In this document: positions 1-64,000 of the stretch, one piece after another
Layout: the number at the start of each line of letters is the position of its first letter
Numbering within the stretch: position 1 is the stretch's first letter
NCBI RefSeq assembly: GCF_002909375.1
Contig: NZ_PPXD01000005.1
Coordinates: 1 to 64,000, forward strand
Origin: Cryobacterium zongtaii
Lineage (GTDB): Bacteria > Actinomycetota > Actinomycetes > Actinomycetales > Microbacteriaceae
Length of the DNA stretch: 64,000 nucleotides
Direction: 5' to 3'
Made by a program: the position numbers and the translations under genes
Notes under the pieces: generated by a model
Seen by the model: only the letters and a program-made list of their open reading frames with translations
What the model was told of the DNA's origin: nothing
Database searches by the model: none

Positions 1-160
1 ATCTCTGTCGCGGTATCCCCTAGAAAGGGACCCTACGACCGAGGTTTTTGGCATTTGACATTGTGCACGCTGTTGAGTTCTCAAGGATCGGACGCACCCA
101 GCCGCCGGCCAATTGACCTTTGCACTGAGGCACTTCGATGTTGTTCTGTTTCCGTCAAGC
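1..160 (-). promoter_or_regulatory. rRNA operon leader with boxA-like antitermination element and candidate promoter
   Basis: Read on the minus strand, 85-63 gives TTGAGAACTCAACAGCGTGC, the block found in actinobacterial (for example mycobacterial) pre-16S leaders and thought to act as the boxA antitermination signal. The 16S gene itself would begin beyond position 1, so only the leader is in the window. A candidate -35 (TTGACG, 158-153) lies upstream; 17 bases further is GAAGTG-like sequence, a poor -10, so the exact promoter is uncertain. The segment between this and tyrS (161-375) holds hairpins but no gene. Confidence 0.75.
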
Positions 161-289
161 CCGGCAGTTCGAATGAATTCGCTGCCAACACTTGGAAGTG
201 GTCCCGCTTGAGGCCGGGAAGCTCTTCGGCTTTCCGCACCTGTGGGGTGACAAGAGATGACATTACGCGGGTTCCGAATGCCCCGCAAT

Positions 290-330
290 CCCGGGAGCAT
301 CCCGGGCGTGTCGCAGATAGACACCCGCCC
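290..330 (-). terminator. Hairpins after tyrS
   Basis: Downstream of the tyrS stop there are two stem-loops: CCCGGGA / TCCCGGG around 290-306 and an imperfect stem pairing GGGCGTGTC (304-312) with GACACCCGCCC (320-330). They lie between tyrS and the rRNA leader on the same strand and could end tyrS transcription. There is no clear U-run. Confidence 0.4.
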
Positions 331-375
331 GCAATGCGGCCGTAACCTGCCGGTCACACAGCGGGCGGGCGGGGT

Positions 376-1677
376 CTATTCGACGAAAACGCCGGCGAGG
401 GTCTTCTTGCCACGACGGAGCACGGCCACTCCCCCGGGCAGGACCGATCCCTCAACGGTGGCCGTCTCATCGGTGACCTTCACGTTGTTCAGGTAAACGC
501 CGCCCTGGCCGATCGCGCGGCGGGCTTCACCCAGGCTCTTGGTCAGTCCGGTGTCCACGAGTAGCTGCATCACCTGCGCCTGCGGGAACGTCGTGGTGTT
601 CGGCAGTGCCCGAAGCGCCGACTCGAGGGTTTCGGCATCAAGATCGGCGAGCTCGCCCTGACCGAAGAGGGCCTGCGTGGCCCGAATAGCCGCATCCGTC
701 GCCGAGACACCGTGCACCAGGCTGGTCACCTCGTAGGCGAGGGTGCGCTGGGCTTCGCGCTTGAACGGCTCGGTGGCCACCAGCTCCTCGAGCGCATCGA
801 TCTGCACGCGAGTGAGGAACGTGAAGATCTTGAGCCGGGCGATGACGTCGGCGTCGTCGGTGTTCAGCCAGAACTGGTACATCGCGTACGGGCTCGTGAG
901 AGTGGGATCCAGCCATACCGCGTTCCCCTCGCTCTTGCCGAACTTGGTTCCGTCGGTGTTCGTGATCAGCGGGGTGCCGATCGCGTGCACGCTCGTGCCC
1001 TCCGCGCGGTGGATGAGGTCGGTGCCGCTGGTGAGGTTGCCCCACTGGTCGCTGCCCCCGGTCTGCAGCACACAGCCGTGGCTGCGGTAGAGCTCGAGGA
1101 AGTCCATGCCCTGCAGCACCTGGTAGCTGAACTCGGTGTAGCTGATGCCCGCGTCGGAATTGAGCCGGGCGCTCACCGCATCCTTCTTGAGCATGGTGCC
1201 CACCCGGTAGTACTTGCCGATGTCGCGCAGGAAGTCGATCGCCGACAGCGGCGCCGTCCAGTCGAGGTTGTTCACCAGGGTGACGGCGTTGTCGCCCTCG
1301 GCGCTGAGGAAGCGGGTGACCTGAGCCTGCAGGTAGCCGACCCACTCGTTGACGACCTCCGGAGTGTTCAGCGTGCGCTCCGCCGTGGGGCGCGGGTCGC
1401 CGATGAGCCCGGTGGACCCGCCGACGAGCCCAAGCGGCCGGTGGCCGGCTAGCTGCAGCCGACGCATCAGCAGGAGTTGAACCAGGTTGCCGAGGTGCAG
1501 GCTGGCCGCGGTGGGGTCGAAGCCGCAGTAGTACGTGATCGGGTCTCCGGCGAGCAGGGCGCGCAGCGCCGACTCGTCGGTGGAGACGTGGACCAGGCCA
1601 CGCCAGGAGATTTCCTCCCAGACGTCGGCGAAGGTGGGATCGTTGGCTTGCTGAGCAAGGATGCTGGGGTCTGACAC
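376..1677 (-). CDS. tyrS: Tyrosine--tRNA ligase
   Basis: Cytosolic class I aminoacyl-tRNA synthetase that charges tRNA-Tyr with tyrosine. The 433-residue protein is a normal TyrS length. It carries the HIGH-type signature as HLGN (about residue 62), the tyrosine-pocket segment YCGFDPTA just before it, the KMSKS-type loop as KFGKS (about residue 246), and a C-terminal S4 RNA-binding domain (GGVYLNN region). The start is GTG at 1677. The gene is immediately upstream of an rRNA operon leader on the same strand, so it may add read-through to that operon. No T-box leader is visible in the 140 bases upstream. Confidence 0.97.
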   Translation of the reverse strand: MSDPSILAQQANDPTFADVWEEISWRGLVHVSTDESALRALLAGDPITYYCGFDPTAASLHLGNLVQLLLMRRLQLAGHRPLGLVGGSTGLIGDPRPTAERTLNTPEVVNEWVGYLQAQVTRFLSAEGDNAVTLVNNLDWTAPLSAIDFLRDIGKYYRVGTMLKKDAVSARLNSDAGISYTEFSYQVLQGMDFLELYRSHGCVLQTGGSDQWGNLTSGTDLIHRAEGTSVHAIGTPLITNTDGTKFGKSEGNAVWLDPTLTSPYAMYQFWLNTDDADVIARLKIFTFLTRVQIDALEELVATEPFKREAQRTLAYEVTSLVHGVSATDAAIRATQALFGQGELADLDAETLESALRALPNTTTFPQAQVMQLLVDTGLTKSLGEARRAIGQGGVYLNNVKVTDETATVEGSVLPGGVAVLRRGKKTLAGVFVE

Positions 1678-1740
1678 GAAGCCAGATTACCAGCGCAGGC
1701 GGCCGGGTTCTCGGGATTCAACCTCCGACACGGGCCGGAT

Positions 1741-1818
1741 ATCAAGTCCTGAAGCTAAATACAGCTGGATTAACGCTTGAAGCTTGATTAGGCTGTGATT
1801 AGGACGGAGGCTTAACCC
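1741..1818 (+). promoter_or_regulatory. Upstream region of the SatD-type regulator with repeats
   Basis: The 140-base divergent spacer between tyrS and the SatD-like gene holds an inverted repeat ATCAAG (1741-1746) / CTTGAT (1783-1788) and two direct copies of TGAAGCT (1750-1756, 1778-1784). A Shine-Dalgarno GGAGG lies just before the ATG at 1819. These repeats are plausible operator half-sites for the adjacent HTH protein, but this is inference from position and symmetry only. Confidence 0.35.
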
Positions 1819-2502
1819 ATGTTTGTGATTACCGCCGATCAAATCGACAGCCGCCATGATCGTGATCGCGCCAGCGACATGATCGCCGAGCTGGTGCAGC
1901 GCCACGCCGAGGCTTTCACGCTGCCCCCCGACCAGACCTCCGGCGACGAGATCCAGCTCCTCGTCGCCACGGCCGCCGACGCGTTCGCTATTGTGCTCGA
2001 TCTGCACCGCACCGGATTCTGGAGCGTCGGGGTGGGCGTCGGCCCGGTGCGTAACCCGCTGCCGGCCACCACCCGGCAGGCCACGGGTGACGCGTTCATC
2101 GCCGCCAGGGCCGCGGTGACCCGGGCCAAACGGGCCGAGGCCCGCTTCGCGCTGGACACCCCGCCCGCCGCAGACCGGCCCGGAACTTCGACAGCCACGG
2201 AAGTGGAGGCACTCGTGACGATGCTGCTCCTGCTGCGCCAGCGCCGCAGCGGTGAGGGGTGGGAGGCGGTGGACCTGCTCGAGAACGGGCTCGCGCAGAC
2301 CGACATCGCCCGCAGGCTCGGCATCTCCACGGCCGCGGTGAGCCAGCGGGTGAAAAGCGCGCAGTGGAAGGTGGAGCGCGCCGCGCACCCGGCACTGGTT
2401 AGGCTGCTAGACAATCTTGACAGTGGCACCCTCACCAGTGGCACCCTCGACAACGACACCCACGACAGCGACACCAGTGAAATGGATGGCCTCCGCCGAT
2501 GA
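1819..2502 (+). CDS. SatD-family protein with C-terminal HTH
   Basis: A 227-residue cytosolic protein resembling the SatD family. The N-terminal two thirds (MFVITADQIDS, SGDEIQLL, VGVGVGPV) match the SatD-type fold as I recall it. Residues about 165-195 form a sigma-region-4/LuxR-like helix-turn-helix (AQTDIARRLGISTAAVSQRV), so it probably binds DNA. The tail (about 200-222) is a low-complexity run of SGTL and D-T repeats with matching DNA repeats, possibly a linker or replication-slippage product. The stop overlaps the next start as ATGA, so the two genes are co-translated. Target and signal are unknown; the membrane partner suggests a two-gene regulator/effector module. Confidence 0.7.
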   Translation: MFVITADQIDSRHDRDRASDMIAELVQRHAEAFTLPPDQTSGDEIQLLVATAADAFAIVLDLHRTGFWSVGVGVGPVRNPLPATTRQATGDAFIAARAAVTRAKRAEARFALDTPPAADRPGTSTATEVEALVTMLLLLRQRRSGEGWEAVDLLENGLAQTDIARRLGISTAAVSQRVKSAQWKVERAAHPALVRLLDNLDSGTLTSGTLDNDTHDSDTSEMDGLRR

Positions 2503-3122
2503 ATGCCCTGACTTCCCTCGACGTCGTGCAGTACCTGTACTGGGTGCTCCTGCTCCTGGTCACAATGGCCTCGTTGATCCTGGCCGTCCTCGCCTTCCGG
2601 CTGGGAAAGCAGCCGTTCGCGATCGCGTCGGCCGGGGCGTTGGGCGGGGCCCTGCTGCTCGCCGCCCTCCCCCTCGGCGAGGCGCCGGTGGTCTTCGGGG
2701 TGGTCATCGGCCTGGCCGCGCTTGCGCTGGCCGTGATCGGCGGCGGTCCGGCCGCCGTACTGGCCCTGCAGCTGGCCACGAAGAACTCGGTGGCGCCCGG
2801 CAGCCACGGCGGCATCCTCGTCGGCACCGAGTCCTCCCCCGCCGCCGACACGGCATCCGTCGGCGATGCGGTCCCGTCGACTGCGGTGCACGAGGTGCTG
2901 CGCGGCGGTCTCACCATCGGCATCCTGGAGCGTTTGGCCGTCGCCGGCGCGATCCTGGCCGGCTTTCCCGAGGCCCTCGCCGTTGTCGTCGCGATCAAGG
3001 GCGTCGGCCGTTTCACCGAGCTGGCATCCTCTGAGGCGCGCGAACGGTTCATCATCGGTACCTTCGCCAGCCTCATCTGGGCGTGCGCCTGCGCCATCCT
3101 TGTGAGCCTCGCGCAGTCCTGA
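2499..3122 (+). CDS. Multi-pass membrane protein, partner of the SatD-like gene
   Basis: A 207-residue hydrophobic protein. Predicted membrane segments lie at about residues 10-32, 40-60, 64-90, a pair around 140-165 and one at the C-terminus (about 185-205), with a Ser/Ala/Asp-rich loop around 100-125 between the halves. It starts 4 bases inside the preceding regulator gene, which implies coupled expression. Such membrane proteins commonly accompany SatD-type genes in Actinobacteria, but I recognise no catalytic motif and assign no function. Confidence 0.65.
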   Translation: MNALTSLDVVQYLYWVLLLLVTMASLILAVLAFRLGKQPFAIASAGALGGALLLAALPLGEAPVVFGVVIGLAALALAVIGGGPAAVLALQLATKNSVAPGSHGGILVGTESSPAADTASVGDAVPSTAVHEVLRGGLTIGILERLAVAGAILAGFPEALAVVVAIKGVGRFTELASSEARERFIIGTFASLIWACACAILVSLAQS

Positions 3123-3151
3123 CGTCGGCTGCGGCCACCCGCACACATGGA

Positions 3152-3194
3152 AACAAGCCCGGCCCGCAGGATCATCCTGCGGGCCGGGCTTGTT
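3152..3194. terminator. Bidirectional terminator
   Basis: A perfect 21-bp inverted repeat with a single-base centre (3152-3172 pairs with 3174-3194), rich in G+C with AACAAG/CTTGTT ends. It sits between two convergent genes (the membrane protein ending at 3122 and osmC ending at 3208) and can serve both strands. Confidence 0.85.
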
Positions 3195-3207
3195 GGTTGC
3201 GGGGTGC

Positions 3208-3648
3208 TTAGTCTTCGAGCACCGCCTCGAGGGTGATCTCCACGCCGGTGAGCGCCTTGCTGACCGGGCAGTTCTCCTTCGCGGCCTGCGCCGCGGCGAG
3301 GAAGGTCTCACTGTCGATGCCGGAAACCTCGCCGGAGACGGTGAGGTGAATGCCGGTGAGGCGAAAGCCACCGGCGGGGTCGGCACCGAGGGTGACATCC
3401 GCGGAGACGTCCAGGGCCTCGATGGTTCCGCCGCTGGCGGCCAGTTCGGCGGAGAGCTGCATGGAGTAGCAGGCGGAGTGGGCGGCGCCGAGCAGTTCCT
3501 CAGGGCTGGTGATCCCATTGGCGTCGTCAGCGGCGCGCCGGGGGAACGACACGTCGTGGGTGCCGAGCTGCGAGCTCGTCAGTTCGACCTGGCCTGCGCC
3601 GTCGTCGAGAGTTCCGGTCCAGGCTGTGCGGGCGGTACGTGTGGGCAT
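3208..3648 (-). CDS. OsmC/Ohr-family peroxiredoxin
   Basis: A 146-residue cytosolic thiol peroxidase of the OsmC/Ohr superfamily, expected to reduce organic hydroperoxides through two reactive cysteines. Both are visible: SACYSM (about residue 60) and KENCPVSKALTG (about 127), with the family's PEELLGAAHSAC stretch before the first. Length is typical. The pattern fits OsmC more than Ohr. A diverged paralogue of similar length and the same motifs lies at 57841-58266. It stands alone on its strand, with a perfect terminator after it. Confidence 0.88.
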   Translation of the reverse strand: MPTRTARTAWTGTLDDGAGQVELTSSQLGTHDVSFPRRAADDANGITSPEELLGAAHSACYSMQLSAELAASGGTIEALDVSADVTLGADPAGGFRLTGIHLTVSGEVSGIDSETFLAAAQAAKENCPVSKALTGVEITLEAVLED

Positions 3649-3712
3649 TGATGCTTCCTTCTGTGTCGCTTTTCTGGGGATAGCCAGAGTAACTGGCCGG
3701 TAGGTATGAGAG

Positions 3713-4306
3713 TCATTGGGGTGCGTGCGGATGCCGTCGGTACGCGGACACCGTCCGGTCCCCCGGAATCCAGAACCGCCAGGCGTACTCGGTGCCGCCG
3801 CCGGGGCCGCTCACTCCGGTCCGCGGGCCGGTCTGCACCGCCGGAGCCGCCTCGGCCAGGGTCAGCTCGAACGGTTCGGCGCCGAGGTCGGCACCGTCCT
3901 GGTGCAGCCCGATTCCCAACGCCTGGGTGAGGCGGGCCGGACCGCGCGCCAGGTCCCGCACAGCCACCGTCGGACCGCGACGGGCGCGAGCCGACTCGTG
4001 GCCCGCCACGATCTCGCCGGCCCGCAGCAGCACCGCCGACGCCTCGCCCTCGGGAGAGCAGACGATGTTGGCGCACACGTGCATGCCGTAGCTGAAGTAC
4101 GCGTACAGGTGACCCGGCGGCCCGAACATGGTGGTGTTTCGAGAGGTGCGCCGACGAAAGGCGTGCGAGCCGGGGTCCGTTCCGGCCAGGTAAGCCTCCA
4201 CCTCGGTGATGCGCAGCACGGTGTCGCCGTGCCGGAGCAGGCCGCCCAGCAGCAGCGGAGCCACGTCGACCGCGCCCCGGGAGAACAGGTCACGGTCGAC
4301 GGTCAT
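3713..4306 (-). CDS. DNA-3-methyladenine glycosylase (AAG/MPG type)
   Basis: Base-excision repair enzyme that removes alkylated purines such as 3-methyladenine. The 197 residues show the family's landmarks: [20 protein letters not shown] (about residues 32-51; the Glu of EVEAY is the expected catalytic base), [23 protein letters not shown] (58-80), and a late [14 protein letters not shown] block. The reading frame is open far upstream, across argH, but the first sensible start is the ATG at 4306, 44 bases after the argH stop; no strong Shine-Dalgarno is seen, so it may rely on translation from argH. It is the last gene of the arginine transcription unit by position. Confidence 0.9.
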
Positions 4307-4350
4307 CCGCAGCGTTTTCGTCAGGGCGTGCCGGTGCTCAGCGGTACGGC

Positions 4351-6995
<2,645 letters not shown>

Positions 6996-7055
6996 GGTTC
7001 TCCTTCATAAGTTTTGCGTGATTCAAGTTTATTGGTGGTGCGTGCGAGCAGGCGG

Positions 7056-7985
7056 TTAGCGCGCGTTGTGCGCGAGCAGCCAGACGAGCAGCGCCTTCTG
7101 GGCGTGCAGGCGGTTTTCCGCCTCGTCCCAGATGATGCTCTGAGGACCGTCGATGACGTCGGCCGTGACTTCGTAACCACGGTCGGCCGGCAGGCAGTGC
7201 ATGAAGTGCGCGTCGGGTTTGGCCAGGGCCATCAGGTCGGCGTCGACGCGGTAGCTGCCGAGGGAGCCGAGCCGGATGGCCTTTTCCTCTTCCTTGCCCA
7301 TCGACACCCAGGTGTCGGTGATGACGACATCAACGCCGGCAACGGCCGCGGCCGGGTCGGTGAACAGGGCCACGGAACCGCCGGTCTGGGCGGCGATGGC
7401 CTCCGCGTCGGCAACGACCTGCGGGTGGGGTGTGTACCCGGCCGGTGAGGCGATGCGCACGTGCATGCCGGCGGTCGCCCCGGCGAGCAGGTAGGACTGC
7501 GCCATGTTGCAGGCGCCGTCGCCGAGGAAGGTCAGGGTCTGACCGGCGAGGTCGCCGCGGTGCTCCCGGATGGTGAGCAGGTCCGCGAGCAACTGGCAGG
7601 GGTGGAAGTCGTCGGAGAGCGCATTGACCACGGGCACCGTGGTGTTCAGGGCCATCTCTTCAAGGCCGGCCTGGCCGTAGGTGCGCCACACGATCGCGGC
7701 GACCTGACGCTCGAGCACCCGGGCGGTGTCAGCGGCGGTTTCCTTGCCGCCGAGCTGGCTGCTCGCGGTGCTGATGATCAACGGGCTGCCGCCGAGGTCG
7801 GCGATGCCGACGGCGAACGAGACCCGGGTGCGGGTGGAGGACTTGTCGAAGATCACGGCGACAGTTTTCGGTCCGGCCAGCGGCTGGACCGAGAATCGGT
7901 CTCGCTTCAGTTCCAGGGCCAGATCGAGGATCTCGGCCTGTTCGGCCGGAGAAATGTCGTCGTCGCGCAAGAAATGGCGGGTCAC
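7056..7985 (-). CDS. argF: Ornithine carbamoyltransferase
   Basis: Makes citrulline from ornithine and carbamoyl phosphate. All family signatures are visible in 309 residues: STRTR carbamoyl-phosphate loop (about residues 50-54), HPCQ (about 128-131), the ornithine-specific DTWVSMG (about 224-230) and HCLP (about 263-266). The SMG loop marks it as an ornithine rather than an aspartate transcarbamylase. Start is GTG at 7985 with a weak ribosome binding site. It sits between argD and argG in the arginine unit. Confidence 0.98.
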
Positions 7986-8048
7986 GGGGTCACTTTCGCT
8001 GAATTCTGAGGTGTAATGCGGGATTCCTCCACCTTATCTCGTGGCGGG

Positions 8049-9254
8049 TTACCTAGTGGCGGGCACGAGACCCGAACTGGTCACACGGGCCAGGGCCGCC
8101 CGAAAACGCTCGTCGAAGTCGGCCAGCTCGGCATCACCGACGATCAGTGGCGGTGCGATCCTGATGCTGAATTCGTTCGCGGCGTTCACGATCAGGCCTT
8201 CAACCAGCGCGGCGGCGGCCAACTTGAGGGCCACCGGTTCGCTCAGTCCGATGCCCAGCAGCAGCCCGCGGCCACGCACTTCACTGATCAGGGGCGAATC
8301 CATGCCGACGATGAGCTCACGGATCTCCTCGCCGCGACGGGCGGCGTTGCCGACGAGGTCGTCGCGTTCGATGACGCCCAACACCGCATTGGAAGTGGCC
8401 GTGACGAACGGGTTGCCGCCGAAGGTGGAGCCGTGCTGGCCGCGGAGGAACAGGTCGCTGGTGTCGCCGAAGGTGACGAGCGCTCCGATCGGCACTCCCC
8501 CACCGATGCCCTTGGCGACCGTGACGGCATCCGGCAGCACGTTGGAGTGTTCGTAGGCGAACCACTTGCCCGTGCGGCCGGCGCCGGTCTGCACCTCGTC
8601 GATGATGAGCAGCACGCCGTGCTGGGTGCAGAGCTCGCGGGCGCGGCGCAGGTAGCCCTCCGGCAGGTCGATGACGCCGGCCTCACCCTTGACGGGTTCG
8701 AGGAACAGTGCGGCGACGGTGTCGTCCAGTTCACGCTCGAGGGCGGCGATGCTGGTCTCGATGTGCTGCACGCCACCGGGAACGGGTTCGAACGGGGCGC
8801 GCATCAGCGGCTTGCCGGTGAGGGCGAGCGCGCCCATGGTGCGGCCGTGGAACGAGTCGTTCAGCGCGAGGATCCGGCTGCGGCGACCGCCGGCGGTGTT
8901 CAGCCTGGCGAGCTTGAACGCGGCCTCATTGGCCTCGGCACCGGAATTGCAGAAATAGACCCGGCCGGCGTCGCCCGCACCGGTGAGGCGTTTGAGCCGT
9001 TCGGCCAGCTCGATCTGCGACGGCGAGGCGAAGTAGTTGGAGATGTGCGCGAGGGTGCCGATCTGCTGCTGGGCGGCGGCGACCATGTCGGGGTGGGCGT
9101 GGCCGAGGGAGTTGACGGCGATGCCGGCCAGGAAGTCGAGGTATTTGGTGCCGTTCTCGTCCCAGACGTAGCAGCCCTCACCGCGCACCAGCACGGCCAG
9201 CGGGGGCGACAGGGTTTTCATCATTGCGTCTGCGTAGCGTTCGTGCAGGGTCAT
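8049..9254 (-). CDS. argD: Acetylornithine aminotransferase
   Basis: PLP-dependent class III aminotransferase that converts N-acetylglutamate semialdehyde to N-acetylornithine with glutamate. The 401 residues contain [15 protein letters not shown], the cofactor-binding [19 protein letters not shown] block, and the Schiff-base lysine in [15 protein letters not shown] (about residue 247). Its start overlaps the argB stop by 4 bases (ATGA). It might also serve succinyl-diaminopimelate transamination, as ArgD does in some bacteria; the sequence alone cannot show this. Confidence 0.96.
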
Positions 9255-10204
9255 GCGGGAACCACCTCAGTACCGATACCGCTTCCGGTGAAGATTTCGA
9301 CCAGGATCGAGTGCGGCACTCGACCATCGATGATCGCCGCTTTGGCGACGCCGCCCTCGACGGCGTCCAGGCAGGCTGTCATCTTGGGGATCATTCCCGA
9401 TTCGAGATCGGGAAGCAGGGTGCGGAGCGCATCGACGTCGATGACCGACACGAGAGAGTCGCGGTTGGGCCAGTCGCTGTACAGGCCGGCCACGTCGGTG
9501 AGGATCACGAGCTTGGCGGCGTTCAAAGACACGGCGAGGGCCGCGGCGGCGGCATCCGCGTTGACGTTGAGCGACTGGCCCGGCACCTCGACGTCCGGCG
9601 CGATCGACGAGACCACCGGGATCCGGCCGGCGCTCAGCTGCGCGTGCACGGCCTCGGGATCGACGCCGATCACGTCACCGACCAGGCCGAGGTCCACCTC
9701 TTCGCCGTCGATGACGACACCGCGGCGGCGTCCGCGGAACAGGCCGGCGTCTTCGCCGCTGAGGCCGGCGGCGAGGGGGCCGTGCGCGTTGATGTGGCTG
9801 ACCAGGTCGCGGTTGATCTGTCCGGTGAGCACCATCCGCACCACGTCCATGGCCTCGGGGGTGGTGACCCTGTAGCCACCGCGGAATTCGCTCTCGATAC
9901 CGAGGCGGGCGAGCATCGCGGAGATCTGCGGGCCGCCGCCGTGCACCACGACGGGGCGGATGCCCGCGTAGCGGAGGTACACCATGTCCTCGGCAAACGC
10001 GCGCTGCAGTTCCTCGCTGACCATGGCGTTGCCGCCGAACTTGACGACGATGATCTGGTCGTGGAACTTCTTCAGCCAGGGCAGAGCCTCGATCAGCGTG
10101 GCGGCCTTGACCTTCGCCTCCGCGGGGGTGTTGTCGACGTCGTCGAGGGTGGGAACCTGCGGCGGCGCGGCGGGAGTGGCGGTGCTCATCGGCTCGGTGC
10201 TCAT
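9251..10204 (-). CDS. argB: Acetylglutamate kinase
   Basis: Phosphorylates N-acetylglutamate, commonly the feedback-controlled step of the pathway. The 317-residue amino-acid-kinase fold shows [11 protein letters not shown] (about residues 50-60), [11 protein letters not shown] (about 85-95), and [17 protein letters not shown] (about 215-231). The N-terminus has an extra Ala/Pro-rich segment (about residues 1-25), and a second ATG lies at codon 6, so the true start may be 15 bases downstream. The start overlaps the argJ stop by one base, so translation is coupled. Confidence 0.96.
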
Positions 10205-11385
10205 CAGCTGGAGTACGCGCTGTTCTCTTCGACGTAGTCGTGGGTGAGGTCGTTGGTCCAGATCGTGGCGCCCACGGTGCCGGCGTGCAGGTCGATGACC
10301 ACCGAAACGGCGCGCGGGGTGAGGTCGACCAGCTCGCGCGGCTGGTCAGGCTCCCCCGCCGTGCAGACCTGGATGCCGTTGATGGCCACATCGATGCCAT
10401 ACGGGTCGAATGCCGCGTCGGCCTCGGGGATGGTGCCCACCGCGGCGAGCACCCGGCCCCAGTTGGGGTCGTTGCCGTAGATCGCGGCCTTGAACAGATT
10501 GCTGCGCGACACGGCGCGGGCCACCGTGACGGCCTCGGTTTCGGACGCGGAGTTACGCACCGAGATGGCCACATCGTGCGAGGCGCCCTCGGCGTCGCCC
10601 TGAAGCTGCAGGGTCAGGTCGCGGCACAGGTTGGTGAGCGCGGTGGTGAATTCTTCGGGGTCCGCGTCGACGCCGCTGGCGCCGGAGGCCAGCAGGCTGA
10701 CGGTGTCGTTGGTGGACATGCAGCCGTCGGAGTCGAGCCTGTCGAAGGTGACCCTGGTGGCTTCCCGCAACGCGGCATCCAGCTGTGCGGAGGACAGGAC
10801 GGCGTCGGTGGTGATCACGACGAGCATGGTGGCCAGGCCGGGGGCGAGCATCCCGGCGCCCTTGGCCATCCCGCCGATGGTCCAGCCGGCCGGGGACACC
10901 TGGGTGGCCTGCTTGGGCCGGGTGTCGGTGGTCATGATCGCCTGCGCGGCGGCGAGGCCGGCGGCGGCGGATGATGCGGCGGCGTCCTTGAGGGCCACGC
11001 CGGCGTCGAAGACGCCCGCGGTGATCTTGCCGAGGTCGAGCTGCTCCCCGATCAGGCCGGTGGAACAGACCAGTACGTCGCCGGAGGAGACCTGGAGCTG
11101 TTCGGCGACGGCCTCGGCCGTGGCGTGGGTGGTCTGGAAGCCGATGCTGCCGGTGTAGCAGTTGGCGCCGCCGGAGTTCAGGACGATGGCGCTGACGCGG
11201 CCGTCGCTCATCACCTGCTGGCTCCAGATGATCGGGTTGGCCTTGCACCGGTTGCTGGTGAACACCGTCGCGGCGTTGGCGAGCGGGCCGAGGTTGGCGA
11301 CGATGGCCAGGTCGAGGCCACCGGACTTCTTGAGGCCGGCGGTGACGCCGGCGGCGGCGAATCCGGCGGGGGCGGTGACGCTCAC
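10204..11385 (-). CDS. argJ: Bifunctional glutamate N-acetyltransferase / ornithine acetyltransferase
   Basis: Transfers the acetyl group from N-acetylornithine back to glutamate; this gives the cyclic arginine pathway, consistent with no argE or argA here. The 393-residue protein contains the autoproteolysis site in [15 protein letters not shown] (nucleophilic Thr of ATM, about residue 181), the point where ArgJ precursors split into alpha and beta chains. The open frame extends further upstream, but the GTG at 11385 overlaps the argC stop as GTGA and gives the usual N-terminus ([13 protein letters not shown]). Whether it is mono- or bifunctional is not decidable from sequence. Confidence 0.95.
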
Positions 11386-12425
11386 GGGGCAACTCCATTC
11401 GTGCTGAGACCCCGGGTTTCGGGCAGCCCGAGGGCAATGTTGGCGGACTGGATGGCGGCGCCGGCGGTGCCCTTGACGAGGTTGTCGACGGCGGTGACCG
11501 TGACCACCCGGCCGGCGGCTTCGTCGATCGCGAGGCCGATGAGCGCGGTGTTGGCGCCGAGAACGTCGGCGGTACGCGGGAACTGGCCGGTCGGCAGGAC
11601 GTGCACGAACGGTTCGTCGGCGTAGAGGGATTCCCAGGCGTGGCGCACGGCGGCGGCGCTGGTGCCGGGTACCAGTCGGGCCGTCGAGGTGGCGAGGATG
11701 CCGCGCGACATCGGCACGATCACCGGGGTGAACGACACGGTGGGCCCGGTCGCGCCGGCCCAACGCAGGCTCTGCTGGATCTCGGGGATGTGCCGGTGGC
11801 TGCCGCCGACGGCATAGGGGTTGGCGGAGCCGAGGATCTCGGCGGCGAGGTTGGGCACCTTGAGGCTCTTGCCGGCGCCGGAGGGGCCGACGGCGAGCAC
11901 GGCGACGATGTCGGCCGGTTCGATCACGCCCGCGAGGATGCCGGGGGCCAGGGCGAGCGCGACCGTGCTGGCATTGCAGCCGGGCGCGGCGATGCGGCGG
12001 GCGCCGATCAGCCGGTCACGTTGCCGGCCGCCGGCGACGGGCAGTTCGGGCACACCGTATGCCCAGGCGCCGAAGTAGTCGCCGCCGTAGAACGCGGACC
12101 AGTCGGCCTCACTCTCGAGACGGTGGTCCGCGCCGCAGTCCACCACGAGGGTGTCGGCACTCAGTTGGGCGGTCAGTGCCCCGGATGCGCCGTGCGGGAG
12201 GGCGAGGAAGACGACGTCGTGGCCGGCCAGGGTGGTCGCATCCGTGTCCGCCAGCACGAGGTGGGACAGTGAGCGCAGGTGTGGTTGCACGTCGACCAGG
12301 CGCTGGCCGGAGTTGCTGTGCGCGGTGACCGTGCGCACCTCGAAATCGGGGTGAGCGGCCAGCAAACGCAGCAGCTCACCGCCCGCATACCCGCTGGCGC
12401 CCGCAACCGCTACCGAAAAGACCAT
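11382..12425 (-). CDS. argC: N-acetyl-gamma-glutamyl-phosphate reductase
   Basis: NADPH-dependent reduction of acetylglutamyl phosphate to the semialdehyde. The 347 residues begin with the nucleotide fold [18 protein letters not shown] (6-23) and carry the active-site cysteine in [16 protein letters not shown] (about residue 150). It is the first gene of the arginine unit; the promoter must lie in or next to the upstream repeat region. I found no convincing ARG box there. Confidence 0.97.
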
Positions 12426-12489
12426 GGACCAAACCTACCCGGACGCCAGCACAGCCCGACAATCGCGCATTGCCCGATGAAGCCGTCGC

Positions 12490-12663
12490 GGCACGCGCAA
12501 GTCCCCGCGGCACGCGGTCGCCCCCAAGGCACGCGGTAGCCCCCACGGCACGCGGTAGCCCCCACGGCACGCGTCGGTGCCGGCGGCACGCGCCAGGCCC
12601 CGCGGCACCCGCAACAACACGTGCCGCCGCGCCCAAGACATGCCACGACTCTCAACACGTGCC
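12490..12663. repeat. 19-bp-pitch GGCAC array, first block
   Basis: Between argC and pheT the sequence GGCAC recurs seven times at exactly 19-base steps (12490, 12509, 12528, 12547, 12566, 12585, 12604). It is followed by its inverse GTGCC/ATGCC/GTGCC at 12621, 12640 and 12659, again 19 bases apart. Bases between the cores vary, except for near-identical neighbouring units such as cggcacgcggtagccccca. The arrangement is two arrays facing each other. There is no credible gene in 12426-12873; short frames on either strand are by-products of the repeats. Confidence 0.9.
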
Positions 12664-12693
12664 GCGACCCTGACCGACCGCGCAAGCTCCGGC

Positions 12694-12808
12694 GGCACGC
12701 TAACCTCCCGCGGCGCGCTAACCTCCGGCGGCACGCGCCAGGCCCCGCGGCACCCGCAACAACACGTGCCGCCGCGCCCAAGACTTGCCACGATGGTCAA
12801 CACGTACC
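12694..12808. repeat. 19-bp-pitch GGCAC array, second block
   Basis: A second facing pair: GGCAC-type cores at 12694, 12712 (GGCGC), 12730 and 12749, then inverse cores at 12766, 12785 and 12804, spaced 18-19 bases. Most of it is a duplication of the first block: 12725-12821 repeats 12580-12676 with five mismatches in 97 bases, at an offset of 145. Confidence 0.9.
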
Positions 12809-12873
12809 GCGACCCTGACCGGCCAGGTCAACCCGGTTGGGCGACAGGAGGCCGGGGCAGGGCCGCGTCGAAT

Positions 12874-15408
12874 CTACTCGCGTAGGTGCGCTCCGTAGCG
12901 GGCGGCGGCGAGCTGCACGCCGGCCAGCTTCGCGTCGCTGGCCTCTGCGGCGGTGAGGGTGCGGTCCGGCGCCCGGAACCGCAGCGCGAAGGTGAGCGAC
13001 TTCTGCCCGGCCTCGATGCCCGTTCCGCGGTAGTCGTCGACCAGCTCGATGCTTTCCAGCAACGTGCCGCTGCCCTCGCGCACGGCCGTGAGCACGTCGC
13101 TGGCCGGAACCTGCACACCCACCACGAGCGAGAGGTCCTGGGTGGCGGCGGGCTTGGTGCCGATCACGGTGGCCTGCAGCTCCCCGGTGACCTGGGCGAA
13201 GACCGCGGACAGGTTCAGCTCGACGACCGCGACCACGGCGGGCAGGTCGGCGCCGCGGGCCACGGCGGGCAGCAGTTCGCCCGCGAAGCCCACCGACAGC
13301 TCGCCGGCATCCGTGCCCACGAACAGCTCGGCGGTGCGGCCGGGGTGCATCGCCTTGTGGGCGCCCTGGCGCACGAGGATCGGCAGGCCGACGGCGAGGC
13401 CGATCTGCGCGACGGCGGTGAGGGCGTCCTGCCAGGATGCGGCGATGGGTGCCTGGCCGGGCTGGTGGCGCACGGTGTTGCCGAGCAGCACGATGCCGGC
13501 GGTGAACGGCTGCGGCGGGATGCCGGCGTTCAGTTTCGCCTCGAGTTCGGCGCTGGGACGCACCGCGGCCGGCGGCACGACGGCGCTGCCGTAGCTGACG
13601 CCCTCGACCGGGCGGAAGACCGAGCCGAGCTCGAAGATCGCCAGGTCGGTCGAGCCGCGGGACAGGTTGCGGTGTGCGATCTGCAGCAGGCCGGGCAGCA
13701 TCGAGGTGCGCATGAACGGGGCCTCGCCGTCGAGCGGGTTGGCGACCTTGATCTGCGGAACCGTGCTGCTGGCGGGGTCGCCGAACAGGTTGTTCGCCTT
13801 CTCGGCGACGAACGGGTAGGCCAGCACCTCGGTGTGGCCGGTGGCGGCGAGCACCGTGGCGACCGAGCGCTTGAGCTGCTGGGTGCGGGTGAGGCCGCGG
13901 CCGGGCGGGGCGATGGGCAGCACAGACGGGATGCGGTCGTATCCGACGATGCGAGCGACCTCCTCGGCGAGGGTCCACTTGTCGGTGAGGTCCGGACGCC
14001 AACTCGGCGCGGTCACGGCCAGGCCGGTCGCGGTCTCGGTCATCGAGGCGCCGATCTCGGCCAGCGAGGTGCGCACCTCCTCGCGGGTGTACTCCAAGCC
14101 GATCAGGCCGGAGACGAAGCCGGTGGGCAGGTCGATCGGGGCACGCTCCGGGGTGGCGTCGTGCAGCGAGCCGAGTCCGTCGGCCACTCCCCCGGCGAGC
14201 TCCTCGAGCAGCTGCACCACGCGGGCGGCGGCCACTGCGGCGACCTCGGGGTCGACCCCACGTTCGAACCGGCGGGACGCTTCGCTGGGCAACTTGTGCC
14301 GGCGGGCGGTGCGCGCGATCGACACCGGGTCGAAGTTCGCGGCCTCGATGAGTACATTGGTGGTGCCGTCGCCGATCTCGGTGGTCGCTCCGCCCATCAC
14401 GCCGGCCAGGCCGATGGGGCCGGAACCGTCGGTGATCAGCAGGTCTTCGGGGTTGAGGGTGCGGGTGACGTCGTCGAGGGTGACGAGCTTCTCGCCGGGC
14501 TGCGCGCGACGCACGACGAGCCCGCCGGTGAGCTTGTCGAGGTCGTAGCCGTGGATCGGCTGGCCGAGTTCGATCATCACGTAGTTGGTGATGTCCACGA
14601 TCAGCGAGATCGAGCGGATGCCGGCCAGCTTGAGCCGGGCGATTAGCCAGGCCGGCGACGGCCGGGTGGGGTCGACGCCGCGCACGACGCGGGTGACGAA
14701 GACGCTCGCGCCGATGCGGTCGCGGATCGGGGCGGTGTCCTCGATCGAGACCGGGAAGACCTCGGTGGACGCTGTCGCGGTGACGGCCAGGGCCGGGTCG
14801 CGGAAGGTCGCTCCGGTGGCGTGCGAGTACTCGCGAGCCACTCCGCGGATCGAGAAGGCGTAGCCGCGGTCGGGGGTGACGTTGATCTCCACGGCGGAGT
14901 CGTCCAGGCCCAGCAGGCTGATCGCATCCGTGCCTACCTCGGGGTCGAGCCCGAGGTCGCCGAGCACCAGGATGCCGGCGTGCTCGTCGCCGAGGCCGAG
15001 CTCACGGGCCGACGCGATCATGCCGTCGGAGACGTGGCCGTAGGTCTTGCGCGGCGCGATCGGGAACGGGCCGGGCAACACGGCGCCGGGCAGGGTCACG
15101 ACGACCTTGTCGCCGACGACGAAGTTGTGCGCGCCACAGACGATGCCGTGAATGGCGGGGCCGCCGTCGGCGGCGAGTTCGCCGTCCGCGGCGACGCGCA
15201 CCTGGCACCAGTTGATGGTCTTGCCGTTGGTCTGCACCTCACCGACGAACTCGAGAACCTGGCCGACCACTATGGGTCCGGTCAGCTCGAAGCGGTGGAT
15301 ATCTTCTTCTTCCAGGCCCACGCTCACCAGGGCGGCGTGCACGGCTTCGGGGGTGGTGCCGGGTTCGAGGTCGACGAATTCGCCGAGCCAGCTCAGGGGA
15401 ACGCGCAT
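12874..15408 (-). CDS. pheT: Phenylalanine--tRNA ligase beta subunit
   Basis: Tetrameric PheRS beta chain; positions tRNA-Phe and, in its B3/B4 region, edits Tyr-tRNA-Phe. 844 residues, normal bacterial size. It begins MRVPLSWLGEFVDL, followed by an EMAP/tRNA-binding domain (about 40-155), the B3/B4 editing domain, B5 domain, the catalytic-like core, and a C-terminal ferredoxin-fold anticodon-binding domain (TFALRFRAPDRTLT). The frame stays open upstream over pheS, but the ATG at 15408 shares one base with the pheS stop (TGATG). Confidence 0.97.
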   Translation of the reverse strand: MRVPLSWLGEFVDLEPGTTPEAVHAALVSVGLEEEDIHRFELTGPIVVGQVLEFVGEVQTNGKTINWCQVRVAADGELAADGGPAIHGIVCGAHNFVVGDKVVVTLPGAVLPGPFPIAPRKTYGHVSDGMIASARELGLGDEHAGILVLGDLGLDPEVGTDAISLLGLDDSAVEINVTPDRGYAFSIRGVAREYSHATGATFRDPALAVTATASTEVFPVSIEDTAPIRDRIGASVFVTRVVRGVDPTRPSPAWLIARLKLAGIRSISLIVDITNYVMIELGQPIHGYDLDKLTGGLVVRRAQPGEKLVTLDDVTRTLNPEDLLITDGSGPIGLAGVMGGATTEIGDGTTNVLIEAANFDPVSIARTARRHKLPSEASRRFERGVDPEVAAVAAARVVQLLEELAGGVADGLGSLHDATPERAPIDLPTGFVSGLIGLEYTREEVRTSLAEIGASMTETATGLAVTAPSWRPDLTDKWTLAEEVARIVGYDRIPSVLPIAPPGRGLTRTQQLKRSVATVLAATGHTEVLAYPFVAEKANNLFGDPASSTVPQIKVANPLDGEAPFMRTSMLPGLLQIAHRNLSRGSTDLAIFELGSVFRPVEGVSYGSAVVPPAAVRPSAELEAKLNAGIPPQPFTAGIVLLGNTVRHQPGQAPIAASWQDALTAVAQIGLAVGLPILVRQGAHKAMHPGRTAELFVGTDAGELSVGFAGELLPAVARGADLPAVVAVVELNLSAVFAQVTGELQATVIGTKPAATQDLSLVVGVQVPASDVLTAVREGSGTLLESIELVDDYRGTGIEAGQKSLTFALRFRAPDRTLTAAEASDAKLAGVQLAAARYGAHLRE

Positions 15409-16457
15409 CAGACGGCCATCCCATACTGCTGGCTGAACCGAACGTCGCCTTCGACCATGTCGTGCATATCCTTCACATCGTTGCGGAACATCAGTGCTCG
15501 TTCGACGCCGACGCCGAACGCGAATCCGGAGTAGACCTCGGGGTCCAGGCCCGCGGAGCGCAGCACATTGGCGTTGACCATGCCGCAGCCGCCCCACTCG
15601 ATCCAGCGGGCACCGTCCTTGAAGGTGGGGTGCCAGAGGTCGAGCTCGGCGCTCGGCTCGGTGAACGGGAAGTAGTTGGGGCGCAGGCGCACCTTGGCTT
15701 CGTCGCCGAACAGGGCCTTGACGAAGTGGTCGAGGGTGCCGCGCAGGTGCGCCATGGTGAGGCCCTTGTCCACGGCGATGCCCTCGATCTGGTGGAACAC
15801 CGGAGTGTGGGTCGCGTCGAGCTCGTCGGTGCGGTAGACCCGGCCGGGCGCGATGCGGTACACGGGCGGCTCGGTGCCGAGCAGGGCGCGCAGCTGCACG
15901 GGCGAGGTGTGGGTGCGCAGAACCAGGTGCGCCTCGGGCGGGTCGATGAAGAAGGTGTCCTGCATGGCGCGGGCCGGGTGGTCCTCGTCGAAGTTGAGCG
16001 CGTCGAAGTTGAACCACTCGCTCTCGAGCTCTGGTCCTTCGGCGACCTCCCAGCCCATGCCCACGAACACGTCAGAGACGCGTTCCTGCAGCAGGGTGAG
16101 CGGATGGCGCGCGCCGGCCCGCCAAGTGGAGGCGGCAGCGGTGACGTCCACGGCTTCAGCGGCGAGCTGGGCGGTGGCCTCGGCTTCGACGATGGCGGCT
16201 TCGCGGGCGCCCAGCGCCTGGTTCACCCGGGCGCGGGCCTGGCCGACGAGCTTCCCGGCGGCGGCCTTCTGGTCGCCGGGCACGCTGCGCATGAGGGCGT
16301 TCAGCGCGGCCAGCGGCGAGGCCTCGCCGACGTGCGCCGAGCGCACGGCCTTGAGGGCGACGGAGTCGGTCGCGGCGTCGATGGCCGCGAGGGCGGCGTC
16401 GACGGCCGCGGTGACGACGGGTTCGGTAATTTCAGTGGGGGCAGACACGAGACCCAA
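15408..16457 (-). CDS. pheS: Phenylalanine--tRNA ligase alpha subunit
   Basis: Catalytic subunit of PheRS, a class II synthetase. The 349-residue protein has an N-terminal coiled-coil arm (about 1-90) and the catalytic motifs HPLTLLQERVSDVF, FDEDHPARAMQDTF, VYRTDELDATHTPVFHQIEG and GCGMVNANVL. Translationally coupled to pheT. No phenylalanine attenuator peptide is evident in the short space upstream. Confidence 0.97.
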   Translation of the reverse strand: MGLVSAPTEITEPVVTAAVDAALAAIDAATDSVALKAVRSAHVGEASPLAALNALMRSVPGDQKAAAGKLVGQARARVNQALGAREAAIVEAEATAQLAAEAVDVTAAASTWRAGARHPLTLLQERVSDVFVGMGWEVAEGPELESEWFNFDALNFDEDHPARAMQDTFFIDPPEAHLVLRTHTSPVQLRALLGTEPPVYRIAPGRVYRTDELDATHTPVFHQIEGIAVDKGLTMAHLRGTLDHFVKALFGDEAKVRLRPNYFPFTEPSAELDLWHPTFKDGARWIEWGGCGMVNANVLRSAGLDPEVYSGFAFGVGVERALMFRNDVKDMHDMVEGDVRFSQQYGMAV

Positions 16458-16465
16458 GTTTAGTG

Positions 16466-16496
16466 CCCGGCCGCGGCACGAACTGCGGCGGCCGGG
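16466..16496 (-). terminator. Terminator after gluD
   Basis: Stem CCCGGCCG (16466-16473) pairs with CGGCCGGG (16489-16496), in the 49-base gap between the gluD stop and the pheS start on the same strand. It separates the transporter from pheST. Confidence 0.5.
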
Positions 16497-16506
16497 ACCT
16501 GTCGTC

Positions 16507-17391
16507 TTAGAAGCCGCCGCCTGCGCCGGCGGCGTTCGGCATGGGCTCAGGAGCTGGGTCGACGAGCTTGCCTGCCTTGGGTCCCGAACGTCGGGCGATC
16601 ACCCGCGCCAGCCAGGACAGCGACAGGTTCATCGCCAGGTAGATGGCCAGCACGATGAGGAAGAACGAGAACTGGTACCGCTGGCCGAAGAAGTTGGTCA
16701 TCGTGTAGAGGCCGCTGCGCAGGAGTTCCTCGTAGCCGACGATGAACGCCAGCGAGGTGTCCTTGAGCAGCACCACGAGCTGCGCGATGATGATCGGCAG
16801 CATCTGCCGGAACGCCTGCGGGAATTCGATGCGGAACCGGGTGGCGATGGGCGTCAGGCCGATCGCGAGACCGGCCTCCCGCTGGCCACGCGGGAGCGAA
16901 TTGATGCCCGCTCGCAGCGCCTCGCCGATGATCGCGCCGTTGTAGACGGACAGCGCCGCAACGCCGGCCCAGAACGACCCTGTGGAGAACACCAGCAGGA
17001 TGAAGAGCATCATCAGCAGCACGGGCATGCCGCGCACGAACTCCAGGACGATTGTCGTCGGCACCCGGATGGCGGCGTGGTCGGCCGAACGCAGGAACGA
17101 GAACAGCACGCCCAGGATCAGCGCGAAGAACGCGGCGACACCGGCCATGGTGAGGGTCGCCAGTGCGCCACGCCCGAGGGTGCGCCACACCTCGACGTCG
17201 AGCAGGGCGTCCCAGCGGGTCGGGTCCCACATGCCGGGCTGGATGGCGCCGTTGGCGCTGGGCTTGGGGGCGCCGAGGGCCAGGATCAGCCAGGTCAGAC
17301 CGGCGAGGATGATGATCACGCCGACGACGGAGATGACCCGGGAGCGGGCACGGGCCTTGGGGCCGGGTGCGTCGTAGAGTACTGAGCTCAT
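16507..17391 (-). CDS. gluD: Glutamate-type amino acid ABC transporter permease (GluD)
   Basis: Inner-membrane permease of a polar amino acid importer. 294 residues: an N-terminal membrane segment (about 17-40), then the HisM/GlnP-type core with several more segments and the EAA-type cytoplasmic loop EALRAGINSLPRGQREAGLAIGL. The C-terminal tail is Pro/Ala/Gly-rich. The open frame extends upstream over gluC, but the ATG at 17391 overlaps the gluC stop by 4 bases and gives the expected protein. Fourth in the gluABCD order known from Corynebacterium. Confidence 0.9.
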   Translation of the reverse strand: MSSVLYDAPGPKARARSRVISVVGVIIILAGLTWLILALGAPKPSANGAIQPGMWDPTRWDALLDVEVWRTLGRGALATLTMAGVAAFFALILGVLFSFLRSADHAAIRVPTTIVLEFVRGMPVLLMMLFILLVFSTGSFWAGVAALSVYNGAIIGEALRAGINSLPRGQREAGLAIGLTPIATRFRIEFPQAFRQMLPIIIAQLVVLLKDTSLAFIVGYEELLRSGLYTMTNFFGQRYQFSFFLIVLAIYLAMNLSLSWLARVIARRSGPKAGKLVDPAPEPMPNAAGAGGGF

Positions 17392-18035
17392 CGGAGCACC
17401 GCCACTTTCTTTTCCACCCTGGCGGCAATCTGCCCGAGTGTGACCGTGATGATCAGGTAGAAGAACGCGACGGCCAGCAGGATCGCGATAACCTCGTCGC
17501 CGCGATCGTTGACGACCTGGCGGGACGCCTGGAAGAGCTCGAACACGAAGAAGGCCCCGGCGACCGAGGTGTTCTTGGTGAGAGCGATGAAGACGTTGAT
17601 CAGCGGCGGGATGACCATCCGCACGGCCTGCGGCATGATCACGAAGCTGAGCGATTGGCCGAAGGTGAGGCCGACGCTGCGGGCGGCTTCGGCCTGGCCG
17701 ACGGGCACTCCGTTGATGCCGGAGCGCAGTGCCTCGGCGACGAACGGCGAGGTGTAGACGGTGAGACCGATCAGCGCCAGCAGGAAGTAGCCGGGCGAGA
17801 ACTGCAGGTACGGCAGGATGTACGCGCAGAAGAACAGCACGAGGGTGAGCGGCGTGTTGCGGACCAGCTCGGTGTAGACGGTCGCAAAGGCCCGGAATGA
17901 CGCGATGGGCGAGATGCGCAGGGCGGCAACGATGACTCCGAGCACGAGTGCGCCGATGCCGGAGAAGACCAGCAACCCGAGCGTGTTCTTGAAGCCTTCC
18001 AGAAAGACCGGCAGGTTTTCGATGACTGCGTCCAA
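17388..18035 (-). CDS. gluC: Glutamate-type amino acid ABC transporter permease (GluC)
   Basis: Second permease of the importer, 215 residues, with about five membrane helices and the EAA loop EALRSGINGVPVGQAEAARSVGL, which docks onto the ATPase. It pairs with gluD as a heterodimeric channel. Gene order and family match a glutamate importer, but glutamine or aspartate are equally possible substrates. Confidence 0.9.
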   Translation of the reverse strand: MDAVIENLPVFLEGFKNTLGLLVFSGIGALVLGVIVAALRISPIASFRAFATVYTELVRNTPLTLVLFFCAYILPYLQFSPGYFLLALIGLTVYTSPFVAEALRSGINGVPVGQAEAARSVGLTFGQSLSFVIMPQAVRMVIPPLINVFIALTKNTSVAGAFFVFELFQASRQVVNDRGDEVIAILLAVAFFYLIITVTLGQIAARVEKKVAVLR

Positions 18036-18098
18036 GACTCACCTCCTCTGTGTTTGTCGAGACCTTGAGGCCTCTTGGTAGTTCGAGTGAAAACTGCG

Positions 18099-18129
18099 GA
18101 TCGGGGCGGCCGGTGCGGCCACCCCGATC
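18099..18129 (-). promoter_or_regulatory. Stem-loop between gluB and gluC
   Basis: A 13-bp stem with one mismatch (18099-18111 with 18117-18129, 5-base loop) lies in the 109-base gap between the binding-protein gene and the first permease gene. Such hairpins are known to protect or partly terminate the upstream message, giving more binding protein than permease; that role here is inferred. Confidence 0.6.
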
Positions 18130-18144
18130 GATTGTGCGGTACTG

Positions 18145-19017
18145 CTAGTAGCGGTCGACCGCCGGCGGTTCCGGCGTCTCGAGCACGGAGCCCGCGGTGG
18201 CCTCCCAGGCTGCAGCCCAGGAACCGTCCTCATAGGCCTCTTCGAGGACATCGTTGATGAAGTTGCGGAACTCGGTGTCGTCCTTGGCCAGGCCGATGCC
18301 GTAGGGCTCGGCGGTGAACGGGTTACCGACGACCTCGAACTCACCGGCGTTCTGGTCGGCGAGGCCGGCCAGGATCACGTTGTCGGTGGTGACAGCGTCG
18401 ACCTCACCGCTGCGCAGCGGGCCGAGGCAGTTCGAGTAGGTGTCGGTGGCGATGATGTTGGTCGTGTACGCGGCGATGTTCTTCTCCGACGTGGAGCCGC
18501 TCACGGTGCAGACCTTCTTGTCGGCCAGGTCGTCGGGACCTTCGATCCCGGCCTCGTTGCCCGCCAGCACCAGCAGGTCCTGTCCGGCTTCGTAGTACGG
18601 GCCGGCGAAGGAGACAACTTCCTTGCGCGCATCGTTGATCGTGTAGGTGGCGACGACCAGGTCGACCTGACCGTTCTGGATGAACGGTTCACGGTTGGCG
18701 GAGACAGTCTCAGTCCAGGTGATGTCCGACGCCTCAATGCCGAGCTTGGACGCGATGAGCTTGCCGATTTCGACGTCGAAGCCGACCGGGTTGCCATCCG
18801 GGCCCTTGAGGCCGAACAACGGCTGGTCGAACTTGGTGCCGATGGTGATCTCGCCGGCTTCGTTCAGGGCGGCCATTGTGGTGCCCTCTTCGAACGTGAT
18901 CTCCTCGTCGACCGGTGCCGCCGACGGCGTGCTCGCTCCGGAGTCGGTGCAGCCGCTCAGCGCGAACGCTCCGACCAGGGCGATGGCAGAGATCATTAGA
19001 CCCTTGTTGCGTCTCAT
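18145..19017 (-). CDS. gluB: Extracellular glutamate-type binding lipoprotein (GluB)
   Basis: Substrate-binding component of the importer, tethered outside the membrane. The 290-residue precursor has a lipoprotein signal with lipobox LSGC (Cys23), then a type II periplasmic-binding fold (family 3): IGTKFDQPLFGLKGPDGN, GFDVEIGKLIASKLG, and the DLVVATYTINDARK hinge segment. Two further cysteines (KKVCTVSG, SNCLGP) could form a disulphide as in other family members. Located between the ATPase and permease genes. Confidence 0.93.
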   Translation of the reverse strand: MRRNKGLMISAIALVGAFALSGCTDSGASTPSAAPVDEEITFEEGTTMAALNEAGEITIGTKFDQPLFGLKGPDGNPVGFDVEIGKLIASKLGIEASDITWTETVSANREPFIQNGQVDLVVATYTINDARKEVVSFAGPYYEAGQDLLVLAGNEAGIEGPDDLADKKVCTVSGSTSEKNIAAYTTNIIATDTYSNCLGPLRSGEVDAVTTDNVILAGLADQNAGEFEVVGNPFTAEPYGIGLAKDDTEFRNFINDVLEEAYEDGSWAAAWEATAGSVLETPEPPAVDRY

Positions 19018-19053
19018 GGTTTCCTCCTGTGTGCTGTGTGTCTCGCCGACCGG

Positions 19054-19842
19054 TTAGTGGGCAAGTATTTTGGAGAGGAAGTCTTTCGCTCTCGTGCTCT
19101 GGGGGTTGGTGAAGAACTTCTCCGGGGTGGTTTCCTCGACGATGTCGCCCTCGGCCATGAAGATGACCCTGTCGGCCGCCTTGCGGGCGAAGCCCATCTC
19201 GTGCGTGACGACGATCATGGTCATGCCCTCGTTGGCGAGGTCGACCATGACCTCGAGGACCTCGTTGATCATCTCGGGGTCGAGCGCACTGGTGGGCTCG
19301 TCGAGCAGGATCAGCTTGGGGTCCATGGCCAGGGCGCGGGCGATGGCCACCCGCTGCTGCTGGCCGCCGGAAAGCTGGGACGGCATCTTCTTGGCCTGGT
19401 TGGCCACGCCGACACGTTCCAGAAGCGCCATGGCCTTCTTCTCGGCGTCGGCCTTGCTCATGCCGCGAACCTTGATCGGGCCGAGCGTGACGTTCTCGAG
19501 CACGGTCTTGTGTGCGAACAAGTTGAACGCCTGGAACACCATGCCCACGTCGGCGCGCAGCTGCGCGAGGGCTTTGCCCTCGTTCGGCAGTTCCTTGCCG
19601 TCGATGGTGATCGTGCCGTTGTCGATCGTTTCGAGGCGGTTGATCGCCCGGCAGAGGGTGGACTTACCCGACCCGCTGGGGCCGATGACCACGACCACCT
19701 CGCCCCGGTTGACCGTGGCGTTGATGTTTTTCAGAACGTGCAGTTCCCCGTAGTTCTTGTTGACGTCCGTGATCACGACCAGGGGTTCCCCCCGGCGTAC
19801 GGTGATATTGGACGTCGCCGGTGATGCGTCTGTTGGCTCCAT
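19054..19842 (-). CDS. gluA: Glutamate-type ABC transporter ATP-binding protein (GluA)
   Basis: ATPase that powers the importer. It shows Walker [10 protein letters not shown] (about residue 54-62), signature LSGGQQQR, Walker [13 protein letters not shown] and the switch His in VVTHEMGF. I take the ATG at 19842 (262 residues); an in-frame upstream ATG would add a basic, unmatched N-terminus. It is the first gene of gluABCD, so the promoter lies in 19843-19943. Confidence 0.93.
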
Positions 19843-19897
19843 ACCCCCCAACTTATGCCCGGGTAGGCCCGACAGACCACCTTTAGCGCGGCATTGG

Positions 19898-19936
19898 CCC
19901 GGTCGGTAACCCAAACGTAATAGACGCCCGACCGGG
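19898..19936 (-). terminator. Hairpin after the TrmH-family gene
   Basis: CCCGGTCGG (19898-19906) pairs with CCGACCGGG (19928-19936) just after the methyltransferase stop at 19944. It separates that gene from gluA on the same strand. The long 21-base loop makes it less certain as a terminator. Confidence 0.45.
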
Positions 19937-19943
19937 AAAGATG

Positions 19944-20744
19944 CTAGGCGCGGTGCGAGAAGGCGCTCTCGTACAGGCAGACAGACGCGGCCGTGGCGAG
20001 GTTCATCGATTCGGCGTGGCCGTAGATGGGAACGCTGATCGAGCGGTCCGCCATGGCCAGGTCTTCCTCGGTGAGACCGCGGGCCTCGTTGCCGAACAAC
20101 CAGGCGGTGGGCCCGGCAAGGAGGCCGCTGTTGCGGGCCTCGAGCAGGTCTTCACCCTTGATGTCGGCGGCGAGGATCTGCATGCCGGCGAACTTCGCCC
20201 GCTCACGCACATCGGTGAGAGTGACGCCTACGGCGACGGGCAGGTGGAAGATCGAACCGGTGGAGGAGCGCACCACCTTGGGGTTGTACAGGTCCACGCT
20301 GCGCCCGGTGAAGATCACGGCGTCGGCGCCCGCCGCATCCGCTGCCCGGATGATGGTGCCGGCGTTGCCGGGATCGCGCACCTCTTCGAGGATGGCGATG
20401 AGCTTGGGCTCATTGGCGAAGATCTTCTTGATCGAGGTGGGGAACTGGTGGCACACCGCGATGAAGCCCTGCGGGGTGACGGTGTCGGCCATCGTCTCGA
20501 GCACCTGCTCGGTGACGAATTCCACGTCCACGCCGGCGGCGACCGCGGCATCGCCGATCTCGGTGTAGCGCTCGAGCGCCGTGGGAGTGGCATACAACTC
20601 CACGACGAGTTCGGGGCGGAAGGTGAGGGCTTCGGAGACGGCCTGCGGACCCTCGAGGAGGAACAGTCCCGTCTCGGAGCGGGCGGCTCGGTTCGCAAGT
20701 TTCGCGACGGCACGCACGCGAGGAGATCGGGGGTTATCTAGCAT
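19944..20744 (-). CDS. TrmH/SpoU-family RNA 2'-O-methyltransferase
   Basis: SAM-dependent RNA ribose methyltransferase of the SPOUT class, 266 residues. An N-terminal L30e-like RNA-binding domain (about 1-95) precedes the knot domain with the motifs [32 protein letters not shown] and the terminal [14 protein letters not shown]. Genes of this type next to rplT are common in Actinobacteria. Its RNA target (23S rRNA or tRNA) is not predictable from sequence. Confidence 0.9.
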
Positions 20745-20801
20745 GCACTCAGTTTAGGTGCCGGGCACCCCGGCCATCTAATGCGCCGCCGGGTACGCAA
20801 A

Positions 20802-20834
20802 ACGGGAGCGACCATCAGTGATGGTCGCTCCCGT
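20802..20834 (-). terminator. Terminator of infC-rpmI-rplT
   Basis: A perfect 14-bp stem (20802-20815 with 20821-20834) with a 5-base loop, followed on the minus strand by TTTT. It is a textbook intrinsic terminator just after rplT. Confidence 0.85.
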
Positions 20835-20851
20835 GAAACAAGCAGGTGTGA

Positions 20852-21238
20852 CTACTTGGCAACCTTGGCTGCGGAGGTGTCAGCGGGCAGTGCTGCCTTG
20901 GCGCTCTCAACGATGGCCGCGAAGGTGGCGGGCTCGGTGACGGCGAGGTCGGCGAGGATGCGACGGTCAACCTGGATGCCGGCCAGGGCGAGGCCCTGGA
21001 TGAGGCGATTGTAGGTCAGGCCGTTCGCACGGGACGCAGCGTTGATGCGCTGGATCCACAGGCGACGGAAGTCACCCTTGCGTGCACGACGGTCACGGTA
21101 GCTGTAGACGAGGGAGTGAGTGACCTGCTCCTTGGCCTTGCGGTACAGGCGTGAACGCTGACCGCGGTAACCCTGGGCGCGCTCAAGGATTACGCGACGC
21201 TTCTTGTGGGCGTTTACGGCCCTCTTTACTCTTGCCAT
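20852..21238 (-). CDS. rplT: 50S ribosomal protein L20
   Basis: Binds 23S rRNA early in large-subunit assembly. 128 residues, highly basic N-terminus ([15 protein letters not shown]) and the family core [19 protein letters not shown] short C-terminal extension after the usual end ([15 protein letters not shown]) is common in high-GC Gram-positives. Last gene of the infC operon; L20 may autoregulate it as in other bacteria, but I see no clear operator. Confidence 0.98.
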
Positions 21239-21265
21239 TTTCTAATTCCTTTAGGGGTACGGGGC

Positions 21266-21460
21266 CTAGTGGCCGAGAAGCTTCTTGATGGCCTTGACGT
21301 CGGCCTTGGCGAGAACCTGGTCCTGGTTCAGGCGGGACTTGCGCTGCGTGCTCTTGACCTCGAGGTTGTGGCGAAGTCCGGCCTGCTGCTTCATGATCTT
21401 GCCGGAGCCAGTGACCTTGAAACGCTTCTTTGTCCCAGAGTGGGTCTTCTGCTTAGGCAT
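21266..21460 (-). CDS. rpmI: 50S ribosomal protein L35
   Basis: Small basic ribosomal protein of 64 residues beginning [15 protein letters not shown], with [11 protein letters not shown] in the middle, as in the family. The frame is open further upstream, but the ATG at 21460 has a good Shine-Dalgarno (AGGAGGAAAAG on the minus strand). This start lies 8 bases inside the infC coding sequence, so infC and rpmI overlap and are coupled. Confidence 0.98.
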
Positions 21461-22037
21461 TCTTTTCCTCCTGTTTGGCTGCTTTATCTGCAGCTCTATG
21501 TGCATTGGCCTCTGCCTTGGCCTCTGATTTGTTCTTCAGCGGGCCAATCACCATGACCATGTTTCGACCGTCGATGGTCGGGCTCGATTCCACAGAACCG
21601 AATTCCGCGACATCCTCGGCAAATCTCTGAAGCAGACGTACACCCTGATCGGGACGGGACTGTTCACGGCCACGGAACAGAATCATGGCCTTGACCTTGT
21701 CGCCGGCCTTCAGGAAGCCTTCGGCGCGCTTGCGCTTGGTCTCGTAGTCGTGCTTATCAATCTTGAGACGGAAACGAACCTCTTTGAGGATCGTGTTCGC
21801 CTGGTTGCGCCGGGCTTCTTTCGCCTTCTGCGCAGCTTCGTACTTGAACTTGCCGTAATCCATGATCTTCGCGACCGGCGGCTTGGACGTGGGGGCTACT
21901 TCGACCAGATCGAGGTCAGCCTCCTGTGCCAGGCGCAGGGCGACATCAATCGCCACGACCCCAACCTGTTCGCCGTTGGGACCAACGAGACGGACTTCGG
22001 GGACGCGGATACGGTCATTTGTACGGGGATCGCTGAT
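21453..22037 (-). CDS. infC: Translation initiation factor IF-3
   Basis: Binds the 30S subunit and checks the start codon and initiator tRNA. An ATG/GTG-only reading would begin at the GTG at 21956 and lose the N-terminal domain. The homologous protein clearly starts further up ([20 protein letters not shown]), and the only suitable start is ATC at 22037, preceded by the strong Shine-Dalgarno GAGGAGA with 5-6 bases of spacing. That gives 194 residues. An unusual start codon in infC is the known basis of its autoregulation (AUU in E. coli). The C-terminal tail is Ala/Lys/Glu-rich. Confidence 0.93.
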
Positions 22038-22134
22038 GCGTCTCTCCTCTACTCAAGCATCGTGGCTACAGCCTGACAACGGATGTCGTCCGGAGACGAA
22101 GAGGAGACAATCGCGCGCGCAATTCCTGGGATCT

Positions 22135-22152
22135 GGAACATTTCCTTGTTCC
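22135..22152 (-). promoter_or_regulatory. Small hairpin in the infC leader
   Basis: GGAACA / TGTTCC with a 6-base loop lies about 100 bases before the infC start, within the 294-base divergent spacer 22038-22331. That spacer also holds a possible -35 (TTGACC) on the minus strand near 22247-22252 but no gene. The long leader would fit translational feedback on the ribosomal-protein operon; this is not shown by any recognised motif. Confidence 0.3.
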
Positions 22153-22331
22153 GTCACTCATCAACCACGTACGGCACCCTATCTACCGTGCAAGCTGGAA
22201 ACCAGCGAGCGACGGCGGAGTGCAAACAACCCGGTAACCTTTATGAAGCGGTCAAGCGCGGGTGGGAGATTATCCACTTTCGTACCGAGACTTTCATCTC
22301 GGAGCCCGGGTAAGCATAGCAGAGGAAACCA

Positions 22332-22682
22332 GTGAGCGACAATTACGATCAGGACCAGTCCGGCCAGGCCACGAGAGACATCGCGGATGTGGCGGCGGTG
22401 GAGATCATCACGACCGCGGCGGTGCACCTGATGAGCGCCTCGGCGGTCAAGGTGGGCCTCGCCGACGACCCCGACACGCAGATCGACCTGGATGAGGCGC
22501 GCAAGTTGATCACGGCCCTCGCCGGCCTGATCACGGCATCCGCCCCCGATATCTCGGACATGCACGCGCGGAGCCTGCGCGACGGGCTGCGGTCGTTGCA
22601 GCTGGCGTTCCGCGAGGCGTCGAGCATCCCGGACCCGATCGGCCAGGGCCCCGGCGAGAAGTTCACCGGCCCGGTCAACTAG
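22332..22682 (+). CDS. DUF1844 domain protein
   Basis: A 116-residue acidic helical protein of the DUF1844 family (VEIITTAAVHLMSASAVKVGLAD, LDEARKLITALAGLITASAP). It is widely conserved in Actinobacteria and often found beside infC, as here in divergent orientation. GTG start at 22332 with GAGGAAA upstream. Function unknown; no membrane segments or catalytic motifs. Confidence 0.85.
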   Translation: MSDNYDQDQSGQATRDIADVAAVEIITTAAVHLMSASAVKVGLADDPDTQIDLDEARKLITALAGLITASAPDISDMHARSLRDGLRSLQLAFREASSIPDPIGQGPGEKFTGPVN

Positions 22683-22695
22683 CTCCCTCCCCCGC

Positions 22696-22761
22696 AACTG
22701 TTGCCGAATCGGACATGTGCGTCCGGTGCGCCGGGCACAATTGTCCGGACGGGCAACAGTT
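22696..22761. repeat. Intergenic inverted repeat between DUF1844 and nei
   Basis: AACTGTTGCC (22696-22705) faces GGCAACAGTT (22752-22761) with further partly matched pairs inside (CGGACA, GGGCACAATTGTCCGG). It fills the gap between two convergent genes and may act as a terminator. The inner GGCAC and GGCAA cores are 18 bases apart, recalling the 19-bp arrays elsewhere in the window. Confidence 0.7.
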
Positions 22762-22764
22762 AGC

Positions 22765-23619
22765 TCAGGTTTGGCAGCGCGGGCACCAGTAGGTGACCCG
22801 CTGTTCGAGTTCGCTGCGGCCCAGCCGGCCACTGCGGATGCTTGTGCCGCAGCGCCGGCACGGCTGCCGTTCGCGCCCGTAGACGAAGGTGCGCGCGCCC
22901 CGGCGCAGGTTGCCGGTGGTGGTGCGCTCCGAACGGTCCCGGTTGGCCGTGATCAGCCGGTGCGCCAGCGCGACCAGGCCGTCGACATCGGTGACCTCGG
23001 CGATCGGCCGGGTGGGCAGCAGCCCGCGCAGGAAACACAGTTCGTTGACGTACACATTGCCGAGCCCGGCGAGGTTGCGCTGGTCGCCGAGGGCGACCGC
23101 CACCGGCCGGTCCCCCGCTGCACTGTCTTCGGCAGTGCTGTCTCCGGCCGTGCTGTCTCCGGCCGTGCTGTCTCCGGCTGCGCTGTCCCCGGCTACGCGA
23201 AGCCGGCGCACGGCCTCCGCGGCGTCCCAGTTCGGGCCGAGCAAGTCGGGACCGAGATAGCCGAGGTGCTGCTCGTCCTCCGGGGTGGGAAACAGCTCGA
23301 GGGTGCCCAGCTCGAATCCCACGGCCACCCAGTCCGCGGTCTCCAGCACGATGCGGGCCTGGAATGCGGGCCGCTGCCATTTGGTGCCGTGCCGGTAGAG
23401 GTGCCAAGTGCCCTCCATCTTCAGGTGCGAGTGGATGCTGGTCTCCCCCACGTGCGCCACCAGGTGTTTGCCGCGGCTGATGACCTCGTGCACGGTCTGG
23501 CCGGTCAGGTCGACGGTGGCGAAGGCGGGTACCCGGATGTCGCAGCGCGTGAGGGTGGCTCCGTGCAGGGCGTCGTCGAGGCTGCGGGCGCTGCGGTAGA
23601 CGGTGTCACCCTCAGGCAC
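22765..23619 (-). CDS. nei: Fpg/Nei-family DNA glycosylase/AP lyase
   Basis: Base-excision repair enzyme for oxidised bases. 284 residues: N-terminal catalytic proline-glutamate MPEGDTVYR (Pro after Met removal), helix-two-turn-helix GLGNVYVNE with the DNA-binding Asn, and a C-terminal zinc finger CRRCGT...CPRC. PEGDT is typical of Nei rather than Fpg. An unusual feature is an inserted Ala-Gly-Asp-Ser/Thr repeat tract (about residues 144-170) encoded by 15-bp DNA repeats. Its start lies 8 bases inside lhr; the lhr-nei pair is also known in mycobacteria. Confidence 0.93.
   Translation of the reverse strand: MPEGDTVYRSARSLDDALHGATLTRCDIRVPAFATVDLTGQTVHEVISRGKHLVAHVGETSIHSHLKMEGTWHLYRHGTKWQRPAFQARIVLETADWVAVGFELGTLELFPTPEDEQHLGYLGPDLLGPNWDAAEAVRRLRVAGDSAAGDSTAGDSTAGDSTAEDSAAGDRPVAVALGDQRNLAGLGNVYVNELCFLRGLLPTRPIAEVTDVDGLVALAHRLITANRDRSERTTTGNLRRGARTFVYGRERQPCRRCGTSIRSGRLGRSELEQRVTYWCPRCQT
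23117..23193. repeat. 15-bp coding tandem repeat inside nei
   Basis: About five tandem copies of a 15-base unit (consensus gtgctgtctccggcc on the plus strand) encode the peptide repeat AGDS(T/A) on the minus strand. The unit length keeps frame, so copy number can vary without disrupting the gene. It lies between the N-terminal beta-sandwich and the helical DNA-binding domain. Confidence 0.85.
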
Positions 23620-26600
23620 TGAGCCTCAGCCCCCTCGGCGTCTCGGTGAAGCCGGCGGCGCGCAACGCGTCGCCCACGGTGGTGCCGAGCACAAACTCGG
23701 CGTTCACGGTTTCCACGGCGAGCTTGGGCACCCGCCCGGCGGTGACGGTCGCGGCCAGCGACCGGGTCGCCGCGAGCACGGTCTCGGATGCCGCCGGTCG
23801 TGGGGTGCCCGCTGTGCCCGGTGCCGCGCGGGAGGCAGGTGCCGTCGCCGGAGCCGAACGCGGCGTCGCGGCGGCGGCGGGTGCGGGTGCGTCTTCGGCG
23901 GCACCCGCACCGGTCTCGCCGGCCTCTCCGTCAACGGCGGCGGCCGGATCGAACACCAGCATCGACTTGCCGCCGCGCTCCACGTAGAGCACCAGGTGCC
24001 CGTCGACGAGTACCACCAGGCCGCCGGCCTTCCGGCCGGGCCGGTGACCGGTGCCCTCGGGCAGGGCCGGCCAGGGCAGCACGGCGCCGTAGGGGTTGGC
24101 CGGGTCTGTGGCGGCGAGGGTCACCGCGGCGGATACCGACCTGTCGCCGCGTTCGGCGCGTTCCCGCTGGTCGACGTAGCCGCGCATCCGGTCGATGGTG
24201 CCGGCGGTGGCGAACTGGGAGGCGCCGAGGCCCTCCACGAAGTAGCCCCGGCGGCAGCGGCCCATCTCCTCGAAGCCGCTGAGGGTCTTATAGACCAGGG
24301 CGAAGCCGCCGAGCACGTTCTCGCCCATCACGGCGCCGCGGGTGACCACGCCGTAGCGTTCGAGCATGGTCTCGCCCAACGCGTGTGCGCGACGGGTGGC
24401 CGAGGTGTCGGCGACGGGCACGATCGACCAGCGGCCGGAGACCGTGGGCGGGCCCTGCCGGCTGGGCAGGCTGGGCCGGGGCAGGGCGCGGCCGCGGTGC
24501 AGCCGGGCGCGCGGTGCGGCCCGGCGGGTGGAGTGCGCGGTCTTGCCGCCGGAGACCAGCGAGCGCACCGGGGCGAAGGTGTCGTTGCTCACCAGTCCGG
24601 ACCAGACCAGGTCCCACAGCGCGTCGACGAGGGCACCGTCGTCCTGGCTGCCGACCGAATCGGCCAGCTGCCGGAAGAAGTAACCACCGCCACCGCCCAG
24701 CGTGGCGAGGATCTCCCGCTGCAGCGCCGTGGTGTCCAGCTCGGTGGGCACCGGCAGGGTGAGCGGGGCGGTGTCGGCCAGATGCAGGCTCACCCAACCG
24801 TCGTTGCCGGCGAGCGTTCCGGCGCCGGCCCAGAGCACCTCGCCGGCGTTGGTGAGTTCGTCGAGCATGCCCGGGTTGTAGTCGCTCACCCGGGCGGGCA
24901 GGATCAGGGTCTCCCAGGCGGAGGCCGGGATGCGAGCGCCCTCGAGCTGTTCGATCACGGAGACCACGCCGTCGACACCACGCAACTTACCGCCCACGTG
25001 CTGCCAGACCGGCAGGAATCGACCGAGGGTGGCCTGGTCGACAGGCTCCACCTCGTGTCGGAGCGCGGCGAGCGAGCGTCGCCGCAGGCGCCGCAGCACC
25101 TCGGCGTCGCACCATTCGCTGCCGCTGCCGTGCGGGCGGAACTCGCCCTCGACGATCCTGCGGGCATCCGCCAGGCGGCGCAGGGCGCCCAAGGCGATGG
25201 CCGTGCCGAACCCGAATCTGGCGGCGACATCGGCGGTGGTGAACGGGCCGTGGGTGCGGGCGTACCGGCTGACCAGGTCGCCGAGCGGGTCTTTCACACT
25301 TTCGGTGAAGGCCTCCGGGATGCCCGGTGCCAGCGGAACGCCGAGGGCGTCACGCAGCCGGCCGGCGTCCTCGATCACCGCCCAGCGCTCCTCGCCGGCG
25401 ATGCCCACCCTGAGGGCGCGGCGCGCGGCGGTGAGCGCATCCAGGTGTGCACGCGCCTCGGCCTCGCCGGCTGCGGGCGGGGCGGAGGCGCCGTCGGACT
25501 CCGACTCACCGACCGCATCCGCCGGCTCGCTCCGTTCGGCCACGCCGGTCGCGGCTTGCAGTCGGGCGGCGACCTCGGCCACGGTGAGCGGGCCGAGCCC
25601 GCGGAGCAGGTCGGCCACGCCCTCCAGGCCCTTGGCCCGGCGGTCGGGGGCCACGCGCTGCAGCTCCGCGTCGGTACGGTCGATCACGACGGGATCGAGC
25701 AGCTCCCGCAGTTCCACCCGCCCGAGCAGTTCGGCGAGCAGGCCGGAGTCGATCGAGAGGGCGGTGGCCCGGCGTTCGGCCAGCGGCGAGTCGCCCTCGT
25801 ACATGAACGCCGCGACGTAACCGAAGAGCAGGGCGTTGGCGAACGGGCTGGCCGAGTCGGTGCTGGTCTCCACCAGGCGGATGGCGCGGCTGGCCACCTG
25901 CTTGGCCAGGGCCACGAGGGCGGGCAGGTCGTAGACATCCTGCAGGCATTCGCGGATGGTTTCGAGGATGATCGGGAACGACGGGTATTCGCGCGCCACG
26001 TCGAGCAGCTGGGCGGCTTTCTGGCGTTGCTGCCAGAGCGGTGAGCGGCTGCCCGGCCGGTACCGGGGCAGCAGCAGCGCCCGGGCGGCGCACTCCCTGA
26101 ACCTGGAGGCGAACAGGGCGGAGCCGCCGACCTCGTCGGTGACCAATTGCTCGAGTTCGTCGGGGTCGAAGACGAAGAGGTCGGCGCCGGGCGATTCGGC
26201 CTCGGTGTCGGGGATGCGCACGACGATGCCGTCGTCGCTGGCGACGCAGGCGCCGTCGATGCCGAAGCGTTCCCGCACCCGCGCGCCGACCGCCAGGGCC
26301 CACGGGGCGTGCACGGTGAGGCCGAACGGCGAGTGCAGGATGACTCGCCAGTCGCCGAGCTCGTCGCGGAACCTCTCGACGACCAGGGTCTGGTCAGTGG
26401 GCAGGTAGCGGGTGGCTGCACGCTGCTCGTCGAGGAAGACCAGCAGGTTGGTGACCGCCCGTTCGTCGAGGCCGACGGCCAGGCAGCGGGCTCGGGCCTT
26501 CGCGGGCGTGAGCGCGGACACCTCGCGGAGGAACGCGCCGATGGCCGCGCCAAGCTCGGCGGGCCGGCCCGGGCCGTCGCCCTTCCAGAACGGCAGCCGG

Positions 26601-28513
26601 CCTGGTTCGCCGAACGCGGGCAGCACGAGCACCCTGTCGTGGGTGATCTCCTGGATGCGCCAACTCGTGGCGCCGAGCGCGAAGACGTCACCGACGCGGG
26701 ACTCGTAGACCATCTCCTCATCGAGCTCGCCGACCCGGCGGCCGGTGGGCTGGTCGCCGCCGACCATGAAGACTCCGAACAGACCACGGTCGGGGATGGT
26801 GCCGCCGCTGGTGACGGCCAGGCGCTGTGCGCCGGGCCGGCCGGTGAGCAGGCCGGTGTCGCGGTCCCAGATGATCCGTGGGCGCAGTTCGGCGAACTGA
26901 TCGGACGGGTAGCGTCCGGCGAGCAGGTCGAGGGTGGCCTCGTAGGCGGAGCGGGGCAGGGTGGCGAACGGGGCGCTGCGCCGTACGGCGTCGAACCATT
27001 CCTCGGCGTCGATGGGTTCGAGCGCGACGGCGGCGATGGTCTGCTGGGCGAGGATGTCGAGGGGGTTCGCGGGCACCTGCAGCGACTCGATCATGCCCGA
27101 CACCATCCGCTCGGCGGCGACGGTGGCGTGGATGAGGTCGGCCCGGTGCTTGGGGAAGATGATGCCCCTGGACACCTCGCCGACCTGGTGGCCGGCCCGG
27201 CCCACGCGTTGCAGGCCGCTGGCCACCGACGGCGGCGATTCCACCTGCACGACCAGGTCGACCTCGCCCATGTCGATGCCGAGTTCCAGGCTCGACGTGG
27301 CCACCACGCAACGCAGCCGGCCGGACTTGAGGTCGTCCTCGATCATGGCCCGCTGTTCCTTGCTGACCGAGCCGTGGTGGGCGCGGGCGAGGAGCAGCTC
27401 GGCACCTTCGGTCTGGCCGCTGCCGCCCATCAGCTCGGCGGGCGGCCGCGGTGGCGGTGCGGTGGCGGTCGTTCGGGCAGCGGATGCTGCGCCGGCCTGG
27501 GCACCGGCCGCTCCCCCGGCGTCCGGGCCGCCCGCGAGCACCAGCTCGGCCTCCTCGGCCGCGGCGAGCCGCTCACTGTAGATCTCGTTGAACCGGGCGG
27601 TGAGCCGTTCGGCGAGGCGGCGGGAGTTGGCGAACACGATCGAGGATGAGTGCGCGAGCACGGCGTCCACGATGGCTTCTTCCACGTGCGGCCAGATCGA
27701 CCCGGTCTGCGGGGCCGCGGCGGAGGTGGCGCCCTCCGAGGCGGGCACGGCGCCGAGCTGGGTCATGTCGTCCACGGGCACCACGACGCGCAGGTCGAAC
27801 CGCTTCTCGTTCTTGGGCGCCACGATCTCCACGGGTGCTTGACCGCCGAGGAACCGGGCCACCTCAGACGCCGGCCGCACCGTGGCGGACAGGCCGATCC
27901 GCTGCGCGGGGGTGGCCAGGAGCGCGTCGAGGCGTTCGAGGGACACGGCGAGGTGGGCGCCGCGCTTGCTGGCCGCGACGGCGTGGATCTCGTCGATGAT
28001 GACGGTGTCGACGCCGCGCAGGGACTCGCGGGCGGCGGACGTGAGCATCAGGAAGAGCGATTCGGGGGTGGTGATGAGGATCTCTGGCGGTGTCTTCACG
28101 AGCGCCCGGCGGTCCGCGGCGGGGGTGTCGCCGCTGCGCACGCCAACGGTCACCCGCACCGGCGCCAGGCCCAGCCGTTCGGCGGCCTGGCCGATGCCCA
28201 CCAACGGGGCACGCAGGTTGCGTTCCACGTCAACGCCGAGAGCCTTCAGCGGCGAGATGTACAGCACCCGGGTGCCAGTGGGCGCGGCGGCCGCATCCTG
28301 TTCAACCGGTGTCGTGGAGGTCGAGTACAGCTTGTCGAGGGCCCAGAGGAACGCGGCCAGGGTCTTGCCCGACCCGGTGGGGGCGACGACGAGGGTGTGC
28401 GATCCGCGGGAGATGGCGTCCCAGGCGCCGAGCTGGGCCTCGGTGGGCGCATCGAACGCGCCGGAGAACCAGGTGCGGGTGGCCGGTGAGAGGCGCTGGA
28501 GGATCTCCGTCAT
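23612..28513 (-). CDS. lhr: Lhr-type ATP-dependent DNA helicase (long form)
   Basis: Superfamily 2 3'-5' DNA/RNA:DNA helicase of 1633 residues, the usual size of long bacterial Lhr. Motifs in order: Walker A APTGSGKT (about 44-51), the TTPESL segment, Walker B DEIH, SAT, then the second RecA domain (SSLELGIDMGEVDLVVQ, QRVGRAGH). A winged-helix and Lhr-core domain follow, then a long C-terminal region of unknown fold. Mycobacterial Lhr unwinds DNA and is induced by DNA damage. The C-terminus has Ala/Pro-rich linkers. Overlaps nei by 8 bases; 8-oxo/pyrimidine repair and unwinding are probably linked. Confidence 0.95.
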   Translation of the reverse strand: MTEILQRLSPATRTWFSGAFDAPTEAQLGAWDAISRGSHTLVVAPTGSGKTLAAFLWALDKLYSTSTTPVEQDAAAAPTGTRVLYISPLKALGVDVERNLRAPLVGIGQAAERLGLAPVRVTVGVRSGDTPAADRRALVKTPPEILITTPESLFLMLTSAARESLRGVDTVIIDEIHAVAASKRGAHLAVSLERLDALLATPAQRIGLSATVRPASEVARFLGGQAPVEIVAPKNEKRFDLRVVVPVDDMTQLGAVPASEGATSAAAPQTGSIWPHVEEAIVDAVLAHSSSIVFANSRRLAERLTARFNEIYSERLAAAEEAELVLAGGPDAGGAAGAQAGAASAARTTATAPPPRPPAELMGGSGQTEGAELLLARAHHGSVSKEQRAMIEDDLKSGRLRCVVATSSLELGIDMGEVDLVVQVESPPSVASGLQRVGRAGHQVGEVSRGIIFPKHRADLIHATVAAERMVSGMIESLQVPANPLDILAQQTIAAVALEPIDAEEWFDAVRRSAPFATLPRSAYEATLDLLAGRYPSDQFAELRPRIIWDRDTGLLTGRPGAQRLAVTSGGTIPDRGLFGVFMVGGDQPTGRRVGELDEEMVYESRVGDVFALGATSWRIQEITHDRVLVLPAFGEPGRLPFWKGDGPGRPAELGAAIGAFLREVSALTPAKARARCLAVGLDERAVTNLLVFLDEQRAATRYLPTDQTLVVERFRDELGDWRVILHSPFGLTVHAPWALAVGARVRERFGIDGACVASDDGIVVRIPDTEAESPGADLFVFDPDELEQLVTDEVGGSALFASRFRECAARALLLPRYRPGSRSPLWQQRQKAAQLLDVAREYPSFPIILETIRECLQDVYDLPALVALAKQVASRAIRLVETSTDSASPFANALLFGYVAAFMYEGDSPLAERRATALSIDSGLLAELLGRVELRELLDPVVIDRTDAELQRVAPDRRAKGLEGVADLLRGLGPLTVAEVAARLQAATGVAERSEPADAVGESESDGASAPPAAGEAEARAHLDALTAARRALRVGIAGEERWAVIEDAGRLRDALGVPLAPGIPEAFTESVKDPLGDLVSRYARTHGPFTTADVAARFGFGTAIALGALRRLADARRIVEGEFRPHGSGSEWCDAEVLRRLRRRSLAALRHEVEPVDQATLGRFLPVWQHVGGKLRGVDGVVSVIEQLEGARIPASAWETLILPARVSDYNPGMLDELTNAGEVLWAGAGTLAGNDGWVSLHLADTAPLTLPVPTELDTTALQREILATLGGGGGYFFRQLADSVGSQDDGALVDALWDLVWSGLVSNDTFAPVRSLVSGGKTAHSTRRAAPRARLHRGRALPRPSLPSRQGPPTVSGRWSIVPVADTSATRRAHALGETMLERYGVVTRGAVMGENVLGGFALVYKTLSGFEEMGRCRRGYFVEGLGASQFATAGTIDRMRGYVDQRERAERGDRSVSAAVTLAATDPANPYGAVLPWPALPEGTGHRPGRKAGGLVVLVDGHLVLYVERGGKSMLVFDPAAAVDGEAGETGAGAAEDAPAPAAAATPRSAPATAPASRAAPGTAGTPRPAASETVLAATRSLAATVTAGRVPKLAVETVNAEFVLGTTVGDALRAAGFTETPRGLRLSA

Positions 28514-28615
28514 CTACCCATCCTTGCCGATACCCCCGACATCGGCTCGGAAGCCGCTCTTATCTGTTGTTTCTGCGGGTGACGGATGGGCCGGGCGGGC
28601 GGCGGGCGTGGAGGG

Positions 28616-29470
28616 TCAGGCCGAGGCGACGAGCTGCACCCGCAGGGAGTCCACCCCGATGGCGATCACATCGTTGGCCGCCCAGCGCGCCGCGAGGCGG
28701 GCCAGGGTGGCGTCCAGGACGGCACGGTTGAGCCCGTCGACGAGTTCGAGGCGCACGATCAGTTCGGGCCCCGCCAGCCGCGACTGCGGGTCGCCCGCGG
28801 TCAGGCTCACGGAGAGCACTGACAGCTCGGTCGCGATGGACTCCTCGAACGCCACGGCGACGGAGCGGCTGGCGTAGCTGGGGGTCCAGGGCGCGCCCTG
28901 GGCGATCGCCCAGAGCGCCGGTCGGCGCACCGCGAACTCGGTGTCGGCGGTGGGGTCGAGCACCACGAGGTCGGTGCTCTCCTGGGCCGCCGCCAGTGCC
29001 ACCCGCACGGCGTCGGCGGGCACCGGGCGCGCCTGGGCGTTCCACTGGTGCATGGCCGCGGCCGAGGAGAACACCGGGAGCACCGCGCGGCCGTCCGGGC
29101 CGGCCACGGTGATGATCGACAGTTCCTGGGTCTTGTCCACCCGCAGCCCGTGCGGGCCGGCGGCTCCGTCTGAAACGGTGCCGACCTCATCCGCGCCGAG
29201 GGCGGTGACCAGAGGGATCAGCAGGCGCGCCGAACGGAAGGCGTCGACGACGTCCTCCTCGCCGGTCTCGCGGGCCTGGAAGCGGCGGAGCGCAAGCAGC
29301 AGGGCGGGCGGCGCGAGGCCGTCGTCGTCGGCGAACGCGGTGTCCTCCAGCGACCGGTTCGCCCAGGGCTGGCCGGCCGAATCCGCCGACGTGTCACCGG
29401 CAGCCCCACCGGCGGAGCCGCCGGCTGGGTCAGGCCGACCGGTCGAGCCGAGGTTACGCGCCGGAGACAT
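28616..29470 (-). CDS. SseB-family N-terminal domain protein
   Basis: 284-residue soluble protein with a Ser/Ala/Gly-rich start (about 1-40) then an SseB-like domain ([34 protein letters not shown]). The C-terminal third is predicted alpha/beta and unassigned. It begins 17 bases inside the end of hisA and so belongs to the his unit by position, an arrangement seen in other Actinobacteria. No enzymatic role is known. Confidence 0.8.
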
Positions 29471-30200
29471 CCAGCGCCTCGGCGAGGGTGAAGGCGCCCG
29501 CGTAGAGGGCCTTGCCCACGATCGCGCCTTCCAGGCCGAGGGGTACCAGTTCGCGCAGCGCGGCGATGTCGTCGAGGCTGGAGATACCTCCGGAGGCGAT
29601 CACGGGGCGGTGGGTGCGCTCCATCACTTCGCGCAGCAGTTCGATGTTCGGCCCCTTGAGGGTGCCGTCCTTGGTGACGTCGGTGACGACGTAGCGGGTG
29701 CAGCGGGCCTCTTCGAGGCGCTCCAGCACCTGCCACAGGTCGCCGCCGTCCTTGGTCCAGCCGCGGGCGGCAAGGGTGGTGCCGCGCACATCGAGTCCCA
29801 CCGCGATGGCGTCGCCGTACTGGGCGATCACGTTGGCGGCCCACTCGGGGTTCTCCAGTGCGGCGGTGCCCAGGTTGATTCGCTTGACGCCGGTGTTCAG
29901 CGCCGCTTCGAGCGACTTGTCGTCGCGGATGCCGCCGGAGAGCTCCACATTCACGCCGCGGAGCTGCTTGATGACCTTCTTGAGCACAGCGGTGTTGTTA
30001 CCGCGCCCGAATGCGGCGTCGAGGTCGACGAGGTGGATCCACTCCGCGCCCTGGTTCGCCCAGTCGAGGGCGGCATCCATCGGGTCGCCGTAGTTGGTCT
30101 CGGTACCGGCCTCACCCTGGGTGAGACGGACGGCCTTGCCGTCGGCGACGTCGACGGCGGGCAGGAGGACCAGCTTCGGGGTCTTGTTGAACTCGCTCAT
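29454..30200 (-). CDS. priA: Phosphoribosyl isomerase A (HisA/TrpF, PriA type)
   Basis: TIM-barrel isomerase of 248 residues. In Actinobacteria the hisA locus gene encodes PriA, which isomerises both ProFAR (histidine) and PRA (tryptophan). Visible: catalytic Asp in [15 protein letters not shown] (about residue 17), [27 protein letters not shown], and [16 protein letters not shown] (second catalytic Asp). The dual activity is inferred from the lineage; absence of a separate trpF in the genome would support it. Confidence 0.92.
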
Positions 30201-30263
30201 GATGTGCTGTGGTGACCTTTTCGTGTTGGTGCGGCCGCGATGGAGCGACCGACGGGGGAATGT

Positions 30264-30896
30264 CTAGTCGCGGAGCGTGCCGAGCCAGTTCTTCAGCAGC
30301 CGGATGCCCGCGTCGCCGCTCTTCTCGGGGTGGAACTGGGTGGCCGACAACGGACCGTTCTCCACGGCGGCGAGGAACGGGGCGCCGTGCTCGGCCCAGG
30401 TGAGGCGGGGAACCGGGAACGGCGGCATCACGTCGAGGCTCCATTCCTGGGCGGCATAGGAGTGCACGAAGTAGAACCGTTCCTCTTCCAGTCCGCGGAA
30501 CAGCACGGTGTCGGGGTCGGGCGTGACGGTGTTCCAGCCCATGTGCGGCAGTACCGGTGCCGGCAGGGCGGTGACGGTTCCCGGCCACTCGCCGAGGCCC
30601 GCGGTGTCGATGCCGCGCTCGACGCCGTGTTCGAACATGACCTGCATGCCCACGCAGATGCCCATCACCGGCCGCCCGCCGGAGAGGCGCTTGTCGATGA
30701 TGTCGCCGCCGTGGGCGTCGTTCAGCGCCGCCATCACGGCGCTGAACGCGCCGACGCCGGGGACCAGGAGTCCGTCGGCCTCGAGCGCGAGCTTGCGGTC
30801 GCCGGTGAGGGTGACGTCGGCGCCGGCGAGTTCGAGCGCCTTGACGGCCGAGTGCACATTGCCCGTGCCGTAGTCCAGGACGACGACCGAGGTCAC
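30264..30896 (-). CDS. hisH: Imidazole glycerol phosphate synthase, glutaminase subunit
   Basis: Class I glutamine amidotransferase that feeds ammonia to HisF. 210 residues with the oxyanion region GVGAFSAVM, nucleophile Cys in GICVGMQ (about residue 83) and the His-Glu pair in QFHPEKSG. HisF is not in the window. The start overlaps the hisB stop by 4 bases. Confidence 0.97.
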
Positions 30897-31510
30897 AGTG
30901 CGCCCTTGGTGGACGGGATGCCGGAGACCAGCGGGTCGTGGGCCTTGGCCTGGCGGAAGGCTCGGGCGAAGGCCTTGAACTCGGCTTCGGCGATGTGGTG
31001 GGGGTCGCGGCCGCCGAGGACGGTGACGTGCACGGTCAACGCGGCGTTGAAGGAGATGGCCTCGAAAACGTGCCGCACCATTGAGCCGGTGAAGTGCCCG
31101 CCGATGAGGTGGAATTCGAATCCGGCGGGCTCGCCGGTGTGCACGAGGTACGGCCGACCGGAGATGTCCACGACGGCCTGCACGAGGGCTTCGTCCAGCG
31201 GCACCAGGGCGTCGCCGTAGCGGGAGATGCCGGCCTTGTCACCGAGGGCCTGCTTGATGGCCTGGCCCAGCACGATGCCGATGTCCTCGACGGTGTGGTG
31301 CACATCGATCTCGATGTCGCCCTTGGCGTGCACGGTGAGATCGGTCAGCGAGTGCTTCGCGAACGCCGTGAGCAGGTGGTCGTAGAACGGCACGCTGGTG
31401 TGGATGTCGCTCACCCCGGTGCCGTCGAGGTTGATCGAGAGGTCGATGCTCGATTCGCTCGTTTCGCGCTGCAGGTGGGCACGGCGAGGCGAGGGCGTGA
31501 CGTTGCTCAT
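30893..31510 (-). CDS. hisB: Imidazoleglycerol-phosphate dehydratase
   Basis: Monofunctional IGPD (205 residues, no phosphatase domain). Contains two metal-binding His motifs: [14 protein letters not shown] (about 71-84) and the second half ...[15 protein letters not shown]. The N-terminal [15 protein letters not shown] is standard. Between hisC and hisH in the his unit. Confidence 0.97.
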
Positions 31511-31519
31511 GGCGTTAGT

Positions 31520-32605
31520 TTATTCGGCTATCGGGCGGAGCCGTGCGATGGCGGCCAGGAACGCGCTCGTCTCGGCTTCGGTGCCGGCCGAGACCCGGAG
31601 GTGGCCGGGGATACCGACGTCGCGGATCAGGATGCCTTCGGCCAGGAGTGCCTGGAAGATCGCGTGCGGGTCGGAGACTCCGCCGAACAACACGAAGTTG
31701 CTTCCGCTGCGCAGTGGGCTGAAGCCGAGCTTCGTCAGTTCGGTCACCAGGCGATCGCGTTGCACCCGGATGTCGTCGACCATGGCGAGCATCTCACCGG
31801 TGTGGGCGAGCGCGGCCACGGCCGCCGCCTGGGTGAGGGCGGACAGGTGGTAGGGCAGCCGGACCAGGCGCAGCGCGTCCGTGACAGCCGGGTCGGCGGC
31901 CAGGTAGCCCAGCCGCACGCCGGCGAAAGCGAAGGCCTTGCTCATGGTCCGGGACACGAGCAGGCGCTCCCGGCCGGGCAGCAGGGTGAGGGCGCTGTCG
32001 GTGCCGTCCGGTGCGAACTCGGCGTAGGCCTCGTCGACGACAACGATGCCGGGGGTGGCGTCGTAGACGGCCGCGATGGTCTCCAGCGACAACGGGGTGC
32101 CGGTCGGGTTGTTCGGTGAGCAGAGGAAGACGATGTCGGGCGAGGCTTCCTCCACCCAGCGGGCGGCGGTCTCCGGCGAAAGTTCGTAGTCGGCGTCGCG
32201 GCCGCCGGGGATCCAGCGGGTATCGGTGCCGGAGGCGAGGATCGAGTACATCGAGTAGGTCGGCGCGTAGCCGAGCAGCGACCGGCCCGGCCCGCCGAAG
32301 GCCTGCAGAACCTGCTGCAGAACCTCGTTGGAACCGTTGGCGGCCCAGATGTTGTCGCGGGTGAGACCGTGACCGAGGTAGCCGGCGAGGGCGTCGCGCA
32401 GCTGGCTGAATTCCCGGTCGGGGTACCTGTTGACGGTGAGGATGGCCTCGGCCAGGGCCTCCGCGATGTCGGCGGCGACCGCGGGCGGGATCGGGTGGGT
32501 GTTCTCGTTGACGTTCAACGCCACCGGCACGTGCAGCTGGGGTGCTCCGTAAGGGATTTGTCCGCGGAGGTTGGCACGCAGGGGCAGGTCGTCGAGGCTG
32601 GTCAC
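31520..32605 (-). CDS. hisC: Histidinol-phosphate aminotransferase
   Basis: PLP-dependent class I/II aminotransferase of 361 residues. Motifs: NENTHPIPP, ANGSNEVLQQVLQAFGGPG, FLCSPNNPTGTPL, VVDEAYAEF and the cofactor lysine in SRTMSKAFAFAGVRLGYL (about residue 226). Starts with GTG at 32605. It is the first his gene here; hisD, which commonly precedes it, is not in the window. Confidence 0.95.
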   Translation of the reverse strand: MTSLDDLPLRANLRGQIPYGAPQLHVPVALNVNENTHPIPPAVAADIAEALAEAILTVNRYPDREFSQLRDALAGYLGHGLTRDNIWAANGSNEVLQQVLQAFGGPGRSLLGYAPTYSMYSILASGTDTRWIPGGRDADYELSPETAARWVEEASPDIVFLCSPNNPTGTPLSLETIAAVYDATPGIVVVDEAYAEFAPDGTDSALTLLPGRERLLVSRTMSKAFAFAGVRLGYLAADPAVTDALRLVRLPYHLSALTQAAAVAALAHTGEMLAMVDDIRVQRDRLVTELTKLGFSPLRSGSNFVLFGGVSDPHAIFQALLAEGILIRDVGIPGHLRVSAGTEAETSAFLAAIARLRPIAE

Positions 32606-32704
32606 CCGAACAAGCTTAGTTGCGCCCGCGGCCGACCCCTCGTATCCGAGGCGGGGCGGGGCGGGGCGGCTCCGGGCTGAGCGGCTCGGGCTGAGCTGGG
32701 CGGC

Positions 32705-33067
32705 TCAGTAGTCGGCGGGAAGGGCGAGGCGCTGGCCGGGCTGCACGGCCTCGGAGGACAGCTGGTTGAGGTTGACGATGTCAATGATCACGTCGCGCGG
32801 GTCTTGTCCGGGGGCGACAGACTCGGCCAGCTGCCAGAGCGACTGGCCGGCCTCAATGGTGACGTAGTCGAACGCGGCCGCGCCGATACCCGCGCTGCCC
32901 TCTGCCGCGGCCATGCCGCCGTTGACGGCGATGCCGATGACGCCGAGTACCAGGGGCACTGCGGCGAGGGCCGTGAAAACGGCCCGCCCGCGGCGGGTCA
33001 GCCGCAGGTGTGTGGTGGGCGGGGTGGCCGGGCTGTGGTTGTCCGGTGCTGCATATGCTGCGCTCAT
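32705..33067 (-). CDS. LysM membrane protein, SOS cell-division suppressor (YneA/DivS/ChiZ-like)
   Basis: 120 residues: a short basic cytoplasmic start, one membrane segment (about 28-52, [20 protein letters not shown]), and a C-terminal LysM domain (about 66-117, [15 protein letters not shown]...[16 protein letters not shown]). Small LysM proteins divergent from lexA are the known SOS cell-division inhibitors in Gram-positives (YneA in Bacillus, DivS in Corynebacterium, ChiZ in mycobacteria). Location and architecture fit this closely. It has a perfect Shine-Dalgarno AGGAGG and shares the lexA control region. That it inhibits division is inferred from context. Confidence 0.82.
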
Positions 33068-33085
33068 GTCAAACCTCCTGGTAAC

Positions 33086-33117
33086 GCATCTGGCCCTCGG
33101 CCGGGAGGGCCAGATGC
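33086..33117 (-). promoter_or_regulatory. Perfect stem-loop in the leader of the LysM suppressor gene
   Basis: A 13-bp perfect stem (33086-33098 with 33105-33117, 6-base loop) lies only 5 bases before the AGGAGG ribosome binding site of the LysM gene, and it overlaps the edge of the SOS-box region. It could act as an attenuator, an mRNA stabiliser or a terminator for antisense transcription. Confidence 0.6.
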
Positions 33118-33216
33118 GAATCTATGTTCCGAATATATCTTCGAGTGTTCGAACAATCAACCCTGTTTCCGGATATTATGGAGACAGATTCCGCAACACA
33201 CTCGAATGCATGTCTA
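33117..33216. promoter_or_regulatory. Candidate LexA (SOS) boxes between the LysM gene and lexA
   Basis: Compared with the Gram-positive SOS box CGAACRNRYGTTYG: CGAATATATCTTCG at 33130-33143 matches 12 of 14, CGAATCTATGTTCC at 33117-33130 and CGAATGCATGTCTA at 33203-33216 match about 11 of 14. The overlapping pair at 33117-33143 is well placed to repress both divergent genes. The whole spacer is 315 bases (33068-33382); no gene is in it. Confidence 0.6.
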
Positions 33217-33382
33217 CGAACCGCTGCTCTGTGGCTACAGTTTCGATCGGGTAGCTGTACTCAAACAGACACCACCGACATTGCTGCCCGAGCCCGAGAA
33301 GTATGAGCCCGACGAGCATCAGCCCGGCGAGCACGAGCCCCACCAGCACCAGCCCGAACCGACTAACCAGAGGAGCGTCAAC

Positions 33383-34084
33383 GTGGCACAACAGAGCACA
33401 CCTCGGGACAAGGGCGGCACGCGACGCCGCAAGAGCCTGAGCGACAAACAGCGCGCGGTGATGGACGTCATCCAGCGTTCGGTGCGCGACCGCGGTTACC
33501 CGCCGAGCATGCGCGAGATCGGCGACGCCGTTGGTCTGTCCTCGTTGTCGAGCGTGACCCACCAGCTGCACCAGCTCGAGCTGAGCGGGTACCTGCGGCG
33601 CGACCCGCACCGGCCGCGCGCACTCGAGGTGCTTATCGAGCTGCCTCAGTCCTCAGAGGAGGTCACGCCCGGCGCCGCCGATGACTACCAGTCCGGCATC
33701 CAGGTGGGTGATGCGGCGATGGTGCCGCTCGTCGGCCGCATCGCCGCCGGTATCCCGATCATGGCCGACCAGCAGATCGACGAGATCTTCCCGCTCCCCC
33801 GCCAACTGGTGGGCAAGGGCGAGCTGTTCATGCTCAAGGTCGTCGGTGATTCGATGATCGACGCCGCCATCTGCGATGGCGACTGGGTGGTCATCCGCCA
33901 GCAGAAGACCGCGGAGAACGGCGAGATCGTCGCCGCGATGCTCGACGGCGAAGCCACGGTGAAGGTGCTGCGACAGCGCGACGGCCACACCTGGCTGCTC
34001 CCCCGCAACACCAACTTCGAGCCGATCCTGGGCGACTTCGCCGAGGTCCTCGGCAAGGTCGTCGCGGTGTTGCGTTCGGTCTAG
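33383..34084 (+). CDS. lexA: LexA repressor
   Basis: SOS master repressor, self-cleaving on RecA filaments. 233 residues: winged-helix DNA-binding domain (about 20-85, [22 protein letters not shown]), cleavage site Ala-Gly in GRIAAGIPI (about 131-132), catalytic Ser in VVGDSMID (about 168) and Lys in EATVKVL (about 205). The open frame runs back to 32804, but the GTG at 33383 with AGGAG 7 bases upstream gives the normal N-terminus ([12 protein letters not shown]). Divergent from the LysM gene and preceded by SOS boxes, so it is autoregulated. Confidence 0.96.
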
Positions 34085-34103
34085 ATCCGCTCCGCTCCAG
34101 GCA

Positions 34104-34147
34104 CACAACAGGCCCGACCCCGCAAGGGGTCGGGCCTTCGTGTTGTG
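34104..34147. terminator. Bidirectional terminator between lexA and metE
   Basis: GGCCCGACCCC (34111-34121) pairs with GGGGTCGGGCC (34126-34136) around a GCAA tetraloop; outer CACAACA / TGTTGTG extend it. It lies between convergent lexA and metE. Confidence 0.88.
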
Positions 34148-34171
34148 CCGGCGTAGTCAGAGCGAGCTAGG

Positions 34172-36493
34172 TCAGACCAGCGTCGCCCGAACCGCGCGGG
34201 TGGCATCGACGATGTTGCGCAGGGACTCCACGGTCTCCGCATACCCGCGGGTCTTCAGCCCGCAGTCCGGGTTCACCCAGACCTGGCGAGCGGGGATCGA
34301 TTGCAGGGCCCGCTCGAGAAGTTCGGTGATCTCGGCCACACCGGGCACCCGCGGCGAGTGGATGTCGTAGACGCCCGGGCCGATGCCGTGGTCGAAGCCA
34401 CTGGTCTGCAGGTCGGCGACGACCTCCATCTTCGACCGGGCGGCCTCGATGCTGGTCACGTCGGCGTCCAGGTTGCGGATCGCGTCGATGACGACCCCGA
34501 ACTCCGAGTAGCAGAGGTGGGTGTGGATCTGGGTCTGGTCGGCGACCCCCGCGGTAGCGAGCCTGAACGACCCGACCGACCAATCCAGGTAGTCGGCGTG
34601 GTCCTTCTTCTTCAGGGGCAGCAGCTCGCGCAGCGCGGGCTCGTCGACCTGTACCACCCGGATACCGGCCGCCTCGAGGTCACCGATCTCGTCGCGCAGC
34701 GCGAGCGCCACTTGCCGGGCGGTCTCCCCCAGCGGCTGGTCGTCGCGCACGAACGACCAGGCCAGGATGGTGACCGGTCCGGTGAGCATCCCCTTGACCG
34801 GCTTCTCGGTGAGGGTCTGGGTGTAGCTGGACCACTCCACGGTGATGGGCGCCGGCCGCCGGACGTCGCCCCACAGGATCGACGGACGGGTGCACCGGCT
34901 GCCGTAGGACTGCACCCAGCCGTTCTCGGTGACGGTGAAGCCATCGAGGTTCTCGGCGAAGTACTGCACCATGTCGTTGCGCTCGGGTTCACCGTGCACG
35001 AGAACGTCGAGGCCGAGGTCTTCCTGCAGCTGCACGACCCGGCCGATCTCGGCGCGCATGAGCTCCTGGTAGTCGGCGGATGCGAGTTCACCCGAGACCA
35101 GGCGGGCGCGAGCGCGGCGGATATCGCTCGTCTGCGGGAACGAGCCGATGGTCGTGGTCGGCAGCGGGGGCAGGTCGAGCACGGCATCCTGAGCGGCCAG
35201 GCGGGCCTCGTAGTCGCCGCGACTGAAGTCGGCCGGGGTGAGGGTGTCGAGGCGGGCGCGAACGGCTCCGTCACGCACGCCGGGCGAGACCCGGCGCGCC
35301 TCCAGCGACGCGGTGGCCGCGTCGAGATCGGCCTGCACGGCAGCCTGCCCCTCGGAGAGGCCGCGAGCGAGGGTGGCGACCTGACCGATCTTCTGGTCGG
35401 CGAACGCCAGCCAGCCGGTGAGGTCGGCGCCGAGCTTGGTCTCGTCGGTGACGTCGTGCGGCAGGTGCAGCAGCGAGGTGGAGCTGGAGACCGCGATCCG
35501 GTCGCTCAGCGCGCCCAGCTGGGCCACCTTGTCGAACGCCGCGGCGAGGTCGCCGCGCCAGATGTTGTGACCGTCGATCACGCCGGCCACGAGGGTGGTG
35601 TCGGCCAGGCCGGGCACGTCGGCGGGCACCGTGCCGCGCACGAGGTCCAGGCCGATGGCCTCGACCGGGGTCTTGGCCAGAACGGGTAGGGCGTCGTCGA
35701 GGCTGCCGTAGGGCGCGGCCACGAACAGTCCGGGCCGCCTGTCGAGGCCGCCGAGGGTGTCGTAGGCCCGGGCGAGGGCGGCGAGGGCACGGTCGCGCGG
35801 GATGTCGATGCTCTCGCTGACGAGGGCCGGTTCGTCCAGCTGTACCCACTCTGCACCCGCGGCGGCGAGGCGCTCGATCAGGGTGGCGTAGACCGGCAGC
35901 AGGTCGTCGAGGCGATCGAGCGGGTGAAAGCCGGCCGGGGCCGTTTCGCTCGGCTTGGCCAGGAGCAGGAAGGTGACCGGACCGACGATGACGGGTCGGG
36001 TGAGGAAGCCGGCGGCGACGGCCTCGTCGAATTCCCGCACGATGCGGTCGCTGGCGAGGTGGAAGTTCGTCTCCGGGCCGATTTCCGGCACCAGATAGTG
36101 GTAATTGGAATCGAACCACTTGGTCATTTCGAGCGGCAGGTTCTCGCCGGCGCCGCGGGCCAGGGTGAAGTAGCCGGCGAGGTCGAGGTGACCGTCGGCG
36201 TCGACGAGACCGGCGAAGCGGGTGGGGATGGCGCCGACGGTCACCGCCGCATCCAGCACCTGGTCATAGAAGGAGAAGCTCTCCGGAATCGACGAGTCGC
36301 TGCGGCCGAGCCCGAGGCCGACGAGCCGCTCCCGGGTGGTGTTGCGCAGGGCTGCCGCGGTGGCTTCGAGTTGAGCGGCGTCGATCCGGCCGGCCCAGAA
36401 GGCTTCGACGGCCTTCTTCAGTTCGCGGCGGCGGCCGATCCGCGGGTAGCCGAGGATCGTTCCGGTGGGGAATGCGGGGACGGTGATGGTCAT
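34172..36493 (-). CDS. metE: Cobalamin-independent methionine synthase
   Basis: Methylates homocysteine with 5-methyltetrahydropteroyltriglutamate, without B12. 773 residues in two barrel halves. N-terminal folate-binding lysines in GRRRELKKAVEAFW; C-terminal zinc ligands His-x-Cys in HTHLCYSEF (about 657-659), a Glu, and Cys in NPDCGLKTR (about 742). Its start shares one base with the metF stop. Together they make and use methyl-THF. Confidence 0.97.
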   Translation of the reverse strand: MTITVPAFPTGTILGYPRIGRRRELKKAVEAFWAGRIDAAQLEATAAALRNTTRERLVGLGLGRSDSSIPESFSFYDQVLDAAVTVGAIPTRFAGLVDADGHLDLAGYFTLARGAGENLPLEMTKWFDSNYHYLVPEIGPETNFHLASDRIVREFDEAVAAGFLTRPVIVGPVTFLLLAKPSETAPAGFHPLDRLDDLLPVYATLIERLAAAGAEWVQLDEPALVSESIDIPRDRALAALARAYDTLGGLDRRPGLFVAAPYGSLDDALPVLAKTPVEAIGLDLVRGTVPADVPGLADTTLVAGVIDGHNIWRGDLAAAFDKVAQLGALSDRIAVSSSTSLLHLPHDVTDETKLGADLTGWLAFADQKIGQVATLARGLSEGQAAVQADLDAATASLEARRVSPGVRDGAVRARLDTLTPADFSRGDYEARLAAQDAVLDLPPLPTTTIGSFPQTSDIRRARARLVSGELASADYQELMRAEIGRVVQLQEDLGLDVLVHGEPERNDMVQYFAENLDGFTVTENGWVQSYGSRCTRPSILWGDVRRPAPITVEWSSYTQTLTEKPVKGMLTGPVTILAWSFVRDDQPLGETARQVALALRDEIGDLEAAGIRVVQVDEPALRELLPLKKKDHADYLDWSVGSFRLATAGVADQTQIHTHLCYSEFGVVIDAIRNLDADVTSIEAARSKMEVVADLQTSGFDHGIGPGVYDIHSPRVPGVAEITELLERALQSIPARQVWVNPDCGLKTRGYAETVESLRNIVDATRAVRATLV

Positions 36494-37554
36494 CAGTAGT
36501 GGTCCTTCGTGGAGTGGATTCCGGCACGGGTGTCGGCAGGGCTGGTCGAGGGATGGGTCGGAGGTGGGTTGTGAGCGGAGACGACCGGTTGTGCCGGTGC
36601 GAGCGCGCCGGCGCGGTCGAGCACGGCGAGCACGGTCTCGTGCTGGTTGAAGGCGTAGAGGTGCAGGCCGGGAGCCCCGCCGGCGATGAGCTTCTCGGCG
36701 AGGGCGGCGGCGTGGCTGACGCCGATCTCGCGCTGGCCCTCGAGGGTGGGTTCCACTTCGAGCTGGATCGAGAGTTCGGCGGGCAGTTCCTCCCCGGAGA
36801 GCTCGAGGATGCGCCGCAGCCGGCCGGGGCTGGTGACGGGCATGATGCCGGGCAGGATCGGGAACTCCACTCCGGCTTCCCTGGCTCGCTGGATGAAGCT
36901 GAGGTAGTGGTCGGCGTGGAAGAAGAGTTGGGTGATGGCGAGGTTGGCGCCCGCCGCCTGCTTGGCCAGCAGGGTGTCGATGTCCTGCGCGGTGGATCGT
37001 GAGCGCGGGTGCCCGTTGGGGAACGCGGCCACGGCGATGCGCACGTGCTCACGTTCGGTCTTCACGGCGCGGGCGCGAGGGAGTCCGGGGATGGGGGTCT
37101 CCTGGTACGGCACTCGCTCGGCCTGTACCCGATGGATCAGTTGCACCAGCTCGCCGGCGCTGTGCAGGTCGCCGAGGAAGGCATCGTTCTCGGTCAGGCC
37201 CTCGGGCGGGTCACCGCGGAGGGCGAGGAAGCTGCTCACGCCGGCATCGAGGAACTCGCGGATCAGGCTGCTCGCCTCGGCATGCGAGGAACCGACGCAG
37301 GTGAGGTGCGCCATCGGGTCCACGATGGTGGCCCGGCGGATGTAGCGCAGCACGTCCAGGGACGAGGTGCGGGAGGAACCGCTGGCGCCGTAGGTCACCG
37401 AGATGAACTTCGGACGGGCCGCAGCCAGGGCGTCGATGGTGGCATGCAGGGCCGTCGTCGCGGCATCCGTCTTGGGCGGGTACAGCTCAAACGAGAACGG
37501 GATGCTCGACCGACAGTCGGGGTCCGCCGGTGGGGTCGTGGGGGTCGCTGTCAT
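36493..37554 (-). CDS. metF: Methylenetetrahydrofolate reductase
   Basis: FAD enzyme that reduces methylene-THF to methyl-THF, the donor for MetE. 353 residues: SFELYPPKTD with the catalytic Glu (about 24), ISVTYGASGSSR, LALRGDPPEG, AITQLFFHADHYLSF and LPGIMPVTSPGRLRRI. The C-terminus has about 45 extra Pro/Ser/Thr-rich residues past the core. First gene of metF-metE. Confidence 0.95.
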   Translation of the reverse strand: MTATPTTPPADPDCRSSIPFSFELYPPKTDAATTALHATIDALAAARPKFISVTYGASGSSRTSSLDVLRYIRRATIVDPMAHLTCVGSSHAEASSLIREFLDAGVSSFLALRGDPPEGLTENDAFLGDLHSAGELVQLIHRVQAERVPYQETPIPGLPRARAVKTEREHVRIAVAAFPNGHPRSRSTAQDIDTLLAKQAAGANLAITQLFFHADHYLSFIQRAREAGVEFPILPGIMPVTSPGRLRRILELSGEELPAELSIQLEVEPTLEGQREIGVSHAAALAEKLIAGGAPGLHLYAFNQHETVLAVLDRAGALAPAQPVVSAHNPPPTHPSTSPADTRAGIHSTKDHY

Positions 37555-37578
37555 GGTTCCTCATTCGGCATGGTGGGT

Positions 37579-37665
37579 TCAGTTCGAAGGGCCTGGCGGC
37601 CGCGGACCGCCACGGATACCGGGCGGCTGCTCGCGGGCGGGTGCCGGGCTCGGCTGTCGCTCCAT
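37579..37665 (-). other. Possible 28-codon upstream ORF in the metF leader
   Basis: A short frame (ATG at 37665, stop at 37579) lies 24 bases before metF, rich in Pro, Arg and Gly, without Met or Cys codons after the start. It has no obvious ribosome binding site and could be chance. The rest of the metF leader (37555-37778) shows no recognised SAM riboswitch. Confidence 0.2.
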
Positions 37666-37778
37666 GCCGGGCAGAGTATCCCGCCGGCAACGAATGTGAT
37701 GACTCTAACAACGCACCTTCGGGCGCGCTGCTGCGTGGCCGATTGTTACGTTCGCGGCCGATCGGGGGCGTTAACGGC

Positions 37779-37823
37779 CGAAGGCGGCACCCGTTCCTGG
37801 CTCAGGAGCGGGTGCCGCCTTCG
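37779..37823 (-). terminator. Terminator after hflX
   Basis: A perfect 15-bp stem (37779-37793 with 37809-37823, 15-base loop), G+C-rich with CGAAGG ends. It follows the hflX stop at 37836 and isolates it from metF. Confidence 0.85.
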
Positions 37824-37835
37824 GGCGGATCGGGG

Positions 37836-39380
37836 TCAGCCGGAGATGGCCGGTGCCACCACGAACGGGGTGAACTGGGCCTCGATACCGGGCGACACAA
37901 GTGCCGTGACCTGGGTGCCGGTCTCGGAGTAGTCCAACGCCAGAACCTTGCCCTGCTCGTGCAGGATCGGGATGAGGTCACCGCGGTCGTAGGGGATCAG
38001 CAGTTCCAGGCGGATTTCCGGACGGGGAAGCATGGTCTCGAGAACCCGCAGCACCTCGTCGATGCCCTCGCCGCTGCGCGCCGACACGAAGATCGCCTGG
38101 GGGGCGAGGCCCCGCAGCACGAGCCGGTCGTCGTCGCTGACCAGGTCGCTCTTGTTGAACAGCACCAGCTCGGGGATGTCACTGGCACCGACCTCGCCGA
38201 TGACCTCGCGCACCGTGGCCAGCTGGCTGGCCGGGTCGGGGTGGGACGCGTCGACGACGTGGATGATGACATCGGAGTCCGCGACCTCCTCGAGGGTGGA
38301 GCGGAACGCCTCCACCAGCTGGTGGGGCAGGTTGCGCACAAAACCGACGGTGTCGGTGAAGGTGTACAGCCGACCGTCGTCCGTGGTGGACTTCCGCACC
38401 GTGGCGTCCAGGGTGGCGAAGAGGGAGTTCTCCACGAGCACGCCGGCCTTGGTGATGCGGTTGAGCAGGCTGGACTTGCCGGCGTTGGTGTACCCGACGA
38501 TCGCGACCGACGGCACCGCGTTGCGCTTGCGGTTGGCGCGCTTGGCCTCGCGGGCGGGCTTCATCTCCAGCATCTGCTTGCGCAGCCGCGACATCCGGGT
38601 GTGGATGCGGCGCCGGTCGAGTTCGATCTTCGTCTCACCGGGTCCACGCGAGCCCATACCGGCACCGGCGCCACCGACCTGGCCACCGGCCTGGCGGGAC
38701 ATCGAGTCACCCCAGCCGCGCAGTCGGGGCAGCAGGTAGGCGAGCTGGGCGAGTTCGACCTGCGCCTTACCCTCCCTGCTCTTGGCGTGCTGGCTGAAGA
38801 TGTCCAGGATCACGGCGGTGCGGTCGATGACCTTCACTTTGACCACGTCTTCCAGGGCTCGCCGCTGGCTGGGCGCGAGTTCGGTGTCGGCGATCACGGT
38901 GTCGGCGCCGAGCGCCGCCACGATGGACGCGAGCTCGAGGGCCTTGCCCTTGCCGAGGTAGGTGCTGGGGTCCGGGGTGGCGCGGCGCTGCAGCAGACCG
39001 TCCAGCACCGTGGCGCCGGCGGTTTCGGCCAGGGCGGCGAGCTCGCGCATGGAGTTCTCGGCGTCGAGCAGGCTACGGGCGGAGTAGACGCCGATCAGGA
39101 CGACGTTTTCCAGGCGCAGCTGGCGGTATTCAACCTCGGTGACGTCCTGCAGTTCGGTGGAGAGCCCACCGACGCGGCGCAGGGCGTTGCGGTCTTCACG
39201 TTCGGTCTGTTCGCCGTCGTGGTCGCCGCCGTCGAAACCGCCGTTGGCCGGGCGTGCCGAGAGGGCCTGCGCCGATCCGCTCGCGAACAGCGAGTAGCCG
39301 GAGGACCGGCTCTCGGCGCTGGCCAGCACGCGCGCAACTACATCGTCATCGCCATCGTGTGGAGCGTTTATATCAGTCAT
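37836..39380 (-). CDS. hflX: Ribosome-associated GTPase HflX
   Basis: GTPase that binds and splits stalled or hibernating 70S ribosomes. 514 residues. An N-terminal nucleotide-binding-like domain is followed by a coiled segment (ETKIELDRRRIHTRMSRLRKQ) and the G domain: G1 GYTNAGKSS (about 292-300), G3 DTVGF, G4 NKSD. The first 75 residues are an acidic, poorly conserved extension typical of actinobacterial HflX. Monocistronic by the terminator after it. Confidence 0.95.
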   Translation of the reverse strand: MTDINAPHDGDDDVVARVLASAESRSSGYSLFASGSAQALSARPANGGFDGGDHDGEQTEREDRNALRRVGGLSTELQDVTEVEYRQLRLENVVLIGVYSARSLLDAENSMRELAALAETAGATVLDGLLQRRATPDPSTYLGKGKALELASIVAALGADTVIADTELAPSQRRALEDVVKVKVIDRTAVILDIFSQHAKSREGKAQVELAQLAYLLPRLRGWGDSMSRQAGGQVGGAGAGMGSRGPGETKIELDRRRIHTRMSRLRKQMLEMKPAREAKRANRKRNAVPSVAIVGYTNAGKSSLLNRITKAGVLVENSLFATLDATVRKSTTDDGRLYTFTDTVGFVRNLPHQLVEAFRSTLEEVADSDVIIHVVDASHPDPASQLATVREVIGEVGASDIPELVLFNKSDLVSDDDRLVLRGLAPQAIFVSARSGEGIDEVLRVLETMLPRPEIRLELLIPYDRGDLIPILHEQGKVLALDYSETGTQVTALVSPGIEAQFTPFVVAPAISG

Positions 39381-39421
39381 CGCTTTAACTCTAGTTCCTC
39401 TTTTTTCGATAAGTTCGCTGT

Positions 39422-40042
39422 ATGGCTTCCGAACACTATTTCTCGTCGACTCCGGGCAGCGACCTGAAATTGCGGCAGATCACCGTGAAGATCGCCGGTC
39501 AAATCCGTGCGGTCACCACCGCGAACGCGATTTTCTCCCCCGAGCACATCGACACCGGTACCAAGGTGCTGATGCGTGAGGCTCCGCTGCCCTCCGGCGG
39601 CGGGGATGTGCTGGACCTCGGTTGTGGCTGGGGACCGATCAGCCTGCATCTGGCGCTGGCCGATCCCACGGCCACGGTGTGGGCCGTCGACGTCAACGAG
39701 AGAGCCCTCGAGTTGGTGCGGATGAACGCCGCCAGCCTGGGGCTCACCAACATCAACGCGGTCCTGCCGGCGGATGTTCCCGATTCCGTCGTGTTCGCCG
39801 GCATCTGGTCGAACCCGCCGATCCGGGTGGGCAAGGCCGAGCTGCACACGATGCTCGAGCACTGGCTGCCGCGTCTGAAGCCCGGCTCGGATGCCTGGCT
39901 CGTCGTGCAGCGCAACCTCGGCTCCGATTCGTTGCACCGCTGGCTCGCCGAGGAGTTCGCCGGGCAACCCGGCGCCCTCGAGGTTTCCCGCTACGCCACC
40001 GACAAGGGCTTCCGCATCCTGCAGGCGCACAAACCCGCCTGA
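39422..40042 (+). CDS. RsmC-like class I SAM methyltransferase
   Basis: 206-residue methyltransferase with the SAM motif VLDLGCGWGPISLHLA (about 63-78), acidic AVDVNERALEL, and the N6/N2-type catalytic motif SNPPIRVG (about 129-136). This matches the small MTS domain of RsmC (16S rRNA m2G1207), without its N-terminal duplicate. Substrate in Actinobacteria unproven. It starts 41 bases from hflX, divergently. Confidence 0.88.
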   Translation: MASEHYFSSTPGSDLKLRQITVKIAGQIRAVTTANAIFSPEHIDTGTKVLMREAPLPSGGGDVLDLGCGWGPISLHLALADPTATVWAVDVNERALELVRMNAASLGLTNINAVLPADVPDSVVFAGIWSNPPIRVGKAELHTMLEHWLPRLKPGSDAWLVVQRNLGSDSLHRWLAEEFAGQPGALEVSRYATDKGFRILQAHKPA

Positions 40043-40050
40043 CGCTCCCC

Positions 40051-40103
40051 CGCGAACTGTGAGATAGGCCCCACAACCCAGGGGCCCCAAGTCACGGTTC
40101 GCG
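40051..40103. terminator. Inverted repeat between rsmC-like gene and dapF
   Basis: CGCGAACTGTGA (40051-40062) faces TCACGGTTCGCG (40092-40103) with one mismatch, plus inner GGCCCC / GGGGCC pairing. It lies between convergent genes and probably terminates both. Confidence 0.7.
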
Positions 40104-40109
40104 GCAGGG

Positions 40110-40991
40110 TTAGGCGAGGGCGAGGGTGCCGTCGAAGACCAGGGTGGCGGGGCCGGACAGGGAGACGTGCTCGCCGTCTTCGGTGGGGAACATCCGCACG
40201 CCCAGAACGCCGCCGGGGACCTCGACACGCCACTGGTTCGGCGCGCCCTGGCCGGCCCAGTGCCGGGTGGCCAGGGCCGCCGCGACGGCACCGGTGCCGC
40301 AGGAGAGGGTCTCGCCGCTACCGCGTTCGTGCACGCGCATACGGATGCGGCCGACGCCGTCGACGACGAGCGGGTCATGCGGCAGCACGAACTCCACGTT
40401 GGCGCCCTCGGCGGGCTCGGGGTCCAGCTGCGGAATGAAGGTCAGGTCGGCGCTCTCGAGCTCGTTTTCGTCGGCGAGGGCCACCACCACGTGCGGGTTG
40501 CCCACGTTGATGCCCAGCCCCGGGCGGGCAACGGCGAGGTTCTTGGCACGCACCAGGGTCTCCCCCGGTTCCAGCCGCCACCGGCCGAGGTCCACCTGGA
40601 ACCCGGTGGCGTTCTGCTGCACGTCGCGCACGCCGCTGCGGGTGCCGATGGCCAGGGTGTCGCCGGGGCCGAGGTCGACGAGGCCCTGTTCGAGGAGGAA
40701 TCGGGTGTACACCCGGATGCCGTTGCCGCACATCTCCGACACCGTTCCGTCGGCGTTCCAGTAGTCCATGAACCACTCGGCGCCGTCGTCTTCGGCGAGG
40801 GCCGCGGCACCCGCATCGAGGTTGGCCGAACGCACCGCGCGGATGATGCCGTCGGCGCCGACGCCGAACTGGCGGTCGCAGATGCCCTGGATCTGCTCCG
40901 GGGTGAGGTCGAGTCGGCCGTCGGGGTCGGCGAACAGCACGAAGTCGTTGCCGGTGCCGTGGCCCTTGGTGAAGTGGAGATCGATGCCCAT
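40110..40991 (-). CDS. dapF: Diaminopimelate epimerase
   Basis: PLP-independent racemase converting LL- to meso-diaminopimelate for lysine and cell wall. 293 residues with both active-site cysteines: [10 protein letters not shown] (about 90) and [12 protein letters not shown] (about 230), and the start [14 protein letters not shown]. First after miaA in a run of minus-strand genes. Confidence 0.96.
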
Positions 40992-41028
40992 GTGTTCAGT
41001 TTAGGGACTCGGGCTACGGTATTCGGCG

Positions 41029-41937
41029 TCAGGGCAGGTGGCTGACGGCCTGGTCGACCCGGTCCGCGTCGTCGGCGTCGATCCAGTGCGTGTGCGGGTC
41101 ACGTTTGAACCAGCTCACCTGACGGCGGGCGTATCGCCGGGTCAGCTGCTGGGTCGCTTCGACGGCATCCGTCTGCGACATTGTGCCGTGCACCTGGCCG
41201 AGGGCCTGGGCGTAGCCGATGGCCCGGCTGGCCGTGACGCCGCCTTCCAGGCCGGCGGGGATGAGGGCGCGCACCTCCTCGACGAGTCCGGCCGTCCACA
41301 TGCGGTCCACTCGGGCGTCCAGGCGCGGGGTGAGCACCTCGCGGGGCAGGCGCAGCCCGAGCGTCACGGCGGGCATCCAGTAGACCGGGTCGCCGGGCAG
41401 CACCGCGGTGTGCGGGGCGCCGGTGAGTTCGACGACCTCGAGGGCGCGCACGAGCCGGCGGCCGTTGCTGGCGCCGATGCGGGCCGCGGAGCCGGGGTCG
41501 ACGGCCTTGAGCCGGTCGTACATCAGGCCGGGGCCCTGCTCCACGAGCTCGGCCTCGAGTCGGGCGCGGAGCACCGGGTCGGTGCCGGGGAACTGGAAGT
41601 CGTAGACGACGGAGGACACGTAGAGCCCGGACCCGCCCACGAGGATGGGCACGGCGCCGCGGTCGATGATGCCGGTGATGGCGGCGCGTGCCTCCACCTG
41701 AAAGCGGGCGACGGTGGCCTCGTCGGCCACGTCGAGCACGTCGAGCAGGTGGTGCGGCACCCCGCGGCGCTCGGCGGGGGCGAGCTTGGCGGTGCCGATG
41801 TCCATGCCCCGGTAGAGCTGCATGGCGTCGGCGTTCACGATCTCGGCCGGCTGTCCGGCCGTGATCAGCCGTTCGGCGACGTCCAGGGACAGCTCGGATT
41901 TCCCGGTACCGGTCGGCCCGACGATGACAACGAGCAC
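41029..41937 (-). CDS. miaA: tRNA dimethylallyltransferase
   Basis: Adds the dimethylallyl group to A37 of tRNAs reading U-starting codons. 302 residues: P-loop [16 protein letters not shown] (about 6-21), [17 protein letters not shown], and the family's [11 protein letters not shown] segment. MiaB, next upstream, acts on the same base. The start is 6 bases after the miaB stop. Confidence 0.96.
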
Positions 41938-41943
41938 CGGGTC

Positions 41944-43593
41944 CTAACGCTCCGCGTCGTCGACCGGGTAGATCGGGATCGTCGTGGCGCCACCGTGCAG
42001 GGTCAGGCTGGGCCCGCCCACCCGCAGGGTCGGCAGACCCAACGAGACCGCGCCGCCGGTGGACGCCGCCGGGGCGGGCACACCGCAGGACTCGGCCTGC
42101 TCCCGGTCCCAGGCGTCGCCGGCGATAGTGCGGCGGATACGGAGCGGCGTGCCGTCGAGGGAGTCGGCGATGAGGTGGAACGGTGCGGCCTGGGTGACGG
42201 TCACGGTGACCATGTCGCCGGGCCGGGGCAGGTCGGAGCCGGCGGGCACGTCGAAGTGCACGAGCCGGCTGTCGGGGGCCCGTCCGCTGAGCCGGTGGGT
42301 GTCGGCGTCTTTGCGGCCCTCACCGTTGGCGACGAGCAGTTCGACCTCACGGCCGATGATGGCGCGGTTCTCCTCCCAGGAGATCCGTTCCTGCAGGGCG
42401 ATGAGCCGTTCGTAGCGGTCCTGCACGACGGCCTTGGGCACCTGGTCGGCCATGGTGGCTGCGGGGGTGCCCGGCCGGATGGAGTACTGGAAGGTGAACG
42501 CCGTGGCGAACCTGGACTCTTCGACGACCCGCATGGTCTCGAGGAAGTCCTCCTCGGTCTCGCCGGGGAAGCCGACGATGATGTCGGTGCTGATCGCCGC
42601 GTCGGGCATCTGCGCGCGTACGCGCTCGAGGATGCCGAGGAACTTGGTGGACCGGTAGGACCGGCGCATGGCTTTGAGCACCCGGTCGGAGCCGGACTGC
42701 AGCGGCATGTGCAGCTGCGGCATCACGGCCGGGGTGTCCGCCATGGCGTCGATGACGTCATCGGTGAAGGCGGCAGGGTGCGGGCTGGTGAAGCGGATGC
42801 GTTCGAGTCCCGGGATCTGGCCGGCGGCGCGCAGCAGCTTGCCGAACGCCAACCTGTCACCGAACTCCACCCCGTAGGAGTTGACGTTCTGGCCGAGCAG
42901 GGTCACCTCGATGGCGCCGTCGTCGACGAGCGCCTGGATCTCGGCGAGGATCTCGCCGGGGCGGCGATCCTTCTCCTTGCCGCGGAGGGCGGGCACGATG
43001 CAGAAGGTGCAGGTGTTGTTGCAGCCGACCGAGATCGAGACCCAGCCGCTGTAGCTCGAGTCGCGCTTGGTCGGCAGGGTGGACGGGAAGGTTTCCAGGG
43101 ATTCGAGGATCTCCAGCTGGGCCTCACCGTTGTGCCTGGCGCGTTCGAGCAGGCTCGGAAGGGACCCCATGTTGTGGGTGCCGAACACCACGTCCACCCA
43201 CGGCGCCTTGGCCAGGATGGTGGCCTTGTCCTTCTGCGCCAGGCAACCGCCGACGGCGATCTGCATGCCCGCGTGCTTGCGCTTGACCGAGGCGAGGTAG
43301 CCGAGGTTGCCGTAGAGCTTGTTGTCGGCGTTCTCCCGCACCGCGCAGGTGTTGATCACCACGATGTCGGCCTCGGCGCCCGCCGCCGACACGTAGCCGG
43401 CCGCCTCGAGGGAGCCGCTGAGCCGCTCGGAGTCGTGCACGTTCATCTGGCAGCCGAAGGTGCGCACCTCATAGGTGCGCGCCCGGCCCTCGTCATCCCT
43501 CGCCGCCGAGGACGGCGCGATCACGGTCGCGCTGTGCGGCGACGGGTCGAGGGATGACGGGGTGGCGAGGGGTGGTGCGGTGACGCTGCTCAT
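41944..43593 (-). CDS. miaB: tRNA-2-methylthio-N6-dimethylallyladenosine synthase
   Basis: Radical-SAM methylthiotransferase acting after MiaA at A37. 549 residues: N-terminal cluster cysteines in [23 protein letters not shown] and VGGCLAQK; radical-SAM CxxxCxxC in [11 protein letters not shown] (about 188-194); then a TRAM domain. A Ser/Pro/Ala-rich 35-residue N-terminal extension may be partly untranslated. The C-terminus also has about 60 residues beyond TRAM. Confidence 0.96.
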
Positions 43594-43630
43594 AGTTCCC
43601 CCAGCTTACGCGTGCCGTCGTGAACAGACC

Positions 43631-44260
43631 TCAGCGGAACCGCACCGTGGAGGTGCGGCCGGAACCCCGCCGGGACGCGAGAGCGGCCTTGACGGCGTCG
43701 CGCACCACGGAGGAGGCGTATCCCTTGCGCATCAGGAAGCCGGTGAGCCGACGATCGATGGTGGCATCGTCGAACCTGTCCAGCTGCTGCACCCGCTTGA
43801 GCGCCAGTTCGGTGGCCCGTTCGGCTTCGTCGTCCGGCATCTCCTCAAGCTTCTCGGCGATCAGTTCGGCGTCGAGCCCGCGCTGGCGCATTTCGGCGCC
43901 GACGCCGCTGCGGCCCAGGCCCTTGCGTTCGTGGTGGCTGTGCATGATCTGGTCGGCGAGCTTCTCCTCGTCGAGGTAGTGCAGCTCGGTGAAGCGTTCG
44001 AGGATGTCCTGCACGGACTCCTCGTCGATCTCGGTGGACCGCAGCAGCTTCTGGGCCTCGACGATCGACAGAGACCGGCCGCGCAGGCGCTGCAGCAGTA
44101 GCTTCTCCGCGTGCTCGCGTTCCTCGGCCGCCTCGTCCTCGGCGTCATCGGCCTGATCGGCCGGGCTCGCCCCGGGCAGGTATGTCACCGGGGCGAGGCC
44201 CTCCCGGCCGGCCGAGGAGCCGGCGTCGGTCTTGCCTCGGGAGGGTTCGAAGTGAACCAT
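43631..44260 (-). CDS. recX: Regulatory protein RecX
   Basis: Modulates (usually inhibits) RecA filament extension. 209 residues with an acidic N-terminal extension and tandem three-helix repeats (LLRSTEIDEESVQDILERFTELHYLDEEKLAD, KGLGRSGVGAEMRQRGLDAELI). Five bases after recA, so co-transcribed and SOS-regulated. Confidence 0.93.
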   Translation of the reverse strand: MVHFEPSRGKTDAGSSAGREGLAPVTYLPGASPADQADDAEDEAAEEREHAEKLLLQRLRGRSLSIVEAQKLLRSTEIDEESVQDILERFTELHYLDEEKLADQIMHSHHERKGLGRSGVGAEMRQRGLDAELIAEKLEEMPDDEAERATELALKRVQQLDRFDDATIDRRLTGFLMRKGYASSVVRDAVKAALASRRGSGRTSTVRFR

Positions 44261-44265
44261 GGCGG

Positions 44266-45402
44266 CTAGGCGCCCTTGCGTGCGGCGGCCTTGGCCGCGA
44301 TGGACGGAACCTTGGCGCCATCCGTGCCCGTGGCGGCACCCGTTGCCGCGGCGGCCGCTGCGGCGGTGGCGGCGTCGTCTGCGGCCTTCTTGGCCGCCTT
44401 GCCCTCCGCGCCCACACCGAGCTTGTTGAGGATCTTGGTTTCGATCTCGTTGGCCATGTCCGGGTTGCGCAGCAGGAACTTGCGGGAGTTCTCCTTGCCC
44501 TGGCCGAGCTGGTCGCCGTCGTAGGTGTACCAGGCGCCGGACTTCTTGACGATGCCCTGGTCGACACCGAAGTCGATCAGGCTGCCCTCGCGGGAGATGC
44601 CGATGCCGTAGATGATGTCGAATTCGGCCTGCTTGAAGGGCGGTGCCATCTTGTTCTTGACGACCTTGACCCTGGTGCGGTTACCGACGGCCTCTGTTCC
44701 GTCCTTGAGAGTCTCGATTCGACGGATGTCCAGACGCACAGACGCGTAGAACTTGAGCGCCTTTCCGCCGGAGGTGGTCTCCGGGCTGCCGAACATCACG
44801 CCGATCTTCTCGCGCAGCTGGTTGATGAAGATCATGGTGGTGTTGGTCTGGCTCAGACCACCGTTGAGCTTGCGCAGCGCCTGCGACATCAGGCGGGCCT
44901 GCAGGCCCACGTGGGAGTCACCCATCTCGCCCTCGATCTCGGCGCGCGGAACCAGGGCTGCGACGGAGTCGACGACGATGAGGTCGATGGAGCCGCTTCG
45001 CACGAGCATGTCGGCGATTTCCAGCGCTTGCTCACCCGTGTCGGGCTGGGAGACGAGGAGGGCGTCGATGTCGACACCGAGCTTCTTCGCGTAGTCGGGG
45101 TCGAGGGCGTGCTCGGCGTCGATGAACGCGGCAATGCCGCCGTTCTTCTGGGCGTTGGCGATGGCGTGCAGGGTGAGGGTGGTCTTACCCGAGGACTCCG
45201 GGCCGTAGATCTCCACGATGCGACCCCGGGGCAGGCCACCTATGCCGAGCGCGACGTCCAGGGCGATCGACCCAGTGGAGATGACCTCGACGGGCGCGCG
45301 ATCGTCGCTGCCGAGACGCATGACCGAGCCCTTGCCGAACTGGCGGTCAATCTGGGCGAGGGCGGTGTCGAGTGCCTTCTCGCGGTCTGCTGCTGATGCC
45401 AT
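44266..45402 (-). CDS. recA: Recombinase RecA
   Basis: Strand-exchange protein and LexA coprotease. 378 residues: Walker [11 protein letters not shown] (about 67-76), [20 protein letters not shown]1/L2 loops ([39 protein letters not shown]). The C-terminal tail is Ala/Thr-rich instead of acidic. The frame remains open to 45540, but the ATG at 45402 matches the family start. No intein. Confidence 0.98.
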
Positions 45403-45609
45403 GGTGTGCTCCTTTGGGTCGTGCGCGTGGCGCCTATAGGCTGTCGTTTCGACCAGCGGGAGGATCCCGGTGACCGCCCTCGACAAGGCAAGTGCGCGGT
45501 TGTCGTTGACGAATCCGACTGTACGCAGCACCACCGACACTGGCCGGCAGGCACCGCGACGGTGAACAATCCGTCTTCGACTTCTACTGTGGAGGAGCCT
45601 ACCAAGAAC

Positions 45610-45623
45610 CGAACAGACATTCG
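45610..45623. promoter_or_regulatory. SOS box upstream of recA
   Basis: CGAACAGACATTCG fits the Gram-positive LexA consensus CGAACRNRYGTTYG at 13 of 14 positions. It lies about 207 bases before the recA ATG, within the 336-base gap 45403-45738. This means a long recA leader or a promoter next to the box. No gene occupies the gap. Confidence 0.82.
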
Positions 45624-45665
45624 ACGCTGGCGTGGTGTGTCGGAATCTTCTCGCGAAACGAGGAA

Positions 45666-45689
45666 CGGCCCGGCTGGAGGGCCGGGCCG
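45666..45689 (-). terminator. Hairpin after the DUF3046 gene
   Basis: CGGCCCGGC (45666-45674) pairs with GCCGGGCCG (45681-45689), 6-base loop, between the DUF3046 stop and the recA control region on the same strand. Only a weak U-run follows. Confidence 0.6.
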
Positions 45690-45738
45690 GTGGTGGCTCA
45701 TGGTTCGCTGCTGTCTGGGTGCTGCCGGCGTGACCGGA

Positions 45739-45960
45739 TCAGCTGCGGGCCGGAGGAAGCCCGGCGCCGTGGCGGCGGGCCGGCGGAACATCCGTTTCGG
45801 CGCAAAGGGCCAACCAGACGTCGCGGGCGGGAACTCCGCCCGCGAGGGCCTGGTCGGCGGTCCGTCCGAGCGGACCCAGCACCAGATCCCGGGTGAGCAC
45901 CCTGCCATAGCTCTCGCCGAATTCGTCTTTCAGGGCCTGGCGGAACTCACTCAATCGCAT
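45739..45960 (-). CDS. DUF3046 family protein
   Basis: 73-residue soluble protein (MRLSEFRQALKDEFGESYG, LGRTADQALAGGVPARDVWLALC) matching DUF3046, a small actinobacterial family regularly found just upstream of recA. Function unknown. Its conserved link to recA suggests a role tied to replication or repair, but nothing in the sequence shows it. Confidence 0.88.
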   Translation of the reverse strand: MRLSEFRQALKDEFGESYGRVLTRDLVLGPLGRTADQALAGGVPARDVWLALCAETDVPPARRHGAGLPPARS

Positions 45961-45966
45961 GCGGTA

Positions 45967-46009
45967 CTCACTCGGTTGATGCTCACTCGGTTGACGCGCA
46001 CTCGGTGCG
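45967..46009. repeat. 15-bp direct repeats upstream of DUF3046
   Basis: ctcactcggttgatg (45967-45981), ctcactcggttgacg (45982-45996) and a diverged third copy (45997-46009) are tandem in the 67-base gap before DUF3046. On the minus strand they sit directly in front of its start. Confidence 0.75.
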
Positions 46010-46027
46010 AAACGTGGAGAAGACCGA

Positions 46028-46336
46028 TTAGCGCATCATCATGCTGGCGTCGAACTTGGCAACCAGCTCGTCGGGTACGGTGTCGGGGAAACGATCGATT
46101 CCCTCGATGACGGCCAGCCGATCGCCGACCTCGCGCATGATCACCGAGATCGGTGTGTCCAGCGCGTCTGCGACCGAAGCAAGAATCTCGGAAGACGCTT
46201 CCTTCTGACCGCGTTCAACTTCAGACAGGTAGCCGAGGGCCACACTTGCCTTGCTCGCAACCTGACGCAGGGTGCGACCCTTCTGCAGGCGGAAGTCCCT
46301 GAGCACATCGCCGATTTCCTGACGAACAAGAATCAT
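46028..46336 (-). CDS. clgR: XRE-family regulator ClgR
   Basis: Activator of clp protease genes in Actinobacteria. 102 residues: Cro/C1-type HTH (about 8-62, TLRQVASKASVALGYLSEVERGQK) and a short C-terminal tail ending SMMMR. Placement next to cinA and pgsA is the standard clgR position. The ATG at 46336 has a near-perfect AAGGAGGT; an in-frame ATG at 46378 lacks one. Confidence 0.9.
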   Translation of the reverse strand: MILVRQEIGDVLRDFRLQKGRTLRQVASKASVALGYLSEVERGQKEASSEILASVADALDTPISVIMREVGDRLAVIEGIDRFPDTVPDELVAKFDASMMMR

Positions 46337-46501
46337 CGGAACCTCCTTCTTCGTGCTGTCTAGTCTGCTGGGGCCCACTCAACCGGTCAGTTTTGTGTGG
46401 CGGATGGCCAACAGTACTCTATCCATCCGACACCTCAGATTACCGAGGATGACTGGACTTTACTTGTGAATATGTGTTCTGTAACCCACCGGTAACAGGA
46501 A

Positions 46502-47041
46502 CTATTCCGCGATCTGAAGCTTTGTGGATTCAATCAGCTGACACACAGCTTCGATCGCGTGCGCAACGGTTTGCATCCGGATCGCTGCCCGGTCTCCGGT
46601 GAGACTAATCGCTATGGCCCGCACCTTATCCCCGAAAGACACTCCCAGGTAGACCGTGCCGACGCTCTGGCCGTCTTGTTCGTCGGGGCCGGCGACCCCG
46701 GTGGTCGAGATGCCGATGTCGGCCGGGCGCCCGTCGATCGCCAGCGCGGTGCGCACACCGGTGGCCATCTGTCTGGCGACCTCGGGGTGCACGGCACCGT
46801 GCTCGGCCAGCAGCAGGGCGTCCACGCCAAGCAGGGTGTGCTTGAGCGGGGTCTGGTACGCCACGACTCCCCCGGCCACGACGACGGATGCGCCGGGGAT
46901 GCGCACGAGCTCGGCCACGAGCAGTCCGCCGGTCAGGGATTCGGCTACGGCGATGGTGAGGTGCCTGGCGGTGAGGGCGGCGACGAGGGCGGCCGCGGCA
47001 TCCGGGCCCGACGTCGGTTCAGCACCGGACGGGTCAGGCAT
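46502..47041 (-). CDS. CinA C-terminal-type nicotinamide-nucleotide amidohydrolase
   Basis: 179-residue stand-alone PncC/CinA amidase domain (VAESLTGGLLVAELVRIPGAS, STTGVAGPDEQDGQSVGTVYLGV). It deamidates NMN in NAD recycling in other bacteria. Only the C-terminal half of full CinA is present, as in many Actinobacteria. Overlaps pgsA by 8 bases. Confidence 0.9.
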   Translation of the reverse strand: MPDPSGAEPTSGPDAAAALVAALTARHLTIAVAESLTGGLLVAELVRIPGASVVVAGGVVAYQTPLKHTLLGVDALLLAEHGAVHPEVARQMATGVRTALAIDGRPADIGISTTGVAGPDEQDGQSVGTVYLGVSFGDKVRAIAISLTGDRAAIRMQTVAHAIEAVCQLIESTKLQIAE

Positions 47042-47636
47042 TGCTGGTCGGCTTGGCCTGCTTGTTCTCCCGGCGCGCGGCGACGAGGTATTCGACGCCG
47101 GTGTACACGGTGAGCACCAGTGCGATGGTCATGGCGATGGTGTTGACCCAGTGGATCCAGTCGCCGAAGACCAGCCAGAGCGGCAGCAGGGCCAGCGAGA
47201 TCGCCACGGACTGCGCGATGGTCTTGAGCTTGCCGCCGCGGGACGCCGGGATGACCCTGTCGCGCAGCATGGCGAACCTGAAGACGGTGATGCCGATCTC
47301 GCGCACCAGGATGACCAGGGTGACCCACCAGGGCAGCTCGGCGAGAATGGACAGGCCGATCAGCGCGGCGCCGGTGAGGATCTTGTCGGCGATCGGGTCG
47401 AGCAGTTTGCCGAGGTCGGTGACCAGGTTGTACCGGCGAGCGATGGCCCCGTCGACGCCGTCGGTGGCGATGGCCACGATGAAGAGCACGGCGGCCCACC
47501 AGCGGAGGGCCTCGTCGGCGCCGTTGTCGGCCAGCAGCATCCAGAAGAACACCGGTGCCAGCAGGATGCGCACGATGGTGATGATGTTCGGCAGGTTCCA
47601 ATTGGACGGCGGGGCCGCAGGTGTCGGTGTAGCCAT
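47034..47636 (-). CDS. pgsA: CDP-diacylglycerol--glycerol-3-phosphate 3-phosphatidyltransferase
   Basis: Integral membrane enzyme of phosphatidylglycerol synthesis. 200 residues, about five membrane helices; CDP-alcohol signature visible as DGVDGAIARR...GKLLDPIADK (about 59-86). The branch (PG versus PI phosphate synthase) is assigned by neighbours clgR, cinA and ftsK, the usual pgsA setting. Confidence 0.9.
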   Translation of the reverse strand: MATPTPAAPPSNWNLPNIITIVRILLAPVFFWMLLADNGADEALRWWAAVLFIVAIATDGVDGAIARRYNLVTDLGKLLDPIADKILTGAALIGLSILAELPWWVTLVILVREIGITVFRFAMLRDRVIPASRGGKLKTIAQSVAISLALLPLWLVFGDWIHWVNTIAMTIALVLTVYTGVEYLVAARRENKQAKPTSNA

Positions 47637-47640
47637 GGGG

Positions 47641-50553
47641 TCATTCCCTGTCGGTGAGTTGCCAGGCGTCTTCGTCCGAGTCGCCGTCTTCCTCAGCGTA
47701 CCCTTCGCTCATCTTCGCCACCGGGTCGTCGGCGTAGCGCGGGTCGGGGGTGGCCTGCTCGTGCGCCTGCGACCGCTGGGACTCTTCGAACTGCGATCGG
47801 GCAGTGGCGGCGTGGTGCTCGGCGTCGGAGCCGCGCAGCTTGGCCAGGACGCTGGGCAGCTGTTCGGCGGTGACGAGCACGTCGCGGGCCTTGGAACCTT
47901 CGGACGGGCCGACGATCTCGCGGGATTCGAGCAGGTCCATCAGGCGGCCCGCCTTGGCGAAGCCCACCCGCAGCTTACGCTGCAGCATCGAGGTGGACCC
48001 GAACTGGGTGGACACCACCAGTTCGGCGGCGGCGAGCAGCACCTTGAGGTCGTCACCGATGTCGGAGTCGATCTCCTTGCGCGGCGCCTCGGCGGAGACG
48101 TCGGGCCGGTAGTCCGGCCGGGCCTGCTGGGTGACGTGCTTGACGACCCGTTCGATCTCGGCCTCGTTCACCCAGGCGCCCTGCACCCGCAGGGCCTTGG
48201 AAGCACCCATCGGCAAGAACAGGGCGTCGCCCTGCCCGATCAGCTTGTCGGCGCCGGGCTGGTCGAGGATGACCCTGGAGTCGGTGACGCTGGTGACGGC
48301 GAAGGCCAGTCTGGAGGGCACGTTGGCCTTGATCAGGCCGGTGACCACGTCGACGCTGGGCCGCTGGGTAGCCAGCACCAGGTGGATGCCGGAGGCCCTG
48401 GCGAGCTGGGTGATGCGCACGATGGAATCTTCGACGTCGCGCGGGGCGACCATCATCAGGTCGGCCAGCTCGTCCACCACCACGAGCAGGTAGGGGTATG
48501 GCTTGAGTTTGCGGGCGCTGCCGGCCGGCAGCACGATCTCGTTGTTGACGACGGCCTTGTTGAAGTCATCGATGTGCCGGAACCCGAAGCTGGCCAGGTC
48601 GTCGTAACGCATGTCCATCTCCTTCACGACCCACTGCAGCGCTTCGGCGGCTTTCTTGGGGTTCGTGATGATGGGAGTGATCAGGTGCGGTACGCCGGCG
48701 TATGCGGCGAGTTCGACGCGCTTGGGGTCGATGAGGACCATGCGCACGTCGCTGGGCTTGGCCCGCATCAACAGGCTGGTGATCATCGAGTTCACGAAGC
48801 TGGACTTACCCGAGCCGGTGGATCCGGCCACGAGCAGGTGGGGCATCTTGGCGAGGTTGGCGATGACGAAGCCGCCGCCGACGTCCTTGCCGACACCGAT
48901 GGTCATCGGATGGGTGCTGTTGGTGGCCGTGCCGGAGCGCAGTACGTCGCCGAGGGTGACGATCTCGCGGTCGGTGTTGGGGATCTCGATGCCGATGGCG
49001 CTCTTGCCGGGGATCGGCGAGAGGATGCGCACCTCGTTGGAGGCGACGGCGTAGGACAGGTTCTTGCTCAGCGCGGTGACCCGCTCGACCTTGACGCCGG
49101 GGCCGAGTTCGATCTCGTACTGGGTGACGGTCGGGCCGCGGGAGAAACCGGTGACCCTCGCATCCACCGAGAACTGGCTGAGCACCTCGGTGATGGACTT
49201 GACGATCTCGTCGTTGGCGGCGGAGCGCGCCTTGGCCGGCGGACCGGCGATGAGGGTCGTGGACGACGGCAGCACGTAGGGCAGGTTCGGCTGCTCGCCG
49301 AAGCCCAGCTCGGTCGCGGACCGGTCCACCGCCGAGGCGGCCTCGTCGAGGTCGTCCAGTCCCGGCAATACCTCGGTGAGGCCGACCGGGTCGTCGGCCT
49401 GCAGTCCCGTCGCGTGCGGCACCGCGGCGACTTCGCCGGTGAAGCGTTTGATGGCTTCCTCGGCCTTGAGCAGGTCTTCGAGCACCTCGGTGCCGTAGTG
49501 GTCGGTGTGAACCGGGGGAACGTGGGCTTGGGGAGACTCGAGCGCCGTCTCGAAGCCGCCCTTGGCGGCATCCGCCCCGCCGTTGAGCAGCGTGCTGAGC
49601 GGGTCGGCAGCGGGAGGCCGGGCCTCGTCGGACTCCGACGACATGGCGCTGGAGAAGTCGGGGTCTTCTTCGCGTTTGCTGGTGTTGCGTCGCCACCAGG
49701 GCAGGGCGCCCTCGTCGGTGTCGTCGTCGTGGGCCGGGTCGAGGCCGTCGAGTTCGATCTGCTTGGTCTTGAGGGCCTGGATGCGCTCCTGGCGGATCTC
49801 CTTGGCGGCCGCGCGCTCCTCTGGGGCCGGCAGCGGGGTGCCGAAGAGCCAGGCGTAGAGCTCACGGCTGCGTTCGCCGATCTTGTTCGGCGGGGTCTTG
49901 GTGATGATGAAGAGGCTGAGGATCAGCAGCAGGATCACGACGATGGCCGCGCCGACGGTGGTGATCAGGAAGATCAGCGGAGCCGCGATCATCCAGCCGA
50001 GGACACCGCCGGACAGGGCGAGCACCTCCACGCCCTGGGTGGGTGTGGGCTGCCCGCCGAAGATGTGGCAGAGGCCGGAGACCGTGACCAGGAGCAGCGA
50101 GAGGCCGATACCGATGCGGCCGTTGTCGTGCACGGAGCTCGGATTGCGGAACAGCCAGATGGCGAAGAGCAGCAGGATCACCGGCAGGGCGAAGGCCAGC
50201 CGGCCGAAGAGGGCGCCGAAGGTCCAAGCATCCAGGGTCTGGGCCACCGGGTCGTTGATCAGGAACCACTCGATCACGGCGCCGGCGACGGCCAGCAGCA
50301 CGAGGAAGAAGGGCAGGCCGTCGCGGCGCTCCTCTTTGGAGAGCTGCTCGGGGCCGAGCGCGCGGGCGGCGCCGCCGGCGACGTGGGCCAGACCCATCCA
50401 CATGCGCACGGCGATGGCCGGCTTGGGCTCGGTCGGGGCGAATTTGACGGTCTTCTGGGTCGCGGTGCTGCCGGCTTTGGTGCGCGCGGTCGTTCCGGTG
50501 CCGCGCGCAGGTGTGCTGCGGGCACGCCCGGTCGACTTAGTGCTCGTAGCCAT
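47641..50553 (-). CDS. ftsK: DNA translocase FtsK
   Basis: Septum-anchored motor that pumps chromosomal DNA and activates XerCD at dif. 970 residues: Ala/Thr/Lys-rich start, a four-helix membrane domain (about 60-235), an acidic linker, the RecA-like motor with Walker [11 protein letters not shown] (about 591), and a C-terminal gamma winged helix ([29 protein letters not shown]) that reads KOPS/FRS. The ATG at 50553 follows an in-frame upstream start at 50583 that is less likely. Confidence 0.95.
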
Positions 50554-50631
50554 GTGTTCCACGGTACCGCCGACGGCCGACATCGGTGTGAGCCCACGCC
50601 CAATTACCCGGTCGTGGAAGGTCCCTCGGCT

Positions 50632-50692
50632 CGCGAAAGCGGCTGTATGGCTGCTTCGAGAGGGCCGTGGTGACCACGCGGCCGCTTTCGCG
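50632..50692 (-). terminator. Inverted repeat after the ABC exporter operon
   Basis: CGCGAAAGCGGC (50632-50643) pairs perfectly with GCCGCTTTCGCG (50681-50692); the 37-base loop carries further partial pairing. It lies between the permease stop and ftsK. Confidence 0.65.
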
Positions 50693-50697
50693 AATGG

Positions 50698-51924
50698 TCA
50701 ATAGCGGATGGCGTCGATGACCTTGACGCGCACCGCCACCAGCGCGGGCAGCAGGCCCGCGAGGGCGCCCACGACGGTGGCGCAGACCAGGCCGAGGATG
50801 GCGGCTTCCACGGGGAACGGCGGGAAATCGGTGACCATGCCCTGGCTGATGAACTCCTGCAGCATGGGATTGGTGACGATGAGCACGGCTCCGATCACCC
50901 CCACCACGCCGGCCACCAGGGTCGCCACGATGCTCTCCATCATCACCGAGAAGAACACCCGGCCGGCGGTGGCGCCGAAGCTGCGCCGCACCCCGATCTC
51001 CCGGATGCGCTGCTTGAGCGTGACCAGGGCGATGTTCACCAGACCCAGCGCGCCGAGCAGCAGCACCAGGCCGGCCACTCCCCCGACGAGCAGCTTGATC
51101 GACGCGAACGGGTCCTCGTTGTAGGCGGCGTAGTCCTGTCGGCTCACCGACACGTTCGTTCCGGCGCCGAGCGCCCCTTGGGCATCCCGCTGCAGCGCAA
51201 CGATCAGGTCTTCGCTGATTTCCGGCGGCACCCACAGTTCGTAATTGGGGGTGCTGCCGCTGGCCGCGAGCTGGTCGGCGGGAGTGAGAGCGGTGATGGT
51301 GTCCATGAGCAGGTACATGGCCGGCTCGGTCTCCCAGACGCTTACCGGGTAGACCCCGGTGATCACCGCGGTGGTCGGGGTGGCGCCCAGCAGCGTGGTG
51401 GTGGGGTGCGTGGCCAGGTCGGGCCGGCCGAGTCGGTCCCAGAAGATCTGGTTGACCAACACCGCCGGTGCGAGGCGCTCGGCGTCGTCAACGCTGAACC
51501 ACTCCCCCTCGGTGAGCGTCACGCGGTGCATGGTGCCGTACGGCTGGTCGACGCCGATCGCCTGCACGGGCACCGCGCCATCCGTGAACTGCACGGTCTG
51601 GGTGGTGTAGAGCACCCGGCTGGCGTAGTCGATGCTGTAGCGCTCGAGCGAGGTGTCCCAGAACTCCTGCATGACATCTGGGTCGATGGCGGTGCCGTCG
51701 TTCGATCCGGCGTAGAGCGAGAGGGTGGCGCTGCGGCCGCCGCTGCGTTCGTTCTGTTCCACGATGGACTGCTGGGCCACCGCGCCGAGGCCGACGACGG
51801 TGGTGATGGCGCAGACCGCGACGGCCACGCCGATGAGGGAGAGCATCACACGGGTCTTGTGGATGCGCAGTTCCTGCCAGGCCTCCACGAAGGAGCCGAC
51901 AACGTTGCTGAGCAGCCGGTTCAT
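50698..51924 (-). CDS. MacB/FtsX-type ABC transporter permease
   Basis: 408 residues: N-terminal membrane helix (about 24-48), a large extracytoplasmic MacB-PCD-like domain, and three C-terminal helices (FtsX domain, GVRRSFGATAGRVFFSVMMES). Third gene of an adaptor-ATPase-permease operon. Likely exports or moves a substrate outward; cargo unknown (antimicrobial, lipid or peptide). Confidence 0.87.
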   Translation of the reverse strand: MNRLLSNVVGSFVEAWQELRIHKTRVMLSLIGVAVAVCAITTVVGLGAVAQQSIVEQNERSGGRSATLSLYAGSNDGTAIDPDVMQEFWDTSLERYSIDYASRVLYTTQTVQFTDGAVPVQAIGVDQPYGTMHRVTLTEGEWFSVDDAERLAPAVLVNQIFWDRLGRPDLATHPTTTLLGATPTTAVITGVYPVSVWETEPAMYLLMDTITALTPADQLAASGSTPNYELWVPPEISEDLIVALQRDAQGALGAGTNVSVSRQDYAAYNEDPFASIKLLVGGVAGLVLLLGALGLVNIALVTLKQRIREIGVRRSFGATAGRVFFSVMMESIVATLVAGVVGVIGAVLIVTNPMLQEFISQGMVTDFPPFPVEAAILGLVCATVVGALAGLLPALVAVRVKVIDAIRY

Positions 51925-52655
51925 GCCGGCACCGTCGCCAACTCGTCGTCGCGTACGACCGGGGCCACCGGGCCCCCGACCACGGTGAGCACACCGTGGT
52001 CCAGGCGCAGATGCCGGCTGGCCAGCGCCGCGATGGCGGGGTCGTGGGTGATGGTGATCAGGGCCGCGCCGGAGCCGGTGGCGACCTCGTCGAGTAGCGC
52101 CATCACATCCGCCCCGGTCTCGAGGTCCAGGGCGCCGGTGGGTTCATCGGCCAGGATCAACCGCGGACCGCGCACGAGCGAGCGGGCGATGGCCACCCGC
52201 TGCTGTTCACCGCCGGAGAGCTTGTCGGGCATCGCGCCCAGCCGGTGGCCGAGGCCGACCCGTTCCAGCATCGCCGTGGCGATGCGGGCCCGCTGCCAGA
52301 ATTGTTTGCCCTGCGCGTAGAGCAGCGGGGTCATCACGTTCTCGAGCGCCGTGCGGCCCTGGAGCAGGTTGAATTGCTGGAAGATGAAGCCCACGTCGCG
52401 GCCGCGCACCCTGTCGCGCTCCCCCGAGGAGAACGATTTCACCGGTCGACCGTCGAACTCGAGGTCACCCGACGTGGGGTTGTCGAGCAGGCCGAGCAGA
52501 TTGAGCAGGGTGGACTTGCCGGAGCCGCTGCGGCCCACGATGGAGACCCTGTCGCCCACCTCCACGTCGAGGTCGACGCCGGAGAGGATCGTCAGCGGTG
52601 GGGCGTCGACGAGCTGGACGGTGCGGGTGACGCCGGCCAGGTGCAGGAGCGTCAA
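51921..52655 (-). CDS. MacB/LolD-type ABC transporter ATP-binding protein
   Basis: 244 residues with Walker A GRSGSGKST (about 40), signature [16 protein letters not shown], Walker B LILADEPTGALD and the TITHD His-loop. The LolD/MacB-type ATPase. Overlaps both neighbours by 4 bases. Confidence 0.9.
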   Translation of the reverse strand: MTLLHLAGVTRTVQLVDAPPLTILSGVDLDVEVGDRVSIVGRSGSGKSTLLNLLGLLDNPTSGDLEFDGRPVKSFSSGERDRVRGRDVGFIFQQFNLLQGRTALENVMTPLLYAQGKQFWQRARIATAMLERVGLGHRLGAMPDKLSGGEQQRVAIARSLVRGPRLILADEPTGALDLETGADVMALLDEVATGSGAALITITHDPAIAALASRHLRLDHGVLTVVGGPVAPVVRDDELATVPA

Positions 52656-53719
52656 TGGAGGGTCATTCCGGGCTCGGGGCAGACTTCGCTGCCGTCCGGG
52701 GCGGTGCTGCAGCCGCTCACGGCGGTGGCGCCGGGTACGAACTGGTTGATCAGGTCGCCCTCGGCCAGCCCCTCGACGATCTGCACCGAGGTGCCGTCGT
52801 TCATCCCGAGTGTCACCGGGCGTTCCTCGGTTGTGCCGTCGGGCAGCACGAACCAGACGACCCCGGTTTCGGCAGAGCCCTTCACAGCCGTGGTGGGCAC
52901 GACGAGCACGTTCTCGGCCTTGCCGCCGGCGATGGTGATCTGGGCGGCGAGGCCGGGGAAGACCGTGACCTCGGCCGGGATGGCGCAGCTGACGGTGGTG
53001 CCGCCCGCCCCGCCGGCGCCCGTGCCGGTACCCGACGCCGGATCGGTGCCGCCGCCGGAGCCGCCGGCATCCGCCCCGGCCAGCGGGGTGGTGATGCGCA
53101 GGCCCGTGCAGGTGAACGGGGCCGGACCGTTGGTGATGGCGATGGACGCCTCGGTGGGCTGCGTGACGAGACGGTATTGCTGCTCGGGGCTGAGCGATCC
53201 GCTCACCGAGTAGCTGGGCGGCGCGACCTGGCCGGTGGTGTCGCCGATGGCGACGGACTGGCCGTGGATGACGGTGAGGGCGCTGAGCACGCCGTCGGCG
53301 GGGGCGAAGACCTTCTCGAAGGTGACCGCCGGCTTGGGCTGGGTGATGGCGATCGTCCCGGTGGCGGGGTCCGTCGTCTCAACGGGGTCGCGCACGGTTT
53401 CGACCTTGATGTCGTAGATCTTGTCGCCGGCGGCGACGGTCGCTCCGGCGGCGAAGAAGATCTCGTCGACGGTGCCGGCCGCGACGGCCTTGACGGGCAC
53501 TGCGGCATCCGCCGACACGGTTCCGGGCAGCGTCACATCGTTGGTGATCGTGCCCAGGGCAACCGGGATCTGCGGTTCCACGACCTGGCCGGTCGGCTGG
53601 GCCGGGTCCTGGGCCTCCGCGGCGTCGGCAAAGAATGCCAGCTTCACCAGGGCCACCGCGATGGCCGCGACGACGAGCAATCGGAGGATCGGAAAGACCC
53701 ATTTGCGCATCACATTCAC
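52652..53719 (-). CDS. Membrane-fusion-type adaptor (MacA/HlyD-like)
   Basis: About 355 residues: an N-terminal membrane anchor (FPILRLLVVAAIAVALVK), then biotinyl-lipoyl-like segments (AVPVKAVAAGTVDEIFFAAGATVAAGDKIYDIK, FAPADGVLSALTVIHGQSVAIGD), and a Gly/Thr/Ala-rich linker (about 245-275). Start taken at GTG 53719 (GGGGGAAATCA before it); ATG at 53710 or 53740 are alternatives. Two Cys near the C-terminus (SGCSTAP, EVCPEPG) may form a disulphide. First gene of the exporter operon. Confidence 0.8.
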   Translation of the reverse strand: MNVMRKWVFPILRLLVVAAIAVALVKLAFFADAAEAQDPAQPTGQVVEPQIPVALGTITNDVTLPGTVSADAAVPVKAVAAGTVDEIFFAAGATVAAGDKIYDIKVETVRDPVETTDPATGTIAITQPKPAVTFEKVFAPADGVLSALTVIHGQSVAIGDTTGQVAPPSYSVSGSLSPEQQYRLVTQPTEASIAITNGPAPFTCTGLRITTPLAGADAGGSGGGTDPASGTGTGAGGAGGTTVSCAIPAEVTVFPGLAAQITIAGGKAENVLVVPTTAVKGSAETGVVWFVLPDGTTEERPVTLGMNDGTSVQIVEGLAEGDLINQFVPGATAVSGCSTAPDGSEVCPEPGMTLH

Positions 53720-53857
53720 TGATTTCCCCCATGCTCGCATCGCACCTGACGGTGTCGACTGGCACGAGCCTAGGGGCAGTTCCGGCCCTTCGAGGCGGCT
53801 TTCGGGCAAAATCCTCCTGAAGGATGACCCCCGGTGTGCGGGGTACCCAAGAACGCG

Positions 53858-53891
53858 TCAACCCCCGGCGCCGAGGGCGGCCGGGGGTTGA
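53858..53891 (-). terminator. Terminator after RNase J
   Basis: TCAACCCCCGGC (53858-53869) pairs with GCCGGGGGTTGA (53880-53891), 10-base loop. It lies between the rnj stop and the exporter promoter region. Confidence 0.75.
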
Positions 53892-53914
53892 CAGTGGTGC
53901 TGTGCAGCGGGCGG

Positions 53915-55591
53915 TTACGCCTCGATGATCATCGGAACGATCATCGGGCGGCGGCGGAACGACGCCTGTACCCAGCGGCCGACGGTGCGGCGCACGACCT
54001 GCGTGAGCGCGTAGGTGTCGTGGGTGCCGTTCTGCGCGGCCTCGGCCAGGGCGGCCTCGATCTTGGGCCGGACGGAGTCGAAGACCGAATCGTCTTCAGC
54101 GAAGCCCTTGGCGTGGATCTCCGGGCCGACGATGACCTTGCCGGTGGACTTGTCCACCACGACGATGATCGAGATGAAGCCTTCCTCGGACAGGGTGCGC
54201 CGGTCGGTGAGGTCGGCTTCGGTGATCTCACCGACGGTGGAACCGTCGACGTAGACGTAGCCGAGGTCGAGCTGGCCGACCTTCGTGACGTTTCCGTCGC
54301 GCAGGTCGAGAACGGTGCCGTCCTCGGCGAGGATGGCCCGTTCGACGGGCACCCCGCTCTGCACGGCGAGCTTGGCGTTGGCCACCAGGTGGCGGTATTC
54401 GCCGTGCACGGGCAGCACGTTCTTCGGGCGGAGCACGTTGTAGACGTAGAGCAGCTCGCCGGCGGCGGCGTGTCCGGAGACGTGCACCTTGGCGTTGCCC
54501 TTGTGCACGACGTTCGCGCCGAGCTTGGTCAGGCCGTCGATGATGCGGTAGACCGCGTTCTCGTTGCCCGGGATCAGGCTGGAGGCCAGGATGACGGTGT
54601 CGCCGGGGCCGACCTCGATCTGGTGTTCCTTGTTGACGATGCGGCTGAGCACCGCCATCGGCTCGCCCTGCGAACCGGTGGACATGTAGACGATCTTGTT
54701 GTCCGGGATGTTCCCGGCCTTCTTGAAGTCGATGAGCACACCGTCGGGCACCTTGAGGTAGCCGAGGTCGGCGGCGATGGTCATGTTGCGCACCATCGAG
54801 CGGCCCAGCAGGGCCACGCGGCGGCCGTTGGCGTGAGCGGCGTCGAGCACCTGCTGCACCCGGTGCACGTGGCTGGAGAAGCTGGCGATGACCACCCGGC
54901 GCGGGGCGCGGGCGATGACGTCTTCCAGGACCGGGCCGATGGCGCGCTCGGACGGCGTGAAGCCGGGAACGTCGGCGTTGGTGGAGTCGACCAGGAACAG
55001 GTCGATGCCCTCTTCGCCCAGGCGGGCGAAGTCGCGGAGGTCGGTGATGCGGTTGTCCAGCGGCAGCTGGTCCATCTTGAAGTCACCGGTATGCAGCACG
55101 CTGCCACCCTCGGTCTTGATGGCGACGGCGAGGGCGTCGGGGATCGAGTGGTTGACCGCGACGAACTCGAGGTTGAACGGGCCGAGGCGTTCCTTCTGGC
55201 CTTCCTTCACCTGCAGGGTGTAAGGGGTGATGCGGTGTTCCTTGAGCTTGGCCTCGATGAACGCCAGCGTCAGGCCGGAGCCGATCAGCGGGATGTCCTG
55301 GCGCAGCTTGAGCAGGTACGGCACCGCGCCGATGTGGTCTTCGTGGCCGTGGGTGAGCACGACGCCGACGATGTCTTTCAGGCGGTCCTTGATCGGGGTG
55401 AAGTCCGGCAGGATCAGGTCGACACCGGGCTGGTGCTCCTCGGGGAACAGCACGCCGCAGTCGACGATCAGGATTTTGCCGTTGATCTCGAAGGTGGTCA
55501 TGTTCCGGCCGATTTCGCCGAGTCCGCCGATGGGCGTGACGCGGAGTGTTCCCTTGGGGAGCGCGGGCGGTGCGTATACGTCGTTGGGCAT
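53915..55591 (-). CDS. rnj: Ribonuclease J
   Basis: Metallo-beta-lactamase/beta-CASP RNase with 5'-3' exo- and endonuclease activity in RNA decay and rRNA maturation. 558 residues: motif LTHGHEDHIGAVPYLL (about 79-94), the phosphodiesterase Asp/His HTGDFKMDQ, beta-CASP IIASFSSHVHR-type segment, and HVSGHAAAGELL. Next to dapA, a classic actinobacterial pair. Confidence 0.95.
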   Translation of the reverse strand: MPNDVYAPPALPKGTLRVTPIGGLGEIGRNMTTFEINGKILIVDCGVLFPEEHQPGVDLILPDFTPIKDRLKDIVGVVLTHGHEDHIGAVPYLLKLRQDIPLIGSGLTLAFIEAKLKEHRITPYTLQVKEGQKERLGPFNLEFVAVNHSIPDALAVAIKTEGGSVLHTGDFKMDQLPLDNRITDLRDFARLGEEGIDLFLVDSTNADVPGFTPSERAIGPVLEDVIARAPRRVVIASFSSHVHRVQQVLDAAHANGRRVALLGRSMVRNMTIAADLGYLKVPDGVLIDFKKAGNIPDNKIVYMSTGSQGEPMAVLSRIVNKEHQIEVGPGDTVILASSLIPGNENAVYRIIDGLTKLGANVVHKGNAKVHVSGHAAAGELLYVYNVLRPKNVLPVHGEYRHLVANAKLAVQSGVPVERAILAEDGTVLDLRDGNVTKVGQLDLGYVYVDGSTVGEITEADLTDRRTLSEEGFISIIVVVDKSTGKVIVGPEIHAKGFAEDDSVFDSVRPKIEAALAEAAQNGTHDTYALTQVVRRTVGRWVQASFRRRPMIVPMIIEA

Positions 55592-55677
55592 AAGCCCTCC
55601 TATTGTGGAGTTGGTGGTGCGTGAAGTTAGTGGTGGGTGGAGTTGGTGCTGCTGTTGATCCGTGGTGCGTTTATCTT

Positions 55678-56655
55678 TTAGCGTGTGGTTCCGGCGACCT
55701 TGGGCAGCGCCCCGCCGGCGGCGGCGTTGCGGTCGGGGCGGAAGTTGGTGAAGTCGACGCCGGGGATGTTCCGGACGAGGTCGATTTCGTCTTCGATCAT
55801 GGCGGCTTCGGATTCCTCCGGGCCGACCAGGGGCAGGCGCACGCGCGGGCTGCTGATGCGACCCAGCCCGTGCAGGATGTACTTGGCCGCGACGGTGCCC
55901 GGCACGTGGGTCATCACGGCGCGCACGAGGGGTTCAAGCTGCTGGTGCGCGAGCGTGGCCGCCTTGAGGTCACCCGCGTTGACGGCATCCACCATCTGGC
56001 GGTACGGCTTGGCTGCGATGTTCGCGGTGACGCCGATCAGGCCGGTGGCGCCGATCGACAGGTGCGGCAGCACGTTGGGGTCGTCGCCGGAGAAGTAGAG
56101 CAGGTCGGTCTGGTTGAGCACCCGGCTGACCTGGGCCAGGTCGCCCTTGGCGTCCTTGACGGCGAGGATGTTCGGGTGCTTCGCGGCGCGCAGGATGGTC
56201 TCGTAGGTGATCGGGATGCCCGTGCGTCCCGGGATGTCGTACAGGATCACCGGCAGATCGGTGGCATCCGCGATCATGCGGAAGTGCGTGAGAACACCGG
56301 CCTGGGTGGGCTTGTTGTAGTACGGCGTGACGATCATGTTGCCGTCGGCGCCGGCCTTCTCGCTCTGCTTGGCGAGTTGCATGGCGTGGGCGGTCTCGTT
56401 CGAGCCGCCGCCGGTGATGATCTTGGCGCGACCGGCCGCAACGTCCTTGCCGACCTCGACGAGCCGGATCTTCTCGGGGTCGGTGAGGGTGGAGGTCTCG
56501 CCGGTGGTGCCGGTGACGACGATGCCGTCGGCCCCGGCGGTGATGACGTCGTCGATGTGCTTCTCGACGTCGGCCCAGGCGACCTCACCGTCAGCGGTAA
56601 AAGGTGTCACCAGGGCGACGAGGACCTGCCCGAAGGGGTTGTAAGGAGTAGACAC
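55678..56655 (-). CDS. dapA: 4-hydroxy-tetrahydrodipicolinate synthase
   Basis: First committed lysine/DAP step: condenses pyruvate with aspartate semialdehyde. 325 residues; VVTGTTGETSTLTDPEK (pyruvate site), VILYDIPGRTGIPI with the catalytic Tyr, and Schiff-base Lys in ILAVKDAKGDLAQV (about 177). GTG start at 56655. Confidence 0.96.
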   Translation of the reverse strand: MSTPYNPFGQVLVALVTPFTADGEVAWADVEKHIDDVITAGADGIVVTGTTGETSTLTDPEKIRLVEVGKDVAAGRAKIITGGGSNETAHAMQLAKQSEKAGADGNMIVTPYYNKPTQAGVLTHFRMIADATDLPVILYDIPGRTGIPITYETILRAAKHPNILAVKDAKGDLAQVSRVLNQTDLLYFSGDDPNVLPHLSIGATGLIGVTANIAAKPYRQMVDAVNAGDLKAATLAHQQLEPLVRAVMTHVPGTVAAKYILHGLGRISSPRVRLPLVGPEESEAAMIEDEIDLVRNIPGVDFTNFRPDRNAAAGGALPKVAGTTR

Positions 56656-56768
56656 GTTTTACAGGTTATCGTCTAGCGCGCCCTCCCGCGCCTCCACGCC
56701 TGCCCTCGCGCGCGTCATCTGCCGTCATACGAGGGGTCTGAGGCCCGCCGCGGCGTAACCTCGCCTGC

Positions 56769-57218
56769 ATGAACCCCGCCGCCGCCCTGCTCGTTCTGGT
56801 GTTGTTGGTCGCGTTGACCACCGCGCTGGGACTGGTCTGGCGCCGTCGGCAGGGCCGGCTCACGAGCTCGACCGACTCGGTGGATGCCGTCACGGCCGCC
56901 CAGCTGGGCCTGTCCGTGTCGGACACCCCGGGGGTTTTCGGCGCCGAGGCGACGCTGCTGCAGTTCTCCACCGAGTTCTGCGCCCGCTGCCCCGGCACGA
57001 GCGTGCTGCTGGGCCAGGTGGCGGATGCCCGCATCGGCGTGCGGCACGTGGAGGTGGACCTCACCCATCGCGCCGACCTGGCCCGGCGGTTCAAGGTTCT
57101 GCAGACGCCCACCACGCTGGTGCTCGACAGGGCCGGCCGGGTGCGCGCCCGGGTGGGTGGTGTGCCGGACCGGGCCGCCCTGCACGCGCACCTCGATGAC
57201 CTTGCCCGAAACGTTTAG
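56769..57218 (+). CDS. Membrane-anchored thioredoxin-fold protein
   Basis: 149 residues: N-terminal membrane segment (about 4-24) then a thioredoxin domain with redox motif CARC in FSTEFCARCPGTSV (about 73-76) and the cis-Pro loop VLQTPTTLVLD. CARC instead of CGPC suggests specialised redox or sulfur chemistry. Eight bases before a DUF4395 gene. Confidence 0.85.
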   Translation: MNPAAALLVLVLLVALTTALGLVWRRRQGRLTSSTDSVDAVTAAQLGLSVSDTPGVFGAEATLLQFSTEFCARCPGTSVLLGQVADARIGVRHVEVDLTHRADLARRFKVLQTPTTLVLDRAGRVRARVGGVPDRAALHAHLDDLARNV

Positions 57219-57226
57219 GAGTCCCG

Positions 57227-57742
57227 ATGACCCAGCCAGAATCCGCTGCGACGGCTTCCGCCGCCGCCGCTGCCGCTGCCGGGAAGCGGACGGGCATCGA
57301 CCCGCGCGGCCCCCGGTTCGGCGCGGCCGTCACCGCCGTCGTGCTGCTGGCGGTAATCTTCCTGGCGCTCGTCGGAGCCTCCGACGCCGCCCTGGCGCTG
57401 CTCGCCGTGCAGACCGCGGTGTTCGCCTGGGGCACCATCGCCGGGGCCGCCCGGCATCCGTACGGGTGGCTCTACAAGGCCCTCGTGCGCCCGCGGCTCG
57501 GCCCGCCGGCCGAACTCGAAGACCCGGCCCCGCCCACCTTCGCCCAGGGTGTCGGCCTGCTGGTCGCCCTGACCGGGGTGCTGCTCGGCCTGGCCGGAGT
57601 GCTCGTGGCCGTGCCCCTCGCGGCGGCGGCCGCGTTCGTGGCGGCTTTCCTGAACGCGGCCTTCGACTACTGCCTGGGCTGCCAGCTGTACCTCCTGCTG
57701 GTGCGGGCCGGCGTCCTCGGGCGCAGCCCGGCGGCGCCCTGA
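57227..57742 (+). CDS. DUF4395 membrane protein
   Basis: 171 residues: Ala-rich cytoplasmic start, about three or four membrane helices, and a conserved Cys pair in FDYCLGCQLYLLL (about 147-150) at a membrane edge. This is the DUF4395 family, often paired with thioredoxin-like genes. The Cys-x-x-Cys suggests it exchanges electrons or sulfur with the neighbour; unproven. Confidence 0.8.
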   Translation: MTQPESAATASAAAAAAAGKRTGIDPRGPRFGAAVTAVVLLAVIFLALVGASDAALALLAVQTAVFAWGTIAGAARHPYGWLYKALVRPRLGPPAELEDPAPPTFAQGVGLLVALTGVLLGLAGVLVAVPLAAAAAFVAAFLNAAFDYCLGCQLYLLLVRAGVLGRSPAAP

Positions 57743-57840
57743 CCGGCGGGTCTGGCGAACCTGCCCGTCGTCCGAGGATTCCCTGTGAACGGTTCAGGCC
57801 CGGCGGATAGGCTGGTGCTCCACTTCCAGGAGGTATCACC

Positions 57841-58266
57841 ATGGCCCTGACCAGCGAAGCAACCACCGTATGGACCGGAGACCTGACGACGGGTTCCGGA
57901 ACCGTCACGCTCGATTCCTCGCACGGCGGGTCGTTCCCGGTGAACTGGAAGGCCCGGGCCGAGGGCACCGCCAATACGACCAACCCCGAGGAGTTGCTGG
58001 GCGCGGCGCACGCATCCTGCTTCTCGATGGCACTGGCCCTGATCCTGGCCGACGCCGGGCACACCCCCACGAGCATCCAGACCACCGCGGCGGTCACGTT
58101 CGTGGCCGGCACCGGTGTCACCGGCAGCCACCTGCTTGTCAGCGCCAACGTTCCCGGTGTCACCGAGGCGGAGTTCGAGGCGTTCGCGCAGGACGCGAAG
58201 GTGAACTGCCCGATCTCGCAAGCGTTGACCGGCATCCCGATCACCATCGAAGCCGAACTGGCCTGA
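57841..58266 (+). CDS. OsmC-family peroxiredoxin (second copy)
   Basis: 141 residues with both reactive cysteines: HASCFSMALAL (about 60) and KVNCPISQALTG (about 122). A diverged paralogue of the product of 3208-3648. Strong AGGAGGT before the ATG, and a GATAGGCT -10-like element in the 98-base gap, so it has its own promoter. Confidence 0.88.
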   Translation: MALTSEATTVWTGDLTTGSGTVTLDSSHGGSFPVNWKARAEGTANTTNPEELLGAAHASCFSMALALILADAGHTPTSIQTTAAVTFVAGTGVTGSHLLVSANVPGVTEAEFEAFAQDAKVNCPISQALTGIPITIEAELA

Positions 58267-58269
58267 GCG

Positions 58270-59154
58270 GTGCGCGTACTCATCTCCGGAGCCTCCGGGC
58301 TCATCGGCACCGAACTGACCCGCCAGCTGGAAACGGCCGGCCACACCGTGCTGCGTCTGGTGCGACGCCCCGCGCGCTCCAGGTCGGAGGTGCGCTGGGA
58401 CCCGGCGACACTGACCCTGGATCCCACCGTGCTCGACGGCGTGGATGCGGTGATCAACCTGTCCGGCGCGTCGATCGGGCGGTTGCCATGGACCAAGTCC
58501 TACCGCCGCCAGATCATGGAATCGCGGGTGCAGGCCGCTCGTACCCTCACCGACGCCATGCGCCGGGCCGGCACGCCACCGACGGTGCTGCTGAACGCGT
58601 CCGCCGTGGGGATCTACGGCAACCGGCCCGGCGAGGAGCTCACCGAGGAGTCCGCACCGGGCTCGGACTTCCTCGCCACCGTCGTCACGACGTGGGAATC
58701 GGAGGCCCGGCTGGCCCCTGAGGGCACCCGGGTGGTGCTGCTGCGTACCGGCCTGGTGCTCGCCAAGGGCGGCGCGCTGAAGCCCCTGATGCCGATCGTC
58801 CGGCTCGGCCTCGGCGGACCGCTCGGCCGTGGCAGCCAGATCTGGCCGTGGGTAAGCCTCCACGACGAAGCCGCGGCGATCGTGCACCTGCTCACCTCAG
58901 AGCTGAGCGGCCCGGTGAACCTCACCGGCCCCACCCCGGCAACGGCCAACGAGGTGATCCGGGCCGTGGCCTCGGCGCTGCGCCGGCCGTTCTTCCTTCC
59001 GGTGCCCGAGTTCGTGCTGACCCTGGCGCTGCAGGATGCAGCCAGGCAACTGTTGCTCGCCGACCAGCGGGTGAGCTCGGCGAAGCTGCAGGCCGACGGG
59101 TTCCGTTTCACCCACCGTACGGCCGCCGAAGCCGTCACCTGGATGCTGCGCTAG
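58270..59154 (+). CDS. TIGR01777 / YfcH-type NAD(P)-dependent epimerase
   Basis: 294-residue SDR-like protein: VLISGASGLIGTELTRQLE (2-20), NLSGASIG, NASAVGIYG, and a DUF1731 C-terminal tail (VSSAKLQADGFRFTHRTAAEA). GTG start 3 bases after osmC. Sugar-nucleotide-like substrate unknown; the family is called cell-division inhibitor SulA-like in old annotation without proof. Confidence 0.88.
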   Translation: MRVLISGASGLIGTELTRQLETAGHTVLRLVRRPARSRSEVRWDPATLTLDPTVLDGVDAVINLSGASIGRLPWTKSYRRQIMESRVQAARTLTDAMRRAGTPPTVLLNASAVGIYGNRPGEELTEESAPGSDFLATVVTTWESEARLAPEGTRVVLLRTGLVLAKGGALKPLMPIVRLGLGGPLGRGSQIWPWVSLHDEAAAIVHLLTSELSGPVNLTGPTPATANEVIRAVASALRRPFFLPVPEFVLTLALQDAARQLLLADQRVSSAKLQADGFRFTHRTAAEAVTWMLR

Positions 59155-59205
59155 GAGTTCCGGGCTCGTCGCTCGCGGTGGCTGAATCTCGTTATGCGGG
59201 GTAGG

Positions 59206-59243
59206 CGCCGTTATGCGGGTGGCGCGCCACCCGCATAACGGCG
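59206..59243. repeat. 38-bp perfect palindrome, left copy
   Basis: CGCCGTTATGCGGGTGGCG and its exact inverse meet at 59224/59225. An extra partial unit lies on each side at 19-base steps (gttatgcggg at 59191, acccgcactac at 59248). It fills the gap before the AbiEi-like gene. The core is the same as the palindrome at 60437-60474. Confidence 0.92.
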
Positions 59244-59323
59244 CGTGACCCGCACTACGCATCCGAAGGGCCAGCCCGACGCGATGGCTGGGCAATCCTC
59301 CACAGGGGCGCCGGCCCGATGTT

Positions 59324-60361
59324 GTGAACGACCACGGTTCGAGCGCCGTGGCCGCGGCACCCGGCGCCGACACTCGCTGGATGAGCGATCGTCGAGAACA
59401 CCCGTCCTTCCCACCCGAGGTGCTCCTGGCCGCCGACTATCGGCGAGCCCTCGGCGCCGATCTTCGCCTGCGTCGCGGTGCCGAGCGCGGTTACCTGCAC
59501 CGCATCGGCTGGGGCCAGTACTGCCCAGCAGGCGTCTGGGCCGGCCTCGACCGTGACCAGCGGTATGCACTGAGAGTGCGGGCGGCGGCGCTGGCCCGAC
59601 GAGGCGCGTTGCCGCTCTCCCACCAGTCGGCCGCGGTGCTGTGGCAACTACCGCTGCAGGCACCGTGGCCCGATGAGGTGCACTTCCTGGGCCCGCGTGC
59701 AGCCGGCGGCCGCTCGGACCCGGGCATCCGCAAGCACACGGTGGGCTTCGACGCCCGCGATGTGGAGCTGAAAGACGGAGTGCTGGTCACCTCGGTAGCC
59801 CGCACGGTGATCGAGCTCGCGACGATTGTGGACCTCCGGTCGGCGGTCGCCGCGGCCGATCGGGCTCTGGCGGTGGATCGGACCGGTCGCATCCCGCCGC
59901 TCACGAACCGGGCGACCCTGCTCGAAACCTGGCACCGGATGCTGCCGTTCCGCGGTTCGGTGCGGGCGCGCACGGTGATCGACTTTGCCACGCCGCTCTC
60001 GGGCTCTCCCGACGAATCGGGCAGTCGGGTGACGATCGCGCTGGCCGGACTTCCCGAACCCGAGTTGCAGCATCCGTTCGTGATCGAGGACCGCACCGTC
60101 TTTTCAGACTTCTTCTGGCGGGGCGTGCGGGGTGTGGGCGAGAGCGACGGTCGGGTGAAGTACTTCGATCCGGTGCTGCTCGCCGGACGCACCCCGGCAG
60201 AGGTGGTGTACGAGGAGAAGCTCCGCGAGGATGCCATTCGGCTGCAGGTGCTCGGCTTCGTTCGCTGGGACCACGCCACCGGGATGAGCGTGCCGCGGTT
60301 GTCGGCGCGGCTGGCGCGCCTGGGCCTCACCCCGGGGCGCCCCCGGCTGGCCGGGCGCTGA
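59324..60361 (+). CDS. AbiEi-like / PD-(D/E)XK-type orphan protein
   Basis: Up to 345 residues (ATG at 59381 would give 326). The N-terminal part (about 30-175: DLRLRRGAERGYLHRIGWGQY, LPLSHQSAAVLW, VTSVARTVIELATI) resembles the AbiEi-type winged helix and following domain common in actinobacterial orphans. The C-terminal third (GVGESDGRVKYFDP, YEEKLREDAIRLQVLGFVRWD) resembles the core of DUF559/Vsr-like PD-(D/E)XK nucleases, with Glu-x-Asp and Lys in place. No AbiEii partner or toxin gene is adjacent. Function unknown. Both sides carry the same 38-bp palindrome. Confidence 0.65.
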   Translation: MNDHGSSAVAAAPGADTRWMSDRREHPSFPPEVLLAADYRRALGADLRLRRGAERGYLHRIGWGQYCPAGVWAGLDRDQRYALRVRAAALARRGALPLSHQSAAVLWQLPLQAPWPDEVHFLGPRAAGGRSDPGIRKHTVGFDARDVELKDGVLVTSVARTVIELATIVDLRSAVAAADRALAVDRTGRIPPLTNRATLLETWHRMLPFRGSVRARTVIDFATPLSGSPDESGSRVTIALAGLPEPELQHPFVIEDRTVFSDFFWRGVRGVGESDGRVKYFDPVLLAGRTPAEVVYEEKLREDAIRLQVLGFVRWDHATGMSVPRLSARLARLGLTPGRPRLAGR

Positions 60362-60436
60362 GCGGGCCGGTGCGGCGCGGAGCAGGCCGGGCGCGCTCTG
60401 GGCGCGAGGTGGGCGACTCGAGGTATGCGGGTAAGG

Positions 60437-60520
60437 CGCCGTTATGCGGGTGGCATGCCACCCGCATAACGGCGAGGCACCCGCATAACGGCGCGGCACC
60501 CGCATGACGGCGCACGCGCC
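60437..60520. repeat. 38-bp palindrome, right copy, with 19-bp tandem units
   Basis: Palindrome 60437-60474 differs from the left copy only at the two bases each side of the centre (catg versus cgcg). It continues as three direct 19-bp units (60460-60478, 60479-60497, 60498-60516) with GGCACCCGCATAACGGCG core. An inverse partial unit lies at 60421-60436. Confidence 0.92.
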
Positions 60521-60524
60521 GAGC

Positions 60525-60968
60525 TCAGGCCGCGGACTTCTCCAGGGCCATCGCGGTGCGAAGCGCCGAGCGGGCGCGGCGGCGGTCGCCCGACGCGTCG
60601 TAGGCCAGGCCGAGGCGGAACCAGGCCCGCCAGTCCTGCGGCGCGGCATCCACGGCCTCTTGATACTGCGGGAACTGAGCGTCCGCCGCCTCGCGGTATG
60701 GCCGGCCGCTCGGGCGGCTCGGTAGGTCGTTGACCGGCAGGGCGCCCTCGGCGTCGAGCTGCTTGACCAGGCGTTCGCACCGGATGCCGAAGCTGATCTC
60801 GCGCACCAGCGCCCACGCGCCGATCAGCGGCAGCACGATGAGCGCAACGCCGATGAGGATGCCGACAGGGTCACCGCTCTGCACGAAGAGCACCGCGCGC
60901 CAGCCGACGAGCACCAGGTAGAACACGAGCAGGAGTGCCATCACGACGACGGCGATGCGGCCCTTCAT
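60525..60968 (-). CDS. TPR-containing membrane protein beside dapB
   Basis: 147 residues: two membrane helices (about 5-28 and 36-57) followed by a tetratricopeptide-like helix pair (QYQEAVDAAPQDWRAWFRLGLAYDASGDRRRARSALRTAM). It overlaps dapB by 4 bases; the same pairing is common in Actinobacteria. Function unknown; possible scaffold. Confidence 0.8.
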   Translation of the reverse strand: MKGRIAVVVMALLLVFYLVLVGWRAVLFVQSGDPVGILIGVALIVLPLIGAWALVREISFGIRCERLVKQLDAEGALPVNDLPSRPSGRPYREAADAQFPQYQEAVDAAPQDWRAWFRLGLAYDASGDRRRARSALRTAMALEKSAA

Positions 60969-61804
60969 TCGCCGGGCTCCATTTCGGCATCCTCGGGGCC
61001 CGGCGGTGGCCCAGCAGTCGGCTCGTCCGGCGACCCGGCAGACGCCACGGCGGGCTCGAGCACGTCACCGGTTAGCCCCAGGTCGATCAGCTGGTCGAGT
61101 CCGACGGTCACCCCGACGCAGTCGCGGGCGGCGGCCAGGGCCACCAGGATGCCGCGCTCGTAGGCCTCGGCGGAGAGCGTGTTGTGCGTGATCGTGAGGG
61201 TCTCCCCCGAGCCGCCGAAGATCACGTCCTGGCGGGCCAGCACGCCGGCCAAGCGCAGGCTGTGCACCGGCACCGTGGCGACCTGCTGGCCGCGGGCACG
61301 CTGGTCGACATGCGGCGCGGAGACCGGGCCGAGGCCGGCGCGGGCGGCGGCCATCAGCTCGGCGGTGCGCACGGCGGTTCCCGACGGGGAGTCGACCTTG
61401 CCGGCCTGGTGCGCCTCGACGATCTCGATGGAGTCGAAGAATCGGGCGGCAAGGGCCGCGAAGGCCGTGCCGAGCACCGAGCCGAGTGAGAAGTTGGGGA
61501 TGATCACGGCGCCGACATCCGTGCGGCCCTTGAGTTTGTGGCCGAGCGCGTCGATGCGGGGCTGGGACCAGCCCGAGGTGCCGACAAGCACCCGGATGCC
61601 GTTGTCGATGGCGAAGTCGACCACGCCCTGGCTGACCGCCGGAACGGTGAGGTCGATCGCCACATCCGCGCCGAGCATCTCGGACAGGGCACTGGTGGAA
61701 TCAAGCCGGGCGACCACGTCGTACCCCGGCGTACTCTCGACCAGGCCGCCGACCAGGCGGCCCATCTTGCCCGTTGCGCCGACGATGGCCACCCGTGTTG
61801 TCAT
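60965..61804 (-). CDS. dapB: 4-hydroxy-tetrahydrodipicolinate reductase
   Basis: NAD(P)H reductase following DapA. 279 residues: VAIVGATGKMGRLV (5-18), the catalytic EAHQAGKVDSPSGTA with His and Lys (about 134-148). A Pro/Glu-rich C-terminal tail of about 30 residues is unusual. Lies between the TPR gene and the GNAT gene. Confidence 0.95.
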   Translation of the reverse strand: MTTRVAIVGATGKMGRLVGGLVESTPGYDVVARLDSTSALSEMLGADVAIDLTVPAVSQGVVDFAIDNGIRVLVGTSGWSQPRIDALGHKLKGRTDVGAVIIPNFSLGSVLGTAFAALAARFFDSIEIVEAHQAGKVDSPSGTAVRTAELMAAARAGLGPVSAPHVDQRARGQQVATVPVHSLRLAGVLARQDVIFGGSGETLTITHNTLSAEAYERGILVALAAARDCVGVTVGLDQLIDLGLTGDVLEPAVASAGSPDEPTAGPPPGPEDAEMEPGE

Positions 61805-61863
61805 GCTGCCAATCTACCAACCGGGGCGGTTGCCCCCGGCACCGAGGCACGTACCCTAGGGGC

Positions 61864-62355
61864 ATGCCTGAATTCACCGCGGTCTCCGTCACGGATGCGG
61901 GGTCCATCACCCTGCTCACCCAGTACTTCAGCGATCGCGCGTCCACGTTCCCCTCCGCCGGCGGCTATCGCACCACGTTCCCGGCTCCCGAACAGTTCGT
62001 CCCGCCGCGCGGCCAGTTCCTGCTCGTGAGCGAGACCCAGGGGTCGCGCACCTTCGTGGGCTGCGGCGGCATCCGTCGAATCGATGACGGCGCGGATGGT
62101 GCGGTGCGGTTCGAGGCGAAACACCTCTGGTTGCAACCGGAGGTGCGCGGCCGCGGCTGGGGCACCCTGCTGCTCGCCGAACTCGAAACCCGGGCCAGGG
62201 CGTTCGGGGCCACGGAGCTGGTGCTCGACACGAACTCGAGCCTCGAGGCGGCCGGGGCGCTGTACCAGCGCTCCGGCTATCAGGATGTGCCGCCATACAA
62301 CGACAACCCGAACGCCACGAACTGGTACCGAAAGGTGCTCGCCCCGACCCCCTGA
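61864..62355 (+). CDS. GNAT-family N-acetyltransferase
   Basis: 163 residues with the acetyl-CoA motif VRGRGWGTLLLAELETRA (about 97-114) and ALYQRSGYQDVPPYNDNP. Matches the small-molecule GNAT type; substrate unknown. ATG at 61864 chosen over upstream frames because it begins the conserved fold. Confidence 0.88.
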   Translation: MPEFTAVSVTDAGSITLLTQYFSDRASTFPSAGGYRTTFPAPEQFVPPRGQFLLVSETQGSRTFVGCGGIRRIDDGADGAVRFEAKHLWLQPEVRGRGWGTLLLAELETRARAFGATELVLDTNSSLEAAGALYQRSGYQDVPPYNDNPNATNWYRKVLAPTP

Positions 62356-62420
62356 CCCGTCAGTGCTGGCTGCTCTCACAGCAGGCGGCGCGGATGCGCG
62401 GCAGGAGGAGGTCGGTCGAG

Positions 62421-62795
62421 ATGACGGTCACACGCGCCACGCTGACGGGGTTCCTGGCGGCGTTCAACAACCACGACCTGGACGCGAGCATGGGCTATTT
62501 CGCCGAAGATTGCGTCTTCTACCCGCCTAGGGGTGCGAAGCCTCGGGGCGATCGTTTCGTGGGCAGGGCCGAGGTGCGGGCGGGGCTCTCCAGCCGATTC
62601 GAGGGCATCCCGGACGTGCACTATGGCGACGACCGGCACTGGGTGTGCGGCGATGATCTCGGAGTCTCCGAGTGGACGCTGACCGGCACGTCAGTGTCCG
62701 GCCGGCGACTCGAAGTGCGCGGCGTCGACCTGCTCGAATTCGATGCCGCCGGGAAGATCCGCCGCAAGGATTCCTTTTGGAAGATCCTCGACTGA
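62421..62795 (+). CDS. SnoaL-like (NTF2-fold) protein
   Basis: 124 residues: alpha+beta barrel of the SnoaL/NTF2 type (LTGFLAAFNNHDLDASMGYFAEDCVFYPP, DLLEFDAAGKIRRKDSFWKI). ATG at 62421 follows GGAGGAG; an ATG at 62394 is possible. Such folds serve as small cyclases, isomerases or binding proteins; no clear catalytic set. Confidence 0.8.
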   Translation: MTVTRATLTGFLAAFNNHDLDASMGYFAEDCVFYPPRGAKPRGDRFVGRAEVRAGLSSRFEGIPDVHYGDDRHWVCGDDLGVSEWTLTGTSVSGRRLEVRGVDLLEFDAAGKIRRKDSFWKILD

Positions 62796-62815
62796 GGCGG
62801 GTTACCGCCTCGCCC

Positions 62816-63421
62816 CTAGAACAACAGCGGGTCCGGCAGGCCGGTTCGCAGCTCTACCGGCAGGTGGCCGAGGTCGTTGTGGGTGACCAGCGACCACGGC
62901 CGGCCGGGCTTCTGCTGCAGCACGGTGAGGCCGCAGTTGGCCTGGTTGATGCTGATCCAGCGCCAGTCGGGGGCGCCGAGCACCTCGCGGACGAACCAGG
63001 CGATCACGAAGTTGTGGGTGATCAGCAGGTCGTGTCGGGGACCCCGGTGCGGATGCAGGAATTCCGCGACTGCGTCCTCCATCTGAGCGCGGCCGGCCTC
63101 GATCTGGTCGTCGCTGACCGAGTTGAAGAACGGCGCGTATGCTTTCGGCATCTCCGGCGCCCGGCCGGAGGGAACGCAGTCGAACAACAGCGGCGACGGC
63201 TCCGAGGTGAGCGACGGCAGCCGGTCGGCGATGATGGCCGCCGTCTCCGCGGCACGTTGCAGCGGCGAATGCCAGGCGCCGGTGAACGGCACCCCGCCCA
63301 GGCGTTCGGCGATGAGGTGCGCCTGACGCTTGCCCCGCGGTGACAGCGGGCCGTCCGGCAGGCCGTATTCGGCATCCTGCTGTTCACCGTGTCGCACGAG
63401 GTAGAGGTACTGGGGCATCAT
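62816..63421 (-). CDS. Histidine-phosphatase-family (phosphoglycerate mutase-like) protein
   Basis: About 201 residues with the phosphohistidine motif LVRHGEQQD near the start, partner Arg and His in SPLQRAAETA and LLITHNFVIAWF. ATG at 63421 or 63418 (GAAAGGG before them). The longer open frame upstream has no family match. Probably a broad phosphatase rather than a glycolytic mutase. Confidence 0.88.
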   Translation of the reverse strand: MMPQYLYLVRHGEQQDAEYGLPDGPLSPRGKRQAHLIAERLGGVPFTGAWHSPLQRAAETAAIIADRLPSLTSEPSPLLFDCVPSGRAPEMPKAYAPFFNSVSDDQIEAGRAQMEDAVAEFLHPHRGPRHDLLITHNFVIAWFVREVLGAPDWRWISINQANCGLTVLQQKPGRPWSLVTHNDLGHLPVELRTGLPDPLLF

Positions 63422-63473
63422 CGCCCTTTCGGTTGATGTCGTAAGAAGTCGAACGGGGCTCGCCGTGAACAGT

Positions 63474-64000
63474 TCAGTTCGGCGGGAGGGGCGCCGCCCG
63501 GCGGGACAGCACGGCGTCGAAGGCGTCCTCCTCGAGGGCGCCGACGGCGGCCACGGAGAACGGCCGGGAGACCATGTCGACCGCCAGCTGCTGCACATCG
63601 TCCGCGGTGACCAGCGCGAGGCGCCGCAGGGCCTCGTCGAGGTCGACGAACTCGCCCAGCGTGATCTCGGAGCGGCCGAGCCTGGACATCCGGGTGTCGG
63701 AGTCTTCGAGGGCCAGGGCGGATGCGCCGGAGAGCTGACCGGAGGCCCGCTTCATCTCGTCGGCGGTCACACCGTGCTCGGCGAGGCGGTGCAGCTCGTC
63801 GAGCATGATCTCGGTGACCTGACCGGCCTTGGCCGGGGTGCAGCCGGCGTACATGCCGAAGATGCCGGCGTCAGAGTAGCCCGGCGCGAACGAGTAGACG
63901 GAGTAGGCCAGGCCGCGCTTTTCGCGCACCTCCTGGAACAGGCGCGACGACATGCCGCCGCCGAAGATGGAGGTGAGCACATTCATCGCCACGCGGCGGT
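63474..64000 (-). CDS. M16-family zinc peptidase, C-terminal part (5' end outside window)
   Basis: C-terminal 175 or so residues of an M16/insulinase-type protein: SIFGGGMSSRLFQEVREKRGLAYSV (about the first 30) is the family's R/Y signature. The HxxEH zinc site is in the missing N-terminal half. Genes of this type near dapB and pnp are standard in Actinobacteria. Incomplete at the right edge. Confidence 0.9.
   Translation of the reverse strand, partial: RRVAMNVLTSIFGGGMSSRLFQEVREKRGLAYSVYSFAPGYSDAGIFGMYAGCTPAKAGQVTEIMLDELHRLAEHGVTADEMKRASGQLSGASALALEDSDTRMSRLGRSEITLGEFVDLDEALRRLALVTADDVQQLAVDMVSRPFSVAAVGALEEDAFDAVLSRRAAPLPPN

Follow-up and report, generated by a model that had tools for sequence, protein, structure and literature searches.

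Palindromic intergenic elements with a 19-bp pitch and their pairing with genes for AbiEi-like proteins in Cryobacterium zongtaii and other Microbacteriaceae

The gap between argC and pheT of Cryobacterium zongtaii (12426-12873; both genes lie on the minus strand and their Pfam domains fit the gene names) carries opposed arrays of a short motif, and the question arises what such a layout is and what it belongs to. All positions refer to the window, that is the whole stretch of 64,000 nucleotides that was analysed (Table 1). The word GGCAC starts at 12490, 12509, 12528, 12547, 12566, 12585 and 12604, which are seven cores in exact 19-bp steps, just as the original prediction made from the letters alone had described them. 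They face three inverse cores at the same step, GTGCC at 12621 and 12659 with ATGCC (one mismatch) at 12640 between them, also as described. A second facing set had been attributed largely to a duplication, and the duplication is real (97 bp, 12580-12676 against 12725-12821, offset 145, five mismatches). However, the 19-bp lattice of this second set is imperfect, its direct cores starting at 12694, 12730 and 12749 with an 18-bp unit spacing on one side. The remark that the core and its spacing persist while the other bases drift was right.

Table 1 Features of the window
Feature	Position	Strand	Score
argC, host gene; Pfam semialdehyde dehydrogenase domains	11382..12425	-	
Possible relic: outer word of a TTGCCCC-family element found here in close relatives (tentative; from alignment)	12469..12475	-	
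Array of the GGCAC family between pheT and argC, made up of two palindromic elements (left arm of the first one expanded)	12490..12821	.	
Expanded left arm of element 1, seven GGCAC cores, 19-bp pitch	12490..12608	+	
Dyad centre of element 1, 22 bp, GGCAC-N12-GTGCC	12604..12625	.	
Right arm of element 1: inverse cores 12640 (ATGCC, one mismatch) and 12659	12626..12663	-	
Second copy (97-bp duplication); contains dyad centre 2 at 12749-12770	12725..12821	.	
pheT, host gene; Pfam phenylalanyl-tRNA synthetase beta domains	12874..15408	-	
TGTTGCC-family (C) element, convergent gap	22699..22758	.	34.5
TGCGGGT-family (B) element upstream of partner gene	59195..59254	.	46.5
Partner gene: AbiEi-like winged-helix N-terminus and acidic nuclease-like C-terminus, 345 aa, GTG start	59324..60361	+	
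TGCGGGT-family (B) element downstream of partner gene	60426..60485	.	47.0
Extra 19-bp units lengthening the right arm of the 60426-60485 element (TRF period 19, 2.9 copies)	60459..60513	+	

The original prediction had allowed for the possibility that shuffled DNA gives equal periodic runs. The 448-bp gap was shuffled 5,000 times (first-order Markov); with any pitch from 8 to 39 counted, the longest GGCAC chain had three cores (reached five times) against the seven observed. With any 5-mer at any pitch from 6 to 39 allowed, chains in 1,000 shuffles had at most four. A coding repeat has no support, 19 being no coding period, and the same is true for a CRISPR: near-identical repeats with unique spacers are absent and there is only a recurring core of 5-8 bp with inverted halves. 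Both had been dismissed before. No Rfam covariance model matched between 12300 and 13000 up to an E-value of 1. The CIRCE operator of HrcA resembles GGCACTC...GAGTGCC, however with a spacer of 9, not 8 as here, and the other word families described below do not contain this sequence; CIRCE was set aside on these grounds. A repeat of another kind lies at 23117-23198, where a 15-bp tandem array (about five copies according to TRF) inside a predicted minus-strand gene (22765-23619) is probably a 5-residue protein repeat.

The repeated unit can be deduced from the spacing of GGCAC pairs between genes; a 464-kb sample of this genome, with 47.5 kb of intergenic sequence, was used. Direct lags of 19, 38 and 57 bp occurred 22, 15 and 7 times (window array included) and convergent lags of 17, 36 and 55 bp 5, 8 and 9 times, whereas the commonest divergent lags formed no lattice. 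Since direct and convergent lags form a lattice and the commonest divergent ones do not, the unit consists of two inward-facing word pairs and spans 60 bp. The reversed word CACGG and the word GGCAT gave no lattice in the same DNA, words overlapping the core (CGGCA, GCGGC) show it as well, and GGCGC has lags of its own. The element is a 60-bp palindrome with four copies of one word (19/22/19): each arm contains the word twice, in the same direction and exactly 19 bp apart, and the arms face inwards round a 22-bp centre. The array of the window is such a GGCAC element, whose left arm has grown to seven cores, together with a near-copy 145 bp further on.

A scan for this geometry that is blind to the sequence of the word found 22 matches with a score of at least 32 in 18 of 238 gaps of the 464-kb sample, against none in five shuffled sets. 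If lag (12-30) and centre (14-32) were varied in a grid, all leading cells lay at lag 19, with a grid median of 0; these data came from this genome, from the argC gap of 57 congeners and from 38 usable stretches (40 taken) of other genera, and neighbouring even centre values represent the same elements in a shifted frame. The grid on 19 usable stretches (20 taken) of other families gave no such cells. Single-base autocorrelation was weak, with lag 19 in third place, and exact 7-mers gave lag 19 clearly. GGCAC is one of at least three word families in this genome (G000), the three main ones being GGCAC, TGCGGGT (B) and TGTTGCC (C), with 12 strict-pattern places for B and 9-10 for C. The comparison of the argC gap across congeners, which the original prediction had suggested, revealed a best score of at least 32 in 39 of 57, and the place of GGCAC is taken in many of them by TTGCCCC, AGTCGCC, CGCGCCA, TTCGCC or ACCGCCC with the same geometry. 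Thus, the geometry is conserved, and the words turn over. Two loci in this gap (L217 of G052 and L225 of G008) are perfect 60-bp palindromes with 30 of 30 pairs.

Restriction to this one locus would have been the other argument against the original prediction, but such arrays occur at further places of this genome and in relatives. A search for GGCAC at this spacing gave 24 three-core matches with 19-bp pitch at 12 places of this genome, the window included, against one match for the reversed pattern, and a four-core run is present in 12 of 57 congener genomes (own genome included; 43 matches with overlaps counted, against 4 for the control). The complete pattern GGCAC-N14-GGCAC-N12-GTGCC-N14-GTGCC was found in at least 115 stretches within a collection of 84,980 species genomes; the genera among the 80 matches listed are Cryobacterium, Plantibacter, Glaciibacter, Naasia, Compostimonas and Agromyces, all of which we take to be Microbacteriaceae (three were looked up). 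The four-core facing pattern occurred in 8 of 299 genomes of the family, covering 3 of 85 genera. It was absent from all 373 genomes outside the family (a search of 394 included 21 Microbacteriaceae), and the reversed-pattern controls were zero in both cases. The sequence-blind scan gave 9 matches with a score of at least 31 against 3 in the null for the 38 usable stretches of other genera, with strong ones in G059 and G119, and 3 against 1 for the 19 usable stretches of other families. A search of published titles and abstract openings, with most subscription papers and all bioRxiv preprints outside its reach, returned no description of such elements.

Of 129 GGCAC quartets, 57 lie in convergent, 40 in tandem and 17 in divergent gaps, 6 fall within predicted genes and 9 at the edges of loci, and the median distance to a gene 3' end is 34 bp (154 ends). 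This position, together with a within-locus complementarity of 16.0 of 28 non-core pairs where 11.2 are expected (105 GGCAC loci), would suit RNA hairpins that act at transcript ends as terminators or 3' stabilisers, any gene association being secondary. However, the excess complementarity may stem from unit copying, since the facing units in 11 expanded arrays are not clearly more alike than offset units, as symmetric pairing would demand. Mismatches on the sense strand of tandem gaps are not significantly biased towards G-U (151, against 128 A-C; p = 0.19), one-sided arrays keep their cores yet cannot pair along their length, and some elements lie in divergent gaps. In a sample of this genome selected independently of the elements only 7 of 44 convergent gaps contain an element (tandem 9 of 131, divergent 2 of 63), and there is no terminator-like site with a T run between 12400 and 12900. 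As hairpins would also leave the exact 19-bp repeat and the flanking of one gene family unexplained, we regard this function as improbable.

This gene family is the most recurrent protein family beside the elements. All eight members that were found in this way adjoin an element; in relatives, at least four of them (L063, L070, L123, L127) occupy the gap from pheT to argC, and L122 seems to be located elsewhere on its contig. One member is encoded in the window itself, its GTG start having been chosen by a simple codon-usage script of our own making. The original prediction had missed this partner gene, just as it had missed the dispersed 60-bp element with its 19/22/19 layout and the fact that GGCAC is one of many words. 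In 12 of 57 congeners, tblastn detected the partner gene, or a part of it, in the stretch upstream of argC; one more congener has fragments there. The family as a whole is present in 54 of 57 congeners, with up to nine genes per genome and six in this genome, and in 86 of 120 Microbacteriaceae genomes, covering 65 of 85 genera. Of 20 listed genomes without a partner (there are 14 more besides), 12 have a size of at most 2.0 Mb, and G083 is the only genome with a partner match among the listed genomes of that size. Homologues on plasmids were found in two records, both partial, distant and from Tsukamurella; 29 stretches of viral contigs matched a pattern, none of them encoding a relative of the partner.

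A gene was regarded as flanked if an element with a score of at least 31 was present within 1,200 bp (lower-scoring congener set) or 1,500 bp (all other sets). Elements occur on both sides at 30 of 30 top-scoring congener loci, at 13 of 20 lower-scoring ones (4 one-sided, 3 bare) and at 14 of 19 further ones (5 one-sided; the repeated gene L440, identical to that of L377, was removed), in total at 57 of 69, with 9 one-sided and 3 bare. Seven of these 57 genes have weak matches or disagreeing words (L332, L337, L350, L368, L377, L445, L447), and 50 of 69 loci are therefore two-sided with matching words. In other genera 25 of 45 loci, from 17 genera as counted by genome handle, are two-sided; of the remainder, 10 have an element on one side and 10 have none. 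Three loci were dropped from these counts: L409, a broken copy, and L390 and L391, at contig ends, where one and the same element had been scored as both flanks. Genes of similar length, all taken from G000, served as controls for the congeners and were two-sided in 2 of 114 cases (16 one-sided), the two cases, at L181 and L187, being separate from the homologues of these loci; for the other genera, 2 of 216 controls were two-sided (25 one-sided). Fisher tests give p = 1e-32 for 57/69 against 2/114 and p = 2e-20 for 25/45 against 2/216, with loci that are mutually dependent in both comparisons: many congener loci are orthologous to each other, and the other-genera set is nearer to independence. 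The loci were hand-picked from match lists, part of one set having been chosen to check the B and C genes. These data strongly support that element and gene are paired.

The words on the two sides of a gene agree with each other. In three sets the identity between left and right word is 0.80, 0.79 and 0.74, against 0.42, 0.49 and 0.47 across loci (L333 omitted), and none of 1,000 permutations reached the left/right value in any of them. Word identity also follows protein identity, from 0.38 between proteins that are 30-40% identical to 0.74-0.80 at 70-90%, with 0.70 in the top bin (13 pairs). Within this pattern, the paralogue at L183 has TGTTGCC-family elements at both ends and that of the window TGCGGGT elements. 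In all seven genomes with the strict TGCGGGT pattern, a homologue is flanked by TGCGGG or CGCGGG words; the converse fails, B-like flanks also occurring without the strict pattern (G004, G042, G043), since variants such as CGCGGGT escape it. The prediction that a dispersed word should also stand at a partner gene held in one of two genera, in both of which the dispersed word had been found before the genes were examined. In G059 the dispersed word GGCGTA matches the left flank of L426, one of two genes examined there, whereas the right flank scored nothing and the other gene has a different word on both sides; in G119 the dispersed word TGCGCCGG (L315) is present at none of three homologues (L382, L410, L411). 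At L441 (G005) and L444 (G042), partner homologues are accompanied by repeats with 19-bp pitch, e.g. CTGCGAGCACTTTCGCACG (L441), that are not the plain element.

With the gene association in hand, the roles offered by the original prediction can be sorted: a spaced protein-binding site and repeated unit copying were both sensible suggestions, but an insulator or a pure slippage hotspot leaves the association unexplained. Copying does contribute. In the 11 expanded arrays adjacent same-direction units are 0.64-0.70 alike and facing units 0.53-0.55, and since neighbouring units are the most alike, slippage or unequal repair enlarges arrays. One could go further and consider the repeats as selected for nothing at all, with the layout as a copying accident. 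The similarity of neighbours is in line with this, but the same geometry flanks one gene family with many different words in 17 other genera, and slippage alone cannot match words to proteins, so that we attach next to no probability to an entirely neutral origin. At L036 (G032:C1:1759785-1759941), nine consecutive GGCAC cores stand in near-identical 19-bp units (GGCACGCCGCCACGCGAGA); this is a recent expansion, the length of which possibly varies between strains.

The partner proteins are about 320 residues long and combine an AbiEi-like winged-helix N-terminal half with an acidic C-terminal domain of about 110 residues. PF13338 is found in 30 of 67 members (E <= 0.01) and is absent from the window protein, and the PADLOC AbiEi models match all four proteins scanned (window protein: 1.6e-12). 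Using the first structure model, reliable only in part, Foldseek placed AbiEi (6y8q, E 3.1e-3) and Rv2827c (1zel) at the top, both above an E-value of 0.001. The N-terminal half is thus similar to AbiEi by profile and fold, and since AbiEi binds sets of inverted repeats, we firmly infer that the partner protein recognises the words of its elements. In published work (PMC7319586), two 23-bp inverted repeats were bound by AbiEi and four by Rv2827c; neither protein bound the repeats of the other, though a third protein, Rv1044, bound those of AbiEi.

The same work reports that antitoxins of the AbiEi family recognise tandem inverted repeats within the promoters of their own genes (PMC7319586). 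It is therefore possible that the partner protein is simply an autoregulator with operators beside its gene and that the dispersed copies are its regulon or sites of DNA organisation, nothing being mobile and the copies having arisen by ordinary duplication and drift. The upstream element at 29 top congener loci lies in a promoter position, at a median of 126 bp before the matched coding region. However, an operator does not need the second element, which is located at a median of 50 bp downstream of the gene; the preference for convergent over divergent gaps (7 of 44 against 2 of 63, p = 0.031) is the opposite of what promoter sites would show, and the B copies are closely alike over 42 bp between genomes. 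We consider an explanation by operators only unlikely, though it deserves attention.

Two further features separate the elements and their proteins from AbiE systems: the elements lie on both sides of the gene and are dispersed through the genome, and the C-terminal domain is an addition. In an alignment of 67 proteins (that of the window and 66 of 95, those left out being mostly close orthologues; L363, L394 and L409 were removed from the protein set for in-frame stops or short length), E231, R235, P246, Q249, E273, D275, G276, K279, Y280, E298, R301 and R314 are invariant in this domain and D262 is kept in at least 90% of the members. E231, E273, D275, K279 and E298, together with D262, presumably recall a PD-(D/E)XK site, and to the eye the domain might carry such a site of the DUF559/Vsr sort. 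The hypothetical assignment as a nuclease is based on these conserved residues. Beside this set of acidic and basic residues, the likeness to the DUF559/Vsr-like family (PF04480) consists of a weak match in one member (E 0.11), which is below the family cut-off, however, and at E <= 0.01 neither the DUF559 model nor any other nuclease model finds a match among the 67 members. Two structure models, for which few homologues had been supplied, are of poor quality over the C-terminal half (mean pLDDT of 55.5 and 52.1), and a search by sequence for solved structures found none.

The match of the window protein's N-terminus to the PADLOC AbiEi models and the presence of several divergent paralogues in most congener genomes might also indicate defence, with the protein as a DNA-targeting immune nuclease and the elements marking self DNA or restraining the protein. 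But no AbiEii (DUF1814) toxin domain was detected in the five neighbouring proteins that were scanned at two loci; these are ordinary proteins of metabolism and transport or TPR proteins (epimerase, TPR, DapB, 6PGD and permease proteins). This also differs from AbiE systems. A role in defence or self-recognition appears very improbable to us.

A close comparison is offered by REPtrons, in which the TnpA-REP gene is flanked by its REPs and for which spread or rewriting of the repeats by copying has been proposed. Flanking of the gene is seen here as well, at 57 of 69 loci in congeners (with matching words at 50) and at 25 of 45 loci of other genera. Further similarities are short intergenic palindromes in many copies and a repeat and a protein that vary together (PMC8266576). 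However, the partner is an AbiEi-like/nuclease-like protein here, and G000 contains no match to the Y1/HUH transposase model (PF01797), which found its target in 5 of 14 control genomes; accordingly, there is no RAYT in this genome. REPs are described as 20-40 bp long and mostly tagged with GTAG or CGTC (PMC3733652). The element here has 60 bp, and the two words of an arm run in the same direction, exactly 19 bp apart. GTAG or CGTC is not enriched beside it: one of the two, on either strand, lies within 15 bp at 8 of 22 elements and at 270 of 714 intergenic places taken at random. Another group of palindromes that keep their structure while the sequence varies, and that are placed after stop codons, are the attC sites of integrons. 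In contrast to these, the elements described here occur singly between housekeeping genes and the word pairs of an arm have the same direction.

Any explanation has to cover the geometry and its exactness, the dispersal, the gene association, the left-right agreement at most two-sided loci and the co-variation of word and protein. We think it somewhat more probable than not that the array is an overgrown element and that each word family is tied to one AbiEi-like/nuclease-like paralogue, which binds, cuts and spreads its elements. Each paralogue would bind its own word, four times per element, and the pitch of 19 bp would be the spacing of neighbouring packed subunits. The C-terminal domain might nick or cut at the elements, which could then spread, be rewritten or be lengthened through repair or by copying from other copies, and some copies would be enlarged, through slippage of the 19-bp repeats or unequal repair between them, to arrays like that at 12490-12821. 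Comparisons of orthologous gaps between relatives show presence and absence of elements, so that elements do come and go; mobility is the hypothetical part, since neither a clean insertion nor a target duplication was found among the gaps compared. With a chance slightly short of even, we would extend this proposal to a second, independently arisen counterpart of REP/TnpA-REP: winged-helix proteins that carry a PD-(D/E)XK-like domain and occur in sets of several per genome across the Microbacteriaceae, each protein maintaining and spreading its own word family, with a 19-bp ruler that results from protein packing and a protein-to-word code that could be read from the co-variation.

This proposal also allows a speculation about the history of the locus. 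In relatives a GGCAC partner gene lies between two elements in the argC-pheT gap, and the two adjacent elements in the window could therefore be the remnant of a site that has lost its partner gene. The GGCAC-type partner of the own clade is another paralogue, with GGCAC words on both sides at L443 and a less clear picture at L445. In this assembly it looks frameshifted, the homologue on contig C16 (L409, 3763-7305) matching its relatives in two different frames and being followed by a long GC-rich array with 19-bp pitch. The array of the window may therefore be drifting without its partner.

If the proposal is true, bacterial intergenic palindromes that form a large and so far unrecognised class would gain a named partner, and a role would be assigned to a widespread family of proteins, which currently matches AbiEi antitoxin models only. 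The dozens of pairs of protein and word are a natural data set for the joint change of a protein and its site. Moreover, the elements and their proteins would provide a second case in which the ideas on REPs as selfish, domesticated or structural sequences can be tested.
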